Part shown: positions 1 through 64,000 of the stretch, one piece after another
Layout: each line of letters begins with the position of its first letter
Numbering within the stretch: position 1 is the stretch's first letter
NCBI GenBank assembly: GCA_000799755.1
Contig: JUHI01000005.1
Span: 124,001-188,000, forward strand
Source of the DNA: Martinezella tropici
GTDB lineage: Bacteria > Pseudomonadota > Alphaproteobacteria > Rhizobiales > Rhizobiaceae
Direction of reading: 5' to 3'
DNA: 64,000 nucleotides
Notes under the pieces: generated by a model
The model's input: only the letters and a program-made list of their open reading frames with translations
The model's database searches: none
What the model was told of the DNA's origin: nothing
Translations under genes and position numbers: made by a program

Positions 1-129
1 ATGACACTACCGGATCGCTTCATTGACCATGATAGTCAGGAAGGACAGCTCGCCGACGCCAAACTGAAGACAATGCATATCGTTGAGACCGTTCAACAGT
101 GTCTCAAGCAATCAGTCGGCCATAGTTGA
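1..129 (+). CDS. 1-deoxy-D-xylulose-5-phosphate synthase-like, C-terminal fragment (cut by window start)
   Basis: The frame is open from the first base and ends in TGA at 127-129, giving 42 residues. The stretch LPDRFIDHDSQEGQLADAKL resembles the very C-terminus of DXS and related transketolase-fold proteins (typically LPD-x-F followed by an acidic Q/E-rich helix). DXS makes the first intermediate of the MEP isoprenoid pathway. The ATG at base 1 is probably internal, since such proteins are about 640 residues long. The gene converges on the peptide operon that ends at 167. The assignment rests on a short tail only. Confidence 0.5.
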   Translation: MTLPDRFIDHDSQEGQLADAKLKTMHIVETVQQCLKQSVGHS

Positions 130-166
130 CTAGGCTGTTCCGGGTGGAGATCAACAATCCGCCGAT

Positions 167-1612
167 TCAGACCCTACCTCCTGGCATGATATCCAACGGG
201 ATGGGGCACACATAAGGCTTGCCTTCGGTTCTTTCTCTCCATTCCGCTCTCGCCTCAGCCAGGAGCAGCGGTGACATCATCAAGGAGAGCCCGGTTGTCG
301 CAAGCGTCTTTGCCGCATGTGACATCGCCTTGTGGGCGGCCGCACTTTTCCCCTGCGCCACGACCTGCCAGGTATGGGGATTGGTGCCGATCGCCCAAGC
401 AGGCGCCCAGCACTGCGCCGTAGGCACCACCCAGCTGACGTCACCGACATCGGTCGATCCCGCCCGGAAATGAGATTGCCCCTCGAATTCGCGCAAGCCC
501 ATATGCATGGGCGTCGATCCGTCGATCCTCGTGTTGGAGAAGACATCACCCTTGATCTGATAGAGCCGGATGCTGCTCCTGATTGCCTCTTCCGTAAACG
601 TCTTCTGGATGGACCTTGCGAAAGCAAGATCCGCCTCGTCGAACGCAATCGGCCCAAGCGCGACCATGTGCTCGTGCATGGCGGTCTCGAGGGTAATGTT
701 GGGCAGAAGACTCGTAGAGGCTGTATCGAAGGCAACCTCAACCTCTGTCTCCGTCATCATGGCTGCACCGCGCGCGACCTTCTCCACGCGTCTGGCAAGA
801 TCGAGGGCCTGCGGCATTTCCGGAGCTCGGATCAGATAGAGAACTTCGGCCCTGGCTTGAACGACGTTTGCAGCCTTGCCACCCGCATCGGTGATCGCAT
901 AATGCACACGGCAATCCTGCGGCATGTGCTCGCGCAGGAAGTTGACACCGACATTCATCAGCTCGACCGCATCGAGCGCCGATCGCCCGAGATGGGCGGC
1001 GTTCGACGCATGAGCGGCAATACCCTTGAAGCGATAGTAATATTCGAGGACGGCAAGGTTATTGGTTGAGCGGACACCGTTGAAAGGCGCCGGGTGCCAG
1101 GTCAGCGCGGTATCGACATCGTCGAACAGGCCGGCACGCACCATGAAGGTTTTGCCAGAGCCACCCTCCTCGCCAGGGCAGCCATAATAGCGAACGGTTC
1201 CTGGAAGATTGTTCGCCTTCATATACTTGGCAAGGGCGATCGCCGCCATCAGCGAACCGACGCCAAGCAGGTTGTGGCCGCAGCCATGTCCTGTGGCACC
1301 GTCGATCATGGCTTCATGCGCAGCTACATTTGCGACCTGGCTCATGCCGGCCAGCGCGTCGAATTCCCCCAGGAAGGCGATGACGGGCTTACCGGCACCA
1401 AAATCGCCGACGAAGGCCGTATCCATGCCCGCAACTCCGCGCCGCACGGAGAAACCATTGTCTTCAAGCGCCCTTGCGAGAACTTCCGACGAACGCGTCT
1501 CCTCGAATTTCAGTTCGGCAAAATCCCAGATGCTGTCGCTGAGCTTCGTGAAATCCGGCTTCATCACCTCGATCGCTTCGGCGATCGCCATCACGGCCTC
1601 ATGATTCATGGC
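167..1612 (-). CDS. M20-family amidohydrolase, AbgB-like (p-aminobenzoyl-glutamate hydrolase subunit B-like)
   Basis: This 481-residue zinc peptidase/aminoacylase belongs to the M20 family and is closest in style to AbgB. Visible motifs are GHGCGHNLLGVGS (metal-binding His), GEEGG (catalytic and metal Glu) and TWHPAP (His), followed by the dimerisation insert and a C-terminal SAAAHKA stretch. It should hydrolyse an amide bond of an N-acyl amino acid or dipeptide-like substrate in the cytoplasm. It is the last gene of the peptide ABC operon, which suggests it processes the imported compound. I chose the ATG at 1612 (MNHEAV) over the one four codons upstream. The family is secure and the substrate is inferred. 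Confidence 0.85.
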   Translation of the reverse strand, partial: AMNHEAVMAIAEAIEVMKPDFTKLSDSIWDFAELKFEETRSSEVLARALEDNGFSVRRGVAGMDTAFVGDFGAGKPVIAFLGEFDALAGMSQVANVAAHEAMIDGATGHGCGHNLLGVGSLMAAIALAKYMKANNLPGTVRYYGCPGEEGGSGKTFMVRAGLFDDVDTALTWHPAPFNGVRSTNNLAVLEYYYRFKGIAAHASNAAHLGRSALDAVELMNVGVNFLREHMPQDCRVHYAITDAGGKAANVVQARAEVLYLIRAPEMPQALDLARRVEKVARGAAMMTETEVEVAFDTASTSLLPNITLETAMHEHMVALGPIAFDEADLAFARSIQKTFTEEAIRSSIRLYQIKGDVFSNTRIDGSTPMHMGLREFEGQSHFRAGSTDVGDVSWVVPTAQCWAPAWAIGTNPHTWQVVAQGKSAAAHKAMSHAAKTLATTGLSLMMSPLLLAEARAEWRERTEGKPYVCPIPLDIMPGGRV

Positions 1613-1733
1613 ATGTCCTCGCATTGCAATTCACCCTTTCGGCAAGGCGTGGCGCATCGCCCGGCGATCGGGCGCCGGACAATGCTCTAGAGAATGGCTT
1701 TCCGCGCTGGCTGCGGAAGAGGCAGGCGGACCG

Positions 1734-3275
1734 TCAGTCGACCGAGACTTCCCAAAGGCGCGCGTTCGACTGCCAGACCGGCTGACCCTTCAGCTTTTTG
1801 GTAGCACCCCATACATCGACCATGTCGTAGAGGAAGATGCCCGGTACATCCTTCAGCATCAGCTCGTGGAATTCGTCGAAGATCTTTTGTCGCTTTGCCT
1901 GATCGGCCTCGACGTAGGCGGCCTTCATCAACTCGATCGCCTTCGGGTTATCCCACATCAGCGAGGCATTCTTGTCCTTGTCGCCGACGTAGAAGGAGTA
2001 CATCAGCGCCGGATCGAGACGCGGCGCCACCGACTGCGAAATGATCTGATAGTTGCCGGAACGACGGCGATCGACCTGGGTCGCGTAGTCGAGCACCTCG
2101 ATCTGCACGTTTAGACCAATCTGCTGCAGCATGGCCTGCGCCATAACAGCGACCGGAAAGCTCGGCACGTTGCCGCGCTTGTTGGCGATAATCGAAATCG
2201 GTTCGCCCTTATAACCCGCGGCATCGAGCTCTTTCTTTGCTGCCTCTAGGTCATAGGGCAGACGCTTCTTCTGCGTCGCGTCGAAATAGACTGAATCTTG
2301 CGACACCATCGAGCCATTTGCCTCGCCGGTCCCGTTCGATGCGGCGGCGACGAGCTCATCGAGATCGAGCGCCATGGCCATGGCGCGACGCACGCCCGGC
2401 TTGCCGAGCACCTTGTCCCGCGTCTGGATGTAGAAGAGGTTCTTGCCGTTGTTGCGCGCCACGATGAGCTGCATCTTCGGATTTGTCTTGAATTCGGGAA
2501 TGAGATCCGGCGAGAGTTCGGCCGTGTCGAGCACGCCCGACTCCAGGCCGGCCTTTACAGTCGAAGGATCGGGGATGACCATGAACTTGATGCCGTCGGC
2601 AAGCGGCCGCTTGGAGCCGACCATGCCGTCCGGCTTGCCGTCGTTTGGCGGCGAAACGTAATCGGCGAATTTCTTCAGGTGAATATACTCGCCCTTCTTC
2701 CATTCATCCCACATGAAGGGGCCGGTGCCGATCGGCTTGATGAAACTGCCGTCCGCAGCGACGGAATCCGGCGAGATCATGCCGGTATAGCCGCACTCAG
2801 GACGTGACATCAGGCCTAAGAAAACGGCCGACGGCTTTTCGAGCGTGATTTCGACGGTTGATGCATCGACTGCTTTGACGCCTGTCACATGCGCGGCGCC
2901 GCCTTGGGCAAAATCCGAGAGGCAGGTCCATTTCGTCTCGGGCTTCAGGTAGCGCGTCCAGTTCCAGACCACATCATCCGCCGTCAGCAGCTTGCCATTG
3001 TGAAATTTGACATCGGTCCTGAGCTTGAACGTATAGGTAAGCCCGTCGGCGGAGGTCTCGAAGCTCTTGGCAAGCAGCGGCTTGACTTCGCCGCCATTGT
3101 TGTAGCCGACGAGCCCCTCGACGATATGCAGAATGACACCGTCGGTATTGCCGTCGCGGTTCACGCCCGGATTGTTGCTGCGAAGGTCGGAACTCTGCGC
3201 AACAGTGATATCGCGCGCCGCTGCGACATGTGCCAATGCGAGCACGGCCGTGCCTGCGAGAAGAAGCTTTTTCAT
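1734..3275 (-). CDS. Peptide-type ABC transporter substrate-binding protein (SBP family 5, DppA-like)
   Basis: This 513-residue periplasmic binding protein has an N-terminal signal peptide (MKKLLLAGTAVLALAHVAAA) and family-5 features such as HIVEGLVGYN, the TADDVVWNWTRYL segment and a GTGPFMWDEW motif. It should capture a peptide or peptide-like solute for the permeases encoded at 5807-7566. The ATG at 3275 has a GAGGG ribosome-binding site; longer in-frame extensions would bury the signal peptide. It lies between the beta-lactamase-fold hydrolase gene and the AbgB-like gene. The ligand cannot be read from the sequence. Confidence 0.92.
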   Translation of the reverse strand: MKKLLLAGTAVLALAHVAAARDITVAQSSDLRSNNPGVNRDGNTDGVILHIVEGLVGYNNGGEVKPLLAKSFETSADGLTYTFKLRTDVKFHNGKLLTADDVVWNWTRYLKPETKWTCLSDFAQGGAAHVTGVKAVDASTVEITLEKPSAVFLGLMSRPECGYTGMISPDSVAADGSFIKPIGTGPFMWDEWKKGEYIHLKKFADYVSPPNDGKPDGMVGSKRPLADGIKFMVIPDPSTVKAGLESGVLDTAELSPDLIPEFKTNPKMQLIVARNNGKNLFYIQTRDKVLGKPGVRRAMAMALDLDELVAAASNGTGEANGSMVSQDSVYFDATQKKRLPYDLEAAKKELDAAGYKGEPISIIANKRGNVPSFPVAVMAQAMLQQIGLNVQIEVLDYATQVDRRRSGNYQIISQSVAPRLDPALMYSFYVGDKDKNASLMWDNPKAIELMKAAYVEADQAKRQKIFDEFHELMLKDVPGIFLYDMVDVWGATKKLKGQPVWQSNARLWEVSVD

Positions 3276-3304
3276 TGTTCTACCCTCTTTTCTGTCGTTC
3301 TTCG

Positions 3305-4168
3305 TCATGGTGCAAACCCGTCCCAACAGGCGCGGGACAGCCTGCCGATGGTCTCCAGCGCCATCGTATATCCCGGTGTGCCATCCGGCATGACAAGCGG
3401 CACCTCATCCGTATAGGCGGAGATGATGTAAGACGGCGCACCGTCGCGATAGACGATGCCCGCATTCATGCGGCCACGCTTGCCGGTGCCGCCCTTGTGG
3501 GCAACGACAGTGCCAAACGGCAGGCGCGATGGAATGGCATAACGGAGAATCTGGTTCTTCAGTGTCTGCAGCGCATAGGCGCAAAGTTCGGCAGAGACGC
3601 CGAGCTTTTCCCGGACAGTCGATGACGTCTGCGCATCGAGGATCATCTGCAGGAGCACGGCCTGGTCGCGCGCGGTTGTTGTCGTTACCGATTTCAGCGC
3701 ATGATCCGGCGATAGCGCAAGCGGCGGGATCAGGAAACGGTGATGCGTGCCGGCTAGGCCGATCGACTTGCAATAGCCATCTACTTCTTCGAGCATCAGC
3801 CGTTCGAACACCATCTTGGTGCAGACATTGTCGCTCAACACCATCATACCGGTGATGGCATCGCGCAGCGAGATGACGATGCCGGGCGTCAGGTAGCGGA
3901 ACATTCCCGAGGCTACTTCCTCGGCAAAGCGCGCTTCATAGGTGATCGGCTCGTCAAGATCGAGACGTCCTTCCTGCGCCGCCTTCAGCGCCGCCATCAT
4001 GATCGAGGTCTTGCGGGTGCTTGCCGAAGGGGTTTCATCGTCCGCACCACGCTCGATCGTCTCGCCGGTCAGAAGATTGCAGATCGCAAAGCGGGTAACA
4101 AAGGGCTGCGCATCGCAGATTTCCGCGAGCCGTTCGGCAACCGAAGCGAAGTTGGAGGGAGTGCTCAC
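3305..4168 (-). CDS. Class A beta-lactamase-fold serine hydrolase without signal peptide
   Basis: This 287-residue protein has the penicillin-recognising serine-hydrolase signature: SxxK at S50-T-R-K53, SDN at residues 112-114 and an HKGGTG element in place of KTG near the C-terminus. It has no export signal, unlike real beta-lactamases, so it probably acts in the cytoplasm on an imported amide or ester. It is embedded in a peptide transporter operon, one base after the ATPase gene and just before the binding-protein gene. That points to processing of the imported peptide-like compound rather than antibiotic resistance, but the role is inferred. Confidence 0.82.
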   Translation of the reverse strand: MSTPSNFASVAERLAEICDAQPFVTRFAICNLLTGETIERGADDETPSASTRKTSIMMAALKAAQEGRLDLDEPITYEARFAEEVASGMFRYLTPGIVISLRDAITGMMVLSDNVCTKMVFERLMLEEVDGYCKSIGLAGTHHRFLIPPLALSPDHALKSVTTTTARDQAVLLQMILDAQTSSTVREKLGVSAELCAYALQTLKNQILRYAIPSRLPFGTVVAHKGGTGKRGRMNAGIVYRDGAPSYIISAYTDEVPLVMPDGTPGYTMALETIGRLSRACWDGFAP

Positions 4169-4169
4169 A

Positions 4170-5810
4170 TCAATTCTCCAGGCGCCATTTGAGTGTCACG
4201 CCGCCCTTGTCATTCTGATCGAGAGCGGGAATGGCCGAAAGGAGCCGGCGCGTATAGGCTTCCTTCGGGTGATCGAAAATCGCATCGCGGTCACCTTCTT
4301 CGATGATCCGCCCGTCCTGCATGACGACGACCCGGTCGGCGACCTGTTCGACGACGCCGAGGTCGTGGCTGATGAACAGGCACGAGAAGCCGTAGCGCTT
4401 CTGTAGATTGGAGAAGAGATCCAGCACCTGAGCCCTGACCGTGACATCGAGCGCGGAAACCGGCTCGTCGGCGATCAGGAAGCGCGGCCGTCTGGCGATG
4501 GCGCGGGCAATTGCAACGCGTTGGCGCTGGCCGCCGGACAGTTCATGCGGATAGCGGTTTGCATAGTCGCCGCCAAGTCCGACCTCCTCCAGCGTTTCCA
4601 GTGCCCGCTTTCGCTTGGCGCTGCTGTCGAGATCCGGCACGAGCCTGAGTGCCTCTTCGACCAATGCCAGGATCGTCATGCGCGGATCGAGCGACGAATA
4701 GGGATCCTGGAAGACCATCTGGCAGTTCAGGCGATAGTCGCGCCAATCCTTATCGCGCGACCGCCCCTGGAAAAGGATCTCGCCGTCACTCTCCTTGACC
4801 AGACCGGCAATCGTCCGGCCAAGCGTTGTCTTGCCGGACCCTGATCCGCCGACGAGCGCGACGACTTCGCCCTCATGGATATCGACGCTGACGCCATGCA
4901 GCGCGCGCTTCGGCTTGCCCGTCTTGAGCAGCGATTTGCGGCCGGCATAATCGACCACGACATTGCGCGCGGAAACCATCGGCGTCTGCGAAGCATCGAT
5001 ATCTCGCGTTTCGCTGCGGAACGGCAGAGAAGACAGGAGCTTCCTGGTATAGGCATGCTTTGGCGCATCGAGGAGATCCTCCGTGCGCTCCTGCTCGACA
5101 ACTGCGCCCTTCTCCATCACAACGATGCGGTTCGTATAGCGCGCCACCATCGGCAAATCGTGACTGATCAAAAGAACGGCCGTCCCTTCGGCCCGCGTCA
5201 ATTCGACCATCAGTTCCATCACGTCGCGCTGGATGACGGCGTCGAGCGCCGTGGTCGGCTCGTCCGCAATCAGAAGCGCCGGCTTCAGGAGCATGACGGA
5301 AGCAAGCATGATGCGCTGACGCATGCCGCCGGAAAACTCATGCGGATAGGAGGTGAGCGCGCCCTCCGGATCGCGGATTCCGACACGCTTCAACATGTCG
5401 AGAATGCGTATGCGGCGCTCATCGGGCGAGAGCCTGGTGTGGAGAACGAGCCCCTCCTCCAACTGCCGCCCGACCGTCATGGATGGGTTGAGCGATGTCA
5501 TCGGCTCCTGGAAAACGACCCCGATCTCCGCACCGCGGAGATTGCGGAGCTCCCCGTTCTTCATCGCCAGTACGTCGCGTCCTTTGTAGATCACGGAGCC
5601 GCCGACGACGCCGATCGCCTGCGGCAAGAGCGATATCAGTGCACGGGTCGCGAGCGTCTTGCCGGATCCGCTCTCGCCGACAATGCCGAAGATCTCGCCA
5701 GCCGCGATATCGAAACTGACGTCCTTGACGACCCTGTGGCCTGATCTTGCGACCTCGAGCGAAAGGCCGCGAACACTGAGAAGCGTGTCCCCTGTCGTTT
5801 CAGATGTCAT
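4170..5810 (-). CDS. Peptide ABC transporter, fused dual ATP-binding protein (DppD-DppF type)
   Basis: This 546-residue protein contains two complete ABC ATPase domains. The first has Walker A GESGSGKT and signature FSGGMRQR; the second has Walker [12 protein letters not shown], signature LSGGQRQR and Walker B LIADEP. It corresponds to DppD and DppF joined in one chain and would energise peptide import from the cytoplasmic face. The start overlaps the stop of the permease gene (5807-6625) by four bases, indicating translational coupling. Linker residues around 265-300 join the halves. Confidence 0.95.
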
Positions 5811-6625
5811 TTCAGCCCCCTCATGCGCGGATCGAGCTTGTCACGGAGGGCATCGCCCAGGAGATTGACGCCGAGCAGCGTCAACGCGATGCAAAGGCCG
5901 GGGAAGAGACCAAGCCAGACGGCCTGCTGGATAAGTGGGCGGCCGGCTGCCAGCATGTTGCCCCAGGTGGGAGCCGGCGGCGGCACGCCGAGGCCCAGGA
6001 ACGACAGCGCGCTTTCCGACAGAATGGCCCAACCGAACATGGACGTCGCCAGCACCGTTATCGGTGCCAGGCAATTCGGCAGGACGTGGCGGAACATCGT
6101 ATAAAGTTCGCCATTGCCCATCACCCGCGAGGCTTCGATGAACTCGCGCTCGCGCAGGGAAAGAACCGCGCCGCGAACGACACGCGCCATCGACGGCGTA
6201 TAGGCAATGCCGAGCGCGAAGATAATGCCGTATTGATTGGCTCCGAAGACGGCGAGCAGTCCGAGCGCCAGGAGAATGCCAGGGAAGGCGAGCAGCGCGT
6301 TGTTGATCGCCATAATCACACCGTCCACCCAGCCGCGGGCATAGCCGCTGACAAGTCCGATCAGGGTGCCGCAGACGGTTGCCAGAAAGACCGTGAGCGC
6401 GCCGATCCAGACGCTTGCGCGCGCGCCGACCATCAGGCGGCTCAACACGTCCCGGCCGAATTCGTCGGTTCCGAGAGGATGGGCGGCGCTCGGTGCGGCA
6501 AGCCGCGCCGTAAACGAAAGTTTTGTCGGGTCAAAGGGCGTCCAGAACAGCCCGACCGCGGCGGTAATCAGCAGGATGGCAACGAGGATGCCGCCAACCA
6601 GGCCGTTGATAGTAAGCTTCTTCAT
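5807..6625 (-). CDS. Peptide ABC transporter permease (DppC-like)
   Basis: This 272-residue inner-membrane protein has about six hydrophobic segments and the permease EAA loop (EFIEASRVMGNGELYTMFRHVLPNC). The segment HPLGTDEFGRDVLSRLMVGAR near the N-terminus is typical of DppC/OppC proteins. It pairs with the DppB-like permease, whose stop codon overlaps this start by four bases. Confidence 0.95.
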   Translation of the reverse strand: MKKLTINGLVGGILVAILLITAAVGLFWTPFDPTKLSFTARLAAPSAAHPLGTDEFGRDVLSRLMVGARASVWIGALTVFLATVCGTLIGLVSGYARGWVDGVIMAINNALLAFPGILLALGLLAVFGANQYGIIFALGIAYTPSMARVVRGAVLSLREREFIEASRVMGNGELYTMFRHVLPNCLAPITVLATSMFGWAILSESALSFLGLGVPPPAPTWGNMLAAGRPLIQQAVWLGLFPGLCIALTLLGVNLLGDALRDKLDPRMRGLK

Positions 6626-7566
6626 TCGGCAACCACACGCGGATCAAAGAGGGGATAGAGAAGGTCGACGACGACATTGACGAGAACGTAAGACAACGCG
6701 ACGAACAGCAGGCAGCCCTGAATGACCGGGTAGTCACGCGCGAAAATGCTGTCGACCATCAGACGTCCGAGACCGGGTATGGTGAACACCGTCTCGATCA
6801 CGGCAATGCCGCCGAGCAGGTTGCCGAGGATCAGGCCGATCATCGTCCAGGTGGGACCGAAAGCATTCTTGAAGGCATGGCGCCAGAGGACAGCGCTTTC
6901 GGAAAGTCCCTTTGCCCGGGCGTGGGTGATGTAATCGAGACGCAGCACTTCCAATGTCGAGGCACGGGCCATGCGGATCAATACGCCCATCTCATGAATG
7001 ACAAGCGTCATGATCGGCAGGACGAGATAGAGCAGGCCGCCGACGACATTATCGCCGATCGACACATAACCCAGAACCGGCAACCAGCCGAGCTTAAGAC
7101 CGAAGAAGAGGAGGAGTAGCAATCCCAGCCAGAACGTCGGAATGGAAAGCACCACCGTCGCGGTTCCGATGAGGGCCAGATCCGTCAGACTGTTCTGGCG
7201 CCATGCCGCGATCACGCCCGCCGGCACGGCGATCAGGCTCGCCAACAAAACGGCAATGACCACGATCTCGGCACTGACGAGAAAGCGCGATGCGACAAGC
7301 GGCAACACGGCCTCGCCGTTGACGATCGATTTGCCGAAATCGCCCTGCAGCACATTGCCGGCCCAGATGATGAACTGCTGCGGCATCGACTGGTCGAGAC
7401 CGAGTTCGGTGCGCATCGCGGCGATCTGATCGGGTTGCGCCATATCGCCGAGCATCAGCGCGGCCGGATCGCCCGGGATCAAACGGATCAGTGCAAATAC
7501 GGTAACGGAGACGAGCACGATCGTCGGAACCGCCATCACCAGACGGCTTAAGATAAATCTCAGCAT
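6622..7566 (-). CDS. Peptide ABC transporter permease (DppB-like)
   Basis: This 314-residue inner-membrane permease starts MLRFILSRLVMAVPTIVLVS, the usual DppB/OppB N-terminus. It carries the SVTVFALIRLIPGDPA motif and the EAA loop (LDYITHARAKGLSESAVLWRHAFKNA). The ATG at 7566 is preceded by GGGGAAAG. An in-frame extension to 7653 would add a non-typical leader and is rejected. This is the first gene of the operon 7566 to 167 (permease, permease, ATPase, serine hydrolase, binding protein, amidohydrolase). Confidence 0.93.
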   Translation of the reverse strand: MLRFILSRLVMAVPTIVLVSVTVFALIRLIPGDPAALMLGDMAQPDQIAAMRTELGLDQSMPQQFIIWAGNVLQGDFGKSIVNGEAVLPLVASRFLVSAEIVVIAVLLASLIAVPAGVIAAWRQNSLTDLALIGTATVVLSIPTFWLGLLLLLFFGLKLGWLPVLGYVSIGDNVVGGLLYLVLPIMTLVIHEMGVLIRMARASTLEVLRLDYITHARAKGLSESAVLWRHAFKNAFGPTWTMIGLILGNLLGGIAVIETVFTIPGLGRLMVDSIFARDYPVIQGCLLFVALSYVLVNVVVDLLYPLFDPRVVAE

Positions 7567-7655
7567 TCTTTCCCCACGATTGGATGCCGCTTTTCTTCGA
7601 CCGCCATCGACTTCATTGCGAGGAACTATGACGGATTGCAGAAACAGGCGCAATA

Positions 7656-7684
7656 TTATGCAGTTTTGTCATAGTCTTATGCAG
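7656..7684. promoter_or_regulatory. Direct repeat TTATGCAG x2 upstream of the peptide operon
   Basis: The octamer TTATGCAG occurs at 7656-7663 and 7677-7684, two helical turns apart, in the 173-bp gap between the LysR gene and the first permease gene. The position suits an activator or repressor site for the peptide operon, perhaps for the adjacent LysR protein. There is no binding evidence, and the repeat could be chance. Confidence 0.3.
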
Positions 7685-7739
7685 AGTCTGACGCGTTTTC
7701 CCATTCGATTTTCGACGCCATATGGGGCCGAGGGAATTC

Positions 7740-8645
7740 CTATCCGTTCTCTTGAGAAAGCTGGATCTGCCTCTTCAATGCGTCGCTCAGCGCCTGGGCG
7801 GCAATGGAGAGCGGAACGCCGGCAGCCTTGGCGAGCCCGAACGCCTGTGTGGAGCGCGGCACAAAGGGACGATGAACGACGGGAAGGTGGCGGTAGAGAT
7901 TGGCGTAGAAGCTGCTGATGATGGTCACACCCAGGCCATGCGCCACGTAGGAACAAGCGGAGCTATTGGTGTGGGTTTCTATCTTGATCATCGGCTTCAC
8001 CCCAGCGCGTGTGAAGGCCTGATCGAGCGCCATGCGGTTCGGCCTCTGCCGCCCGATCAGGACAAGGGGTATGTTGCGCAGGTTCTTGACGGTGATTTCA
8101 TCGAGCGCGGCGAGTGGGTGATCCTTCGGAACGACGCAGACGCTTTCACCGCTTGCGACCTTTTCGATTTCGATGCCCGGTCCGATCTCGCCTTCCATCC
8201 TCAGGAAACCAAGATCGATCACCCGCTCCTCGACCAGCTTGCTGATGGCCATGGTTGAATCGAAGAATGTTTCGATGCGAACGCCGGGAAAATCACGCAC
8301 GTAGTCGATCAGCATCGCGGGCGCGAAATTTTCCCACATGCTGCTCGGAAGCCCGATGCGAACAATATCCGGCCCCGAGGCGCCGTTGCGCAGATCCTCG
8401 GCATGACCGGACATGCGCTCGACGGCGAGGAGGATGTTTTCGGCATCGCGCGCGAGAACCATCGCCTCCGGCGTCGCGATCAATCTCCCCTTGTCACGGA
8501 CGAAGAGCGTGATGGCCAGATCGCTTTCAAGTTGCTGCAGCATGCGGCTTACGCCGGACTGACTGAACCCCATGGCCTTGGCCGTCGCGATGGTGGAACC
8601 GGTCGCAAGAAGTGTGCGCAGCACCTCCAATTGCTTGATATTCAT
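7740..8645 (-). CDS. LysR-family transcriptional regulator
   Basis: This 301-residue protein has an N-terminal winged helix-turn-helix (MNIKQLEVLRTLLATGSTIATAKAMGFSQSGVSRMLQQLESDL) and a C-terminal effector-binding domain. It lies upstream of the peptide ABC operon on the same strand, 173 bp from the first permease gene, and is its likely regulator. The start MNIKQ at 8645 matches the usual LysR N-terminus. No divergently transcribed partner exists on the other side, which is atypical for LysR genes. Confidence 0.9.
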   Translation of the reverse strand: MNIKQLEVLRTLLATGSTIATAKAMGFSQSGVSRMLQQLESDLAITLFVRDKGRLIATPEAMVLARDAENILLAVERMSGHAEDLRNGASGPDIVRIGLPSSMWENFAPAMLIDYVRDFPGVRIETFFDSTMAISKLVEERVIDLGFLRMEGEIGPGIEIEKVASGESVCVVPKDHPLAALDEITVKNLRNIPLVLIGRQRPNRMALDQAFTRAGVKPMIKIETHTNSSACSYVAHGLGVTIISSFYANLYRHLPVVHRPFVPRSTQAFGLAKAAGVPLSIAAQALSDALKRQIQLSQENG

Positions 8646-9151
8646 CGATCCCCCCAACAGCCAATTAAGACCTCCTTACCTCATAATTAGGAAAGAAGGT
8701 GTCTACAAATCCTGCGGCCATTCATGGATCTACTCAGTGATTGCCGCCCTGGTTCCGGCGATCATCATAATCGGGGTCATCATTGAGGTCTGAGAGACTT
8801 CCGGTTGATCGCAATCACGCCGGCGCCGATGTCGTGTTGTCTCACCGGCGCGCAGGACGAGATACTTCTTCTCGAACTCAGTTGTTTTCTGCGTGGCTGC
8901 TTGGCGTAAACAAGGCCGATTTTGCGGCCTCATTGCCGGAACGTTTCATAAGACACGACAATGCCGCGTTACCACGGCATTTCCCAGATCGGTCGCAAGC
9001 TCAAAGCGAACCTGAATATAGCCAGACGACATCGCCAATGATCCGCGCTGGAAAGCGATGGTCCTTGTCGCTGTCACTCGGATTGGTCACTTCAAGCCCG
9101 TTGTTCGCAACCCTTAAGCTGCGAGCAACGCGACATTACCCGAGATTTCGC
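8646..9151. other. Intergenic region without a recognisable gene
   Basis: About 500 bp between the LysR gene start and the ndvB stop. I see no convincing coding frame, RNA or repeat here. A poly-purine rich stretch near 8860-8900 and a few scattered inverted repeats are unremarkable. Confidence 0.5.
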
Positions 9152-9170
9152 TCACGAGGACGTGAGCGAA
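9147..9170 (-). terminator. Stem-loop overlapping the ndvB stop codon
   Basis: TTCGCTCACG (9147-9156) and CGTGAGCGAA (9161-9170) form a perfect 10-bp stem with a 4-nt loop. The ndvB stop codon lies at 9152-9154, inside the structure. There is no U-rich tail, so it may stabilise the very long mRNA or act as a weak or factor-dependent terminator rather than a classic intrinsic one. Confidence 0.5.
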
Positions 9171-12100
9171 TATCCCTCCTGCAGGTCGTCGATTACGGTC
9201 CCGTTGATCGCGACCGAATATCCGCCCGTCGCATCCACTTTCGAAACCGAGATTTCGTATCTACCGCTGGGAAGTTCCAGCCCGGCCGAGAAGCCGTCCC
9301 AGCCCGCCGGCAGGACAGGCTTGACGTGCAGCCGACCGTTCTCTGTGCGGATGCCGAGGATGCCCTCGATCGCGGTTCGATAGAACCATCCAGCCGAGCC
9401 GGTATACCAGCTCCAGCCACCACGGCCTTTAAGGTCGCCTTCGCCATAAACATCGCCGGCGATCACATAGGGCTCGACGCGATAGGTTTCCGCAGAGGAT
9501 TTATCGAGCGCGTGGTTGATGGGGTTCAACATGTCGACAGCGCGCCAAGCGTCTTCGCCTCGGCCCATCCGGGCAAGCGCAAGGGCCGTCCACATGGCGG
9601 CATGGGTATACTGGCCGCCGTTTTCGCGCACGCCCGGCGGGTAGGCCTTGATCACACCGGGATCATTGACCGGCTTGACGAAGGGCGGCGTCAGCAGGCG
9701 GATGAGCTTACCCTCGTCATCGACCAGCTTGTCGAGGACAGCGTTCATGGCCATGCTGCTGCGGTCGGCATCGCCCTCGCCAGAGAGCACGCTCCAGGAT
9801 TGAGCAATCGAGTCGATCTTGTCTTCTGCCGACTGGCTAGATCCAAGAGGCGCGCCGTTGTCGTAATAGCCTCGGCGATAATATTCACCATCCCAACCGG
9901 CCGTTTCGATCGCGGCCTTTAGCTTTGCCAGATGATCCGACCAGCGGCCGGCGCGTTGCTTGTCGCCGCGCGTTTCGGCATAGGCGATGAAGCGACGCAG
10001 AGCGCCCGCGAGGAACCAGGCGAGCCAGACGCTCTCACCGCGGCCAGCGATGCCGACGCGATCCATCTTGTCGCACCAGTCACCGCTCATCATCAGCGGC
10101 AGGCCGTTGACGCCCGTGCGCTTGATTGCAAGATCGAGGCCGAGGGCGGCATGCTCGTAGAGCGATGCGGTCTCATCGGAAACACGCGGCTGCAGGAAGG
10201 CATCGTACTGGCCGGGGCTGAGTTGCGCACCTTCTACGAAAGGCAGCATCTCGTCCATGATCGAGCTGTCACCGGTCGCCGTGCAATATTGGTCGACGGC
10301 GTAGGCGAGCCACACCGGATCGTCGGAGATGTTCGTGCGAACGCCCGCACCGCTATCTGCCAGCCACCAGTGCTGGAAGTCGCCTTCCGCGAACTGACGA
10401 CGGCCGGTATTGAGGATCTGCTTGCGTGCGATTTCAGGCGAATGCAGCAGGAAGGCCAGCGAATCCTGCAGCTGGTCGCGCAGGTTCCACGCACCGCTCG
10501 ACTGGTAGAAGGCGGTGCGGGCCATGATGCGGCAGCTATAGGTCTGGTAGGGCAGCCAGCTGTTGACCATGAAGTCGAGCCGCTGATCCGGAGTCGAGAC
10601 ACGCGTCTTGCCGGTGAAGGTCTTCCAGAACTCGCGCGTCTTCTCAAGAACGTCGCCGAAGCCGACGGAGCGGATGTTGGCGATCAGCGCGGCGGCTTCT
10701 TCCTGCGAGGCGGCGTCACCCATATAGAAGCAGATATCGCGTTCTTCCCCCGGCTCGATCGTCAGATCGAACGCCATGGCGGCTGCCGGATCGCCATCGA
10801 GATCGACGGCGTTGGATAGCCGCGAGCCGGCCGAGACCGTGCGCGGTTGCTGGATCGTTCCGTGCCGGCCGATGAATTCACGGCGGCTGGTGGAGACGCT
10901 CGACGGTGTTTCACTTGCCGCAAATGCCGCAACACGCGTCCCGAAGCTTACGCTGAACGGATTTTTCGCAAAGACCGCTCCACTCGCACTGTCGAAGCTC
11001 GATATGATGAAGGGCTTGCTCTTGGTCGGGTTATTGCCGAGAATCCATTCGGCATAGCCGTAGAGACGCAGCTTGCGTGCTTCACCCGCATCATTGCGGA
11101 TGCGCAGCTGCGTCAGCTTGACGGGCTTTTCCATGTCGAGCGTCTGGGTGACCTCGAGGGAAATTTCGTCCTGGACCGTCGAGAAGACCGAGTAACCAAG
11201 CCCGTGACGGGCTTCGAAACGCGTATCTGCGCGCTGCGCCAGCGAGGCGTACGGCACGATGACGGAGCCACGGTCGAGATCCTTCAAATAGAAGGCCTCG
11301 CCCGGCCGGTTGGTCACCATGTCGTTGGTCCAGGGCGTCAGCTGATGGTCGCGGGAGTTCTGGCTCCAGGTGAAGGCGGCACCCTCCGCCGAAACATGGA
11401 AGCCGAAACTCTCATTGGCGATGATGTTGACCCACGGATGCGGCGTCTGCTCGCCGCCGGACAGGCGCACGACATATTCGCTACCATCGGCCGCAAAGCC
11501 GCCATAGCCGTTCCAGAAGGCCAGATCGCTGCCGTCGACGGGCAATGCTCCGGCAACATCGCGCACCATGCGCGGCACCAGAGTGGAATCGCCCCACTGA
11601 CCAAGCAGCGCAGGCGAACCGGAAACGGAACGGGCCTTTTGCACCTGGTCGATGAGGCTACCGTCACGACCACGCATCACGACGCGCGAGGCGGCGATGA
11701 TGGCGTCATAGGCTTCCGGAGTGGTCAGATCCTTGCGCAGGACATAGATGTTGCGCTGGATGCCGGCGACTTCGCTGGCGTGACGTGCCGCGTCACAGAG
11801 CTGGTCGATGGTGCGCTGCATTTCGGCAGCCGCCTCACCGGCGCGCTCGTTGAAGATAACGAGATCGACCTCGACCCCGCGTGATTGCAAGAGGCCCTGT
11901 GCACGCAGCAATTCCTTGACGAGATCCGTGCCAAGTTCGTCGGTAATGCGCAAGGTCATCAGCGGCGCATCGCCGGACAATGTCGCGCCCCAGAGGACGG
12001 ACTGCGAATTGAGCCCCTCGCGGACCGCCTTGTTGTCGGCACGCAACGCCATATCCGGATAGATGATGTAGCGGGCGAAGCGCTGGTAGGCGGCCGCCTC

Positions 12101-15100
12101 CTTGGAATTGACGCCGATCTGGCGCAGCTGGCTCTGCGTTCTCGTCCACGCCTGAACGAGCCCTTGAGCAAAGCTTTCCGGCTGGCGATAGTGCTCAACC
12201 GCCGCTTCAAGTTCGGCGCGTTCGGCCGCAGCAATGGTCCAGAAGGTTACGCTGACCTTCTCACCGGCCGGCACGCGAAGCGTCCGGCGGAGCGACAGGC
12301 AGGTATCCATCGTGAAGCCGCTGGAATTGGAAAGTTCCGCGCCGGCGTCGAAGGCCGCAGCTTCCGTCAGCGTGCGGCCGCGTCCAAGGAAGCGCATGCG
12401 GTCCGTCTCATAATGAGTCGGCAAATCTTCGCCCGAGGTATCGACGATCAGATGGGCAATCGCGATTTCGGGGTCCGTCACACCGCGCTTCTGGCGCTCT
12501 ACGAAGATCGCATCGCCGGAAGCGGCGATTTCGGTCTTGAGGAACATGCGGGCGAAGACCGGGTGACCGGTATCGACGGCATCGAGCGTTGCCACGGGCT
12601 CCATGTAGGACGTGACTTCGATAAGCCGGTCTTCCGTGCCGGTATTGCTGATCGTCAGGCGGCGGCCTTCGGCATCGTGATTGCTGGCAACGAAGACTTC
12701 CATTTCGCTCGTCAGCTCGCCGACGGTCTTGATGAACTCCGCCTTGTCGTCGCTGAAGCTTACCCGAACGTGCTCGTTGGCGATCGAACGCGGCTCTGCC
12801 GTGGCGGACCACCATTCGTTCGCTGCCGTATCGCGCATGAAGACGAACGACCCCCAGCGATCCTCGGTCGGATCGGCGCGCCAGCGATTGACGGAGAGGT
12901 TTTTCCAGCGGCTGTAGCCCGAACCGGTCGCCGTCAGCATGGTCGAGTAACGGCCGTTCGACAACAGCAGCAACTCGCGCTCGCGCGATGCCGGGTCTTC
13001 GAGGCGGCGCACTTCGGGACGCATCAGATCGCCCTGAATTGTCGCGGGCGCATCGGTTTCGTGCTTGGCGGCCATGACGGGAATGTCGCGCGGCGCCTTT
13101 TCCTGCAGCAGCAGTTCTGCAGCCTCGATCACGGGATCGGCATGGAACAGCTCTCGCAGCATGCCGTCGAAAGCCACGTTGGCAACGGCGGCAATCGACA
13201 TGCCATGATGGTGCGCATAGTAATTGTAGACCACCGCGCATTGCTTGCCTTCGGGCACGCGGCTTGCCGTGAAGTCGACGGCATCATGGAAACCATACAT
13301 GCCGAGCGCGCCGACGGCCCGCAACCGGTTGAGGTTTTCGAGGGCCGCGACCGGATTGTACTGGCTAGCCAGCAGCGAGGCATAGGGAGCGATGACGGCG
13401 TTCTGTCCGAGACCCCGCTTCAGGCCGAGCGTCGGCACCCCGAAATTGCTGTACTGATAGTTCATCTGGTGATCGCGGGCGTTGAAGGCCGCTTCCGAGA
13501 TGCCCCACGGCGTGCCAAGCTTGCGCGCATAGTTCATCTGTTCGAGAACGATCAGATTGTTGGTCTGGTTGAGAATCCCGCCGCTGCGCTCCTGCATGAC
13601 GAGGGGCGGCATCAGATATTCGAACATCGAGCCCGACCAGGAGACCAGCGCACCGCGGGTGCCGACGGGCACGACATGGCGGCCGAGCTTGTACCAGTGC
13701 TCGGTCGGCAGATCACCCTTTGCGACCGAAAACAGGCTCGTCAGACGCGCTTCCGAGGCGAGCAGATCGTAGCAGGCAGCATCCACTTCTTCCGTCTCGA
13801 CGCGGAAGCCGATCGACAGCAGCCGGCGCTCCGGACGGTAGAGGAAGCTGAAATCCATGTCGAAGGCGATTTCGCGGGCGCGATTGCCAATCCGGGTCAA
13901 CCTTTCGCTGATGTCAGGCGCCTGCGTGGGATCGAAAGCCTTGTCGACCTGGTGAAGTTCGCAGGTTTCGACCAGCTTTTCCGCCCAATGGACGACCTCG
14001 TCGCTCCGCGTGGTCTTGACTTCCCTATCGAGGCTTCCGGCAAGCTCGCGGATTTCCCGCGCCTGCCCGGCGAAGCGTTCAATGAGACCGGAGGAGAACT
14101 CCTTCTCGCCCTTGCCGGTCGCAACCGCCGCTTCAAGCTCGGCGATACGGCCGTCAAGGCGGTCGTGAAGCGATCGGTTCGAGCGGGTATCGTCATCGAG
14201 CTCGGAAAGTACTTCGCGCAGAATTGCTGCGACATCGCCGATGCCGTCCAGATCGGTATGGATATGGGCAAGAGGAGACTGGGCCCAGATGCGGCACGCC
14301 GATGAAACGGCAATCAGGTGACCGGCAAAATTGCCGCTGTCGACCGACGACACATATCTGCGGCCGAGCGGCTTCAGCGTGTCGGTATGATACCAGTTAA
14401 ACAGGTGCCCGCGATATTTCTCGAGCTTTTCAACCGTCTCGATCGTCTGCTCGATGCGCTCGACCGCTTCCACGAACGAGATCCAGCCGAAGCGACGCGC
14501 CGAAATGACCGACAGCAGATAGACGCCGATATTGGTCGGGGATGTACGCATGGCGACGACGGCATGCGGCGTCTGCTGAACGTTGTCGGGTGGCAGGAAA
14601 TGCTGATCGGGAACGACGAAGTGGTCGAAATAGCGCCAAGTGCGTCTTGCGATCTTGCGCAACTCGTTGCGAACCTGATCGGGAACGACGAGACGGTCTT
14701 CCGTTTCCGCCGTCTGGCTGACGAGCCAGGCGATGGCTGGCGACAGCGCCCAGAGAACGACGAAAGGAAGCCCTACCAGCCAGGCAATGTCGCCGGAAGA
14801 GGCGGCGAAGATCAGCGCCAGAATGGCCAAAAGCGGCGCGCGCCACATGACCTTGTAGTGGCCGAGGATCGTGGTCTGGGCCATGGCCTGCGCGCTTGCC
14901 GCAGTACGCCACTGCAGCATCAGTTTGCGGCTGACGAACATGCGGTAGAGCGAACGGACGATCGCATCGGCCATGACACATGCGATATCGGCAATGAAGA
15001 TGATGCGCAGCGCCACCTGGGCATTGGCATTCTCGATGTCTTTCCAGACAGTATGGAGATGCGCCTGCAGGATGATGTCGCTGGTTCGCGGAATGATACC

Positions 15101-17644
15101 GTTGATCAGCGACAGCGTCGGAGCGACGAAAAGGCTGAAGATCAGCAGAATCTGCCAGACGAGCGCGCCGAGAGGATCCATCCAGTACCAGCCGAGCACG
15201 GACGCCAGGAGCCATGCGATCGGGGTCAGCGAGCGGCGCAAATTGTCGAGCATCTTCCAGCAGCCGAGCGCGGTGATGCCGCGGCGGTCGTCGAAAATGT
15301 AGGGAATAAGCTGCCAGTCGCCGCGTGCCCAGCGATGCTGACGCGAGACTTCGACTTCGTAGCGGATCGGGAAATCCTCGACGAGCTCACAGTCGGTCAC
15401 CAGTCCGCACCGTGCCATCGAACCTTCGAGCAGGTCGTGGCTCAAGATGGAGTTTTCGCTGATCCGGCCCTTCAGCGAGGCTTCGAAGGCATCGACGTGA
15501 TAAAGGCCCTTACCGGTGAAGCTACCTTCGCCGGTGATGTCCTGATAAACGTCGGAGACCGCGAAGACGTAAGGGTCGAGACCGCGATTGACCGAGAAGA
15601 CGCGCTGGAAGGCGGATGCGTCCTTGCCCGTCGTCAGCGACGGCGTCACCCGCGGCTGCAGCACGCCGTAGCCATCCACGACGCGCTGTTTCTTGTCGTC
15701 GAAAACCGGGCGATTGATCGGATGGTGCATCTTGCCGACAAGCTTCGTGACGGTATCGCGGACAATGCGCGTATCGCTGTCCAGCGTCATGACATACTTG
15801 ACGTCGGCCGGAACCACATCGAAGCCCGCAATAAAGCTCGTATCCGGGCTGCCGCGCAACAGCATGTTGAGTTCATGCAGCTTGCCGCGCTTGCGCTCCC
15901 AACCCATCCAGACGCCTTCGGCCGGGTTATGCTGTCGGCGGCGATGGAGGAGATAGAAGCGCTGCTTGCCCTCTTCCGAATAGCGAGATTCCAGTTCGGC
16001 GATCTTGCTGCGCGCGTAATCGAGAACTTCGAGATCGCGCGCGGTCTGTTCTTCTTCGGCATCCGGCCAGTCGGTCAGGAGCGCGTAATAGATTTCACCG
16101 CGGGCATTGGCGAGATAATGCACCTCAAGATTGCGAACGAGTTCATCGACATGCTCACGCTTGCCGATCAAGGAGGGGATGGTAACAAGCGTGCGCGCGT
16201 CCGCAGGCAATCCCTTCTTGAACTCATAGCCGACGAGACGATCCGGCGTGATGAAGAACGTCGCAAAGAAATTGAAGAGGCCGGTTGCGCCCTCTGATGC
16301 CGGAAGGGCGAACATCAGCAGCAGAGCAATGGTCGCAAAGAGCGGCATGCCTGTGTCGACGAACACCCATTCGACCAGAATCAGCGCCAGCAGTGTCAGG
16401 AGAAGTACGGGAACGGCGATCGATAGCCAGTTTAGCTTGCGCACCATCCGCATGAACCGCAGGCCGAGCGTCGGCCTAAAACCGATCTCCGCCTCCAGCG
16501 CCGGACGCCCACTGCCGACGAAATAGTAGCCGACATTGCTCGCAGATCCGCCCCTGCTCTCACTTTTTGCACGGTCGGTCAGCCGGACGGCAGCCTCGGC
16601 GATATCCATTTCCGTCTTATCGGAGCGCTTTGCGAGCTTTTCGATCTGGCGGCGGTAGCTGTTGCGAGATCCGGAATCGAGCTCGGCATAATCCGTCTGC
16701 TGCCAGAGCAGCTTGTCGATGGTGCTGACCTCCTCGACCCATTCGGACCAGTCGGTGTCGTTGATTTCGCGCAGGCTCTTGATGATGCTGCCCATCAGCG
16801 CATTGGCTGCGCCAAGACGGGTCTGCTCGGCCGTCATGACGGCTTCCGCATCCGTTCCCTTGGCGGAGAGCTTGCCTTCAAGCCAGTTCAACGCAGCTTC
16901 CGTTGGCTCGAGCGCATTGCGAAGACGATAATGCAACTGCGTGACGAAGGTCGTGTCGTCGACGTTGGCGGCCAACGTCTCCAGATATTGCGCTGCGCCA
17001 GCATCGCCGAGCGAAATCACCTCTGTGGCCGCCGCATTCGCGGCCGCGCGCATTTCACGGCTCTTGTCGATTTGCGATGCCACCCGGCGAAGATTGTCGA
17101 TCAGTACGTAGCGCACGAGCGAGGGCAACGCCCAGAGTTCGCCGATCCGCAAGGTCTCGCGATCCTGGAACCCTTCCGTGACGGCCGTCATACCGGCATT
17201 GCTGATATTGCTGTGCGCATGCGCCATGTAAAGCCAGGCGAGTGCGAGAGTGCGTGGCACCTCCGTGCCGTCAAGCTTGATCTTGCGCAGTTCGCGATAG
17301 AACTTTTTCGGAAAATCGCGACGAACTTCCTGGATCGCTTCTTCGACGATGTAATGATTGTCGAGCAGCCACTCGGCGGCCGGCGTGATGCTCTCGCCGG
17401 CGTCGACATCCATGGCAGCGGCGCGATAGACCCTGAGAATCTCGGTCTCGTTCTCTTTATGCCGCAGATAAAAATCGAAATCTCTGAACTGAACGAGATC
17501 CAGCGTATGGCTCTCGGCAAATTTTGCAGCCCGCACCCTCAACTGCTCGTTTGATAGAAGAGCGGCACGGATTCCAAATTCGCGATCCGAATGAACCATC
17601 TGGGAAATTGAAGCAGAATCGTTGACAGTATCTTTAGACGACAT
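9152..17644 (-). CDS. ndvB: Cyclic beta-1,2-glucan synthase
   Basis: This 2830-residue inner-membrane enzyme has the length and architecture of NdvB/ChvB/Cgs. Membrane segments appear around residues 400-460, then a GT84 glycosyltransferase domain with a DSD metal/UDP-glucose motif near residue 621 and the QHRWARGDWQ motif near residue 770. Further membrane segments follow at about 800-1000, and the C-terminal part is a GH94-type phosphorylase domain with MMSGDWCDKMD near residue 2520. It initiates, elongates and cyclises periplasmic beta-1,2-glucan from UDP-glucose; the GH94 part controls chain length. In rhizobia and agrobacteria the product is needed for hypo-osmotic adaptation and host infection. 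It is monocistronic here. Confidence 0.97.
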   Translation of the reverse strand: MSSKDTVNDSASISQMVHSDREFGIRAALLSNEQLRVRAAKFAESHTLDLVQFRDFDFYLRHKENETEILRVYRAAAMDVDAGESITPAAEWLLDNHYIVEEAIQEVRRDFPKKFYRELRKIKLDGTEVPRTLALAWLYMAHAHSNISNAGMTAVTEGFQDRETLRIGELWALPSLVRYVLIDNLRRVASQIDKSREMRAAANAAATEVISLGDAGAAQYLETLAANVDDTTFVTQLHYRLRNALEPTEAALNWLEGKLSAKGTDAEAVMTAEQTRLGAANALMGSIIKSLREINDTDWSEWVEEVSTIDKLLWQQTDYAELDSGSRNSYRRQIEKLAKRSDKTEMDIAEAAVRLTDRAKSESRGGSASNVGYYFVGSGRPALEAEIGFRPTLGLRFMRMVRKLNWLSIAVPVLLLTLLALILVEWVFVDTGMPLFATIALLLMFALPASEGATGLFNFFATFFITPDRLVGYEFKKGLPADARTLVTIPSLIGKREHVDELVRNLEVHYLANARGEIYYALLTDWPDAEEEQTARDLEVLDYARSKIAELESRYSEEGKQRFYLLHRRRQHNPAEGVWMGWERKRGKLHELNMLLRGSPDTSFIAGFDVVPADVKYVMTLDSDTRIVRDTVTKLVGKMHHPINRPVFDDKKQRVVDGYGVLQPRVTPSLTTGKDASAFQRVFSVNRGLDPYVFAVSDVYQDITGEGSFTGKGLYHVDAFEASLKGRISENSILSHDLLEGSMARCGLVTDCELVEDFPIRYEVEVSRQHRWARGDWQLIPYIFDDRRGITALGCWKMLDNLRRSLTPIAWLLASVLGWYWMDPLGALVWQILLIFSLFVAPTLSLINGIIPRTSDIILQAHLHTVWKDIENANAQVALRIIFIADIACVMADAIVRSLYRMFVSRKLMLQWRTAASAQAMAQTTILGHYKVMWRAPLLAILALIFAASSGDIAWLVGLPFVVLWALSPAIAWLVSQTAETEDRLVVPDQVRNELRKIARRTWRYFDHFVVPDQHFLPPDNVQQTPHAVVAMRTSPTNIGVYLLSVISARRFGWISFVEAVERIEQTIETVEKLEKYRGHLFNWYHTDTLKPLGRRYVSSVDSGNFAGHLIAVSSACRIWAQSPLAHIHTDLDGIGDVAAILREVLSELDDDTRSNRSLHDRLDGRIAELEAAVATGKGEKEFSSGLIERFAGQAREIRELAGSLDREVKTTRSDEVVHWAEKLVETCELHQVDKAFDPTQAPDISERLTRIGNRAREIAFDMDFSFLYRPERRLLSIGFRVETEEVDAACYDLLASEARLTSLFSVAKGDLPTEHWYKLGRHVVPVGTRGALVSWSGSMFEYLMPPLVMQERSGGILNQTNNLIVLEQMNYARKLGTPWGISEAAFNARDHQMNYQYSNFGVPTLGLKRGLGQNAVIAPYASLLASQYNPVAALENLNRLRAVGALGMYGFHDAVDFTASRVPEGKQCAVVYNYYAHHHGMSIAAVANVAFDGMLRELFHADPVIEAAELLLQEKAPRDIPVMAAKHETDAPATIQGDLMRPEVRRLEDPASRERELLLLSNGRYSTMLTATGSGYSRWKNLSVNRWRADPTEDRWGSFVFMRDTAANEWWSATAEPRSIANEHVRVSFSDDKAEFIKTVGELTSEMEVFVASNHDAEGRRLTISNTGTEDRLIEVTSYMEPVATLDAVDTGHPVFARMFLKTEIAASGDAIFVERQKRGVTDPEIAIAHLIVDTSGEDLPTHYETDRMRFLGRGRTLTEAAAFDAGAELSNSSGFTMDTCLSLRRTLRVPAGEKVSVTFWTIAAAERAELEAAVEHYRQPESFAQGLVQAWTRTQSQLRQIGVNSKEAAAYQRFARYIIYPDMALRADNKAVREGLNSQSVLWGATLSGDAPLMTLRITDELGTDLVKELLRAQGLLQSRGVEVDLVIFNERAGEAAAEMQRTIDQLCDAARHASEVAGIQRNIYVLRKDLTTPEAYDAIIAASRVVMRGRDGSLIDQVQKARSVSGSPALLGQWGDSTLVPRMVRDVAGALPVDGSDLAFWNGYGGFAADGSEYVVRLSGGEQTPHPWVNIIANESFGFHVSAEGAAFTWSQNSRDHQLTPWTNDMVTNRPGEAFYLKDLDRGSVIVPYASLAQRADTRFEARHGLGYSVFSTVQDEISLEVTQTLDMEKPVKLTQLRIRNDAGEARKLRLYGYAEWILGNNPTKSKPFIISSFDSASGAVFAKNPFSVSFGTRVAAFAASETPSSVSTSRREFIGRHGTIQQPRTVSAGSRLSNAVDLDGDPAAAMAFDLTIEPGEERDICFYMGDAASQEEAAALIANIRSVGFGDVLEKTREFWKTFTGKTRVSTPDQRLDFMVNSWLPYQTYSCRIMARTAFYQSSGAWNLRDQLQDSLAFLLHSPEIARKQILNTGRRQFAEGDFQHWWLADSGAGVRTNISDDPVWLAYAVDQYCTATGDSSIMDEMLPFVEGAQLSPGQYDAFLQPRVSDETASLYEHAALGLDLAIKRTGVNGLPLMMSGDWCDKMDRVGIAGRGESVWLAWFLAGALRRFIAYAETRGDKQRAGRWSDHLAKLKAAIETAGWDGEYYRRGYYDNGAPLGSSQSAEDKIDSIAQSWSVLSGEGDADRSSMAMNAVLDKLVDDEGKLIRLLTPPFVKPVNDPGVIKAYPPGVRENGGQYTHAAMWTALALARMGRGEDAWRAVDMLNPINHALDKSSAETYRVEPYVIAGDVYGEGDLKGRGGWSWYTGSAGWFYRTAIEGILGIRTENGRLHVKPVLPAGWDGFSAGLELPSGRYEISVSKVDATGGYSVAINGTVIDDLQEGYSLTSS

Positions 17645-18234
17645 GTGTCTTTCGCTTTTGTCGCTTCGTTTCTCTCATGCGAGGTTCGAGAAACGAGAAC
17701 CAGGAGCCTGAAATCTTTGTTGCAGCACCCCACTTGACAGCAACCGGGGCGATCGTTTCCGCTTAACTAGCTGTAACACCCTGAACGCACGATTAATCAT
17801 TTCCGCGTTCGGCAACTCCACCGCACCCTTTTCCATCCCCCTTGCGGGCGGCTAGCGGCCAAATCTTCCGGCAAGGACGACTAGCGTTGGCGCACAATCA
17901 CTTTCTTCATCTTACTGTTGACTCAAACGCGATATCGAACATAGCAGAAACAGCGGCCGGCCGCACAATACCATATCGACGAATTCGCAGCTGGCCCCAT
18001 CGCTGCTCGCACAAACGAAGGCACCACATCGGCCTTCGGTGATCTTATCGAGCAAGCAACATTTCCATCGACGGCTTGGAAACCAGCTCTTCCTTCAAGT
18101 GCCGGCTGTTCCGGCGGGGAGGACATGTTCGGCGCAACAGCCATTCGGCTTTTCACCGAATCTGCCCCAATGGACAGCTCGGATATTCATCTCCTATGAA
18201 TGATCGTCAGGAATGTTAACGTGAAGGGCGTGCC
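17645..18234. other. Intergenic region between divergent ndvB and LysR genes
   Basis: About 590 bp carrying the promoters of ndvB (leftward) and the LysR gene (rightward). I see no coding frame with a ribosome-binding site and no clear RNA or repeat. The leader of ndvB is probably contained here, but its promoter could not be assigned confidently. Confidence 0.5.
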
Positions 18235-19143
18235 ATGGGTTGGCGAATTCCTTCTTTAAATGCCGCTCGATGCTTCGTGGTCGCCGGCGAATATCTGAGC
18301 TTCACCAAGGCGGCGAAAGATCTGCATGTTACCCAGAGCGCGGTAAGCCGCCAGGTTCAAGCACTCGAAGACCAGCTCGGCTTCCCACTGTTTGAGCGCT
18401 TTACGCGACGACTAGAACTCACCCCACAGGGGCGCATTCTCCTTTCGCATTGGAGGACGGCATTCCTGGAGATCGAGAAAGGCGTGAGAGAAGCCTCATC
18501 GTTTGCGGAACACCCGATCATGACTGTTGCGATGCCGCCGACCTTCTCGGTCCGGTGGGGAACGACATGCATCATAGAATTCCAGAGATTACATCCCTCG
18601 ACGGAAATCAGGCTGCGAGTCGACAGCGACGGAGTAGCGCTCGACGGCGGACAGGTCGATGTCGCGATAGAGTTTACCTATTCGAAACGGCGCCGTCGCG
18701 GGGCCAGACTTCTGTTTGCAGAACGGCTCATGCCGATCTGCTCCCCCGCCTATGCCGCCGAAATTGCTGATGGCGGGCCCGAGCAAATGCTTCGATCCGC
18801 CACCCTCCTGCATGTCCAGCAATGGGCCGATCGGTATGGCGATTGGAAGAACTGGCTAGCGGCTGCAGGCTATCCGGGCGTACCCTTCGAGCGCGGGCTG
18901 GTGTTCGAAACCGCCGACCTGGTCCTGAACGCAGCAAAACAGGGCGCGGGTATCGGTATCGGAGACCACGCCTATATCCGCGAAGATCTGCTGGCCGGCC
19001 TTCTGATCTCGCCGTTCCCCATCACCGTCAGCTACGACCGAGGCTACTTCATCAAGGCGCGTGACGACGAGCAGGGCTCGGAGGTTCGATCCGCCTTCGT
19101 CGACTTCATGATCCGGAAGACGGCGCAGTTCAACGAGGGATAG
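18235..19143 (+). CDS. LysR-family regulator, GcvA-like, next to the DMSP lyase gene
   Basis: This 302-residue LysR protein has the GcvA-style N-terminus (SLNAARCFVVAGEYLSFTKAAKDLHVTQSAVSRQVQALED), a winged HTH in the first 65 residues and an effector-binding domain after that. The ATG at 18235 is preceded by AAGGGCG. It sits on the same strand 161 bp upstream of the dddP-like gene, so it is the probable regulator of DMSP or betaine use. That functional link is inferred from position only. Confidence 0.9.
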   Translation: MGWRIPSLNAARCFVVAGEYLSFTKAAKDLHVTQSAVSRQVQALEDQLGFPLFERFTRRLELTPQGRILLSHWRTAFLEIEKGVREASSFAEHPIMTVAMPPTFSVRWGTTCIIEFQRLHPSTEIRLRVDSDGVALDGGQVDVAIEFTYSKRRRRGARLLFAERLMPICSPAYAAEIADGGPEQMLRSATLLHVQQWADRYGDWKNWLAAAGYPGVPFERGLVFETADLVLNAAKQGAGIGIGDHAYIREDLLAGLLISPFPITVSYDRGYFIKARDDEQGSEVRSAFVDFMIRKTAQFNEG

Positions 19144-19304
19144 AAAGGCGGGGCCGATATTTGCCGCTGCCCTTGTCACGATCATGCATTCATAAAACGC
19201 ATGCATAGGCCGAGAAATCACCGTTTGTCGCCCAGTCTCCTCTGCGTAATCATCCCCAGCAACGAGATGTCGCCATGACGCGGCTCCGCAAGAGGGGAAT
19301 GCAG

Positions 19305-20642
19305 ATGGACACTTACTTTCGCGATCGTCGCAAGATCGATCCATGGCGCGACGAGCGGCTGGCAGATGGCAGCCCGAACGACAATGATCGCATTGAGATC
19401 GGACCTACGCAGCTTGCGTTCAGGGAATGGGAAGCCGCCGGTCTGAGGCCACCCAATCTGCAGCAGATGCGCGAATTCCGCTGGCGGCGTCTGGTAGACC
19501 AGCTTGTCACGAGAGACGTGGGCGGCCTGCTGATGTTCGATCCCCTGAACATCCGCTATGCCACCGATACGACGAACATGCAGCTATGGAACAGCCACAA
19601 TCCGTTCCGCGCCTGTCTCATATGCGCCGACGGCCACATGGTCGTGTGGGAATATAAGCAGGCTCCCTTCCTTGTCACGTTCAATCCACTCGTCAAGGAG
19701 CTGAGGCATGGCGCATCGTTCTTCTACAATGTTAGTGGCGATGCGACGGAGTTTGACGCCCGGTCATTCGCAGCACAGGTCGACGACGTCATGCGGCTTC
19801 ACGCCGGCTCCAACCGACGCATCGCCGTCGACAAGATCATGGTTCATGGCTTGCGTGCACTGGAACGCCGAAGCTTCGACGTCCTCGAGGGGGAAGTGCT
19901 GACAGAACGGGCGCGCTCCATCAAGGGACCGGATGAGGTGCTCGCCATGCGCTGCGCCCATCTCGCCTGCGAAAACGCGCTCTCCGAGATGGAGGCGTTT
20001 GCACGGGAAAACGTTCCTGTCGGCAACGTCAGCGAGGATGATATCTGGGCGGAGCTGCACAAGGGCAACATCCGTCGTGGTGGCGAGTGGATCGAAACGC
20101 GGCTTCTGTCTTCGGGACCACGCACCAATCCCTGGTTCCAGGAATGCGGACCGCGTATCGTCAGCAACAACGAGATCGTCGCTTTCGATACCGATCTGGT
20201 CGGCTGTTACGGAATGTGCGTCGATATCTCGCGAACATGGTGGGTCGGAGATACGCGACCTGACACCAGCATGATCTCGGCGATGCAACATGCCATGGAA
20301 CATATTCGGGTGAACATGGAGATGCTGAAGCCGGGCGTAACCGTCAAGGAATTGACCCATGGCGGCCATAAGCTTGAGGACCGGTACTGGAAGCAGAAAT
20401 ATTCCTGCAAGATGCACGGTGTCGGCCTCTGCGACGAATGGCCGTTCGTGCCCTATTCCGACGCTTGGGTCGAAGGCGCTTTCGATGTCGCACTCGAACC
20501 CGGGATGACGCTCTGCGTCGAGGCCTTGGTCAGCCCGGAAAATGGCGATTTCTCCATCAAGCTCGAAGATCAGGTGCTGATTACCGAAACGGGTTACGAG
20601 AATTTGACGCGCTATCCGTTTGATAGCCGCCTGCTGTCCTAG
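19305..20642 (+). CDS. dddP: Dimethylsulfoniopropionate lyase DddP (M24-fold)
   Basis: This 445-residue protein of the M24 (aminopeptidase P-like) fold resembles Roseobacter-group DddP along its whole length, for example RKIDP, NDNDRIEIGPTQLAF, MFDPLNIRYATDTTNMQLW and GEWIETRLLSSGPRTNPW. DddP cleaves DMSP to dimethyl sulfide and acrylate. Counting from the start at 19305 (AGAGGGG seven bases upstream), the metal ligands fall at D295, D297, D307, H371, E406 and E421, and the proposed catalytic base at D377. These are the numbers I recall for Ruegeria lacuscaerulensis DddP. D377 lies in HGVGLCDEW and distinguishes DddP from ordinary peptidases. The downstream gene encodes a betaine-class binding protein. 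Activity itself is inferred. Confidence 0.88.
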   Translation: MDTYFRDRRKIDPWRDERLADGSPNDNDRIEIGPTQLAFREWEAAGLRPPNLQQMREFRWRRLVDQLVTRDVGGLLMFDPLNIRYATDTTNMQLWNSHNPFRACLICADGHMVVWEYKQAPFLVTFNPLVKELRHGASFFYNVSGDATEFDARSFAAQVDDVMRLHAGSNRRIAVDKIMVHGLRALERRSFDVLEGEVLTERARSIKGPDEVLAMRCAHLACENALSEMEAFARENVPVGNVSEDDIWAELHKGNIRRGGEWIETRLLSSGPRTNPWFQECGPRIVSNNEIVAFDTDLVGCYGMCVDISRTWWVGDTRPDTSMISAMQHAMEHIRVNMEMLKPGVTVKELTHGGHKLEDRYWKQKYSCKMHGVGLCDEWPFVPYSDAWVEGAFDVALEPGMTLCVEALVSPENGDFSIKLEDQVLITETGYENLTRYPFDSRLLS

Positions 20643-20722
20643 ATCGCCGCGCGCGACGCCGCCCTCGGCTATCGCTCTGTGCGCATTCATTCCCCAAAAA
20701 CAGAAACAGGAGGTCCCAGACC

Positions 20723-21721
20723 GTGAGAAGATTTTTTATTTTCATTTTGACGGCGGCCGGCATGTTGATGACGGCCTGGTCCAGCCACGCAGCCGATTGC
20801 GGCGATGTATCGATCGCGGAGATGAACTGGGGATCGGCAGGCGTCGCAGCCCATGTCGACAAGATCATTCTAGAGAACGGCTACGGCTGCCACGTGACAC
20901 TCGTCACCGGAGACACGATGCCGACCTTCACCTCGATGAATGAAAAGGCAGAACCCGATGTTGCTCCGGAAATGTGGATCAATGCCGTCCGGACGCCGCT
21001 CGATGCCGCTGTCAAGGAAGGTCGTCTAATTGAGCTTGCGCCGCTTCTCAGCGACGGCGGCGTCGAAGGATGGTGGATTCCGAAATTCATCGCCGACGCA
21101 CATCCCGATATCACGACGGTGCAGGAGGCCCTGAAACATCCTGAACTCTTTCCCGCACCTGAAAATCCGGCGCATGGCGCAATCATGAACTGTCCGTCGG
21201 GATGGAACTGCGAGATCGTCACCAACAATCTCTACAAGGCGCTGGGAGCAAAGGAAAAGGGCTTCGACCTCGTCGAGACGGGATCGGCTGCGGCCCTCAA
21301 CGGCTCGATTGCGAATGCCTTCGAGAAGCAAACCGGCTGGCTCGGCTACTATTGGACCCCAACGGCCATCATGGGGAAATACGATATGGTCAAACTGGGT
21401 TTTGGCGTCCCGAACGACAAGGCTGAATGGGATCGCTGCACGGCAGTTGCCGACTGCCCCGATCCCAAGGTCAACGAATATCCGGTATCGATCGTCCTGA
21501 CGGTCGTGACCAAGCAATTCGCCCAGAAGGCCGGCGTTGCGCTCGACTACCTCAAGACCAGAAAATGGGACAATAAGACTGTTGGCAAGGTCCTGGCATG
21601 GATGGATGCGAACCAGGGCAATAACGAAGACGGCGCACGCTTCTTTTTGCAGCACTATAGCGACATGTGGACGAAATGGGTCTCACCCGACGTCGCACAG
21701 AAAGTCAAAGCAGCACTGTAA
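20723..21721 (+). CDS. OpuAC-type glycine betaine/DMSP substrate-binding protein (no permease genes nearby)
   Basis: This 332-residue periplasmic binding protein has a signal peptide (MRRFFIFILTAAGMLMTAWSSHA) and OpuAC/ProX-class features: NWGSAGV near the N-terminus and several Trp/Tyr-rich segments (EMWINAV, GWWIPKF, GYYWTPT) of the kind that form the aromatic cage for trimethylammonium or dimethylsulfonium groups. The GTG start at 20723 follows a perfect AGGAGG at 20708-20713. It lies 80 bp after dddP on the same strand, so DMSP or glycine betaine is the likely ligand. No permease or ATPase gene accompanies it, so it must borrow a membrane complex encoded elsewhere. Confidence 0.88.
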   Translation: MRRFFIFILTAAGMLMTAWSSHAADCGDVSIAEMNWGSAGVAAHVDKIILENGYGCHVTLVTGDTMPTFTSMNEKAEPDVAPEMWINAVRTPLDAAVKEGRLIELAPLLSDGGVEGWWIPKFIADAHPDITTVQEALKHPELFPAPENPAHGAIMNCPSGWNCEIVTNNLYKALGAKEKGFDLVETGSAAALNGSIANAFEKQTGWLGYYWTPTAIMGKYDMVKLGFGVPNDKAEWDRCTAVADCPDPKVNEYPVSIVLTVVTKQFAQKAGVALDYLKTRKWDNKTVGKVLAWMDANQGNNEDGARFFLQHYSDMWTKWVSPDVAQKVKAAL

Positions 21722-22183
21722 GCGGCTGCCCTTGATGGTGGGCCGAGACAATTGCATGTCTCCATCCCGATCATTCAACGCCGATACATTCAGGCGGACC
21801 TCCCCAATGGCGCCCGGCGGCCTATCCCTACGTGCAGAATGCAACCGCGGGATAGACGACTGCTTCCGGGTGCCAGTGGAGATCAGCGTAGCTGCGGCAG
21901 ACTCTCGATAACTCCGATAGCAATACGCCCCTCAACAAGACCGCCTGCGTTTCCTCGCTCTTTCAAAATGACGAAGGCCGCCATTTTGAAAGAGCAAGCG
22001 CGATTTTGATGGCTACGCACGAGATGCATACATTGCTCTCTGCCATCACGACCTCCCTTCTTGATTGCCGTAAAATGAAGCGCAACCTACGCGCAAGTCT
22101 CCATAGGTAGTATCCGATAGAAATCCACAATCTTCCCGTGCTGCGGCGTGGATGATCAGCACCGGCACCTGAGGAGAACGAAC
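21722..22183. other. Intergenic region with no gene
   Basis: About 460 bp between the betaine-binding gene and the first tandem paralogue. Apart from the 14-bp inverted repeat at 21957-21995, I see no supported feature. Confidence 0.5.
21957..21995. terminator. Perfect 14-bp inverted repeat, possible terminator
   Basis: The arms GCTCTTTCAAAATG (21957-21970) and its exact complement (21982-21995) are separated by 11 nt. The hairpin lies 235 bp after the betaine-binding gene and 190 bp before the first tandem paralogue. There is no long U tract after it, so an operator or processing site is also possible. Confidence 0.45.
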
Positions 22184-22849
22184 ATGATCACTGGCTTCGG
22201 CGCCGTATCGACCATCTACTCTTCTCTCATTGCTTCAAGCAGCAAAGGGACAGCGGCTTCTCAGGCAAGTTCGACGACGCCTGCGGGTACCCGTGATTTT
22301 TCTCTCGTTGCGGAGGACGCCCGTGCGGTTCTCGACGCTCAATATCAGGACGCCCAAAAGAACGGCAAGAACATCACCTTCGATAGCTCCAAGCCGGGAG
22401 TTCCACTCGATCTATCTTCACTGTCGGATCGAGCTGTCGCGGCCATCGCCTTGAACAAGGACGGATTGTTCACCGATCTGGAAGTTGCGCAAGCTGGCGG
22501 CTACCTGAGCGGGCAATTGCAAGCGGTGCTCGCACCTTCTTTCAAGGCCTCCAATGGAGGTGACTTACGGCCCGTTGCTACTGAGTATCTCAACCTCTTC
22601 GACCAGCTTGACCCGGAAGTAAAGCAGGCGCTCGGAATGACCGATGAGCAGCGGCTAGCGGCGGAGAGCATCTTGAGAGACCAGGAAAAGCAATATGGGA
22701 AACTTAGTCCCGAAGAGGGGTTCCCCGGCTTCATCCAATTGCTTCGGCAAATGGCAGAGGAATGGAAGCAAAGCCATCCCGATGGCTACAATGCCCAGGG
22801 TGCAAGCTATTATACCTCCGTGAGTAATAGCCGCAGCTTCACGATTTGA
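22184..22849 (+). CDS. Uncharacterised protein, tandem paralogue 1
   Basis: This 221-residue protein of unknown function starts at ATG 22184 with GAGGAG upstream. It begins MITGFGAVSTIYSS, is Ser/Thr/Ala-rich for the first 35 residues without a clear signal peptide, and then has a mostly helical soluble body. The C-terminus (EEGFPGFIQLLRQMAEEWKQ) is shared with the adjacent paralogue. An LSSLSDRAVAAIALNKDGLFTDLEVAQA segment has the look of a degenerate EF-hand-like or helix-loop-helix region, but this is not certain. The next gene encodes a close copy of equal length, so the pair arose by tandem duplication. I do not recognise the family. Confidence 0.8.
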   Translation: MITGFGAVSTIYSSLIASSSKGTAASQASSTTPAGTRDFSLVAEDARAVLDAQYQDAQKNGKNITFDSSKPGVPLDLSSLSDRAVAAIALNKDGLFTDLEVAQAGGYLSGQLQAVLAPSFKASNGGDLRPVATEYLNLFDQLDPEVKQALGMTDEQRLAAESILRDQEKQYGKLSPEEGFPGFIQLLRQMAEEWKQSHPDGYNAQGASYYTSVSNSRSFTI

Positions 22850-22951
22850 CGGTTTCAAAAGGGTAAGGGCCAATCGTGCCGCTCGATTAACCCTTGCTCC
22901 TTTCGATCCCGCCGGCCCAGTCGTCAATCCCTACGCCGAAGGAGAGCGAAA

Positions 22952-23617
22952 GTGATCACTGGCTTCAGCGCTGTATCGACAATCTACTCTTCTCCCATTG
23001 CTTCGGGCAGCAAACGGACAGCGGCTTCTCAGGCAGATTCGACAACACCTGCGGGTATCCGTGATTTCTCTCTCGTTGCGGAGGACGCTCGTGCCGTTCT
23101 CGACGCTCAATATCAGGACGCCCAAAAGAACGGCAAGAACATCGCTTTCGACAGCTCCAAGCCGGGAGTCCCACTGGATCTGTCTTCTTTATCGGATCGA
23201 GCCGTGGCGGCCATCGCCTTGAACAAGAACAAACTGTTCACCGATCTGGAAGTTGCGCAAGCTGGCGGCTACCTGAGTGGGCAATTGCAAGCGGCTTTGG
23301 CACCTTCGTTCGCTGCCTCACGTTTGGGGGACACTCTTGCGCCATTTAAAGAGGTCTTGACGCTCTATGACCAGCTGGAGCCTGAAGTCAGACAAGCGCT
23401 CGGGCTAACCGACGAGCATAAGCTCGCCATTCAACAAGTGATTGCCAAGGGTCAGGCAAACTCAGAAGAGACAACGTCCGAAGAGGGATTTCCCGGCTTT
23501 ATCCAATTGCTTCGGCAAATGGCGGAGGAATGGAAGCAAAACCATCCTGATGGCTATACTCCCCAGGGCGCAACCTATTACACGTCTGAGAGCAACAGCC
23601 GCAGCTTCATGATTTGA
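22952..23617 (+). CDS. Uncharacterised protein, tandem paralogue 2
   Basis: This 221-residue copy of the preceding gene starts with GTG at 22952 (GGAGAG upstream). About the first 118 residues and the last 50 nearly match paralogue 1, while residues of roughly 119-168 differ almost completely. Equal total length with a divergent centre suggests either selection on the central segment or gene conversion of the flanks. No signal peptide or membrane segment is evident. Function unknown. Confidence 0.8.
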   Translation: MITGFSAVSTIYSSPIASGSKRTAASQADSTTPAGIRDFSLVAEDARAVLDAQYQDAQKNGKNIAFDSSKPGVPLDLSSLSDRAVAAIALNKNKLFTDLEVAQAGGYLSGQLQAALAPSFAASRLGDTLAPFKEVLTLYDQLEPEVRQALGLTDEHKLAIQQVIAKGQANSEETTSEEGFPGFIQLLRQMAEEWKQNHPDGYTPQGATYYTSESNSRSFMI

Positions 23618-23770
23618 CGGCCTCAAATGCTGCTAGAAGGGGCCAATCAGCCTATCCGATCAGCCCCAGCTTCGCTCAATTAGCAAGATTCAAGGCCACG
23701 CTAAAATTGCCTGCGGTGCTGCATGCCGCTAGGCACGGATGAAGCGGATGCCCCTCGCGAGGACATCGAA

Positions 23771-23848
23771 ATGTGCAAAACCGGCAACAGCCATCTTCCA
23801 CAACTCAAGGCAGCCTTGGGCGTCCGATTATTGAATCGCACTCCGTGA
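23771..23848 (+). pseudogene. Possible remnant of a LysR-family gene
   Basis: The frame from ATG 23771 reads a short peptide ending LKAALGVRLLNRTP and a stop. The string LGVRLLNRT is highly typical of the end of the LysR helix-turn-helix region. No other part of a LysR protein was found on either side, so this would be a decayed fragment. The match is short and could be fortuitous. Confidence 0.3.
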
Positions 23849-23936
23849 ACGCCTGGACCGACCAAGCGGTGCAGACCGGTTCACTGGGCCGTTGCAATAT
23901 CCCTCTTTGCGGTGACGCATTTGATGCTTCGGATCT

Positions 23937-24179
23937 TCAGCCTTTTGACAATGGGGGCACCAGGCGCAAATAAGCGGCACCCCCTCTTTCGGCTGCAGCT
24001 GAAAAGTCGCTCTGCTCGTGGCTCAGTTTAGCGTTCTCGCCACTGGAAGAGGCCATCTCGAGTTTTGGGTGGTCGACAGGCCTTGCTGACACCAACCAGG
24101 CCACCTCGAGAAACTCCGAGCGCAGCCCATCACCGCGCTGAGCAGCGATCGAATGTAAACCGTATAGCATTGTCATCAT
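23937..24179 (-). CDS. Small hypothetical protein, 80 residues
   Basis: The start at 24179 is preceded by a strong ribosome-binding site (AAGGAGG, seven bases upstream), the main reason to accept this frame. The product begins MMTMLYGLHSIAAQRGDG and has no signal peptide, membrane segment or known motif. It lies 36 bp downstream of the coiled-coil gene at 24216-24602 on the same strand, so it may belong to the same box-controlled transcript. Function unknown. Confidence 0.5.
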   Translation of the reverse strand: MMTMLYGLHSIAAQRGDGLRSEFLEVAWLVSARPVDHPKLEMASSSGENAKLSHEQSDFSAAAERGGAAYLRLVPPLSKG

Positions 24180-24215
24180 GGTGGCGGCCTCCTTCGAAAA
24201 TAGCCAGGCGTTGCG

Positions 24216-24602
24216 CTAGACCACGTTCACATGCCTGAGCGACCAGCAGCCGGCCCGCGCCCGGTAGTCGATAAGCTCACCGTCCGGATCGCCAAGAGGG
24301 TCGAACACCGGAAAAAGATCGCGCTCTCGCAGCATCTTGGACAATTGCTCTGTATCCCGTGACGAATCCAATTCAGCTAGCCGCAGCTCGGCCCACGCGA
24401 GCATGCGCCGCAATTCCGGGTGCTCGCCCTCGGCAGCCATCCTGTCGCAGGCGCCGATCCAACGTCTCAATTCGTCGACCCGTCGCTCTGCATCGACGAG
24501 TTTTGCGAGCAGGGACAAACGTTCGCTTTCCCGCCTGCGGCGAGCAATGGACGGGCGATCGCGCTTTTCGAGATCAGTCGATTCGAATGCATCCGCATCC
24601 AT
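24216..24602 (-). CDS. Hypothetical coiled-coil-like protein divergent from ogt
   Basis: This 128-residue soluble protein is very rich in Arg, Glu and Leu. Residues 20-95 read as long charged helices (ESERLSLLAKLVDAERRVDELRRW and following), compatible with a coiled coil. The ATG at 24602 has AGGGG upstream. It is transcribed divergently from ogt, and its promoter carries its own copy of the island box at 24665-24687, 62 bp before the start. That places it in the proposed alkylation-response regulon. I do not recognise the family. Confidence 0.7.
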   Translation of the reverse strand: MDADAFESTDLEKRDRPSIARRRRESERLSLLAKLVDAERRVDELRRWIGACDRMAAEGEHPELRRMLAWAELRLAELDSSRDTEQLSKMLRERDLFPVFDPLGDPDGELIDYRARAGCWSLRHVNVV

Positions 24603-24664
24603 GATGCCACCCCTGTTGATTTACAATATTGGAACAGATGTATGAGGGCCGGTCGCAAGGAGCG

Positions 24665-24687
24665 ATCTGAATCTTGCCTTCAAATCG
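24665..24687 (-). promoter_or_regulatory. Alkylation-island box, copy for gene 24216-24602
   Basis: On the minus strand this reads CGATTTGAAGGCAAGATTCA followed by GAT. It matches the island consensus at 17 of 23 positions by eye and ends 62 bp before the ATG at 24602. It is one of a divergent pair with the copy at 24714-24736. Confidence 0.65.
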
Positions 24688-24713
24688 AAAGTCGCTGGTC
24701 CAGAACAAACATT

Positions 24714-24736
24714 CGATTTGAAAGCAAGGACCGGGG
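24714..24736 (+). promoter_or_regulatory. Alkylation-island box, copy for ogt
   Basis: Reads CGATTTGAAAGCAAGGACCG then GGG on the plus strand, ending 59 bp before the ogt ATG. AAAGCAA within it resembles the Ada-binding element reported for E. coli alkA (AAAGCAAA). Confidence 0.7.
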
Positions 24737-24795
24737 AGAGTCGCAGCACGCCGCCTTCTATGTTCAGACAACAGCGAACATGAAAGGTAAAGACG

Positions 24796-25305
24796 ATGCG
24801 TGAACTTATTCGCTTTGCGTGGGGAGCCAGCTCCCTCGGCAAGTTTGTGGTGGCAACCTCAGAAAAGGGCATCGTGGCCCTCGCATTCAGCGAGATGCGC
24901 GGCGCGATGGAAGATGCGCTGCGTATCCGCTTTGCGGATGCGGATCTGGAGCGGCATCAAGAGGATCTCAAGAGTGTGGTCGAGGCAACCGGCGGCGCGA
25001 TCGAGAAGCCCGCCGCCGGTTGCAACTTGCCGCTTGACCTGCGCGGGACACCGGACGAGATAAGGATCTGGAGCCTGCTACGGGACATCCCTGCCGGCCA
25101 GACGACAAGTTATGGCGCCCTCGCCGCCAAATTCGGTACGCGTGACGCAAGAGAGGTCACGGCAGCAATTGCCAATAATCCGATCGCCGTCATCGTGCCG
25201 TGCCATCGCGTCATCAAGAAGGACGGTTCGATTTCCGGTTATCGTTGGGGTGTTCGGCGCAAGCGGGCGCTTCTCGAACGCGAGCAGCGTCTGATGGGAT
25301 GCTGA
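24796..25305 (+). CDS. ogt: Methylated-DNA--protein-cysteine methyltransferase (MGMT)
   Basis: This 169-residue protein transfers the methyl group from O6-methylguanine (or O4-methylthymine) to its own active-site cysteine. The PCHRV motif (C136), the preceding ANNPIAVIVPCHRV segment, the RGT-x-DEIR-x-W helix and the C-terminal GYRWGVRRKRALLEREQ are all typical. It is the first of three MGMT domains in the island; the others are at 27611-28177 and in Ada. A copy of the island box precedes it, and gene 25351-25935 follows 45 bp later on the same strand. Confidence 0.93.
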   Translation: MRELIRFAWGASSLGKFVVATSEKGIVALAFSEMRGAMEDALRIRFADADLERHQEDLKSVVEATGGAIEKPAAGCNLPLDLRGTPDEIRIWSLLRDIPAGQTTSYGALAAKFGTRDAREVTAAIANNPIAVIVPCHRVIKKDGSISGYRWGVRRKRALLEREQRLMGC

Positions 25306-25350
25306 AATATCGCTCGTACCCGCAACCGAGACTGACCGGAGAGTTGCCTC

Positions 25351-25935
25351 ATGGCGCCACACACTACCAATCCATTGCCGGAAATGGACGATCGGCTTCC
25401 CGAGCCGCTCCGCGTCATCGCATTGGCCCTGCAGTCTACCGGCAGGGCCAAACGACAGTTTCCAGACTACCGACTTACACGATTGATAGGCGCGCGGCTT
25501 GAGCTCGACGACACAGACATTGCGCAGCTTGCAATCATGTTCGGCGGTTCGCTGCTGCAATCGGTCCGGGCAACACCAAGACCGTTTGATCATCACCTCC
25601 GATTCGTCATCGATCACTATGAGCTTGAGGCGCTTTTTCGCGACGATGGTCATGCACCTTATCACCACGCCATAAGACCCACGGGCTACGATTTCCATCG
25701 GGATCAGGTCATTCCGACCGGTATGGAACAGTGGCGGGCAGACTATCGAAGCATGCCGGACGACCGGCAGATGATGGCGGCTTCGATCATCTGGTTCTAT
25801 CGCGCGGGAAAGGACAATGTATGGCTGCGTCGTGTGCCATGCACCTGGCACGCGGCCGACGCGCTCGCCTGTATGAAGCACGCGTCCACCCTGGAAGACT
25901 GGGTCCGTCTCTTCGCGTTGTATCCGGGCTGGTAG
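25351..25935 (+). CDS. Hypothetical protein downstream of ogt
   Basis: This 194-residue soluble protein of unknown function has an ATG at 25351 with GGAGAG upstream. It is rich in His, Asp and aromatic residues, with segments HHLRFVIDHYELEALF, TGYDFHRDQVIPTGMEQW and IIWFYRAGKDNVWLRRVPCTW. It ends near DWVRLFALYPGW. No known motif was recognised. It lies 45 bp after ogt and is probably co-transcribed from the box-controlled promoter, making it a candidate alkylation-response gene. Confidence 0.65.
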   Translation: MAPHTTNPLPEMDDRLPEPLRVIALALQSTGRAKRQFPDYRLTRLIGARLELDDTDIAQLAIMFGGSLLQSVRATPRPFDHHLRFVIDHYELEALFRDDGHAPYHHAIRPTGYDFHRDQVIPTGMEQWRADYRSMPDDRQMMAASIIWFYRAGKDNVWLRRVPCTWHAADALACMKHASTLEDWVRLFALYPGW

Positions 25936-26272
25936 GCGCGGCAATCGACAACAGGGCAGATTGAGCGCCCCGTTCATCCCATCTACGGGAGAATTCAATG
26001 GCTTGTTGGATTAGAGGGCAAGAAACGGAGCGTTGAACGATGCGTGCGACCTTATTAGTCTGAGGGCGGAGCTATCACATGATTTGCCGGCTGCCAGTTT
26101 TTCGTCGGCAGGCATTGGCGATGCAGGTCCTCCGACGGGCGCAACGCTGCTCCCTTTGGTAAGGGCATACCAGCTAAACGAGAGGCCTCCGCAGTGGTTT
26201 GGCCTCCGGCGCCGATCGACCTCAGATCGAGGGTGGCGTCGAACATACGAAGTGTCGAGGAGCGCCGAACGG
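25936..26272. other. Intergenic region without a supported gene
   Basis: About 340 bp between the hypothetical gene and the small secreted-protein gene. The frame upstream of 26273 is open but has no ribosome-binding site and would bury a clear signal peptide, so it is taken as non-coding. No island box was seen here. Confidence 0.5.
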
Positions 26273-26572
26273 ATGTGGAAAGCGATATTGTCTGTAACGA
26301 TGAGCATTGGTCTTGCCGCGCCCGCAATGGCGATCGAACGATATGACACACAATCGCGGAGCTGCCAGGAGGTTCAGACTCTTCTCGCACGTGATAGGCA
26401 GGCCATTCTGCGCTACCCATCGCGCGATGGCCGGGCAATGGTGTATGATCGCTATGTGATCAATCCTGCGCAATGCGGCCCTGGCTTATATGGGGTTCGC
26501 GTCTCCATTCCTTCCGCCAGTGGCAAATGCCCGGTCGTGAATTGCCATTCGTTGAGTGATTTTGCGCCTTGA
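26273..26572 (+). CDS. Small secreted protein with four cysteines
   Basis: This 99-residue protein starts at ATG 26273 (GAGGAG upstream) with a good signal peptide (MWKAILSVTMSIGLAAPAMA) and a mature part of about 79 residues. The mature chain has four Cys (RSCQEV, AQCGPG, KCPVVNC), enough for two disulfides, consistent with a periplasmic or secreted location. Such small Cys-containing exported proteins are common in rhizobia, but no function is known to me. No island box is present upstream, so it may not belong to the alkylation regulon. Confidence 0.72.
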   Translation: MWKAILSVTMSIGLAAPAMAIERYDTQSRSCQEVQTLLARDRQAILRYPSRDGRAMVYDRYVINPAQCGPGLYGVRVSIPSASGKCPVVNCHSLSDFAP

Positions 26573-26763
26573 GCAACCTCGCAAGGGATGCACGAAGCGG
26601 TTGGGCGCATGATCCCGACAGGCACAATATGCAGGATGAATTGCCGCGTGCCACCGAGAATTCGTCACCCAGCAGCACCGTCGCGGGCAACCCTACCGAA
26701 TTGACGACTTAGCGCAGCCTTAAGCGGCAAGCGCGAACTGTGTCGTGAGGGGCACGAAAGAGG

Positions 26764-26798
26764 AAGAGGCTCCGGCGGATGATCCGCCGGAGCCTCTT
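26764..26798. terminator. Bidirectional terminator-like hairpin
   Basis: A perfect 17-bp inverted repeat with one central base (AAGAGGCTCCGGCGGAT and its complement), very G/C-rich at its base, is followed by a T-containing stretch. It lies between the convergent ends of the secreted-protein gene (26572) and the Oxygenase-NA gene (26862), so it can terminate both. Confidence 0.8.
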
Positions 26799-26861
26799 GT
26801 CGTTTGTCTTGATATTGCCCCTGGAGCGAGCGCTGCATGTCCCGACGCCAATCCAGGACCA

Positions 26862-27614
26862 TCAGCGCGCATCGTGGAAGATGATTCCGACCGTATGACG
26901 CATGCCAGACCGAACACGGCTGACACCGTGACGAAGGTTGACGCGATAGTTCCCCTTCGCGCCATGAACGGGGCGATTGTGTACCGCAAAGGCCACCGCA
27001 TCTCCCTGGCGAAGAGGCACTACCTCAACACGGCTTTGCATGCGTGGCCGCTGTTCGGTCAACGCGAATTCGCCGCCCGTGAAATCTCGTCCTGGTTCGG
27101 AAAGCAGGATCGCAACCTGAATCGGAAAAGCGATGTCACCGTAGAGATCCTGGTGGAGGCAATTGAAATCCCCGGGAACATATTGCAGCAGCAATGGCGT
27201 GGGTCTGGTCTGACCTGCGTCATGACAACGCTGCAGGAAGGTGGCGTGATCATGCGGGAACCGCTCGTCGAGCCCCATGCGCTCGTTCCAACCATTGGCA
27301 ACCGCCGCCAGCCACGGATAAAGGGCCGTGCGAAGCCCGGTTAGCGGATCAGGCAGTGGATATTTGAAGTAACGATACTCACCCTTGCCGAACCCATGGC
27401 GCGCCATAATGATATGGCTGCGGAAATGGGTTTCGTCCGTGTAGAGGCCAGCCAGAGCCTTGCATTCCTCGGCAGTGAGCAGCTTCGGCAGCACCGCGCA
27501 GCCGAAACTGTTGAGGTCTGTTGCAAGCGCATCCCAGTCATAGGCGCCGACCTTGCCCCCAGCGGATAATGCCTCAGACGCAAGTTCCATGGTGTCCGCG
27601 CGGATCTGCTTCAT
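26862..27614 (-). CDS. 2OG-Fe(II) oxygenase of the Oxygenase-NA type
   Basis: This 250-residue protein is related to the 2-oxoglutarate/Fe(II) dioxygenases named Oxygenase-NA (PF09859), predicted from genome context to act on nucleic acids. The metal motif H154-Q-D156 lies in CLHQDLYGD; a distal His and Arg lie in the C-terminal RVNLRHGVSRVRSGMRHTVGIIFHDAR. Its ATG overlaps the stop of the second MGMT gene by four bases (ATGA), so the two are translationally coupled. A role in repairing or editing alkylated nucleic acid is a reasonable inference; the substrate is unknown. Confidence 0.82.
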   Translation of the reverse strand: MKQIRADTMELASEALSAGGKVGAYDWDALATDLNSFGCAVLPKLLTAEECKALAGLYTDETHFRSHIIMARHGFGKGEYRYFKYPLPDPLTGLRTALYPWLAAVANGWNERMGLDERFPHDHATFLQRCHDAGQTRPTPLLLQYVPGDFNCLHQDLYGDIAFPIQVAILLSEPGRDFTGGEFALTEQRPRMQSRVEVVPLRQGDAVAFAVHNRPVHGAKGNYRVNLRHGVSRVRSGMRHTVGIIFHDAR

Positions 27615-28177
27615 GCCATTGCCTCCTTGCGCAGCAATTCACGTTTGCGCTCGACATCCCAACGATAGCCGGCCATATCGCCATTACTGCGCACGACGCG
27701 ATGACAGGGCACCGCAAGCGCAATTGGATTCGCCGCGCAAGCCCGTGCGATTGCACGCGGATGGGCGAGCGGGCTGATCCAGTGACCGAGTTCCGTATAG
27801 CTCACTGTCCTGCCAGCCGAGATCGCTTTCAGCTTCTCCCACACACGACGCTGGAAGGGCGTGCCACGCATATCGAGCGTCAGATGCAGTCCGACGGTGG
27901 GCTTTTTGATGTAACGAAGCACCTTCGCCATATCGGCGTGGACTGAGCTTTCATCTTCCCTGATTGTCGATTGAGGAAAGCGGCTCGCGAGATCGGCTTT
28001 CAACTCATCCATGCTGTCACCAAGCAGAATCGAGCAGACGCCCTTGCCGCTGCGTGCCACGAGCACCATACCCAGTTCACATTGCGCAATCGCATAGGAC
28101 AAGACATCAGTAGGCACTGAGAGATGTGTCGCCCGCGGCACAGGCCGCCTGACATTGTTGTCGATCATGAGATCCAT
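27611..28177 (-). CDS. Second O6-alkylguanine-DNA alkyltransferase (Ada-C type)
   Basis: This 188-residue MGMT has PCHRVVRSNG with active-site C158 and the typical RGTPFQRRVWEKL segment. It resembles the C-terminal half of the Ada protein encoded at 31085 more than it resembles Ogt, so it may derive from a duplicated ada. The ATG at 28177 has AGGAG upstream. A near-perfect island box lies 60 bp upstream, and the Oxygenase-NA gene follows with a 4-bp overlap. Confidence 0.92.
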   Translation of the reverse strand: MDLMIDNNVRRPVPRATHLSVPTDVLSYAIAQCELGMVLVARSGKGVCSILLGDSMDELKADLASRFPQSTIREDESSVHADMAKVLRYIKKPTVGLHLTLDMRGTPFQRRVWEKLKAISAGRTVSYTELGHWISPLAHPRAIARACAANPIALAVPCHRVVRSNGDMAGYRWDVERKRELLRKEAMA

Positions 28178-28237
28178 GGCTGTAACTCCTTGCTAAATTT
28201 GCATGGTCAAACCTACCTTTCCGCCGGCAACCCCAAA

Positions 28238-28260
28238 CTCCGATCCTTGCTATCAAATCG
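28238..28260 (-). promoter_or_regulatory. Alkylation-island box, copy for the second MGMT operon
   Basis: On the minus strand it reads CGATTTGATAGCAAGGATCG followed by GAG, identical to the working consensus, 60 bp upstream of the ATG at 28177. Confidence 0.72.
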
Positions 28261-28457
28261 AGAAATCGGTCCGGGCAATGGAGAGCCGGGACACCCCTCC
28301 CCGGCCCATGGCAGATCAGCTGAAACAGCGCCCGCGCATGACATCAGGTGGGGTCGTGAAGGATCGGGCCGTGGTCGGCATCTTGCTGTTCGCCCTTGCT
28401 CGGCATATCGGAGACGGCGCGACCCGGATCGCTTAATCCGGCTCGCATCTGCTGACA

Positions 28458-28481
28458 CTCCGAATCCTGCCTTTGAAGTCG
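28458..28481 (-). promoter_or_regulatory. Degenerate alkylation-island box with no clear target
   Basis: On the plus strand it reads CTCCGAATCCTGCC then TTTGAAGTCG, similar to the consensus if a one-base insertion and deletion are allowed. No convincing gene starts about 60 bp away on the minus strand; only a 20-codon frame (28344-28406) without a ribosome-binding site is present. It may be a relic or belong to a very small gene. Confidence 0.4.
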
Positions 28482-28521
28482 GCCGGCATCCGGTTAGCGA
28501 TTGGGGCCGCTGTTCAGCTGA

Positions 28522-28773
28522 TCAGGCGAGACGCAAGACCGTTGTTTCGGCGAATATGAACATTTCACCCGAGTTGAAACGGACCTCGATTTCTCCATTT
28601 TCAAAGATATCCCAGACTGCGAACCCATCGGCGACGAGCCGCGCAACATAACATAGTACGAGTGCTTTATCAGGGTCGCTGGCTGCGAACGCCGCGATGG
28701 CGTCAAAGGCCTCTTCCGTTTCCGCTCGCGCGTGCCGGCCATTCTCTGCGTCGATGTCGCCACGAAAGAGCAT
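28522..28773 (-). CDS. Small hypothetical protein, start uncertain
   Basis: From ATG 28773 this encodes 83 residues (MLFRGDIDAENGRHARAETEEAF...), an acidic soluble protein without a known motif. AAGGA lies 11 bases upstream. The frame stays open and coding-like further upstream to a stop at 28873-28875 but holds no ATG, GTG, TTG or CTG there; two ATT codons at 28846-28848 and 28837-28839 are the only near-starts. An island box lies at 28876-28898. The gene is thus a probable regulon member, with either the ATG start or a rare ATT start. Confidence 0.6.
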   Translation of the reverse strand: MLFRGDIDAENGRHARAETEEAFDAIAAFAASDPDKALVLCYVARLVADGFAVWDIFENGEIEVRFNSGEMFIFAETTVLRLA

Positions 28774-28875
28774 GATGTGGGCGTCCTTGTCGCCACGGTC
28801 GTCTGGAGGCCTTGAAACTCGCCCGGCAGCGATGTCAATCTTGTCAATATTGGTCGAAGGGCCTGCCCGTCGTCA

Positions 28876-28898
28876 CTCCGACTATTGTTATCAAACCG
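28876..28898 (-). promoter_or_regulatory. Alkylation-island box, copy for gene 28522-28773
   Basis: The plus strand reads CTCCGACTATTG then TTATCAAACCG, 18 of 23 positions like the consensus. It is 102 bp from the ATG at 28773, further than the other copies, which may mean the true start is upstream. Confidence 0.6.
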
Positions 28899-28913
28899 AA
28901 ATAATTCGGGCCG

Positions 28914-29564
28914 CTAGAGTGCGCCGCGGAACGTCAGATTGATGCGCATGCGTCCGACCGTCTCGTGCATGCCCTCCTTCAATTCGGGCACTCCGTGATA
29001 AAACAGCCTAGAAGGACCGCCCCAGACGGCGACATCACCATGGCGGAGCGCAAACTTTCTGATCGGATCATTGCGCTTGAGGCCACCGAACTGGAAGATT
29101 GCCGGCAAGCCCAGCGACACCGAAACAATCGGATTGGTCAAGTCCCGTTCATTCTTGTCCTGGTGAAGCGAAAGACGCGCGCCCGGCTCGTAGCGATTGA
29201 TAAGGCAGGCGTCAGGGCGAAACCCGGGGTAACCAGCAAGAGATGCGGCGCTCAGTGCGAGCTCATGAAAAGATTCCGGCATCGCCGGCCATGGACGTCC
29301 AGTCTCCGGGTCGTCGCGGTCGTAGCGATAACCGCTGCGATCGGTCACCCAGCCTGCCGCACCGCAGTTCGTCATAGCCACCGACATCGTGAAGCCACCA
29401 GGCGTCACCATATGCCGAAACGGCGACTGTGCGACAATCCTATTAAGTGCCGCAAGAACATCCTTCTCAAAAGGGAGAGCCGCCCCGCGCAGTAGCACAG
29501 CGCCTTGCGCCATAGGCTCGAAGGGTGGATCAAGGGGGATAATATTATCAAACAAATCGGACAT
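28914..29564 (-). CDS. alkB: DNA oxidative demethylase AlkB
   Basis: This 216-residue 2-oxoglutarate/Fe(II) dioxygenase removes methyl groups from 1-methyladenine and 3-methylcytosine by oxidation. The iron ligands H134-Q-D136 and H190 and the 2-oxoglutarate arginines R207 and R213 are offset by exactly three from E. coli AlkB (H131, D133, H187, R204, R210). WVTDRSGYRY and INRYEPGARLSLHQDKNE are further family segments. It starts eight bases after the stop of the unknown Cys-rich gene (29573-30199) and is likely co-transcribed with it from the box at 30280. Confidence 0.95.
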   Translation of the reverse strand: MSDLFDNIIPLDPPFEPMAQGAVLLRGAALPFEKDVLAALNRIVAQSPFRHMVTPGGFTMSVAMTNCGAAGWVTDRSGYRYDRDDPETGRPWPAMPESFHELALSAASLAGYPGFRPDACLINRYEPGARLSLHQDKNERDLTNPIVSVSLGLPAIFQFGGLKRNDPIRKFALRHGDVAVWGGPSRLFYHGVPELKEGMHETVGRMRINLTFRGAL

Positions 29565-29572
29565 GGCGCCGC

Positions 29573-30199
29573 CTAATGGACATTGATGTTGATCGTCGGA
29601 TGAAAGATCGGCGCATAGCCTGCTCTAAGCGCCATAACGCTGGAAGGCGGCGTCAATAGCCAGTCGGCATTGTCGAGCATTTGCGGTGGGGCATAACCGT
29701 CATTCGTCCAGCGGTATGCCAAGCCTCCTCGCAGCGTGAATGCATCATCACCTCGCGCTACCATGGCGCCGTCAGGCAAATCACCCAGTCCCTGTGCCAG
29801 AGGATGCAGCCGCTTGCGACCGCGCTCGAGCCGCTCGGCGTGCAGCACGGCATCTATGGTGACGGCAGATGGAAGTGCTTCGCCATGACCGCCGCCCCAA
29901 CAGTTCCGGTAGTGCTCGGCAGCCGTGCGCCTGCAAAGAAAACAAGGCCTATGGCCGGCCGCCAGTGCAATCGCCTCGTCGAGGAAGAACAGTTCTGTCC
30001 AGCTCCGCGTCGCCATGACGTTGCGACGCTGTCCCTTGTAGCTGCAATTGCAGATCAGCCACGCCTTCGACGTCCAGCGCTTCCTAAGCAGTGTTTTGGT
30101 CGACGGGTTGTGGATAATGCCGCGATTACCTGTGAACATGCCGCGCTGCGAAATCGCAACGATATTGCCAAACGGAGTGACGCGGTTTTGCAGATGCAT
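29573..30199 (-). CDS. Uncharacterised protein with Ada-like cysteine motif, coupled to alkB
   Basis: This 208-residue protein of unknown function starts at ATG 30199 with AGAGGA upstream; two other in-frame starts exist at 30208 and 30253. It begins MHLQNRVTPFGNIVAISQRGMFTGNRGIIH. Cysteines occur at residues 50, 52, 86, 89 and 100; the segment LAAGHRPCFLCRR is strikingly like GFRPCKRC in the zinc domain of Ada, so metal binding is plausible. The conserved TELFFLDEAIALAAGHRPC core is familiar from unnamed bacterial proteins. It lies eight bases upstream of alkB and behind an island box, which suggests a role in alkylation damage. The zinc-site idea is inference. Confidence 0.78.
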   Translation of the reverse strand: MHLQNRVTPFGNIVAISQRGMFTGNRGIIHNPSTKTLLRKRWTSKAWLICNCSYKGQRRNVMATRSWTELFFLDEAIALAAGHRPCFLCRRTAAEHYRNCWGGGHGEALPSAVTIDAVLHAERLERGRKRLHPLAQGLGDLPDGAMVARGDDAFTLRGGLAYRWTNDGYAPPQMLDNADWLLTPPSSVMALRAGYAPIFHPTININVH

Positions 30200-30279
30200 G
30201 GCTTTCATCCTCTGCCCGGCATACAAGTTGGTGCAATTGAGGTTTGCCACCATCTTGCACCAAACAGAAGGCGGCTACA

Positions 30280-30302
30280 CTCCAAGTCTTGCGATCAAAC
30301 CC
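30280..30302 (-). promoter_or_regulatory. Alkylation-island box, copy for the unknown-alkB operon
   Basis: The plus strand reads CTCCAAGTCTTGC then GATCAAACCC, 17 of 23 positions like the consensus. It ends 80 bp before the preferred start at 30199 (71 bp before 30208). Confidence 0.6.
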
Positions 30303-30319
30303 GCAATTGGACGCATCAC

Positions 30320-30961
30320 TTATGTCAGTACGTTTCCGCGCTCACGGGGCATGCGCCATAAATACCATGCCGCAACCGTGCGATGTGGCGACCAGGCTTG
30401 GGAAAGCTGGCGCAGCTCCCTGGGTTTCGGTTGTTCCGCCAGCGACTTTAGGGCGCGATACCCCTCGCGCACACCGAAATCGTCGACAGGTAGCACATCC
30501 ATCCGCTCCAGCGAGTACATCAGAAGCATCTCGACAGTCCAACGCCCCACTCCCTTGATGGTGACCATCCGGGCAATCAGCGTCTCGTCGTCCATTATGA
30601 CCGCATTTTCGCGACTGGGAACAACTCCCGTCAGCGCGCCCTCGGCAATCGCCTTGATCGTCGCAATCTTGCTGGCGGAAAAGCCGCAGGCTCGCATTGC
30701 GTCGAAGTCGGCGGTGATCAACTGTTCCGGATGAGGGAAATCGCGACCTTCGAACAGAGCTTTGAGGCGTCCAAGGATCGCATCGCCCGCCTTGGCCGTC
30801 AGTTGCAGATAGGCAATTGCACGGACGAGCGCTTCGTAGGGTTCACGAGCAGCCTTCGGATCGTGTCGGCACGACCCCACCAGCTCAATGAGCCTGGCCC
30901 AATCGTCATCGATGCTCGAAAGGAAGGAGACGGATTCGTCATAACGAGAAGACAGGTTCAT
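30320..30961 (-). CDS. alkA: DNA-3-methyladenine glycosylase II (AlkA-type)
   Basis: This 213-residue helix-hairpin-helix glycosylase excises 3-methyladenine and other alkylated bases. The HhH motif is IKGVGRWTVEMLLMYSL (about residues 135-151), followed by the catalytic aspartate in LPVDDFGVREG (D160/D161). It lacks the N-terminal extra domain of E. coli AlkA, as is usual for this short form. The start ATG at 30961 overlaps the stop of a 44-codon frame (ATGA), and ada lies just upstream, so ada, the tiny frame and alkA form one transcript. Confidence 0.93.
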   Translation of the reverse strand: MNLSSRYDESVSFLSSIDDDWARLIELVGSCRHDPKAAREPYEALVRAIAYLQLTAKAGDAILGRLKALFEGRDFPHPEQLITADFDAMRACGFSASKIATIKAIAEGALTGVVPSRENAVIMDDETLIARMVTIKGVGRWTVEMLLMYSLERMDVLPVDDFGVREGYRALKSLAEQPKPRELRQLSQAWSPHRTVAAWYLWRMPRERGNVLT

Positions 30962-31092
30962 ATAGATGCCTTGCATTCGTCGGCAATTGCAAAGTGCAGC
31001 CGGTTGCCGATAGTAGGAACGAGGTATTCGCCGAGCACTGCCGGCGACAAGCGCATGCTTTCTGTCACGACGCCGAGAACGACTTCACACAC
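30958..31092 (-). CDS. Candidate 44-residue ORF coupled to ada and alkA
   Basis: A GTG at 31090-31092 overlaps the end of ada, and the frame ends TGA at 30958-30960, overlapping the alkA start as ATGA. It fills the otherwise non-coding 123 bp between the two genes. The product VCEVVLGVVTESMRLSPAVL... ends KASI. Third codon positions are G/C-rich as in neighbouring genes. No ribosome-binding site of note is visible. It may be a real micro-protein, a translational coupling device, or chance. Confidence 0.4.
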   Translation of the reverse strand: MCEVVLGVVTESMRLSPAVLGEYLVPTIGNRLHFAIADECKASI

Positions 31093-32173
31093 TTGCAGAC
31101 GCCTCCCTCTCAAGGAGTGCGCGTTTCCGATCGACGCCCCAGGCATACCCCGAAAGGGCGCCATCATTTCGCACCACTCGATGGCAAGGTATCGCCACCG
31201 CAAGATTATTCGCAGCACAGGCGCCAGCAACAGCCCGTACCGAGCTCGGCGAGCCTATTCGGCGCGCGATTTCGGCGTAGGATACCCTTTGACCGGATGG
31301 GATTTCCTGCAATGCCTGCCAAACTCGCCTCTGAAAGACCGTTCCTCTGACATCGAGGGGAAGATCCAGGCCGACATGCGGGTTTTCGACAAATCCCACG
31401 ACCCGCGCGATCAGCGCTTCATATTCCCGATCGGCACCTATGAGATATGCCTTCGGGAAACGGTCCTGCAAATCCCGGACAAGCTTGTCCGGATCATCTC
31501 CGAGCAGGATCGACGCAACACCCTTGGTGCTCGAGGCGACGAGGATCGCGCCGAGCGAGGTTTGTCCCACTGCGAACTTGATCTCCTCATTGGCGCCACC
31601 GCTTCGATATTGGGTCGGCGTCATGCCAAGGATACCTGTCGACTTCTCGTAGAAGCGCCCGCTCGAATTGAAGCCCGCGTCATAAATCGCCTCAGTGACG
31701 CTATTGCCGGTTTCGAGACCCTCGCGTACCTTCTTGGCCCGGTCAGCCGCAGCATAGTCCTTTGGTGTGAGACCCGTTGTCGATTTGAACAGGCGATGAA
31801 AATAGCTGGGACTGCGATCGACGGCCCCGGCGAGCTCTTCGAGCGAAGGTTCCTCTTCGCTCATCTCGATCAGACGGCAGGCTCTGGCGACGAGCGCCGC
31901 ATTTTCGCATTCAAGCGAAAGACCATCGGGATTGCAGCGCTTGCATGGCCGGAAGCCAGTCGCACGCGCGCTCTCCAGAGTATCGTGCAGCGCGACATTC
32001 TTTGGATTGGCGGTACGGGACGCGCATGACGGACGGCAATAAACGCCCGTTGTCGAAACTGAGTACCAAAGCTCGCCATCCGCCGTCTTGTCGCGTGCCA
32101 AAACGCGCGCCCAGCGTGGATCATCCGTCACCGGGAGCATAGGGGAACGGGAAGAAATCTTGGTCTTAGTCAT
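31085..32173 (-). CDS. ada: Ada: methylphosphotriester sensor, AraC-type activator and O6-methylguanine methyltransferase
   Basis: This 362-residue trifunctional regulator has all three Ada parts. Residues of about 15-85 form the zinc methyl-phosphotriester domain with Cys 46, 50, 77 and 80, each eight higher than E. coli Ada C38, C42, C69 and C72. Residues of about 90-185 are the AraC-type DNA-binding region (LEELAGAVDRSPSYFHRLFKSTTGLTPKDY). The rest is an MGMT domain with PCHRVVRNDG. Methylation of the sensor cysteine turns Ada into an activator of repair genes. A near-perfect island box sits 65 bp upstream of the start at 32173, fitting autoregulation. The upstream in-frame ATG at 32215 is too close to the box. 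Confidence 0.96.
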   Translation of the reverse strand: MTKTKISSRSPMLPVTDDPRWARVLARDKTADGELWYSVSTTGVYCRPSCASRTANPKNVALHDTLESARATGFRPCKRCNPDGLSLECENAALVARACRLIEMSEEEPSLEELAGAVDRSPSYFHRLFKSTTGLTPKDYAAADRAKKVREGLETGNSVTEAIYDAGFNSSGRFYEKSTGILGMTPTQYRSGGANEEIKFAVGQTSLGAILVASSTKGVASILLGDDPDKLVRDLQDRFPKAYLIGADREYEALIARVVGFVENPHVGLDLPLDVRGTVFQRRVWQALQEIPSGQRVSYAEIARRIGSPSSVRAVAGACAANNLAVAIPCHRVVRNDGALSGYAWGVDRKRALLEREASASV

Positions 32174-32238
32174 GATCGTCACTACCGTATTCCCATATCG
32201 TTGCAGCGTGACCATGGCCTCAATCCAAGTCGATCACA

Positions 32239-32261
32239 CTCCGATCCTTGCTCTCAAATCG
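32239..32261 (-). promoter_or_regulatory. Alkylation-island box, copy for ada
   Basis: The minus strand reads CGATTTGAGAGCAAGGATCG followed by GAG, 22 of 23 positions like the copy at 28238, 65 bp upstream of the ATG at 32173. Confidence 0.72.
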
Positions 32262-32298
32262 GTTCCCCGACCACCCGGTTCTTGCGACCGGTGTGAAT

Positions 32299-32748
32299 TC
32301 AACCGGCATGCAACACTCGACGGGTCGCGATGAGATCGATGCTTCGCAGGGCTTTGCGCAATGCGCTGCTCGACGTCGACGGCGTGTAAGGGAAATAAAT
32401 CACGTCAACGCCCAATGCCGCGAAATCCTGTTCGAGTCGGGTACCCCTTTCGGTTCCCTGCCAGTCATTTCCCTTGAACAGAATATTGAATTTGAGGCTC
32501 TTCCAAATCTCGACTTTGTTATTGGTCGTTGCAACGTATGCGGCATCGACAAAGCGAACATTGCGTACGATCTCCAACCGCTCCACGAGCGGAATGACAG
32601 GGACAACGCCTTTATGGGTCATGAGAACCTCATCTGCGACAACGCCGGCAATCAGATAATCGCAATGCTCCCTCGCCCGGCGCAGTAGATTGAGATGGCC
32701 GATATGAAACAGGTCGAAGGCGCCGGGAGCGTAACCGATGCATGTCAT
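32299..32748 (-). CDS. Cytidylyltransferase-family protein (glycerol-3-phosphate cytidylyltransferase-like)
   Basis: This 149-residue nucleotidyltransferase has GAFDLFHIGHLNLLRRA with the HIGH-type active site and the cytidylyltransferase-like order of motifs, including FKGNDW and a C-terminal SSSALRKAL. Such enzymes attach CMP or AMP to phosphorylated alcohols or sugars (TagD, PCYT2-like). The start at 32748 is preferred over a GTG at 32769. A weak copy of the island box lies 67 bp upstream at 32816-32838. Its presence in a repair island is unexplained; it could act in membrane or cell-surface repair, but that is speculation. Confidence 0.8.
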   Translation of the reverse strand: MTCIGYAPGAFDLFHIGHLNLLRRAREHCDYLIAGVVADEVLMTHKGVVPVIPLVERLEIVRNVRFVDAAYVATTNNKVEIWKSLKFNILFKGNDWQGTERGTRLEQDFAALGVDVIYFPYTPSTSSSALRKALRSIDLIATRRVLHAG

Positions 32749-32815
32749 GGCTGTGTATCCAGTTCTCACCAGTTGATTTGATGGGAGAAGCTACCGCGCT
32801 CTATGCGGTTCGACG

Positions 32816-32838
32816 CTCCGTTTCCTATTCTTGAATCT
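32816..32838 (-). promoter_or_regulatory. Weak alkylation-island box upstream of the cytidylyltransferase gene
   Basis: The plus strand reads CTCCGTTTCC then TATTCTTGAATCT, 14 of 23 positions like the consensus, at the expected distance (67 bp from 32748). An overlapping palindrome (CTTGAATC, 3-nt spacer, GATTCAAG) lies at about 32830-32848. Confidence 0.35.
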
Positions 32839-32875
32839 GCGATTCAAGGGGCGTAATTCGGCGGCACGCCGCAAA

Positions 32876-32907
32876 TAAGAGGCCCGCACGGCAAGCGGGC
32901 GGGCCTC
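32876..32907 (-). terminator. Intrinsic terminator after the SnoaL-like gene
   Basis: On the minus strand GAGGCCCGC (complement of 32899-32907) pairs with GCGGGCCTC (complement of 32879-32887) and is followed by TTATTT. It lies about 35 bp after the stop of gene 32941-33396. Confidence 0.75.
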
Positions 32908-32940
32908 AATTCCTGGAGGGACGTTTCTACCCTTGGCAGA

Positions 32941-33396
32941 TCACGCCGCCTTGACGAGGCCGAGCTGCGTCATCGCGGTGAGCCCGTCGTCCAGACCGAT
33001 CTCTTCAACGATCTTTCCATCGATGACCTTGAGGACAGTCGTGCCCGTAAAGCGCATCTTGCGACCGGTTGCAGCGGGAAGGCCTTCATAGTCGGGCAGA
33101 ACATCGTCCCAAGCTGTGCCGGTATGAGTGCCGCCGCCTTCCCATTGACCAACCACATAGTCGCCTTCGGCGATCAAATCAGCGGTGCCCCAGAAATTGA
33201 GATCGGGAAACGCTGCCCGGAAGTCTGTCATGAAGGCCTTGATATCGTCGCGGCCGCGGCGAGGTTCATGCAGGGAATACTTCAGCAACATGTCGGGAGC
33301 TGCGATCTCATCGATGACCGCAAGATTGACATCCTTGCCCCAGAACTCGGTAAACCAGCGGCCGACGACGGCCTTGTTATCATCTTCTTTGCTCAT
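32941..33396 (-). CDS. SnoaL-like / ester cyclase-family protein
   Basis: This 151-residue protein has the NTF2/SnoaL-like fold (KAVVGRWFTEFWGKDVNLAVIDEIAAPDMLL, then HEPRRGRDDIKAFMTDFRAAFPDL). Related ester cyclases and isomerases act on small hydrophobic substrates, but many members are uncharacterised. ATG 33396 follows AAAGGAT with good spacing; an ATG at 33414 is in frame but has no such site. An island box lies at 33486-33508. A terminator follows the gene, so it is probably a single-gene transcript of the proposed regulon. The biochemical role is unknown. Confidence 0.82.
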   Translation of the reverse strand: MSKEDDNKAVVGRWFTEFWGKDVNLAVIDEIAAPDMLLKYSLHEPRRGRDDIKAFMTDFRAAFPDLNFWGTADLIAEGDYVVGQWEGGGTHTGTAWDDVLPDYEGLPAATGRKMRFTGTTVLKVIDGKIVEEIGLDDGLTAMTQLGLVKAA

Positions 33397-33485
33397 GGCG
33401 GTAGATCCTTTCATCGACTTTGAAGGATCATCGAAAACGCTCGATGACCTGACGAAAGGGATAGGTGCTTGTCCGTGGTGCCAAA

Positions 33486-33508
33486 CTCCGATTCTTGTCC
33501 TCGAATGA
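33486..33508 (-). promoter_or_regulatory. Alkylation-island box, copy for the SnoaL-like gene
   Basis: The plus strand reads CTCCGATTCTTG then TCCTCGAATGA, 16 of 23 positions like the consensus. It is 89 bp from the ATG at 33396 (71 bp from 33414). Confidence 0.55.
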
Positions 33509-33752
33509 GAATGTCCGCCAACCGCTATGCTATGATCGTATCACATATGGTTGCGGCCTCAACGAGTTCACCGAGCCGTTCCATGTCATCATCGAGAATG
33601 CCGCGGGGGCGAAGGCTATCGATCGTCCCGAAAGGATCGGCGGCAGATGATCCCCAAATGTTCGAGGATCAACGCATCTGGCAGATTATCAGTCCCACAC
33701 CAGGGCCGCACTCCACAAAGGGGCAAATGTTCGGCGCTGATTGACACTCAGC
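33509..33752. other. Short intergenic region, no gene supported
   Basis: Between the last island box and the sugar ATPase stop. Short open frames here lack ribosome-binding sites and family features. Nothing else is seen. Confidence 0.45.
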
Positions 33753-34823
33753 TCAAAGCCGCAGCCCACTGCTCTTAGAGAAGATCGACGCTTTGCCGAT
33801 GTTGAAGCTAAGCCCGACATCCTTGTTCGCAGAGCGAGCGCCTTCGATGCTAAGGCGGACACTGAAACGCTTATCTAGGCAATCGAACCAGCCCAAGGCG
33901 TCTGCCCCCAGCAGTTCCGTGAAGGCAAGCCTGGCGGCTATGGAATTGGGAGCTCCGGTCGAAGTTACCGAGACATCTTCGCAGCGAATGCCCAGGACAA
34001 CCTCGCCTTCCTGTCGTGGCTTCTCAAATTTGTAGGCGGACACATCGATAGAGGTATCGCCGCTCACGAAACGCCCGTTCCCGTCAAGCCTGCCCTCCAG
34101 GAAGTTCATGGCCGGCGACCCGACGAATCCGGCCACGAACAGGCTTGCCGGCTTTTCATAGACAAGCTGTGGGTGCGCAAATTGCTCGACCTTGCCCTTG
34201 TGCATGACGGCAACCCGATCGGCCATGGTCATCGCCTCGATCTGATCGTGCGTGACATAGATCATCGTGGATTGAAGCGTCTCATGAAGCTGCTTGAGCT
34301 CGACCCGGGTTTCGGCACGCAGCTTCGCATCGAGGTTCGACAGCGGCTCGTCGAACAGGCAGATGCTGGAGGAGCGCACGAGGGCACGGCCGATCGCGAC
34401 ACGTTGGCGCTGGCCACCGGACAACTGGCTGGGCTTGCGGTCGAGAAGCGCCTCGATCTGCAGGAGCTTTGCGACCCAGGCAACCTTCTCGGCAATCGTC
34501 TGCTTCGGCGTGCCGGCGATTTCCATGCCGAAGGACAGGTTGCGCCGCACGGTCATGGCCGGAAACAGCGCGTAGGATTGAAATACCATTGCAAGCCCGC
34601 GTTGGCTGGGCTCCAGCCCGCTTACGTCCTTGCCGTCAATCACGATTTTTCCGGCATCGCAATCGTCGAGACCGGCAATGACGTTGAGCAAGGTGGACTT
34701 GCCGCAGCCCGACGGGCCGAGGATGACGATGAACTCGCCCTTCTCGATCTCCATGTCGACCGACTGCAGGATGGTGAGGGCAGCGAAGGATTTCTTGATC
34801 TGGCGAAGAGAGATACTGGACAT
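33753..34823 (-). CDS. Sugar ABC transporter ATP-binding protein (MalK/UgpC-type)
   Basis: This 356-residue ATPase has Walker A GPSGCGKST, signature LSGGQRQR, Walker B CLFDEP and a C-terminal regulatory OB-type (MalK/TOBE) region from about residue 240. The ATG at 34823 begins MSSISLRQIKK, two bases after the permease stop. It energises the carbohydrate importer whose other parts lie immediately upstream and would be the last gene of the beta-glucoside operon. Confidence 0.95.
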   Translation of the reverse strand: MSSISLRQIKKSFAALTILQSVDMEIEKGEFIVILGPSGCGKSTLLNVIAGLDDCDAGKIVIDGKDVSGLEPSQRGLAMVFQSYALFPAMTVRRNLSFGMEIAGTPKQTIAEKVAWVAKLLQIEALLDRKPSQLSGGQRQRVAIGRALVRSSSICLFDEPLSNLDAKLRAETRVELKQLHETLQSTMIYVTHDQIEAMTMADRVAVMHKGKVEQFAHPQLVYEKPASLFVAGFVGSPAMNFLEGRLDGNGRFVSGDTSIDVSAYKFEKPRQEGEVVLGIRCEDVSVTSTGAPNSIAARLAFTELLGADALGWFDCLDKRFSVRLSIEGARSANKDVGLSFNIGKASIFSKSSGLRL

Positions 34824-34825
34824 GT

Positions 34826-35698
34826 TCAACCCTTGACGGCGCCGGCGGCGATGCCGCGGACGAAATAGCGGCCGGAGAGGAAATAGACGACGAGTGTCGG
34901 GATCGCGGTGATCAGCGCTGCGGCCATGTTGATGTTCGGATTGGCAGCGCCGCGGGTGTTGTTGACGATGTTGGTGAGCTGCACGGTCATCGGCAGATTG
35001 TCGTTGCCGGCGAAGATCAGACCGAGCAGGTAGTCGTTCCATATGCCCGTAAACTGCAGGATCGCCACGACCACGAGGATGTTGGTCGAAATCGGCAGGA
35101 TGATCGACCAGAAAGTGCGCAGGAAGCTTGCGCCTTCCATGCGGGCTGCCCGACTTATCTCGTCGGGGACGCCGACGTAAAAGTTTCGGAACAGAAGCGT
35201 CGTGTAGGGCAGCCCGTAGATGACGTGGACGAAGACGATACCGAGATAGGTACGGAAAAGCCCGACATTGCTGAGGATCTTGACCGTCGGATAAAGCATC
35301 GCCTGATATGGGATGAACAGCCCGACCGTGATCAGGAACATTGTCATGTTGGCGTGGCGCGACTTCCATTGCGCCAGGGCATAGCCATTGAGAGCGCCCG
35401 CAAGCGTCGAAATGACGACGGCGGGTACGGTGATCTTGATCGAATTCCAGAGACCCGGGCGAACGCCGGCACATTCAAGACCCGTGCAGGCCGTCTTCCA
35501 GGCCGCAACCCAGGCATCGAAATTCGGATTGACGGGAAAGGCAAGCAGATTGCCCTGCCGGATTTCCTCCATCGGCTTCAGCGAATTCATGATCACCACC
35601 AGCAGCGGCAACAGGAAGAAAATCGCTGACATGACGAGGAAGGCATAGAGGCCGATGCGTGCGGGACCAAAGGGTGGCTTTTGCGCGGCGGATATCAT
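34826..35698 (-). CDS. Carbohydrate ABC transporter permease (MalG-type)
   Basis: This 290-residue inner-membrane permease has about six hydrophobic segments, an N-terminal PFGPARIGLYAFLVMSAIFFLLPLLVVIMNS and the EAA loop (VPDEISRAARMEGASFLRTFWSIILPISTN). Its start overlaps the stop of the partner permease gene by four bases. Confidence 0.94.
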   Translation of the reverse strand: MISAAQKPPFGPARIGLYAFLVMSAIFFLLPLLVVIMNSLKPMEEIRQGNLLAFPVNPNFDAWVAAWKTACTGLECAGVRPGLWNSIKITVPAVVISTLAGALNGYALAQWKSRHANMTMFLITVGLFIPYQAMLYPTVKILSNVGLFRTYLGIVFVHVIYGLPYTTLLFRNFYVGVPDEISRAARMEGASFLRTFWSIILPISTNILVVVAILQFTGIWNDYLLGLIFAGNDNLPMTVQLTNIVNNTRGAANPNINMAAALITAIPTLVVYFLSGRYFVRGIAAGAVKG

Positions 35699-36570
35699 GT
35701 GCGCCTCCGGAATTCGCTCAGGAAATAGGGCGTCAGCAAGACGAGAGACAGCACCAGCATCATGATCGACGCGGCCGAGGCGAGGCCGAGATTGACGCGG
35801 GCAAAGTAGAAGTCGACGGCGAATTTGGCGGGCATTTCCGTCGAAATTCCCGGGCCGCCTTTTGTCATGGCGATGATCAGATCGTAGCCGCGGATGACTT
35901 CGGACATCAGCAATACGACGCAGGAGGCAATGACCGGGCGCATGCCGGGAAAGATCACCTGGAGGTAGGCGCGCCAGATCGGGATGCCCTCCATGCGGAT
36001 GGCTTTCCAGAGGTCGTTATCGATCCCGCGCAGGCCGGCAAGCACGATCACCATGACGAGCCCGGCCGAATGCCAGATACTGGCGATGACGAGCGTATAG
36101 ATGGCGCGATCCGGCCTTGTCAGCCAGTCGAAGACGAAACTCTCCCAGCCGAAACTATGCATCAGGGCCTGCAAACCGTTGACCGGGTCGAGAAGCCACC
36201 GCCAGGAAAGACCGGTGACGATCAGCGAAACCGCAAGCGGATAGAGGAAGATGGTGCGAAAGAGCGAATCCGCCTTGATCTGCCGATCGGCAAAGACGGC
36301 CAGCAGCATCCCGAAGATAAGCGTGCCCACAATATAGAGCACACCGAAAATCACCATGTTGAGGCACGAAACGAGCCAGCGCTGATTTGTAAAAAGCTGC
36401 ACATATTGCCCGAAGCCGACGATCTCATAGGACGGAAGCAGCGTCGAGCGCGTCAACGACATATAGAAGGTCCAGGCGATCGAGCCGTAAAAGAAAAGCG
36501 CCACGACGGCGAAGAAGATCACAACCGTGATATCCGGCCGAAAGGCTTGCCGGTTAAGCCATGTCATCAT
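35695..36570 (-). CDS. Carbohydrate ABC transporter permease (MalF-type)
   Basis: This 291-residue permease starts MMTWLNRQAFRPDITVVIFF at 36570 with GAGGG upstream. It carries six predicted membrane segments and the EAA loop (LWKAIRMEGIPIWRAYLQVIFPGMRP). An in-frame extension to 36699 is rejected for lack of a ribosome-binding site. It is 136 bp downstream of the binding-protein gene. Confidence 0.94.
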   Translation of the reverse strand: MMTWLNRQAFRPDITVVIFFAVVALFFYGSIAWTFYMSLTRSTLLPSYEIVGFGQYVQLFTNQRWLVSCLNMVIFGVLYIVGTLIFGMLLAVFADRQIKADSLFRTIFLYPLAVSLIVTGLSWRWLLDPVNGLQALMHSFGWESFVFDWLTRPDRAIYTLVIASIWHSAGLVMVIVLAGLRGIDNDLWKAIRMEGIPIWRAYLQVIFPGMRPVIASCVVLLMSEVIRGYDLIIAMTKGGPGISTEMPAKFAVDFYFARVNLGLASAASIMMLVLSLVLLTPYFLSEFRRRT

Positions 36571-36706
36571 TGCAGATCCCTCATGGTCGCTGCCAGCTAC
36601 AACCGCAGCTCCCGTGCCGCGCCGTGCGTGAACATTCATCCTGTCGCTCCTCCGATGAAACAGGTGCCGAGGAGGCAGGTGGTCCGCCGGCCCCGGCACA
36701 TCGATT

Positions 36707-37942
36707 TCACTTGCTCTTCAGAATGCTGGTCAGGCTTTCCACGGCGGCGTCGCTCGTCATGGACGGATCGGTCCAGAACTGTGTCGCAAGGTCGGTCATC
36801 TGGCCGTTCAAGTCGCCGGTAAGAGCATCATAGGCTGCGGACACGGCTGTCGATGGATTGGCAAGCAGCTTGGCACCCTTTACAGCGCAGGCATCGAGCT
36901 TGCTGATATCGACGTCGGACCGCGATGGTACCGAGCCCTTGACGGCGGCGATCTTCGCTTCGACCGCAGGGTCCATAACAGTGTCGGCAAGGATCGTCTG
37001 CCCCTTGACGCGGTCTTCCTCCTTGTTGACGGGGAAGGCGAAGATATCGACGATCACGGCATAGGCAGGCTTGTCACTGGGTGCCAGGAAACAACCGAAA
37101 TCCTTTTCCGCAACCTGACCCGCGGCAAGAAATTCGCCCCTTGCCCAATCGCCCATGAACTGCATGCCGGCCTTGCCGGTGATCACCATGTTCGTGGTAT
37201 CGTTCCACGAACGGCCGGGACTTGCCGGATCGGCATAGGTCGACACCTTTCGGAACAGATCGAAAGCCTTCGGCAGGATCGGCGATTTCATCGCTTCGGG
37301 ATCGCGCTTGATGAAGAGCTGGTTCCAGTATTCGGGGCCGCCGAGCGCGATGATCATGTCGGTGAGAATAGAAACCTCCTGCCAGGGTTCGCCACCGACG
37401 GCAAAGCCCGTGTAGCCGGCTGCCTTGAGCTTGTCGGCGGCGGCAAACATCTCGTCGAGATTCTTCGGCTCCTCGATGCCGAGCTTGGCAAAAAGCGGCT
37501 TGGAGTACCAGATCCAGTTATCGGCGTGGATACCGACAGGCAACGCAACGAGATGGCCGTCAACGCTGAGCTTGTCCCATACGAGCGGCGGCATCACCTT
37601 TTGCCAGCCGCCGGCAGTAGCGAGATCGTCGAAATTCCGCAGCTGGCCGGCCCTTGCCAAATCGCGCATGGCGGCGCTCGGCGTCATCAGCACGGCCGAG
37701 GGAGGCTCGCCGCCGGCGATGCGGCTGGTCGCCGCCGCAACGGCGGAATCGAAGTCCGCCGCCGGACTGTCGATCCATTTGCCGCCGCGCGCCTTATACG
37801 CATCGGCGATCGCATTCATGGCCTTGGATTCGCTGGCGCTGGTCCAGTATTGCAGCACGTCGACCGTCTGCGCAAAGGCTGAGGTCGAAGCCACGAGCAT
37901 GCCAAGCAACGCAGCGGTCGAGGAGAAATGTCTGATGTTCAT
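36707..37942 (-). CDS. Sugar ABC transporter substrate-binding protein (family 1)
   Basis: This 411-residue periplasmic sugar-binding protein has a signal peptide (MNIRHFSSTAALLGMLVASTSAFA) and family-1 features such as VLQYWTSASESKAMNAIADAY and AGKAGMQFMGDWARGEF. It follows the GH3 beta-glucosidase gene, so cellobiose, sophorose or another beta-glucoside is the likely ligand. Confidence 0.93.
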   Translation of the reverse strand: MNIRHFSSTAALLGMLVASTSAFAQTVDVLQYWTSASESKAMNAIADAYKARGGKWIDSPAADFDSAVAAATSRIAGGEPPSAVLMTPSAAMRDLARAGQLRNFDDLATAGGWQKVMPPLVWDKLSVDGHLVALPVGIHADNWIWYSKPLFAKLGIEEPKNLDEMFAAADKLKAAGYTGFAVGGEPWQEVSILTDMIIALGGPEYWNQLFIKRDPEAMKSPILPKAFDLFRKVSTYADPASPGRSWNDTTNMVITGKAGMQFMGDWARGEFLAAGQVAEKDFGCFLAPSDKPAYAVIVDIFAFPVNKEEDRVKGQTILADTVMDPAVEAKIAAVKGSVPSRSDVDISKLDACAVKGAKLLANPSTAVSAAYDALTGDLNGQMTDLATQFWTDPSMTSDAAVESLTSILKSK

Positions 37943-37987
37943 GTCACTACCCTAGCTCTGGAGTTCTTATTGTTGATTGATTGGGGA

Positions 37988-38006
37988 GCGCCGGAATGGC
38001 CGGCGC
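37988..38006 (-). terminator. Stem-loop between the GH3 and binding-protein genes
   Basis: GCGCCGG (37988-37994) pairs with CCGGCGC (38000-38006) around a 5-nt loop, extendable with flanking G and C runs. It lies just after the GH3 stop and 45 bp before the binding-protein start, where it may attenuate or stabilise the transcript. Confidence 0.45.
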
Positions 38007-38015
38007 CCCCGAATG

Positions 38016-40382
38016 TCAAGCAGCCTTGCCGACTGCCATGCCCATTTCCCTGTTGAGGCTGTCTAGGAACGCCGCCATGTCGGTCTTGGAGATCTTGTCT
38101 CCCGCTACCCAGGCAACCGTGTTGTAGATGCCGAGGAAGGAGCCGCCGCAGTATTCGAGCATCTTCTCCGTCTCCTCGTCGTCAAGGCCGAGCTGTTCCT
38201 TGAGGAACGTGCCGAAACGTTTACGGGCGAGCTCCTGTTCCAGTACGAGATAGGGCTGGCTCTCGACATTGAGAATGCTCGATGGCAGCGCCGGCGCCTG
38301 GGCGCGAAGAACCTTTTCAAGGCGAATGTCGCGCGAAGATGCGGCAACCTCGATCGTAAGATCGCCGGCATCCAGAAGCCATTGGCGATGGTCCGGATCG
38401 TAATAGCGCAGGTCACGCGCTTCGATCGTGACTTCCACGCGCTTGCTTTCGCCCGGTTGCAAGGCAACTTTTGCGAAGCCCTTGAGTTCCCGGATCGGAC
38501 GGATCAGGCGTGGCGTATGCGGCCGGACGTAGATCTGGGCGATTTCCTTACCCGGCACGCGACCCGTATTCGTGACATCGAAAGAGACCTTGAAGGTGCT
38601 CGATGCGTCGATCGTACCGGTGTCGATCGCAATGTTGGCGTATTGGAAGGAGGTGTAGCTCAGGCCGAAGCCAAAGGGGAACAGCGGTGCGAGTTTGCGC
38701 TTGTCGTAGGAGCGGTAGCCCGCATGAATCCCCTCGCTATAGATGTGCCGGTTGTTTTCACCAGGATAGGTGAGGAAGCCGGGCGTGTCTTCGAGCTGGA
38801 CCGGGAACGTGACGGTGAGCTTGCCGCAAGGATTCTGCTTGCCGAACAGCACCTGGGCGACGGCATGCCCAGCCCCCTGCCCGCCGAAGAAGGCGGCAAG
38901 CACAGCCGCGGTCTCATCGATCCAGGGCATGACGACGGCATCTGGAGTTGCAAGGACGACGACAAGCTTGCCATTGCGTTGAGACAGACGCTCAATGAGC
39001 TCGTCCTGGCCGTCATGCAGATTGAGATGCGTACGATCCGAGCCCTCACCATCGTAGCCGACCTCGGTATTGCCAAAAAACAGGACGACATCGGCGCCAT
39101 CGATGCCAGCGAGCGCGGCGGCTTCCGTCGAACTGCCAGCCTCGAAATCCGAAACCGCATGGAAACTGACGTCAGCACCGGGCGCCATCTGGCGGATTTC
39201 CGCAAGCGGAATGTCGACTTCGGTCGGCCGCGTTGTCGCGCAGCCCGATCCCTGAATGACCGGCTCGGTCGCCGCTGCACCGACAAGCGCAATCTTGCGA
39301 AGCTTGCCGCCATCCAGCGGCAGCAGTGCATCTTCGTTTCTCAAAAGAACGATCGATTCCGCCGCCATGCGCTGTGAGAGAGCATGATGCTTCTTGTAGT
39401 CCGCTGTCGCGTTCGGCTTGATATTGTTACGGGCCAGGCGCACCAGCTTCAGCATCCGCAAGCAGGAGCGATCAAGAACCTCCATCGGAACGCGGCCGGC
39501 TTCGACCGCGTCCAGCAGCTCCTGCTTGCGAGCCCCGCTTTCGGGCATGTCGAGATCGTTGCCGGCATTAAGCGACGCCGGGCGATCCTTGATCCCGTGC
39601 CAGTCGGAAACCACGACACCGTCATAGCCCCAGTCGTCACGCAGGACTTCCGTCAACAGCCAATGATTTTCGGCCGCCTGTACGTCGTTCAACCGGTTGT
39701 AGGAGCTCATCACGGTCCACGGATTGGACTTGCGGATCGCACGCTCGAAGCCCGCGAGATAGATCTCGCGCAGGGCGCGCTCCTCGACCACCGAGCTCAT
39801 CGTCGTGCGCTGGACCTCGGAATTGTTGCAGGCAAAATGCTTGAGTGAAGCGCCGACGCCGTTTTTCTGCATACCGTTGATGACGGCAGCAGCGATTTCG
39901 CCGGTCACGACCGGATCTTCGGAATAATATTCGTAGCTACGACCGGCAAGCGGAGTACGACGGATATTGATCCCGGGACCAAGCAGGATGTTGACGCCGA
40001 AGGCCTGGCATTCCGCCGCCAGCGCTTCGCCGAGTTCATGGGCCAAATCGACATCCCAGGAGCAGGCAAATGACGAGCCGTTGGGGAAGCAGGTGGCCGG
40101 GCGGGTCGAGCCGAAGGCACCCTCGACACCGCGCGACAGATCGGCATTGACGACGCCGAGGAAGGCGGCCAATTGACTATCGCTGTCCTGTGGCCCATCG
40201 ATCTGCTCGATCGAGTAGCGCACCCCGTAGGTGCCGTCGGTCATCAGGACTTCCGGGATATTGAGGCGGTAATTGGCAGCGGTTCGCCAGAGGCCGTAGC
40301 CGCTCACCGTCGCGACCTTTTCCTCGAGCGTCATCTGTTCGACGAGATGCCCAAGTTCCCTATCGGAAATATTCCACGTCAT
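38016..40382 (-). CDS. Beta-glucosidase, glycoside hydrolase family 3
   Basis: This 788-residue enzyme has the GH3 N-terminal barrel with the nucleophile in VVVSDWHG (Asp near residue 259), the second alpha/beta sandwich domain (VDIPLAEIRQMAPG...) and a fibronectin-III-like domain (GKEIAQIYVRPHTPRLIRP...). A further roughly 90-residue C-terminal tail (from YLVLEQELARKRFG) follows, an extension seen in some rhizobial and actinobacterial GH3 enzymes. There is no signal peptide, so it should act in the cytoplasm on imported beta-glucosides. It is the first gene of the sugar operon and is divergent from the AraC regulator. Confidence 0.94.
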   Translation of the reverse strand: MTWNISDRELGHLVEQMTLEEKVATVSGYGLWRTAANYRLNIPEVLMTDGTYGVRYSIEQIDGPQDSDSQLAAFLGVVNADLSRGVEGAFGSTRPATCFPNGSSFACSWDVDLAHELGEALAAECQAFGVNILLGPGINIRRTPLAGRSYEYYSEDPVVTGEIAAAVINGMQKNGVGASLKHFACNNSEVQRTTMSSVVEERALREIYLAGFERAIRKSNPWTVMSSYNRLNDVQAAENHWLLTEVLRDDWGYDGVVVSDWHGIKDRPASLNAGNDLDMPESGARKQELLDAVEAGRVPMEVLDRSCLRMLKLVRLARNNIKPNATADYKKHHALSQRMAAESIVLLRNEDALLPLDGGKLRKIALVGAAATEPVIQGSGCATTRPTEVDIPLAEIRQMAPGADVSFHAVSDFEAGSSTEAAALAGIDGADVVLFFGNTEVGYDGEGSDRTHLNLHDGQDELIERLSQRNGKLVVVLATPDAVVMPWIDETAAVLAAFFGGQGAGHAVAQVLFGKQNPCGKLTVTFPVQLEDTPGFLTYPGENNRHIYSEGIHAGYRSYDKRKLAPLFPFGFGLSYTSFQYANIAIDTGTIDASSTFKVSFDVTNTGRVPGKEIAQIYVRPHTPRLIRPIRELKGFAKVALQPGESKRVEVTIEARDLRYYDPDHRQWLLDAGDLTIEVAASSRDIRLEKVLRAQAPALPSSILNVESQPYLVLEQELARKRFGTFLKEQLGLDDEETEKMLEYCGGSFLGIYNTVAWVAGDKISKTDMAAFLDSLNREMGMAVGKAA

Positions 40383-40573
40383 CGCTACTCCATCCCATTA
40401 TGCCAGGCGATCCGGCAGCCCTTGCAGGCCTCCTCGCCTGTGCGGAACCATCGTCCGCATCAAAGAACGATAGATTGATGACACAGGAAAACGCAGTCAT
40501 CTAGCCGCGAAAATTGCTCTGGAATTACGACAGTTTTTGATATTTATTGCTCCTGGAAGTGAGGAGGATGACA

Positions 40574-41617
40574 ATGAATATCGCCTATTTGAAGCACAAT
40601 CCGGCCCCTGAAATCATGGATTGTGGCTTCCAGAACCACGGGCCTTCAGCGGAATCGCACTGCCGTCCCTTCGTCCATGGCTATGCGGACGTTCCCTACC
40701 ACTGGCATCGGGAGATGGAGATACTTTTCGTTCTGCGCGGAAGCTTTCGCCTTGTCGTCGACGGCCAGACCTGCGAGATGAACGAGGACGACATGATCGT
40801 CATCAATGCCGACGTCCCGCACAATTCAACATCGATCTCGCGCGATGCGCTGATCTGCGGCGTTCATCTCGATATCGCGCATTTCGAGCGGATGGGCTTA
40901 CCCGGTTTCGGCTCCCGGCAATATCTGTGCCGCACCTTCCTGCACAGTCGTTCGTTCATGACGAAAGTTGCCCCGATCAAATCGTTGATGGCGCGTTTGA
41001 TACTCGACCAGACAAGCCATCCGGACGAACCCATGGCGCGCCAGATCATTGCCAACCTGTTGGCAAACTATGTCTATCGCTGCATCCCTTACGAAAAAGC
41101 GGACCCTGCCGGAGCTCAACTGCGGTCCGACAGCCGCCATCGCATCGTGCGGATCATGGATACACTGGGCGAGAATGACGAGAGCCAGCATCTGAGCCAG
41201 ATTGCCGAAACCGAAGGGCTGACGCTCAGCCACCTCTCAAGATTGTTCAAGCGCCATGTCGGCATCGGCTATCGGGACTACTCTCAAAATCTTCGCCTCG
41301 ACAATGCCGCCGACGAGCTGCGTACTGGAGACGAGACCGTTGGCACCATCATGGAACGCAACGGCTTCGGCAATCCTGCGGTTTTCTATAACAAATTCCG
41401 AGCTCGGTTCGGCTGTAGCCCGGCAGAGTTTCGGCGAGGGCGCCGCCCTCTCAAGCCGCAAAGCGTGCTGACGGAAGACGATGCGGCAGAGGCACAGAAG
41501 ATCCTTACCGCGCATGCGGCGACCGTCGGCAAGGCAGCGGAGCTCGTAATCGGGCTAACGACGAGCGGCAGGCGCCACATCGTCATAACCGCCCCACACA
41601 ACCCTAGCTTGAGCTAG
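40574..41617 (+). CDS. AraC-family regulator of the beta-glucoside operon
   Basis: This 347-residue protein has an N-terminal cupin sensor (VPYHWHREMEILFVLRGSFRLVVDGQTCEM) and two C-terminal HTH motifs (LSQIAETEGLTLSHLSRLFKRHVGIGYRDY and ETVGTIMERNGFGNPAVFYNKFRARFGCSPAEF). AGGAGG at 40562-40567 sets the start at 40574. It is divergent from the GH3 gene (190 bp apart) and is its likely regulator. A 23-bp tandem repeat covers the last codons and the stop. Confidence 0.93.
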   Translation: MNIAYLKHNPAPEIMDCGFQNHGPSAESHCRPFVHGYADVPYHWHREMEILFVLRGSFRLVVDGQTCEMNEDDMIVINADVPHNSTSISRDALICGVHLDIAHFERMGLPGFGSRQYLCRTFLHSRSFMTKVAPIKSLMARLILDQTSHPDEPMARQIIANLLANYVYRCIPYEKADPAGAQLRSDSRHRIVRIMDTLGENDESQHLSQIAETEGLTLSHLSRLFKRHVGIGYRDYSQNLRLDNAADELRTGDETVGTIMERNGFGNPAVFYNKFRARFGCSPAEFRRGRRPLKPQSVLTEDDAAEAQKILTAHAATVGKAAELVIGLTTSGRRHIVITAPHNPSLS

Positions 41618-41648
41618 ATTCCAATCCTAGCTTGAGCTAGATTCCAAT
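41603..41648 (+). repeat. Perfect 23-bp tandem repeat (two copies) at the 3' end of the AraC gene
   Basis: The unit CCTAGCTTGAGCTAG plus ATTCCAAT occurs at 41603-41625 and 41626-41648 without change. The first copy encodes the last residues and the stop of the AraC protein. Each copy contains the short palindrome CTAGCT-TG-AGCTAG. It looks like a recent slipped-strand duplication. Confidence 0.85.
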
Positions 41649-41713
41649 GCGTTGAGTTTTTCGAGAATTTGACGACCTACGGCAGCCCCGGGTGGGGCGA
41701 TCAACGACCTCGT

Positions 41714-41742
41714 TTCGGTTCGCGATGTAGAGGCGAACCGAA
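41714..41742. repeat. Inverted repeat, 10-bp arms
   Basis: TTCGGTTCGC (41714-41723) and its complement (41733-41742) are separated by 9 nt. It may terminate the AraC transcript or the leftward transcript passing through the orphan riboswitch; no U tract is seen on either strand. Confidence 0.5.
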
Positions 41743-41889
41743 CATGAAGACTGCGCTCCCGTCATTTCAAGTTCGAGGTAACTTTTGCATCGCCGGCCGG
41801 CATTGCCGCGCACCTCGGACTTGATCTGCGCAAGAAACGACTAGGGATCGCGCTTGCGTAGCCAAGTTGACGCCTTGTCGAGGGACACC

Positions 41890-42065
41890 CGCCCGTGGAC
41901 GTTATTTTGTCCTGGCGGGTCTCCTGGCTCACGGGTCGTCACCTCTGCCCGTCTTCCCAAGGTTTTCGCCTCAGTGACGCTATGGGCCGCGGCTTGCCGG
42001 TTGCAGTTGGGGGGCAGCCCCGGCTTTACCGAAGTCTCGGCGCACCGGTAGCGCTTCCGCAAAAC
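41890..42065 (-). promoter_or_regulatory. Cobalamin riboswitch without a downstream gene
   Basis: On the minus strand the core elements are in order: CGGTGCGCC, AAGCCGGGGCTGCCCCCC with CAACTG, CACTGAGG, CTTGGGAAGACGGGC, and the B12 box GAGCCAGGAGACCCGCC (complement of 41914-41930). A stem between the box end and GGGCGGGT just after it can serve as expression platform. Downstream on this strand (41880 to 41618) there is only a 15-codon frame and then the AraC gene on the opposite strand. It starts about 35 bp after the prpR stop. Likely an orphaned element or the leader of a non-coding or antisense RNA. Confidence 0.8.
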
Positions 42066-42113
42066 AACCTGTGACATGCTGAGCAGCGACAACGTCATCA
42101 CCTGTTCCGGACA

Positions 42114-43523
42114 TCAGGCCGTCGAATAGGGTGCAAATGACGAGACGGATTCATCGATGATGAGCTCCTTGGCCGCCGGCGGAAAAGCTCTCTGTGGGCA
42201 ATCCTTACGTTCGCAAAGCTTGCAACCAACGCCGATGGGCGTTCGCGCGGCCGGATCGTCAAGAGGCAATGCCTTTGAATAGACCAACCGGGCCGCATCC
42301 GCCAAATTGCAGCCCAGTCCAACAGCGAAGCTCTTGACCGATCCACCGAAGCCGCCGCTCTGATGCATCACAGTGCGCGCGATCCAGAGATAGGCCCTGC
42401 CATCGGGCATCTCGGCGAGCTGCGTACAGATGCGCCCCGGTTGAGCGAATGCCTCGTAAACGGTCCACAGCGGACATGTTCCACCAATCCTTGAGAAGTG
42501 GAAGTGCGTGGCCGACTGCCTCTTCGACATGTTGCCGGCCCGATCGACGCGCACGAGAAAGAAAGGCACGCCACGCGCCGTGGGGCGCTGCAACGTGCTC
42601 AACCGGTGACAGATCGTCTCGAAACCGACGCCGAACTTTTCACCAAGAAGATCGATGTCATAGCGTAAGGCTTCCGCAGCCTCGAGGAAGACCGTGTAGG
42701 GCAGGATCAGCGCGCCGGCAAAGTAATTGGCAAGCCCGATGCGGGCAAGCGAGCGGGTCTCGTCACTGCTGAAACGTCCAGCTTTCGTCAGTCGGTCCAG
42801 CAGATCCCTGTGTTCCAGGAAGCATAGCTGGGTCGCCAGTTGAAACGCACGCTGTCCAGCGTTCAGCCGCGAGGAAATCCGAAGAATTCCTGTCGCAGCC
42901 TCAAAGCGGCGCTGCATCTCATCGCCTCCGGTCTCGACCCTGACGGCGTGTTTTTCGAGCAGACGACCCTGCAACTGAATGTGGAACGATCCGAGCGGCG
43001 TGCCGAATTCGCCCGCCAGTCCTTCAGCGGCTTCATCCAGTTCGGGAATGTAATTGCTCTGCGAAGAGAAGTAGTCCCGAACCTCCTCATAGGGCATGGC
43101 AGGCAAAGCCGCAGCGGTCGTACCACGGTCATCCCCGAGTTTTGCGGCAAAAGTTTCCGCCCGCTCCGATGCCTGAAACCACTGCTTTTGCAATCGCAGC
43201 ATTGCGCGCCCGACAGCCGGCATATTGACGGCGATCTCCCGGATCTCGCTGTTGCTGATGGTCTCCCCGAGCGCCGGGTTTGAAAAGAGCTCGCGCAGCT
43301 CGCCGACCAACCGCGCCTCGTCCTCCTCGGAGAACAACTGGACGTCGACGCCGAAGGCTGCGTTGAGACGCAGAAGCACCGGAACGGTGATTGGCCGTTG
43401 GTTGTTCTCGATCTGATTGAGGTAGCTCAGCGAAATCCCGAGCTTGTCCGAAAGTGCCTGTTGCGTCAGGCGGCGTTCTTCGCGCAATCGCTTGAGGCGA
43501 ACTCCAACAAATGGTTTCTTCAT
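42114..43523 (-). CDS. prpR: XRE-family short-chain acyl regulator (PrpR/RamB type)
   Basis: This 469-residue regulator has an N-terminal XRE HTH (RLKRLREERRLTQQALSDKLGISLSYLNQIENNQRPI), a central IrrE-like region and a C-terminal conserved domain ending with GVGCKLCERKDCPQRAFPP, the cysteine-rich signature of the RamB/PrpR/MccR group. Members respond to acyl-CoA status and control acetate, glyoxylate or methylcitrate genes. It is divergent from a thioesterase-prpD-prpC-prpB operon, so propionate regulation is the natural role. Putative operators (TTTGCAAA-like) lie in the shared promoter. Confidence 0.9.
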   Translation of the reverse strand: MKKPFVGVRLKRLREERRLTQQALSDKLGISLSYLNQIENNQRPITVPVLLRLNAAFGVDVQLFSEEDEARLVGELRELFSNPALGETISNSEIREIAVNMPAVGRAMLRLQKQWFQASERAETFAAKLGDDRGTTAAALPAMPYEEVRDYFSSQSNYIPELDEAAEGLAGEFGTPLGSFHIQLQGRLLEKHAVRVETGGDEMQRRFEAATGILRISSRLNAGQRAFQLATQLCFLEHRDLLDRLTKAGRFSSDETRSLARIGLANYFAGALILPYTVFLEAAEALRYDIDLLGEKFGVGFETICHRLSTLQRPTARGVPFFLVRVDRAGNMSKRQSATHFHFSRIGGTCPLWTVYEAFAQPGRICTQLAEMPDGRAYLWIARTVMHQSGGFGGSVKSFAVGLGCNLADAARLVYSKALPLDDPAARTPIGVGCKLCERKDCPQRAFPPAAKELIIDESVSSFAPYSTA

Positions 43524-43538
43524 CTAGACCTCTCGATC

Positions 43539-43586
43539 TTCGCAAACTTTGCAGATTTGCAAATCGTACTTCGCAAACTTCTGCAA
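43539..43586. promoter_or_regulatory. Repeated RamB/PrpR-like operators between prpR and the prp operon
   Basis: Three related elements occur: TTCGCAAACTTTGCAGA (43539-43555), GATTTGCAAAT (43554-43564) and TTCGCAAACTTCTGCAA (43570-43586). They resemble the AAACTTTGCAAA-type site known for corynebacterial RamB and lie 16-63 bp upstream of the prpR start codon, between prpR and the divergent thioesterase gene. Binding and autoregulation by PrpR are inferred. Confidence 0.65.
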
Positions 43587-43661
43587 TTTCAGCTATTTAT
43601 CATTTCTTCTACCAGTAGATATTGCGAAGAAATGTCTTGTTGGCAAGCGCTGGGAGCGACC

Positions 43662-44087
43662 ATGGAATGCAGCGACATCCCGACCGGAGCGACAAACTGC
43701 CTCTTTGCCGAAATGATCTTTCCGGAACACGCCAATCACTACGGTACCCTTTACGGCGCCAAGGGTCTTGAGATGATGGGGCGCGCGGCCTTTGTCGCGG
43801 CCAGTCGCTTTGCCCGCCAGCCGGTCGTCATGGCAGCAACGGACGCGGTCAGGTTTCGAAAGCCCGTGCCGATCGGCAGCCTGCTCGAATTCACGGCCGT
43901 CGTAACAAGATGCGGCCATGCGTCGATGACCGTTCTCGTCGAGGCGACGATGGAAAATCTGACCAGCGGCAGACGCCATCAGGCCATGACGGGCCGCTTT
44001 GAAATGGTGGCAGTCAATGAACATGGCCGCCCCGCGCCTTTACAAAACAACTGTCATGTCGAAATACTCGAGGAGACGCATTCGTGA
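43662..44087 (+). CDS. Acyl-CoA thioesterase-like hotdog protein at the head of the prp operon
   Basis: This 141-residue single-hotdog protein resembles acyl-CoA thioesterases of the YciA/cytosolic type ([46 protein letters not shown]...). GGGAG at 43652-43656 favours ATG 43662; another in-frame ATG lies at 43632. Its stop overlaps the prpD GTG start (GTGA). It could release CoA from propionyl-CoA or related thioesters when the methylcitrate cycle is saturated, an inference from the operon. Confidence 0.85.
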
Positions 44088-45598
44088 AACTGCATAATGT
44101 CCGCACCCATAAGTCGGCTGAGCATCTGGCCCGCGAAGACCAGCTTGCCTGGAAGATCGCCGCGGTCGCCGTCGATGATGCCGCACTGGATGACGATGTC
44201 GTCGAGATGATCGGCAACCGCATCATCGACAATGCCGCCGTTGCAACTGCTTCACTATCGCGGCGCCCGGTTGCCAGCGCTCGCGCCCAGGCCATCACTC
44301 ATCCCTACGCCCCCGGAGCCACGATCTTCGGCCTTTCCGAAGCCAGGCGCTTTTCGCCGGAATGGGCGGCCTGGGCAAATGGCGTTGCCGTTCGCGAGCT
44401 CGATTTCCACGATACGTTTCTTGCCGCCGACTATTCGCATCCAGGCGACAACATCCCCGCCATACTGGCGGTGGCGCAGCATTGCGGCTTGAATGGCGCG
44501 GCTCTTACGCGCGGCATCGCCGTCGGTTACGAGATTCAGGTCGACCTGGTGAAGGGCATCTGCCTGCACGAACACAAGATCGATCATATCGCGCATCTCG
44601 GCCCATCGGCGGCGGCCGGCATTGGTGCCGCGCTCGGCCTTCCCGTGGAAACCATCTATCAGGCCGTGCAACAGGCGCTGCATGTCACGACCACGACGCG
44701 CCAGTCGCGCAAGGGTGAGATCTCGAGCTGGAAGGCCTATGCGCCGGCCTTTGCCGGAAAGATGGCCATTGAAGCCGTCGACCGCGTCATGCGCGGTGAA
44801 GGCGCGCCCTCGCCCGCCTGGGAAGGCGAGGATGGTTTCATCGCCTGGCTGCTCGGCGGACCGAAGGCCGAGTATATCGTGTCTCTGCCGGAGAAAGGTG
44901 AGCCGAAACGCGCGATCCTCGACACCTATACCAAGGAACACTCAGCCGAATATCAGAGCCAGGCGCTCATCGATCTCGCTCGGCGCATGGGACCGAAGAT
45001 CGGCGATCTCTCGAAGATCGAGAGCATCGTCATCCACACCAGCCATCATACACACTACGTCATCGGAACCGGGGCCAACGACCCGCAAAAGATGGACCCG
45101 AAGGCGAGCCGCGAAACGCTTGATCACTCGATCATGTATATCTTCGCCGTCGCGCTGGAAGATCGGGGCTGGCACCACGAGCGCTCCTATGCGCCTGAAC
45201 GGGCCAACCGACCAGAGACGGTCGCCCTCTGGCGCAAAATTACCACGGTCGAAGACCCTGCCTGGACCAAGCGCTACCACAGTCACGATCCGGCGGAGAA
45301 GGCGTTCGGCGGACGCGTCGTCGTCACCCTGCGGGACGGGACCGTCATAGAGGATGAGCTGGCCGTCGCCGACGCCCACCCGCTCGGCGCCAAGCCGTTC
45401 AGACGAGGTGACTATGTCAACAAGTTCCGGACGTTGGCCGAGGGCGTTGTCGCGCCTGCAGAACAGGACCACTTCGTCGCCACGGTGGAACGCCTCACCT
45501 CGCTGAAACCCGAAGAGCTGGGGCAACTCAACTTTCAGGCGGAACATCCCTTGCCCGGCACGGCTACCGCCCGCGGCATCTTTGACTGGAACAAGTAG
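44084..45598 (+). CDS. prpD: 2-methylcitrate dehydratase
   Basis: This 504-residue PrpD/MmgE-family enzyme dehydrates 2-methylcitrate to 2-methyl-cis-aconitate in propionyl-CoA oxidation. Family segments include the N-terminal [23 protein letters not shown], the [20 protein letters not shown] stretch and [19 protein letters not shown]. Start is GTG 44084, overlapping the previous stop by four bases. prpC follows 12 bases later. Confidence 0.94.
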
Positions 45599-45610
45599 CG
45601 GAGGATCATC

Positions 45611-46777
45611 ATGACAGCATTTAAGCCAAAGAAATCCGTCGCGCTTTCAGGCGTAATCGCTGGCAATACAGCTCTCTGCACCGTGGGGCGCACCGGCAAC
45701 GATCTGCATTATCGCGGCTACGACATCCTCGATATCGCCGAAACCTGCGAGTTCGAGGAAATCGCACATTTGCTGGTCCACGGCGCCCTTCCGACGGCTA
45801 CGGAGCTCTCGGCCTATAAATCGAAGCTTAAAGCGCAGCGAGGTCTTCCCGATGTCGTGCGTCGTACCCTGGAACTGCTGCCGGCGGCGACCCATCCCAT
45901 GGACGTCATGCGCTCGGGCGTCTCCGCATTGGGCTGCGTCCTTCCGGAAGCGCCCGATCACAACCATCCCGGTGCCCGCGATATCGCCGATCGGCTGATG
46001 GCCTCGCTCGGCTCCATGCTGCTCTACTGGCACCACTTTGCCCAGAATGGCCGGCGCATCGATGTGGAAACGGAAGACGATTCGATCGGTGGCCATTTCC
46101 TGCATCTGCTGCACGGACGCACACCGAGCGCCTCACATGTCCGCGCCATGCATACCTCGCTGATCCTCTATGCCGAGCATGAGTTCAACGCATCGACATT
46201 TACGGCCCGATCTATCGCCGGGACCGGCTCGGATATGTATTCGGCAATTGCAGGAGCGATCGGTGCCTTGCGCGGGCCGAAGCATGGCGGCGCCAATGAA
46301 GCCGCCTTCGACGTCCAGAAGCGCTATTCAGATCCCGCAGAAGCCGATGAGGATATCAAACGCAGGGTCGAGGCGAAGGAAGTCATCATCGGTTTCGGCC
46401 ACCCGGTCTATACCGTCGCCGACCCACGCAACAAGGTGATCAAGAAGGTCGCGCGCGAACTCTCGGTCGATGCCGGCACAATGAAGATGTTCGATATTGC
46501 CGAACGGATCGAGACGACTATGGCGCAGACTAAGAACATGTTTGCCAATCTCGACTGGTTCAGCGCCATCTCCTATCATATGATGGGTATTCCGACCGCG
46601 ATGTTCACACCGCTTTTCGTGGTTTCGCGAACATCCGGCTGGGCAGCTCATATCATCGAGCAGCGCGCGGATAACAAGATCATCCGCCCATCCGCCAATT
46701 ATATTGGCCCGGAGAACCAGACATTCGTGCCGATCAACAAGCGCAGCGGCCCGAAAATCCGTCCGAAAGCCGCCTGA
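45611..46777 (+). CDS. prpC: 2-methylcitrate synthase
   Basis: This 388-residue citrate-synthase-family enzyme condenses propionyl-CoA with oxaloacetate. Conserved parts are the [13 protein letters not shown]-like N-terminus (here [27 protein letters not shown]), a catalytic His in [14 protein letters not shown], a second His in [13 protein letters not shown] and the [22 protein letters not shown] region with the catalytic Asp. The I-G-N-T/RGYDI signature is closer to methylcitrate than citrate synthase, in line with its operon. Confidence 0.94.
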
Positions 46778-46787
46778 GGAGTTGAAA

Positions 46788-47705
46788 ATGCCGTATCTCG
46801 TCGCATCCGAATTACCCGACGCCCCCGCCGGAATCCGTTTCAGGGAGCTGCTGGAGCGTAATGGCATCCTGCAGCTTCCCGGCGCCCATAACGGCATGGC
46901 AGCTCTCCAGGCCAAGGCGGCGGGTTTCGAAGGCCTCTATCTCTCCGGCGCTGCCATGACCGCCTCCATGGGTATTCCCGATCTCGGGATCATCACGGTG
47001 GACGAGGTTGCCTTTTTCATCCGCCAGATCGCGCGGGCAAGCGGCCTGCCGCTGCTTGTCGATGGCGACACGGGCTATGGCGAGGCATTGAACGTCATGC
47101 ACATGGTGCGAACCTTCGAAGATGCGGGCGCCGGCGCAGTCCACATCGAAGACCAGCTGCTTCCGAAGAAATGCGGGCATCTGAACGACAAGAGGCTTGC
47201 GGACGCGCATGACATGGCAGCAAAGGTCGCGGCTGCGGCGAAGGCGCGCCGTCATCTCTATCTGATCGCCCGGACCGACGCGGCGGCCAGCGAAGGCATT
47301 GACGGCGCCGTTGCGCGTGCCAAGCTGTTTATGGAAGCCGGCGCCGACGCCATCTTCCCCGAAGCCCTCAACAGTGCCGAGATGTTTCGCGAATTTGCGC
47401 GGCGCATGCCGGGCGTTCCCTTGCTTGCCAACATGACCGAATTTGGCAAAACGCCGTTTTTCACCGCATCCGAATTCGAGGAGATGGGCTACCGCATGAT
47501 CATCTGGCCCGTCTCTTCATTGCGAGTCGCCAACAAGGCTCAGGAAAAGCTTTACGCCACCTTGAAGCGCGACGGCTCCGCAGAGGCCGTTTGGACCGAG
47601 ATGCAAACGCGCGGCGAACTCTACGACACTATCGGGCTTCACGACTATGAAGCGCTCGATGCCTCGATCGTGAAGACGATCCTTCCCAATTCAGGGTCGC
47701 GATAA
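46788..47705 (+). CDS. prpB: 2-methylisocitrate lyase
   Basis: This 305-residue enzyme of the isocitrate lyase/PEP mutase family cleaves 2-methylisocitrate to pyruvate and succinate. Landmarks are LPGAHNGMAALQAKAAGFEGLYLSG, DGDTGYGEALNVMHMVRTFE, and the loop motif KKCGHLNDKRL that holds the catalytic cysteine (K-x-CG-H). ATG 46788 has GAGGAG upstream, ten bases after the prpC stop. It completes the methylcitrate cycle of this operon. Confidence 0.95.
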   Translation: MPYLVASELPDAPAGIRFRELLERNGILQLPGAHNGMAALQAKAAGFEGLYLSGAAMTASMGIPDLGIITVDEVAFFIRQIARASGLPLLVDGDTGYGEALNVMHMVRTFEDAGAGAVHIEDQLLPKKCGHLNDKRLADAHDMAAKVAAAAKARRHLYLIARTDAAASEGIDGAVARAKLFMEAGADAIFPEALNSAEMFREFARRMPGVPLLANMTEFGKTPFFTASEFEEMGYRMIIWPVSSLRVANKAQEKLYATLKRDGSAEAVWTEMQTRGELYDTIGLHDYEALDASIVKTILPNSGSR

Positions 47706-47731
47706 CCCTGTGGCTATGATATGAGGCGGCC

Positions 47732-48394
47732 ATGAACGATTTCGTACGCTCCGTTTTGACCCCGCCCGACGGCAGCAAGAAAGTGCTGCTGCATTCCTGT
47801 TGTGCGCCGTGTTCGGGGGAAGTGATGGAGGCAATGTCGGCCTCGGGCATCGACTACACCATCTTCTTCTACAATCCGAACATCCATCCGGAGCGTGAAT
47901 ACCTCTTGCGCAAAGAGGAGAATGTTCGCTTCGCGGAAAAGAACGATGTGCCCTTTGTCGACGCCGACTATGACAAGGACAACTGGTTTGCCCGGGCGAA
48001 GGGAATGGAATGGGAGCCTGAGCGCGGCGTTCGCTGCACGATGTGTTTCGACATGCGCTTCGAACGGACAGCGCTCTATGCACACGAGAACGGTTTTCCG
48101 GTGATGACCAGTTCGCTTGGGATCTCGCGCTGGAAAAACATGGCGCAGATCAATGATTGCGGCGAGCGGGCAGTCGCTCCTTATGACGGCCTCAGCTATT
48201 GGGATTTCAACTGGCGTAAAGGCGGCGGTTCCGCCCGCATGATCGAGATCAGCAAGCGGGAGCAGTTCTACCAGCAGGAATATTGCGGCTGCGTCTATTC
48301 GCTGCGCGACTCGAACATGCACCGCCGCAGCCAGGGACGCGAACCGATCGAGCTCGGCAAGCTCTATTACGGCAAGGACGACACGGCGAGCTAG
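47732..48394 (+). CDS. queH: Epoxyqueuosine reductase QueH
   Basis: This 220-residue protein of the DUF208/QueH family catalyses the last step of queuosine tRNA-modification synthesis, reducing epoxyqueuosine. Cysteine motifs are [11 protein letters not shown] near the N-terminus, [14 protein letters not shown] in the middle and [11 protein letters not shown] near the end, consistent with an Fe-S cluster and a metal site. It is a non-orthologous alternative to the B12-related QueG. It follows prpB by 26 bp but is functionally unrelated. Confidence 0.92.
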
Positions 48395-48427
48395 GGTATT
48401 GCGCCGGCCCACTCGATTTCCCGTCGT

Positions 48428-49648
48428 TCAAAACTGCCTGCGATCGCGCATGAAGTTCGCATACCATTCGACGAACTGCATTACACCGCCTTCATGCTCG
48501 ACCGAATATGGTCCCGGCTCATAGGCTGGAGAGCGGATGCCAAACGCATTCTCCTCGACGATCCGGCGGTCCTGATCGTTGGTTTCGTTCCAGACATGCG
48601 TCAGTTCGTCGATGTTATAGTCGACGCCTTCGACGGCATCCTTGTGAACCAGCCATTTTGTCGTGACCTGCGTTGATTCCGGGCCCAGCGGCAGGACGCG
48701 GAACGTAATGGCATGATCGACCAGCACATGGTTCCAGGTGCTTGGATAATGGAAAAGCAGCAGCGTACCGATGTGGCTCTGGCTGACATCGTCGGAGAGT
48801 TGGTGCTTCACGGCCCGCTTGCCTGACATGGTATAGCTTTCCGCGTCCTCGATCAGCGGCATGCGCGCCACGCGGAACTGGCCGGTCGAAGAAATCTTGA
48901 ATTCGCTCGGCAGGCCGGAGGCCTCGCAGCGTGCCCAATGTTCGGCGATGACGGGATCATCCTTTGCACCCTGGACCCCGGTTGCGGTCGGAGCCTCCGG
49001 ATAGGTCCGGCACAGTTCCGGGTGATTGGCCGCGCAATGATAGCATTCGCGATTGTTCTCCCAGACCAGTTTCCAATTGCCCTTTTCGATGATCGTGCTT
49101 TCGAAGGCGACCTTCGTGTCCTTGAGATTATGCGGAGCAAGATAGCTTGCGACCATCTCGCGCATCGGACCAAAATCGAGCGGCTCATCGGCGAGGCTTA
49201 CGAAAATATAGCCGCCGACGGTCTCGCAATGGACCGGCTTGAGGCCATTTGCCGACTTGTCGAAATCCTCGCCCATCTGCCGTGCGAACAGCAGCGAGCC
49301 GTCCAGTTCGTAGGTCCATTGATGATAGGGACAGACAAGCTTGGCCGATGATCCCTTGGGCTGCGTGCAGACGCGCGATCCGCGGTGTCGGCAGGAATTA
49401 TGCAGGGCGCGAATTACGCCTTGCCGATCCCGCGTGATGACGATCGGATAGTCGCCGACCTGCAGCGTGAAGTAGTTGCCGGCTCTCGGAACCTCGCAAT
49501 CGTGTCCGACGAAAAGCCAATCCTTGTACCAAATATGCTCGAGGTCGAGCCTGTACAGTTCCGGATCGGTGTAGAAAGCCTGTTCCAGGCTATAGCCATC
49601 GCGCCTGTTTTGCAGTTTGCGCAGCACGTCGCTGTAAAAATCCGTCAT
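48428..49648 (-). CDS. Rieske non-heme iron oxygenase, glycine-betaine-monooxygenase-like (GbcA-type)
   Basis: This 406-residue oxygenase has a Rieske [2Fe-2S] centre (CRHRGSRVC...LVCPYHQW) and a non-heme iron site (ENNRECYHCAANHPE). The N-terminus DGYSLEQAFYTDPELYRLDLEHIWYKDWLFVGHDCEVP is typical of GbcA and related quaternary-amine demethylases, so glycine betaine or another betaine is a likely substrate. A partner reductase is not adjacent. GGGAGC precedes ATG 49648. A cobalamin riboswitch on the same strand (49765-49948) leads this transcript, meaning expression should fall when B12 is plentiful. Substrate identity is inferred. Confidence 0.85.
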   Translation of the reverse strand: MTDFYSDVLRKLQNRRDGYSLEQAFYTDPELYRLDLEHIWYKDWLFVGHDCEVPRAGNYFTLQVGDYPIVITRDRQGVIRALHNSCRHRGSRVCTQPKGSSAKLVCPYHQWTYELDGSLLFARQMGEDFDKSANGLKPVHCETVGGYIFVSLADEPLDFGPMREMVASYLAPHNLKDTKVAFESTIIEKGNWKLVWENNRECYHCAANHPELCRTYPEAPTATGVQGAKDDPVIAEHWARCEASGLPSEFKISSTGQFRVARMPLIEDAESYTMSGKRAVKHQLSDDVSQSHIGTLLLFHYPSTWNHVLVDHAITFRVLPLGPESTQVTTKWLVHKDAVEGVDYNIDELTHVWNETNDQDRRIVEENAFGIRSPAYEPGPYSVEHEGGVMQFVEWYANFMRDRRQF

Positions 49649-49764
49649 CAGATGCTCCCGGTTTGAGCACTGACTGAAAAGGCGGAAGATCGATCTCGAT
49701 TGGCCCGGCAGCCAATACGCCAATCAGCTTCCTGAATGCCCTCCGCAGTCAGTCAAGTCATTCA

Positions 49765-49948
49765 TGTGACCAAGGCTGGTTTCCGGGCTCCGAAGCCGCC
49801 CCGTCAGGGGCTTGCCGACACCTTCCCAGATCAATTGATCCAGTGGCCGTCGTCGGCATTAGGCTTCGCTACCGTTGCGGGGGCAGCGCCGGATTTCGAC
49901 CGGCTTCCCAATTATCCACTTCGATTCGAAGCGGCACCAAGGACAGCA
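49765..49948 (-). promoter_or_regulatory. Cobalamin riboswitch leading the Rieske oxygenase gene
   Basis: On the minus strand: CTTGGTGCCGC, AATTGGGAAGCCGGTCG, AATCCGGCGCTGCCCCCGC with AACGGTAG, CCACTGG, TCTGGGAAGG, and the B12-box variant GAGCCCGGAAACCAGCC (complement of 49774-49790). These are the conserved blocks of the AdoCbl riboswitch. The only gene downstream on this strand is the Rieske gene, with about 117 bp of leader between. Confidence 0.92.
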
Positions 49949-50140
49949 TATTTAAACACGCCGCATTGCCGGCGTCTCCTTCGAAAAACGACGTCCGTCC
50001 ATCGCATTCTGAACAGATCAGACCTTTATTTTCACGACGATGTGTCGCTAGGCCGACGCCTTCAGTCGGACGACCAATGACGGCGTTTTGAAAACCAATC
50101 GTTCGATGTTATTTTTCAAAGATAGATTGGAGTTGAGACG
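49949..50140. other. Promoter region of the B12-uptake-like genes
   Basis: About 190 bp between the riboswitch start and the membrane-protein gene. No second riboswitch on the plus strand was seen here, and no coding frame. Confidence 0.45.
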
Positions 50141-50710
50141 ATGCCCTCGCATAGCCGACCCTCATTGGAAATTGCGGGCAAAGACGCCAGAGTAGCCTGG
50201 ATCGCTTTAGTGTCGGCATGCGGCCTGGCCTTTTCCTATGTTCTGGCCTGTGCAACGCCATTCGCGGCGATCGCCGCCATCGCATCGGTGACGCTGAAGC
50301 GACGCGATGGAATTGCCGTTGTCGCCGCCACGTGGCTCGGCAATCAGGCGGTCGGATACCTGCTGCTCGGTTATCCCCGCGAATGGGACAGTTTTGCCTG
50401 GGGCGGAGTGATCGGCCTGGCGGCGGGCACGGCATTGGCGACGGATTTTGCGCTTGCGCGTCTCAAGTTTGGACCCGTCGTGACAGCCCTCGTCGCGCTG
50501 CTGGTCGGCTTCTGCGCCTACGAAATCGTGTTGTTCATCGCCACACTGATGCTGCCTTCCGGAGATGATGCATTCTCCTTGGCGGTCATCGCTCAGATTC
50601 TCCGCGACAATATCGTGGCCTTCGCAGGGCTGATGGCAATCTATGCGGTCATTCGTTCGGCGGGCTTTCTCGAGCCGGCCGGAAAAGCGACGCCACCTCG
50701 CACCCTTTGA
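50141..50710 (+). CDS. Integral membrane protein, possible cobalamin-uptake component
   Basis: This 189-residue protein has five to six hydrophobic segments (around 17-45, 50-75, 85-105, 110-140 and 155-178) and few charged residues between them. The sequence motif ATWLGNQAVGYLLLGYPREWDSFAWGG is distinctive. Size and topology fit an ECF S-component or BtuM-like transporter, and the next gene, nine bases later, encodes a BtuF-like protein. Riboswitches lie on both sides. A vitamin B12 role is therefore plausible but not proven by motifs. GGAG precedes the ATG. Confidence 0.75.
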   Translation: MPSHSRPSLEIAGKDARVAWIALVSACGLAFSYVLACATPFAAIAAIASVTLKRRDGIAVVAATWLGNQAVGYLLLGYPREWDSFAWGGVIGLAAGTALATDFALARLKFGPVVTALVALLVGFCAYEIVLFIATLMLPSGDDAFSLAVIAQILRDNIVAFAGLMAIYAVIRSAGFLEPAGKATPPRTL

Positions 50711-50719
50711 TCGAAGATC

Positions 50720-51523
50720 GTGAGAGCATTTCCTCCAAATAGAATCGTCTGTCTGACGGAAGAAACGGTCGAGGTCCTCTATCTGCTCGGTGAGCAGGAG
50801 AGGATCGTCGGCGTTTCCGGCTATGCGGTGCGGCCGCCCCAGGTTCGACGCGAAAAGCCGCGGGTCTCCGCCTTCACATCGGCCGATATCGACAAGATAC
50901 TGGCGCTGGAGCCCGATCTCGTTCTGACGTTCTCGGATCTGCAGGCGCCGATCGTCGCAGACCTCGTCCGCCATGGAATTGCGGTGCATGCGTTCAATCA
51001 GCGTGACATCGCCGGAATTCTTGCAATGATCAGAACCGTCAGCGCCCTTGTCGGAGCCAGCCACAAGGGTGAAACCCTGGTTGCATTCTATCAGGCTCGC
51101 CTTGAAACCCTGCGGGCCCAATCAACCACGAGGCAACCCGTGAGAGTTTATTTCGAGGAATGGGACGATCCCATGATCTGCGGGATAGGCTGGGTTTCGG
51201 AACTGATCGAAATTGCCGGCGGAAACGATGTCTTTGCCGAAAGGGCGAGAAACAAGGCTGCCAGAGACAGGTTCGTTTCCTTTGATGAGGTGATCGCGGC
51301 AGCCCCCGATCTCATTCTTGCGTCATGGTGCGGCAAGAAAGTCGTCAGGGAGAAAATCGGCTCTCGGCCAGGCTGGCATGACGTTCCGGCTGTTCGCAAC
51401 GATCAGATCGTCGAGATCAAATCGCCCCTCATCTTGCAGCCGGGTCCGGCCGCCTTGAGCGATGGTCTCGACGCGATCATTGCTGCGATTGCTCGCTTCC
51501 AGTCACGTATTTCGACGGAATAA
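50720..51523 (+). CDS. BtuF-like cobalamin-type binding protein without signal peptide
   Basis: This 267-residue protein has the helical-backbone type III binding-protein fold (NRIVCLTEETVEVLYLLGEQERIVGVSGYAVRPP and DKILALEPDLVLTFSDLQ), the fold of BtuF and siderophore-binding proteins. It starts with GTG at 50720 and has no signal peptide or lipobox, so it appears cytoplasmic, unlike true BtuF. Together with the membrane protein encoded just upstream it may form a B12 uptake or handling unit. Siderophore-type function is the main alternative. Confidence 0.82.
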   Translation: MRAFPPNRIVCLTEETVEVLYLLGEQERIVGVSGYAVRPPQVRREKPRVSAFTSADIDKILALEPDLVLTFSDLQAPIVADLVRHGIAVHAFNQRDIAGILAMIRTVSALVGASHKGETLVAFYQARLETLRAQSTTRQPVRVYFEEWDDPMICGIGWVSELIEIAGGNDVFAERARNKAARDRFVSFDEVIAAAPDLILASWCGKKVVREKIGSRPGWHDVPAVRNDQIVEIKSPLILQPGPAALSDGLDAIIAAIARFQSRISTE

Positions 51524-51567
51524 CGCCACACCGGCGCTTGCCATGAAGCAGATTGCGTGTTTCTGTA

Positions 51568-51750
51568 AAGCCGCTTTGGTGCCGCCCCGATATGAACGAG
51601 GCGGATAATTGGGAAGCCGGTTGAAGCCGGCGCTGCCCCCGCAACGGTAATGAAGCTGAAGTCGACGAATTGCCACTGGGCTTAGTGCCTGGGAAGGTCG
51701 TCGATAGCCCCAAAGAGGGCAGCTTCTCAGCCCGGAAACCAGCCATGAGC
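51568..51750 (+). promoter_or_regulatory. Cobalamin riboswitch upstream of a small hypothetical gene
   Basis: On the plus strand: CTTTGGTGCCGCC, ATTGGGAAGCCGGTTG, GAAGCCGGCGCTGCCCCC with GCAACGGTAA, CCACTGGG, CTGGGAAGG, and the B12-box variant CAGCCCGGAAACCAGCC at 51728-51744. All conserved blocks of the AdoCbl riboswitch are present. The next gene on this strand is the 103-codon frame at 51880; the regulator at 52339 follows. The blocks resemble the copy at 49765-49948 more than the orphan at 41890-42065. Confidence 0.92.
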
Positions 51751-51879
51751 GCTAGAAACTCAGCGGATTGCGGTGGGCGATCTGGGGGACGGTACCACAC
51801 CCGATTGATCAGCAGGATCGACGTGGTGGTCGGTGCCTGCCTTGTGGCTCCACCCATTTCGCCAGATGCGAGATAAGAG

Positions 51880-52191
51880 ATGGAGCACTTGGACCCAATA
51901 CGCAGTTCGCGGATGAGCCGTCACCCTGAAACTGCCGACGAACATCCAACTTCCGGCCTGGCGACCTCCTCCCGTTGCGCGAGCGCAACCCCACAGGACG
52001 TGTTTCTCGCCTGGCTGCTGACGTTGCCCGACGGCACCGACGTCCCGGCCGCGGCGCGTCTTGAGGTCGACATGATCGATCGCTCAAAATCGCCGCTACC
52101 TGCTTTGCTGACGCTTCGGACCATGATGGTTCAGGCTATGACGCCGGTTGGTCTTAGGCCGGAACGGCGGCGAGGTCGCAGATCCAACTAG
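51880..52191 (+). CDS. Small hypothetical protein under riboswitch control
   Basis: This 103-residue soluble protein starts at ATG 51880. The first 33 residues look disordered; the following segment DVFLAWLLTLPDGTDVPAAARLEVDMIDRSKSPLPALLTLRTMM is a compact helical module of a kind seen in small alphaproteobacterial proteins of unknown function. It ends in an Arg-rich tail (RPERRRGRRSN). The only promoter-proximal feature is the cobalamin riboswitch that ends about 130 bp upstream, so its synthesis should respond to B12. The ribosome-binding site is weak. Confidence 0.65.
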   Translation: MEHLDPIRSSRMSRHPETADEHPTSGLATSSRCASATPQDVFLAWLLTLPDGTDVPAAARLEVDMIDRSKSPLPALLTLRTMMVQAMTPVGLRPERRRGRRSN

Positions 52192-52338
52192 GGGGCAATC
52201 GGCGCACTTCCTACTGCCGTAGTCAACGTGCCCAAGAGGGCATTCACGACGAAGCGATGGCGGTGTCCTGGCTCTTTCTCGCATCCAAGACAATCAGTTT
52301 TGAAGTCGCCTCGGGGCGATGTCGCCATTAGGACGCCG

Positions 52339-53361
52339 GTGAAGTTATTGAACAAGTCAGAACAGCTTGAGCCGCAATCTCATACGAAACTCAAAGTGGG
52401 CTTTATCCTCGCCCGGTCGTTTACGCTCTCAGCCTTCGCGCTGTTCGTGGACACCCTTCGGCTCGCAAGCGATGAGGCGGACAATTCCGGTCGCGTGCGA
52501 GCCGATTGGCAGGTTCTCAGCAGTTCTCGTCACTTCATAACGTCGAGCTGCGGTGTTCAGGTTGCGCCGACCTCTGCCTTCGTCGAGCCGAACAGGTTTG
52601 ACTACATCGTGGTGGTCGGCGGCCTGTTGGGAGCAGACGACCCGATCGACGCTGAATCGATAGCCTGGTTGAAGCGTGCGGCCATTGCAAGGGTTCCGTT
52701 GATTGGCGTGTGTACCGGCACGTTCATATTGGCGGCTGCCGGCCTTTTGCGGCAGCATGAGACATGCGTCAGTTGGCTCCACTACCAGGCATTTCGTGAG
52801 TTCTTTCCCGATCATCGCGTCCGGTCCGATCGAATTTTCAACCTCGACAGGATGAGAGGCTCCTGTGCCGGCGGCAGCAGCGCCGCCGATATGGCGGCCT
52901 CGATCGTCCAGCGGCATATCGGCAAGAACGCTGCCCGAAAGGCAATGGAAGTATTGCAAATGGAGAGGGTACGAACGGATCGCGACCTGCAGCCCAGACG
53001 GCCATTAGGCATCAAATGCCGCGACACTCGTCTCAGATCCGTGCTCTTGAAGATGGAAGGCCATCTCGACGGGTCCCTATCCATACGCGGTCTGGCCGAC
53101 GAAATCGGTCTTTGCCGGCGCCAGCTCGAGCGCTTGTTTGCCGAAGAGATCAAGATGACGCCCACGAATGTCTACAAGCGGATTAGAATGGAGCACGCAA
53201 AAGGGCTGCTTATGCGCTCGGATTCGTCTGTAATCGACATCGCGATGGAGATCGGGTTCTCAAGCACGGCACATTTCACCCGGGTCTTCAGGAGCATCTA
53301 CGGCAAGACCCCGACGCAGGTTCGTATCTCCACCTCGCCGGCCCAGCTCATGCATGGATAA
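52339..53361 (+). CDS. GlxA/FtrA-type AraC-family regulator with DJ-1/PfpI domain
   Basis: This 340-residue regulator has an N-terminal glutamine-amidotransferase-like domain (KVGFILARSFTLSAFALFVDTLRLA; Cys elbow in LIGVCTGTFILAAAGLL) and two C-terminal AraC HTH motifs (LSIRGLADEIGLCRRQLERLFAEEI and SSVIDIAMEIGFSSTAHFTRVFRSIYGKTPTQVR). This is the GlxA/GbdR/ArgR group, whose members often respond to betaine, carnitine or arginine. I prefer GTG 52339 (AGGA upstream) to the ATG at 52228, which adds a 37-residue leader. It precedes the PLP enzyme gene on the same strand and may regulate it. Confidence 0.88.
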   Translation: MKLLNKSEQLEPQSHTKLKVGFILARSFTLSAFALFVDTLRLASDEADNSGRVRADWQVLSSSRHFITSSCGVQVAPTSAFVEPNRFDYIVVVGGLLGADDPIDAESIAWLKRAAIARVPLIGVCTGTFILAAAGLLRQHETCVSWLHYQAFREFFPDHRVRSDRIFNLDRMRGSCAGGSSAADMAASIVQRHIGKNAARKAMEVLQMERVRTDRDLQPRRPLGIKCRDTRLRSVLLKMEGHLDGSLSIRGLADEIGLCRRQLERLFAEEIKMTPTNVYKRIRMEHAKGLLMRSDSSVIDIAMEIGFSSTAHFTRVFRSIYGKTPTQVRISTSPAQLMHG

Positions 53362-53471
53362 TCCGACTTGCTCACGAACTTGCAAGACATCCGTGTCATT
53401 TCGGTCTAACGGGGCATGATTGTCGTTATCGGCTGCCATCAGGCTGCGGCCATTCGGCAAAATCGAAAGGA

Positions 53472-54674
53472 ATGAATGTGGCAAACGATCTCAATCGCAA
53501 TCAGGCGGCCTTCGCGACCCGCGCCGTCCATACCGGGCAGGAACCCGATCCTTTGACGGGCGCCGTCATTCCTCCCGTCTATCATGCAACGACCTTCGTT
53601 CAGGACGGTATCGGACGCAGCAAAGGATTCGACTATTCCCGCAGTGGCAACCCGACACGCAACATGCTGGAGCTTTGCCTTGCAGATCTCGAAGGTGCGG
53701 AAACCGCCTCAGTCTTTCCAAGTGGCCTCTCCGCCGCGGCAACATTGATCGAGGCATTGCCTGCCGGCTCATCGATCTTGGCGCATCACGATCTCTACGG
53801 CGGCGTGTACAGGCTGCTAGCAGATGTCAGGCCCGTGACTGCGGGCCACAGGATAAATTTCGTAGACTTCTCGGATATCGATGCCCTGAGACATGCTGTT
53901 GCCGCGCACCAGCCGAACCTGCTTTGGTTCGAGACGCCGTCCAATCCCACCCTGCGGATCGTAGATCTGTCCGCCGTTGCCCGGATCGGCAATGAGGCGA
54001 ATGCCATCACCGTCTGCGACAGCACGTTTTCCTCGCCTGCGGGCCAGCGACCGATCGAGCACGGCATCCATATCGTCGTGCATTCGGCAACGAAGATGCT
54101 GAACGGCCACTCCGATCTTCTGGGCGGTGTCGTTGCTGTTTCGGCCAACGCACCGGCAGGGCTTGCCGAGCGGGTAAAATATCTGCAGAACGCTCTCGGC
54201 GCGGTGATGTCGCCCTCGGACTGCGCCCTGCTTCACCGCTCCCTGAAGACGCTGGAAATCCGCAGCACACGGCAATCCTCCTCCGCCCTGATGCTAGCAT
54301 CCAGCCTGGAGCAACAGGCCCAGACACTCCGTCTCGACCGGGTCGTGTATCCCGGTTTGGAAAGCCATCCGCAGCATGCGCTGGCTACCCGACAGATGTT
54401 CAACTTCGGCTGCGTCATTTCCATCGAGCTTGCCGGCGACATTGCGCGCGTGGAACGCGTGCTTACGTCAACCCGTTACTTCCGCTTCGCCGTCAGCCTC
54501 GGAAGCGTCGAGAGCCTCATCCAGCACCCCGCATCGCTGACCCATGCAGTCGTTCCGGAAGACCAAAAGTCCGCGATTGGAATAGGCCCGCAACTCATCC
54601 GGCTCTCCATCGGTCTCGAGGACCCAATCGATCTCGAACGGGATTTGGTGCAGGCACTGGAGATTCGATCCTAG
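53472..54674 (+). CDS. PLP-dependent trans-sulfuration-family enzyme (cystathionine gamma-lyase/synthase-like)
   Basis: This 400-residue enzyme of the Cys/Met metabolism PLP family has TRAVHTGQEPDPLTGAVIPPVYHATTF, YSRSGNPTRNMLE, the phosphate-loop-side SGLSAAATLIEALPAGS, and the PLP-lysine motif HSATKMLNGHSD. The C-terminal SLGSVESLIQHPASLTHA is also typical. Cystathionine beta/gamma-lyase, cystathionine synthase and methionine gamma-lyase cannot be told apart by eye. AAAGGA suits the ATG at 53472 poorly; GTG at 53478 is an alternative start. A GlxA-type regulator gene precedes it. Confidence 0.9.
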   Translation: MNVANDLNRNQAAFATRAVHTGQEPDPLTGAVIPPVYHATTFVQDGIGRSKGFDYSRSGNPTRNMLELCLADLEGAETASVFPSGLSAAATLIEALPAGSSILAHHDLYGGVYRLLADVRPVTAGHRINFVDFSDIDALRHAVAAHQPNLLWFETPSNPTLRIVDLSAVARIGNEANAITVCDSTFSSPAGQRPIEHGIHIVVHSATKMLNGHSDLLGGVVAVSANAPAGLAERVKYLQNALGAVMSPSDCALLHRSLKTLEIRSTRQSSSALMLASSLEQQAQTLRLDRVVYPGLESHPQHALATRQMFNFGCVISIELAGDIARVERVLTSTRYFRFAVSLGSVESLIQHPASLTHAVVPEDQKSAIGIGPQLIRLSIGLEDPIDLERDLVQALEIRS

Positions 54675-55210
54675 GGATTTTGTCAATGTCGATCCCCCTC
54701 GTCCCGTCCGAGCGGACTTCTTTCCGCTCGCCCGTTGGCGGATTTCACTAAAGACGCGGAGGTCGACGACCGTAAACGGGCTCGCTGCAAGCAACTGAAT
54801 GGATCAGCCTTCAATACAGATAGGGATCGGAGCATTGTCGGCCGCGTCAACCAGACCATCGACCGGCAGCGCACTGCGCTGAACAAGGCTGTGGCACGCT
54901 GGACTCCGCCTAGCCTCTGAAGCGGTCAATTTAACGGTCAAGCACGGTCAGGATGGCGTTCAGCTCACCAGGCCCGATTGCTTTCCAGTTCAGGGCGCGC
55001 ATGCTCACCTCGCTGCCCTTGCTTCCTGGTCGAGGTCGTTGAAACCGATCAGTGGATCGGAAAGGCCGTGCAGTTAGGGGGATGAGCCGTTGCATCTCCA
55101 AGGTCGCCTCTGCGCCTTTCCCTTCTATCCAGGCATGAGATACAAAGTCATTTCCTTGGGCGTCGTCGCCAGGCGGCCTCTTTACTGCCGGATATCGAGT
55201 TAGCCAATCC
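54675..55210. other. Intergenic region with weak coding candidates
   Basis: About 535 bp between the PLP gene and the methyltransferase gene. A minus-strand frame from ATG 55212 to 54931 has a fair ribosome-binding site (AGGAAGG) and would encode 93 residues (MDWLTRYPAVKRPPGDD...), but it overlaps the neighbouring start, its codon use is unlike the neighbours and no family is recognised. A GAGCGGA/TCCGCTC hairpin near 54706-54726 could end the PLP transcript. Otherwise nothing is seen. Confidence 0.3.
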
Positions 55211-55759
55211 ATGTCGGACCTTCCTTCCATAGCTTTGCTTTGCATCGTCACACTGTCGTGCCTCTCGATCCTTCTGTTTCATCTCGTCACCGGTGTGCCG
55301 CCGATGCCCTCGAGCGCAGCCGTAATTACCGACGTGATAGACCTGCTCCGCCAGGCAAACCTCCCGCCACGACCGAAAATCTACGAACTTGGAAGTGGAT
55401 GGGGCTCGCTTGCAATAGCGCTCGCTCGTGCGTTTCCGGATGCGGAAATTCACGGATTCGAGCTCTCTCCCTTACCCTTCCTGTTTGCAAGACTGAGAAC
55501 ACGAGGCATCCGGAACCTTTCGATCCATTGGGGCGACTTCTTTCGTCAGGACGTCAGCGATGCAGACGCGATCACCTGCTATCTCATGATCAGACCGATG
55601 CCCAAGGTCGGCGCGTTCCTCGACAGCATGCTCCGTCCCGGAACGGCGGTCGTCTCTCTCACCTTCTGGTTTCGAGACCGCCGCGTCGATGCATCCAGAA
55701 ACGGCGCTGGATTGCGTGGGGCCGCAGCCCTTTATTATTGGCCGGCCGAGAAGACGTAG
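55211..55759 (+). CDS. Membrane-anchored SAM-dependent methyltransferase
   Basis: This 182-residue class I methyltransferase has an N-terminal hydrophobic segment (IALLCIVTLSCLSILLFHLVTG) followed by the SAM-binding motif KIYELGSGWGSLAIALARAFP and acidic-loop HGFELSPLPF, then the WGDFFRQDVSDADAITCYL region. The single membrane helix suggests action at the inner membrane on a lipid or membrane-associated acceptor, but the substrate is unknown. Confidence 0.82.
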   Translation: MSDLPSIALLCIVTLSCLSILLFHLVTGVPPMPSSAAVITDVIDLLRQANLPPRPKIYELGSGWGSLAIALARAFPDAEIHGFELSPLPFLFARLRTRGIRNLSIHWGDFFRQDVSDADAITCYLMIRPMPKVGAFLDSMLRPGTAVVSLTFWFRDRRVDASRNGAGLRGAAALYYWPAEKT

Positions 55760-55969
55760 CCTAAGCCTCAGCCGAGCGGCTGAGATGAACCCGATTGAGC
55801 TGACAGTTCAATAGAACTACGGCGATAAAATATTATCGATAGCTTAGTTCCTTAAGCCGAATTGCATGTCTTGGCGTCGCTTAGAGCGGTGGCCTTTCCT
55901 GATCCGAACCTCATACGCAATTGCATTACGGATGCATCTTCAGGACCGGGCTCAAAACGCCGGCATGAC

Positions 55970-56551
55970 TCAGGCGCGGTCCAGGAACTCAAGCACCCGG
56001 CTGGTGAGCAGCGCGGCTGCACTGGCATCATACGATGCAAGAGAACTGTCGGCGAAGTAGTGCCGATCGCCTGGATAAAGGAAAAGCTTTGCGTCTTCGA
56101 CCTTCGCCACGATCTCGCGAGCAGCGTCGATATCACCCTCACCGACGAAGATGGCGTCCTTGTCCATACCGTGGATCTGGACCGCAACGCCATCCGGCCA
56201 AGGCCCAAAGGCCCACTTGCCACTGATCGGCAGGCACGAGTGGAAGAGCAGGGCTCCGCGGGCGCCGGGCCGCGTCTGTGCGAGCTTCTGCGCCGGAAGT
56301 ACCCCGAACGAGAACCCGGCATAGACGAGCTGAGAAGGCAGATCATCGGCGATGCGAACGCCCCGCTCCCGCAGGTCGTCGAATCCGACCTCACCGATAT
56401 AGGCAAGACCATCATCGATGCTCTGGAACGTGCGTCCGTCGAACAGGTCGGGCGTATGCACGACGTGGCCGGCAGCCCGCAACTCGTCGGCGAATGCACG
56501 CACGCCCGCGGTCAGCCCCTGTGCATGATGGAACAACAAAACCTCAGCCAT
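55970..56551 (-). CDS. Dienelactone hydrolase-family protein
   Basis: This 193-residue alpha/beta-hydrolase resembles short dienelactone hydrolases: AEVLLFHHAQGLTAGVRAFADELRAAGHVVHTPDLFDGRTF at the start, a GFSFG elbow in place of the usual GxCxG, and a C-terminal YPGDRHYFAD with the catalytic His. The elbow has Ser where DLH enzymes have Cys. GGAGA precedes ATG 56551. The substrate is unknown. Flanking gaps (55760-55969 and 56552-56764) hold nothing recognisable. Confidence 0.85.
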   Translation of the reverse strand: MAEVLLFHHAQGLTAGVRAFADELRAAGHVVHTPDLFDGRTFQSIDDGLAYIGEVGFDDLRERGVRIADDLPSQLVYAGFSFGVLPAQKLAQTRPGARGALLFHSCLPISGKWAFGPWPDGVAVQIHGMDKDAIFVGEGDIDAAREIVAKVEDAKLFLYPGDRHYFADSSLASYDASAAALLTSRVLEFLDRA

Positions 56552-56764
56552 GGGGAGTCTCCGGTCGGGGATAATTGACACACGTTCTATCATCCTACAC
56601 AGTCATCGTCTCGCGCGGAAGATGCATTAGAGGAAGAACTTCGGCAAGTCCGCCGGCGATGACGATAGACGGCGAGAACAACGCACGCGTTTCTCGCCGC
56701 TTCATCCAATTCCCGGGCAAAGGCCGCAGTCGGAGCAAAGGACCTGTCCGCAGACTTTTGCTGC

Positions 56765-57670
56765 CTACTTCTTCCAGTACTTGTCGACGTATTTCTGGAT
56801 CTCGGTGCGCATGAAGCGGCCGGAAGCGTCGGCTCGGTCTTCCCAACCGAAGACGCAGGCTGTCACGATCCCGTCGAACCCGACATCGGCAAGCGACGAA
56901 AAGAATACATCCCAGTTAATCTCCCCCTGATACATGTCCATGTGCTGGTGGATCGTGACCTTGGCGCCCGGTGGGTTGATGATGTAGCGCAAACCGGACG
57001 AGGCGCGGTGGTTGTAGGTATCGGCCACATGGACATGCGCGATGAGTTCGCCGGCATCGCGTATCATCTTCGCCATGTCGTCGCCGAAGTAGAAGGTATG
57101 CGGCGCGCAGTAGAGGAACTTGACGTTCTTCGAGCCGATCATCTTCAGCATGTCGATCGCCGGATGCAGCGTCTCGCACCAGTCCTCGGGATGCGGCTCC
57201 ATGTTCAGGTTGACGCCTTCCTTTTCGAAGACCGGCACCAGCTCTTCGATCGACCGCCACCAGGCAGCTTCACTATGCTCGTGCGTAAAGTGTCCGCCGC
57301 AGCAATTGGAGCGGTGGCCGCGATCGGGAGACGGCCCTCGTCCGAACTCGGAGTTCATCGTATCGACGCCAAGCTCGACGGCAAGATGAATGGCCTCCTT
57401 CCAATAGGAGACCGCAGCCTGCCGTTCGTCTTCATGCGGGCTTGCCCAGCGATACATCGGCAAAAGCGAAGCCACCTGGACGCCATGGTCCTTGAGTGCC
57501 TTCTTGAACTCCTTGATGCGCTGCTTGTGCGCGCGTGGCCGTACCCACCACGGAAGCAGATCGTCACGCGGCGAAACCTCGATATATTCGTAGCCAAGCT
57601 CGGCCGCCTTGCGGCACAGTTCGTTGAGCGGCAGATGTCGGTGCATGTGCGGATCGAGTGCAATCTTCAT
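56765..57670 (-). CDS. Sugar phosphate isomerase/epimerase-family TIM-barrel protein
   Basis: This 301-residue AP-endonuclease-2-like TIM-barrel protein begins MKIALDPHMHRHLPLNELCRKAAELGYEYIEVSPRDDLLPWW. Probable metal ligands lie in NSEFGRG, NMEPHPEDW, and HVADTYNH. Such enzymes isomerise or dehydrate keto-sugars and inososes. It is the last gene of the sugar operon that begins at 63394, with a Gfo/Idh/MocA gene and a second isomerase gene upstream. The exact sugar is not clear. Confidence 0.87.
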   Translation of the reverse strand: MKIALDPHMHRHLPLNELCRKAAELGYEYIEVSPRDDLLPWWVRPRAHKQRIKEFKKALKDHGVQVASLLPMYRWASPHEDERQAAVSYWKEAIHLAVELGVDTMNSEFGRGPSPDRGHRSNCCGGHFTHEHSEAAWWRSIEELVPVFEKEGVNLNMEPHPEDWCETLHPAIDMLKMIGSKNVKFLYCAPHTFYFGDDMAKMIRDAGELIAHVHVADTYNHRASSGLRYIINPPGAKVTIHQHMDMYQGEINWDVFFSSLADVGFDGIVTACVFGWEDRADASGRFMRTEIQKYVDKYWKK

Positions 57671-57694
57671 GTGTTGTCCTCCTCTATCAATTGC

Positions 57695-58726
57695 CTAGGC
57701 GGCAGGCTTCAACGCCGCCGGGGCATAGAAAGCGGGGCGCTCCCCGATCCGGATCGGCACGATCTGGCCAGAGTGCTTGGCCTCTACGCAGGCATCGGCG
57801 GTCACGGCCGCGAAGTAACCGTCCCAGGCGGTCGGCCCGCGCACGACACCCACCTTGACAGAGTCGATCCACTCCTGAAGCTCGACATCGTAGCTGTCGA
57901 TGAAACGCAGCTTCCAGTCCTGAAGGATTTCGTGGCTGAGCTTCGCATCCTTGCGCAACAACACGCTCATGGGTTCGGGCAGATAACCGATGCCGTCCTC
58001 TCCGACGACCTGGCACTGGATGTCATAACCATAGGGGCAATTGACGAAGACCTCGACGTCGATCCGGACACCCTTCCTGGTTTCGAGAAGGATCATGTGG
58101 GGATCGTCCAGATCCTTGCGCGCATGTTTCGTCTTCCTGGGCATGATGACCTGCGCGGAGATGTAGTCGTCATCCAGCAGCCAGCGGAGCACATCGATCT
58201 CGTGCGGGAAGCTGTCGGTAATCGCCATGTCGCCGCCATAGACGTCCGGAACATTCGGATTGCGGTGGGCGCAATGAACCATCAGCGGTTCGCCGAGATT
58301 GCCGCTGTCAATCTGCTGCTTCAGCAGGCGATAGCTCTTGTCGTAACGGCGCATGAAGCCGACCTGGACGAGGTGGCGGCCGCTTGCGACTTCCGCATTG
58401 ACGATGTTGAGGCAGGCTGCAGCGGTCGTCGCGAGCGGCTTTTCGCAAAAGACGGGCTTGCCGGCCGCGATCGAGGCTAGCACGAACTCCTCATGCGTCG
58501 GCCCCCAGGACGTGACCACGATAGCCTCGACGTTGGGATCGGCCACGAGATCGTGCCCGTTTTCGAAGACGCGGGCGGCGGGTGTCAGGCGCCTGGCAAC
58601 CTCTCCGGCCTGCGACCTGTTGATGTCGTTGACGGCAACGACCGTCGAACCGACAAGTTTGTTGTGCAATCGCTCGATATGTTCCTGGCCGATAGCGCCG
58701 GTTCCGATAACACCGATCTTGAGCAT
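57695..58726 (-). CDS. Gfo/Idh/MocA-family oxidoreductase
   Basis: This 343-residue NAD(P)-dependent dehydrogenase has the Rossmann motif [20 protein letters not shown], the FCEKPLATT motif (catalytic Lys of EKP) and the C-terminal substrate-binding domain ([15 protein letters not shown]). It oxidises a sugar, inositol or derivative. AGGAA precedes ATG 58726. Together with the flanking isomerase genes it probably forms an oxidation-isomerisation route for the imported sugar. Confidence 0.93.
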
Positions 58727-58748
58727 GTTTCCTATTCCTTTGAATGGG

Positions 58749-59693
58749 TCAGTCGAAATCACGCGGCAAGGCGAGCTTCAGCGTGGTCAGGGATTTCTTG
58801 ACACCGGTGAGCGGCTCCATCCCGGCATCCTCCATTTCGAGGCTGACGGGGCCGTCATAACCAACCAGCCGAGCAACGGCGAAGAACTCCTTCCACCACT
58901 GCACATCGTGCCCGTGGCCGAGAGCCACGTAGTTCCAGGACCGCCTTGCGATATCGTTGATCCAGTAGGTGTCGATCAGGCCATTGGCCTCGGCAAGCGT
59001 CCGCTCGAGGCGCACGTCCTTTGCATGCATGTAGTGGATCGCCTCGCCAAGCAGACGCAAGGCCGCAATCGGATCGCCACCCATCCACATGTGGTGGCTC
59101 GGATCGAAATTCATGCCGATCACGGGGTCGACATGCTCGCGCAGCCTCAGCATGTTGGCGGGGTTGTGGATCATCGTCGCGCCAAGGTTCTCGATGGCGA
59201 CCTTGATGCCGCATTCCCGGGCAAGCTGGCCCGCCCTCTGGAAATACGGGATGAGGACCTCGTTCCACTGATAGTCGAGCGCCTTCTCGTGCTCCGGCAG
59301 GATGACATGGGTAATCCAGTTCGGCAGCGCATCCGTTGGCGTGCCGCCAGGGCAGCCGGACATCATGACAACAGTCTTGACACCAAGCTTTTCCGCAAGG
59401 CGGAAGGTCTTGTCGACGACGGCGTGATGCTCCTCGCCAATTGGACCGGGGTGGAGCTGGTTGCCGGAACAATTGAGCGCGGCGATCGACAGGCCGCGGC
59501 GCTCAAGGGCGGCTAAAAACTCCCTCCGCGCAAGCTCGCTCGACAGCAGTTCGTCGAGCTTCAGATGCGGCGCCTTCGACCAGTTGCCGCAACCGAGTTC
59601 GACAGCCTCGAACCCGAGCTTGGACACAGTGTCGAGCATATCCTCGAATGGGAGGTAGCCGAGAATGTCGGTTACCAGACTAAGACGCATCAT
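58749..59693 (-). CDS. Second sugar phosphate isomerase/epimerase-family TIM-barrel protein
   Basis: This 314-residue TIM-barrel protein starts [45 protein letters not shown] 59693 or 59690 may be used. Likely metal ligands are in [28 protein letters not shown] and [10 protein letters not shown]. It is distinct from the isomerase encoded at 56765. It lies 22 bp before the oxidoreductase gene. Confidence 0.88.
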
Positions 59694-59775
59694 TTCATTG
59701 GCTCCGCTGACGTCATTGCATGTTGGATCGGCGTGCCGGGACGCCTCCCGCCCCGGCACGCCCGCTCGGGAGGAA

Positions 59776-60699
59776 TTACTTCTTCATGTACTGATCGACA
59801 TTGTCCTTGGTGATGGACTCGAACGGCACCAGCTTCTCAGCCGGCGGCTGTTCACCCTTCTTGATGCCTTCCACCACTTCGAAAGCGGCCTTCGCCTGAC
59901 CACCGGCATTCTGGAAGATCGTCTGGGACATCTCGCCCGCCTTGATTGCCTTGAGCGCATCCGGCACGCCGTCGACGCCGGCGATCATCACGCCCTTCAG
60001 ACGGTCGGAACCCTTCAATGCTTCCAGTGCACCGAGCGCCATCTGGTCGTTCGCGGCGACGATAGCGTCAAACTTCGGGAAACTCTGGATCCAGTCTTCC
60101 GTGACCTTCATGCCTTCGGCGCGGTCGTAGTTTCCGGTCAGGCTCGCGAGGATCTTCACGTCCGGACGTCCGAGCGCTTCCTCGAAGCCCTTCTTTCGTT
60201 CCTGCGAATGGTAGAGACCGGGAGTGCCTTCCAGATAGAGGATCTGCGCGTCCTTCGGCAGCTTCGCCTTCATGTATTCGGCCTGCATCTTGCCGGCGTC
60301 GACGTTCTTGGAACCGACGAAAGTATATTTGCCGCCGGCCGACTGGATGCCGAGTGCGACAACCGGAATTCCGGCCGCATTGGCCTTCTCGACGCCCGGA
60401 ACGATGCCCTGATAGTCAACAGGGACGACCACGATGGCATTGACCTTCTGGGCGATGAAATTGTCGATCTGGTCGAGCTGCTTGCTCGCATCGTTGTTGG
60501 CATCGGCAAACTTGATGTCGACGTTCGGATCGGACTTGGCGGCATCGACGAAAGCCGTCTTGCGCGCCATGACGAAGACGTCGGTATCCGCCATATTGGC
60601 ATAGCCGACCACGAACTTGTCGGCGGCAAATGTGCTGGTCGCGGACAAAGCAGCGATCGATACGGCTGCCGCCAGTGCGAGTTTGGTCATGAATTTCAT
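59776..60699 (-). CDS. Ribose-type ABC transporter substrate-binding protein
   Basis: This 307-residue periplasmic binding protein of the ribose/galactose class (family 2, type I fold) has the signal peptide MKFMTKLALAAAVSIAALSATSTFA and motifs KSDPNVDIKFADANNDASKQLDQIDNFIAQKVNAIVVVP and AIVAANDQMALGALEALK. GGGAGGAG precedes ATG 60699. Ligand is likely a pentose, hexose or polyol. Confidence 0.94.
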   Translation of the reverse strand: MKFMTKLALAAAVSIAALSATSTFAADKFVVGYANMADTDVFVMARKTAFVDAAKSDPNVDIKFADANNDASKQLDQIDNFIAQKVNAIVVVPVDYQGIVPGVEKANAAGIPVVALGIQSAGGKYTFVGSKNVDAGKMQAEYMKAKLPKDAQILYLEGTPGLYHSQERKKGFEEALGRPDVKILASLTGNYDRAEGMKVTEDWIQSFPKFDAIVAANDQMALGALEALKGSDRLKGVMIAGVDGVPDALKAIKAGEMSQTIFQNAGGQAKAAFEVVEGIKKGEQPPAEKLVPFESITKDNVDQYMKK

Positions 60700-60815
60700 T
60701 GGTTCTTCTCCTCCCATTGGGCGTTACAAAGTTCAGGCTTTTCGGCGCGCCCTTTCGCGCCGACACACAGGTGGTCCTCCGCGTGTGCGGTTCGTTACTT
60801 GCGGGAACTGTTCGA

Positions 60816-61829
60816 TCAGGCCTTCTTCTTGCTGCGGGCCGATTTCGTCCAAACATCAAGGATGACGGCGATCGCGATGATCAGGCCCTTGATGATCTGC
60901 TGCCAGTACGAGCTGACATTCATGAGATTGAGGATGTTGTTGATGACGCCGATGATCATCGAGCCGATGATGGTACCGGTAATCGTTCCTGTGCCGCCCA
61001 TCAGGCTGGTGCCGCCGACGACGACAGCGGTGATCGCATCGAATTCATAGCCGACGCCGCCTGCCGGTTGGCCCGAATTGATGCGGGACATCAGGACGAT
61101 GCCGGCGATCGCACAGAGAATTCCGTTGTAGATGAACGCCTTCACGACGATGCTGTCGGGGTTGATGCCGGATGCGCGCGCAGCGCGGCCGTTGCCACCG
61201 ACGGCATAGACATAGCGCCCGAACTTCGTCTTGTTCAGCAATATCCATGAGATCACGACGAAGATGGCGAGGATAAGCACCGAGATCGGTACAGGCCCGA
61301 TGGAACCCTGGCCGATGACCTTGAATTCGCCAAGACCGGAGACAGGCGCACCGCCGGTATAAAGCAGCACGGCACCTCTTGCGACGGTCGTCATCGCCAG
61401 CGTCATGATGAAGGACGGGATGCGAAAAAACGTAATCACAAAGCCATTTATGAAGCCCGTCACTATACCCATGGCGACGCCCGCGGCCACGGCAAGCGCA
61501 ATGCTTCCGGTCGTTGCCATAACACTTGTTGCGATTACGCCGCACAGCGCCAGCACCGATCCAAGCGAGACGTCGATCTGGCCGAGAATGATGATGAAGG
61601 TGACGCCGCAGGCAAGAAGGCTGACGACGACGACCTGGCGCAGGACATTCGTGAGGTTCGCCTCCGTCAGAAAGGTGGGGCTCAGCAGCGAGGCCAGGAT
61701 GCAGATGCCGGCAAAGATCAGGATGGTGCCGTATTTGCGGTAGATCAGGGCGAAGTCGATCCCATGAGATTTCGTTTGGGGTTTGGGCGTCGCGCCCTTC
61801 GTGACCGCAGCCATCGGTTCGGTACTCAT
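60816..61829 (-). CDS. Ribose-type ABC transporter permease (RbsC-like)
   Basis: This 337-residue inner-membrane permease has about eight to ten hydrophobic segments and RbsC-class motifs (GQIDVSLGSVLALCGV, YAVGGNGRAARASGI, VVVGGTSLMGGTGTITGTIIGSMIIGVINNILNLM). The ATG at 61829 overlaps the ATPase stop (TGATG). Confidence 0.95.
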   Translation of the reverse strand: MSTEPMAAVTKGATPKPQTKSHGIDFALIYRKYGTILIFAGICILASLLSPTFLTEANLTNVLRQVVVVSLLACGVTFIIILGQIDVSLGSVLALCGVIATSVMATTGSIALAVAAGVAMGIVTGFINGFVITFFRIPSFIMTLAMTTVARGAVLLYTGGAPVSGLGEFKVIGQGSIGPVPISVLILAIFVVISWILLNKTKFGRYVYAVGGNGRAARASGINPDSIVVKAFIYNGILCAIAGIVLMSRINSGQPAGGVGYEFDAITAVVVGGTSLMGGTGTITGTIIGSMIIGVINNILNLMNVSSYWQQIIKGLIIAIAVILDVWTKSARSKKKA

Positions 61830-63394
61830 CAATGTCCTCCCGTTGCGAGGCGCATGATGCTTTCCTGATTGGCCTCGCTTCTTGTCAGTTCGCCGGCGAC
61901 CCGGCCCTCGCTCATCACAACGACGCGGTCGCTCATCCCCAAGATTTCCGGCAGCTCCGACGAGATCATGATGATCGCCAGGCCCTGCCTGGCGAACTCA
62001 GTCATCAGCCTGTGGATCTCGGATTTCGATCCGACGTCGATGCCGCGTGTCGGCTCGTCGAGGATCAGGAGCTTGAGGTCGCCGAGAAGCCATTTGGCGA
62101 GCACGATCTTCTGCTGATTGCCGCCGCTCAAGTTTTCGACGATCATCGCCGTATCCGGCGTCTTGATCTGTAGCATCTTGATCATGCGTTGGGCGGCTGT
62201 TTCCTCCTGCCTTTCGCTGATGAAGAGGCCGCCTGCAAATTTCTTAAGATTGGCAAGCGAGATGTTTTCGCCGACCGACCGGCACAGGACCAGCCCTTCA
62301 GCCTTCCTGTCCTCGGATACCATCGCGATGCCGCGGGAGATCGCATCCTTTGGCGATGTGAGTTTCAGCGAGGTACCGTTCAGGCGCACGGTTCCGCCAT
62401 CGGCTTCATCAAGGCCGAAAATGACGCGCGCCACCTCGGTGCGACCGGCACCGATCAAACCGGACAAACCCAGAATCTCGCCGGCGCGAACGGTGAAACT
62501 GACATTCTCGAAGACACCGGTTCGGGTGAGCTTCTCGAGCGAGAGCACGACATCGCCGATCGGAACCTCTTCCTTTGGAAAGATGCTGGAAATCGTGCGG
62601 CCGACCATCTGCGAGATCAGCTTGGAAGGATCATATTCGCTCGCAGGCGCCGTCGCGATGAACTGGCCGTCGCGCATGACGGTGATGTCGTCGGCGATCT
62701 GGAAGATTTCATCCATCTTGTGGGTGATGTAGATGATGGCGACGCCGTTTGCCTTGAGGTCGGCGATCTGCCGGAACAGCATGGCGACCTCGGTGTCGCT
62801 GATCGCCGAGGTCGGCTCGTCCATGATGACGAGCAAGGCCTGACGAGAGATCGCCTTTACGATCTCGATCAACTGCATGGCGGCGATCGAAAGATCGCGC
62901 ATCTTCGTATCCGGACTATATTTGAGACCAAGCCTGTCGAGCAGCGCCTTGGTGTCGGCATTCATTCTGGCGAAATCGACGAAGCGCGACAGAAAGCCCT
63001 TGCCGGACAGGGCGGGTTCACGACCGAGGAAGATGTTTTCGGCGATCGTCATGTCAAGAACCGGGCTCAGTTCCTGGTGGATCATGGAGATCCCGCGTTC
63101 GAGCGCAGCCGAAGTGCTCTGCCCGGTCAGCGCCTCACCCTTGAAGAAGATCTCGCCACCATCGATGGCATAGGTCCCGCTCAGGATCTTCATCAGCGTC
63201 GACTTGCCCGCTCCGTTTTCGCCGACAAGGACATGGACGGTGCCGGCGCGAACCTTGAGGTTCATTCCATCAAGAGCAAGCACGCCGGGAAATGCCTTGA
63301 CGATGTCACGCATCTCGAGAACGAGGTCATCGCCCTGCGAAGAATGTCTGCTTGCGCTGTCTCCAAGACGCGCCGATCCCATGGCCGCAGACAT
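61829..63394 (-). CDS. Ribose-type ABC transporter ATP-binding protein (RbsA-like, two ABC domains)
   Basis: This 521-residue protein contains two ABC domains. The first has Walker A GENGAGKSTLM and Walker B LVIMDEPTSA; the second has a degenerate Walker A (GLIGAGRTEVA), signature LSGGNQQK and LLILDEPTRGID, the normal RbsA pattern. GGGAGGAG precedes ATG 63394. This is the first gene of the operon 63394 to 56765. Confidence 0.95.
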   Translation of the reverse strand: MSAAMGSARLGDSASRHSSQGDDLVLEMRDIVKAFPGVLALDGMNLKVRAGTVHVLVGENGAGKSTLMKILSGTYAIDGGEIFFKGEALTGQSTSAALERGISMIHQELSPVLDMTIAENIFLGREPALSGKGFLSRFVDFARMNADTKALLDRLGLKYSPDTKMRDLSIAAMQLIEIVKAISRQALLVIMDEPTSAISDTEVAMLFRQIADLKANGVAIIYITHKMDEIFQIADDITVMRDGQFIATAPASEYDPSKLISQMVGRTISSIFPKEEVPIGDVVLSLEKLTRTGVFENVSFTVRAGEILGLSGLIGAGRTEVARVIFGLDEADGGTVRLNGTSLKLTSPKDAISRGIAMVSEDRKAEGLVLCRSVGENISLANLKKFAGGLFISERQEETAAQRMIKMLQIKTPDTAMIVENLSGGNQQKIVLAKWLLGDLKLLILDEPTRGIDVGSKSEIHRLMTEFARQGLAIIMISSELPEILGMSDRVVVMSEGRVAGELTRSEANQESIMRLATGGH

Positions 63395-63508
63395 GTCTGC
63401 TCCTCCCAAGTTCCGCCTTCCGGCGCTTCATTTCGATGACTGAATGCTTCCTCCAGTGGCGCTGAAATCACCACACGCCCCCATTTCTGTCAATTTGACG
63501 CTGGACGA

Positions 63509-63551
63509 TTCTCCCAAAAGATACCATACTGACTCTCATTTTCTGGGAGAA
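63509..63551. promoter_or_regulatory. Inverted repeat in front of the LacI gene
   Basis: TTCTCCCA (63509-63516) and TGGGAGAA (63544-63551) form an inverted repeat with a 27-bp spacer, with AAAAG and CATTTTC on the inner sides. The right arm contains the ribosome-binding site of the LacI gene. It may be an operator pair for autoregulation or an mRNA stem that masks the start. Confidence 0.4.
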
Positions 63552-63555
63552 CCTT

Positions 63556-64000
63556 ATGTCCAGGCCAACCATCGCCGACCTTGCCAAGGCCGCAAATGTA
63601 GGGGTTTCCACGGTAGACCGGGTCTTGAACGGCCGCGACCCGGTTCGTCAACAAACGGCCGAACGCGTGCTTGAGGCAGCCGAGCGCATCGGCTTTCACG
63701 GCGTGACAGCCATTAAGCGCCGGCTCGAAAAGGAAAAGCCGATCATCAAATTCGGCTTCCTCTTGAAGCAGTCCCACCGCAAGCTCTATCGGATGTGGGG
63801 AGAGGTCCTGACGAAGGCGGTCGAAACCTATCCGGAAGCGCATGGCAGGGCCATCGTCCGGTTCGACGACGAACTCGCGCCCGAAAACACAGCGAATGCG
63901 ATGCTGGCACTGAGCCGGGAAGTCGACGTCATCAGCGTGATTACGTCGGACCACCCGCAGATAAACCACGCTGTCGACGGCCTTGAGGCCGAGGGGATAC
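63556..64000 (+). CDS. LacI-family regulator of the ribose-type operon (cut by window end)
   Basis: The first 148 residues of a LacI/GalR regulator are present. The HTH and hinge read MSRPTIADLAKAANVGVSTVDRVLNGRDPVRQQTAERVLEAAERIGFHG, followed by the start of the periplasmic-binding-like effector domain. GGGAGA lies six bases before the ATG. It is divergent from the ATPase gene (161 bp) and should control the sugar operon. Confidence 0.93.
   Translation, partial: MSRPTIADLAKAANVGVSTVDRVLNGRDPVRQQTAERVLEAAERIGFHGVTAIKRRLEKEKPIIKFGFLLKQSHRKLYRMWGEVLTKAVETYPEAHGRAIVRFDDELAPENTANAMLALSREVDVISVITSDHPQINHAVDGLEAEGI

Follow-up and report, generated by a model that had tools for sequence, protein, structure and literature searches.

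A likely laterally acquired cassette in Rhizobium links a DddP-family DMSP lyase gene to a betaine-type binding protein

A dddP cassette in two Rhizobium genomes

The window analysed here, a 64,000-nucleotide stretch at positions 124001–188000 of contig C5 in an 8.05-Mb genome of 74 contigs, contains three co-directional genes that encode a LysR-type regulator, the DMSP lyase family protein DddP and a betaine-type substrate-binding protein, with a 30-bp block lying ahead of dddP (Table 1). DddP is best known from sea bacteria and splits DMSP into dimethyl sulfide (DMS) and acrylate. Transfer of dddP to Gammaproteobacteria, SAR116 and fungi has been reported, as has the presence of dddD in Rhizobiaceae (PMC3338564), so the notion of rhizobia using DMSP has precedent; a review names Rhizobiales among the holders of ddd genes in general (PMC13360808), and our literature search, made mostly by title, found no description of DddP in Rhizobium. 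The present locus places this widespread marine lyase family in Rhizobium, where one of its two holders is a soil isolate.

Table 1 Features of the dddP locus and its ndvB-type neighbour, in window coordinates
Feature	Position	Strand	Length	Description
ndvB-type gene	9152–17644		2830 aa	GH94 supersandwich and catalytic domains
lysR	18235–19143	+	302 aa	LysR-type regulator, GcvA-like; HTH_1 and LysR_substrate domains
30-bp block	19201–19230	+	30 bp	Upstream of dddP; candidate operator or promoter element
dddP	19305–20642	+	445 aa	DMSP lyase family DddP, M24 fold
Binding-protein gene	20723–21721	+	332 aa	OpuAC betaine-type substrate-binding protein; PF04069 183.9 bits (cut-off 21.2)

The longest frame for dddP would start at 19275 (455 aa); we use the ATG at 19305, because a ribosome-site-like AGAGGGG, identified by eye, precedes it and the protein then begins level with Ruegeria lacuscaerulensis DddP (RlDddP) in the alignment. 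The binding-protein gene has a GTG start after AGGAGGTC and encodes a signal peptide, both likewise assigned by eye. A first-pass annotation made from the sequence had described a GcvA-like LysR gene upstream of dddP and an OpuAC-type binding protein downstream, and the profile searches agree on both: PF04069 matches the binding protein far above its cut-off, and GcvA is the best NCBIfam model for the regulator, though at 223.1 bits against a cut-off of 288, so we call the regulator GcvA-like and not GcvA.

The same lysR–dddP–binding protein order occurs in Rhizobium sp. P38BS-XIX, an isolate from pastureland bulk soil (PMC7840833), in which DddP is 86% identical to that of the window and LysR, in the same position, 83% identical; the regulator's best plasmid match reaches 38%. 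The two genomes belong to one genus, and the rhizobial host named by the first-pass annotation is thus right as taxonomy. Alignment between them is confined to 18194–20643 (76% identical) and 20782–21636 (80%), whereas the flanks that we compared do not align, those in P38BS-XIX encoding a phytochrome-type kinase and a chemotaxis receptor. All three genes are under purifying selection, with dN/dS values (Nei–Gojobori) of 0.065 for lysR, 0.043 for dddP and 0.031 for the binding-protein gene, which are rough because synonymous sites are saturated (dS 1.7 to 3.3).

The 30-bp block ends 74 bases ahead of the dddP start and is identical at 30 of 30 positions in the two Rhizobium cassettes. A search of 78 stretches upstream of DddP genes did not find it outside P38BS-XIX: in the other 77 the best match was 18/30, within the range given by shuffled motifs (17–20, 20 shuffles). 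Its 22-bp core has one exact copy in the genome, and we dropped the idea of a wider regulon since the two near matches elsewhere (two and three mismatches) fall in or at the ends of open reading frames. We read the block as the dddP promoter or operator, and LysR is likely to be the regulator of dddP. Among the best 80 of 593 relatives, several of them partial loci, P38BS-XIX alone carries closely similar lysR and binding-protein genes near dddP, suggesting that the unit was probably assembled within Rhizobium; elsewhere in those 80 loci we found LysR matches of 24–27% at three and an OpuAC match of 27% at one.

The window gene is a true dddP

Profile score, identity and tree placement (described below) all identify the window gene as a true member of DddP, as the first-pass annotation had proposed. 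The protein matches the NCBIfam DddP model NF043017 over its whole length (model positions 2–442 of 443) at 837.5 bits, against a cut-off of 600, so that NCBI's own model would give the gene the name DddP; the runner-up model, ectoine hydrolase, scores 36.6 bits. Ungapped alignments give 296/444 identical residues (66.7%) with RlDddP and 286/444 (64.4%) with the Roseobacter denitrificans enzyme (RdDddP). The best solved structures are 4rzy/4rzz (E = 3.3e-211) and 4b28 (E = 8e-201), in a set of PDB matches that carry names such as 'Peptidase M24' only; we take 4rzy, 4rzz, 4s00 and 4s01 to be RlDddP, and 4b28 is RdDddP, the second crystallised reference enzyme. Entry 4s01 has been cited as DddP (PMC10686828), and RlDddP is a DMSP lyase by measurement (PMC5395565). 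The window protein shares with both references all metal ligands, Y366 and D377, and differs from them in its Rhizobium host, in the linkage of its gene to lysR and a binding-protein gene, and in falling in a Rhodobacter-type rather than a Roseobacter branch. The window DddP is likely to be active on DMSP.

The first-pass annotation had instead relied on active-site residues, and with the start at 19305 all of them stand at the numbers it gave: the six metal ligands D295, D297, D307, H371, E406 and E421, and the base D377; Y366 is present as well. To judge their value as evidence we compared nine positions (295, 297, 307, 366, 371, 377, 378, 406 and 421). The reference letters occur at all nine in the window protein, in 80 of 80 loci from named genomes (the best 80 of 593 relatives), in 27 of 30 loci of the GTDB family (window included; the other three have Asp at 406) and in 75 of the 78 DddP rows of our tree set. 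The full set is also found, however, in 10 of 10 DddP-like loci of the genus and in 19 of the 23 tree rows below the DddP cut-off, the remaining four differing only by a Gly at 377, so these letters do not prove membership of DddP. Tyr366 and Asp377 have been called invariant in DddP, and Asp297 is described as not conserved with methionine aminopeptidases (PMC4108388); what our comparison adds is that those letters are also common to a DddP-like sister group. Eleven other letters (I11, P13, D21, E31, T35, A103, W115, G136, A137, F155 and G282) separate DddP from the other rows and are all present in the window protein, with the proviso that the alignment used to find them contained the window protein itself and that, at five of them, most of the difference comes from gaps in the other rows.

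The DddP-like proteins share their fold family with window DddP and fall outside the DddP clade. One encoded on plasmid pRlX1 of R. beringeri (WSG76712.1) has the same nine letters as the window protein at 37.7% identity, and three members of the genus score 358–366 bits on the DddP model (cut-off 600). In Rhizobium these proteins lie within betaine-demethylase-type operons. Because the commonly cited DddP letters also occur in such betaine-demethylase-linked proteins, gene surveys in terrestrial settings ought to rely on full-length scores or on trees.

An additional betaine-type binding protein

The nearest structure to the downstream protein is 7yle (E = 1.7e-67), which we take to be DmpX, the DMSP-binding protein of Roseovarius nubinhibens (RnDmpX), because eight pocket letters sit in the 7yle chain at the numbers given for that protein. 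RnDmpX was crystallised with DMSP and binds it with a Kd of 474 nM, and its description is the source of the pocket residues (PMC10030565). The window protein is identical to it at 118 of 311 residues (38%), shares the common OpuAC fold and keeps seven of the eight pocket residues (W35, T64, W84, E113, W152, Y200 and W202), with Asn162 in place of A153. DmpX is encoded with DmpW and DmpV, whereas the window gene has no adjacent permease or ATPase gene; across the window, two permease queries gave no match and the closest ABC-ATPase match lies about 12 kb from the binding-protein gene.

This pocket is widespread in the genus. A relative of the binding protein at E = 1e-80 or better is present in 148 of 148 genus genomes, and the window's pocket letters recur in 31 of 34 aligned rows (window and C9 paralogue included), mostly from genus genomes without DddP. 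The window genome itself encodes two paralogues, on contigs C9 (76% identical) and C8 (70%), and the dddP-linked copy is no closer to DmpX (37.5%) than they are (37.8 and 39.6%). The C9 paralogue is not an orphan: downstream of it lie genes for a permease (PF00528) and an ATPase, the latter scoring 339.8 bits against a proV subfamily cut-off of 326.6. With the C9 copy placed in this way, the copy beside dddP seems to be an additional binding protein serving a ProU-type importer. Relatives at 69–75% identity on Shinella and Rhodobacter capsulatus plasmids make a foreign origin of the binding-protein gene possible too. The protein is likely to bind betaines, and DMSP binding is plausible; the first-pass label of a betaine- and DMSP-binding protein therefore stands as to the betaine type, whereas its DMSP part loses force with pocket letters shared mostly among genomes that lack DddP.

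DMSP or a nitrogen betaine as substrate

Taking enzyme and neighbours together, we regard a laterally acquired DddP cassette working on DMSP as the probable reading of the locus, held at well above even but short of firm confidence because the wider DddP group is repeatedly tied to betaine use. These ties are the basis of the strongest alternative, that an enzyme with the fold and chemistry of DddP serves chiefly to degrade a nitrogen betaine (proline-betaine or a related compound), DMSP cleavage being a side activity; the adjacent betaine-binding protein would then suit its usual ligand. A Rieske oxygenase and reductase lie beside all 10 DddP-like loci of the genus that we examined, from 50 genomes with such genes, and those loci, like most below-cut-off tree rows, keep the catalytic letters described above. 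On R. beringeri pRlX1 the order is Rieske oxygenase, reductase and DddP-like gene, the last adjoining genes for a 4-hydroxyproline epimerase and a glycine betaine/proline ABC transporter, and the Rieske–reductase–peptidase order is also found in Paraburkholderia. In G198, a genome of the window's GTDB family, a true DddP (849.2 bits) occupies the DddP-like slot after a Rieske protein and a reductase in a betaine-demethylase-type operon; this Rieske protein shares 80% identity with its R. beringeri counterpart, and its nearest structure is 4qup, listed as 'Monoxygenase; demethylase' and presumably stachydrine demethylase. In Paracoccus yeei, the gene for a DddP at 67% identity is followed by one of the enolase superfamily, whose product is nearest to 4e8g/4izg, 2pmq and 4h2h, some of which we take to be hydroxyproline-betaine epimerases. 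A literature search for a proline-betaine cluster with a peptidase found none. In a further genome, G475, the gene for a DddP-like protein (31–32% identical, Gly at 377) is flanked by a LysR-like gene and by that of a binding protein 60–61% identical to the window's, an arrangement that echoes the window cassette. The Km of DddP for DMSP, 14–17 mM (PMC5395565), fits this alternative as well, a millimolar value meaning that DMSP may not be the enzyme's best substrate; DddP is also reported to cleave DMSOP, in work in which a Rhizobium strain served as a host unable to catabolise DMSOP (PMC10686828).

Against a nitrogen-betaine role, we saw neither a demethylase nor an epimerase gene next to the window cassette, and among 120 true-DddP loci (flanks of 1.5–8 kb, some shorter; L249–L251 duplicate three of the other loci, and L108 is the window's own) G198 is the only genome with a close Rieske neighbour, two further loci having Rieske matches at just 22–24%. 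The two-thirds identity to RlDddP, a measured DMSP lyase (PMC5395565), also argues for DMSP. We consider the nitrogen-betaine alternative unlikely, though it deserves to be taken seriously. Slightly less likely again is a broader proposal, that DddP and its DddP-like sister form one group of carbon–heteroatom lyases for onium solutes and that some true DddPs of Rhizobiaceae act on plant nitrogen betaines. If that were true, dddP outside the sea would not be a reliable marker of DMSP use; the operon in G198, where a true DddP fills the DddP-like slot, would be the test case for it.

Distribution and origin of dddP

Reading the cassette as a laterally acquired DMSP unit implies that dddP is foreign to Rhizobium, and its distribution and phylogeny both bear on this. 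Matches at E = 1e-60 or better occur in 52 of 148 genus genomes, only two of which hold DddP, the window genome (100%) and P38BS-XIX (86%), the other 50 holding DddP-like proteins at 32–40%. Of the 394 genomes sampled from the GTDB family, 33 exceed the DddP cut-off, the window's included, and across the order E = 1e-170 is reached by 6 of 397, again including the window's, the other five being 61–62% identical. In PLSDB, four plasmid records match at 60–80% (three from Paracoccus yeei and one from Loktanella). Because our set from named genomes is limited to the best 80 of 593 relatives, there may be further close relatives.

We built a tree of 101 rows (IQ-TREE quick search, with SH-aLRT support and without bootstrap), rooted by choice on the 23 below-cut-off rows. 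It comprises the window, two reference structures, 44 of the 80 named loci (in turn the best of 593 relatives), 29 of 30 family loci (all but the window's own), 5 of 10 DddP-like loci of the genus, L198, L202–L205 and 15 proteins from the 13 loci L236–L248, and was made without the fungal, Oceanimonas and Roseovarius nubinhibens DddPs. The window protein pairs with that of P38BS-XIX (SH-aLRT 99) and next joins one Rhodobacterales MAG (97). The pair nests in a 25-row clade (SH-aLRT 100) that otherwise contains Paracoccaceae or unplaced relatives, such as Rhodobacter, Tabrizicola, Gemmobacter, Fuscibacter, Pseudorhodobacter, Defluviimonas and one Yoonia MAG, and of which we know of no member with measured activity; we dropped an 'inland' label for this clade because some member names point to tidal flats or estuaries. 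Together with the Roseobacter branch that holds 4rzy and 4b28, it forms a 51-row clade (SH-aLRT 100), and the 23 below-cut-off rows make up one side of a branch (SH-aLRT 99). A long-branch warning applies to rows among the DddP-like set and to L120 and leaves the window row unaffected. Phylogeny was one of the checks proposed by the first-pass annotation, and it puts the window protein inside the clade of characterised DddPs and not in a peptidase clade outside DddP.

As the window pair is nested within a Paracoccaceae-type clade, the donor was apparently a Rhodobacter-type member of Paracoccaceae, and since just two of 148 genus genomes hold DddP, lateral gain by Rhizobium is likely. The converse, an ancient rhizobial DddP inherited vertically and lost in most species, could draw on the 32 other genomes of the GTDB family that exceed the DddP cut-off, but none of the 29 family loci in the tree groups with the window: 26 fall outside the 51-row clade, and the three inside it (L106, L107 and L109) stand apart from the window, which speaks against vertical descent. 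That the Rhizobium pair is embedded in a Paracoccaceae-type clade, that 146 of 148 genus genomes lack a DddP-level match and that the surroundings of the two cassettes are unrelated all point the same way, and we consider vertical inheritance very improbable. A degenerate or contaminant gene without a role, a concern given that the assembly is rated 8.97% contaminated, is barely credible for intact open reading frames with low dN/dS whose base composition is close to that of their flanks, which lie in a 390-kb contig beside an ndvB-type gene matching eight genus genomes and which recur as the same cassette in an independent soil isolate.

That neighbour, with the GH94 domains that we would expect of an NdvB-type cyclic glucan synthase, had been taken by the first-pass annotation as a link between DMSP use and a plant- or soil-associated life. 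In the eight genus genomes with the closest ndvB, the first 348 residues are 93–95% identical to the window's, yet homology to the window ends at 17797–17921 in all eight and the cassette is absent from the next 1.5 kb; in the five that could be read over at least 14 kb we found nothing of the cassette. A simple insertion between ndvB and a former neighbour is unsupported, as window positions 17922–45000 had no match in these five longer relatives. In P38BS-XIX, the cassette is carried by contig 30, whereas ndvB finds its best match on contig 29. With that match on another contig and the cassette missing from the closest-ndvB genomes, ndvB is an incidental neighbour and no part of the DMSP story. 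What survives of the earlier interpretation is a true DddP beside a betaine-type binding protein in Rhizobium, without its residue argument, its DMSP-binding label or NdvB. In the window genome no nifH exceeded its cut-off, and a NodA search gave no match there, as it gave none in any control genome.

A proposed route from DMSP to acrylate

From the family membership, the tree placement and the conservation of cassette and block, we infer how a cassette acting on DMSP might work, including its substrate, transport partner, regulation and acrylate route. In Rhizobium, a dddP gene from Rhodobacter-type Paracoccaceae would have come together with a LysR regulator gene and with an additional gene for a binding protein of the type found throughout the genus. 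In the periplasm, this protein would catch DMSP, and probably other betaines also, and hand it to a permease and ATPase encoded elsewhere, for which the ProU-type operon on contig C9 is the candidate. In the cytoplasm, the two-metal DddP would hold the DMSP carboxylate while Asp377 takes the alpha proton, and beta-elimination would release DMS and leave acrylate, with LysR controlling dddP through the block at 19201–19230. The cassette is a compact and conserved unit, apparently regulated and of foreign origin, and it makes DMSP cleavage by soil bacteria directly testable.

Acrylate may be removed by an AcuI-like reductase. An AcuI/YhdH-type gene on contig C27 of the window genome scores 424.9 bits on TIGR02823, over the subfamily cut-off of 297.25, and falls under the AcuI equivalog cut-off (426.6 versus 440); the best PrpE match in the genome is likewise under its cut-off (545.1 versus 827.4). 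The AcuI of R. leguminosarum (pRL120182) has been reported to confer acrylate resistance on an E. coli YhdH mutant (PMC3338564).

Loci of true DddP and DddP-like proteins

In a genome of the window's GTDB family (G198), the true DddP lies within a Rieske–reductase–M24 gene run adjoined by a flavoenzyme gene, and so placed it occupies the slot held in Rhizobium by DddP-like proteins. Locus L198 of genome G475 shows the same kind of linkage as the window with a different M24 protein, a DddP-like one carrying Gly at residue 377, the position of the DddP catalytic base Asp377; its binding protein is 60% identical to that of the window. On the Paracoccus yeei plasmid, the enolase-superfamily gene beside DddP has 4e8g/4izg, 2pmq and 4h2h as its closest structures.

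Upstream block and downstream neighbourhood

In the window's genome (G000), the block upstream of dddP has two near copies of its 22-bp core, both lying within ORFs or at ORF ends; an estimate puts the number expected by chance at well under one, and a reversed-pattern control returned none. Downstream of the cassette, the proteins of the tandem pair had no matches in NCBIfam or Pfam. Farther along, the ogt-family methyltransferase and Oxygenase-NA genes, the latter of a family named for damaged DNA, perhaps form an alkylation-damage repair neighbourhood.

Coordinates of features in the window and at compared loci
Feature	Location	Remarks
Rieske–reductase–M24 (true DddP) run and flavoenzyme gene	L250 3382-9231 (G198:C1)	flavoenzyme gene on opposite strand; DddP 849.2 bits
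LysR-like gene, DddP-like M24, binding protein, 3-hydroxyisobutyrate-dehydrogenase-like gene	L198 5464-9844 (G475:C1)	
Alcohol-dehydrogenase-family gene, DddP, enolase-superfamily gene	L204 4826-8504 (Paracoccus yeei plasmid)	
Near copy of 22-bp core	G000:C1:525864-525885	2 mismatches
Near copy of 22-bp core	G000:C16:92094-92115	3 mismatches
Two proteins in tandem	window 22148-22849 and 22952-23617	clearly alike by eye
Methylated-DNA cysteine methyltransferase, ogt family	window 24796-25305	
Oxygenase-NA protein, PF09859	window 26862-27614
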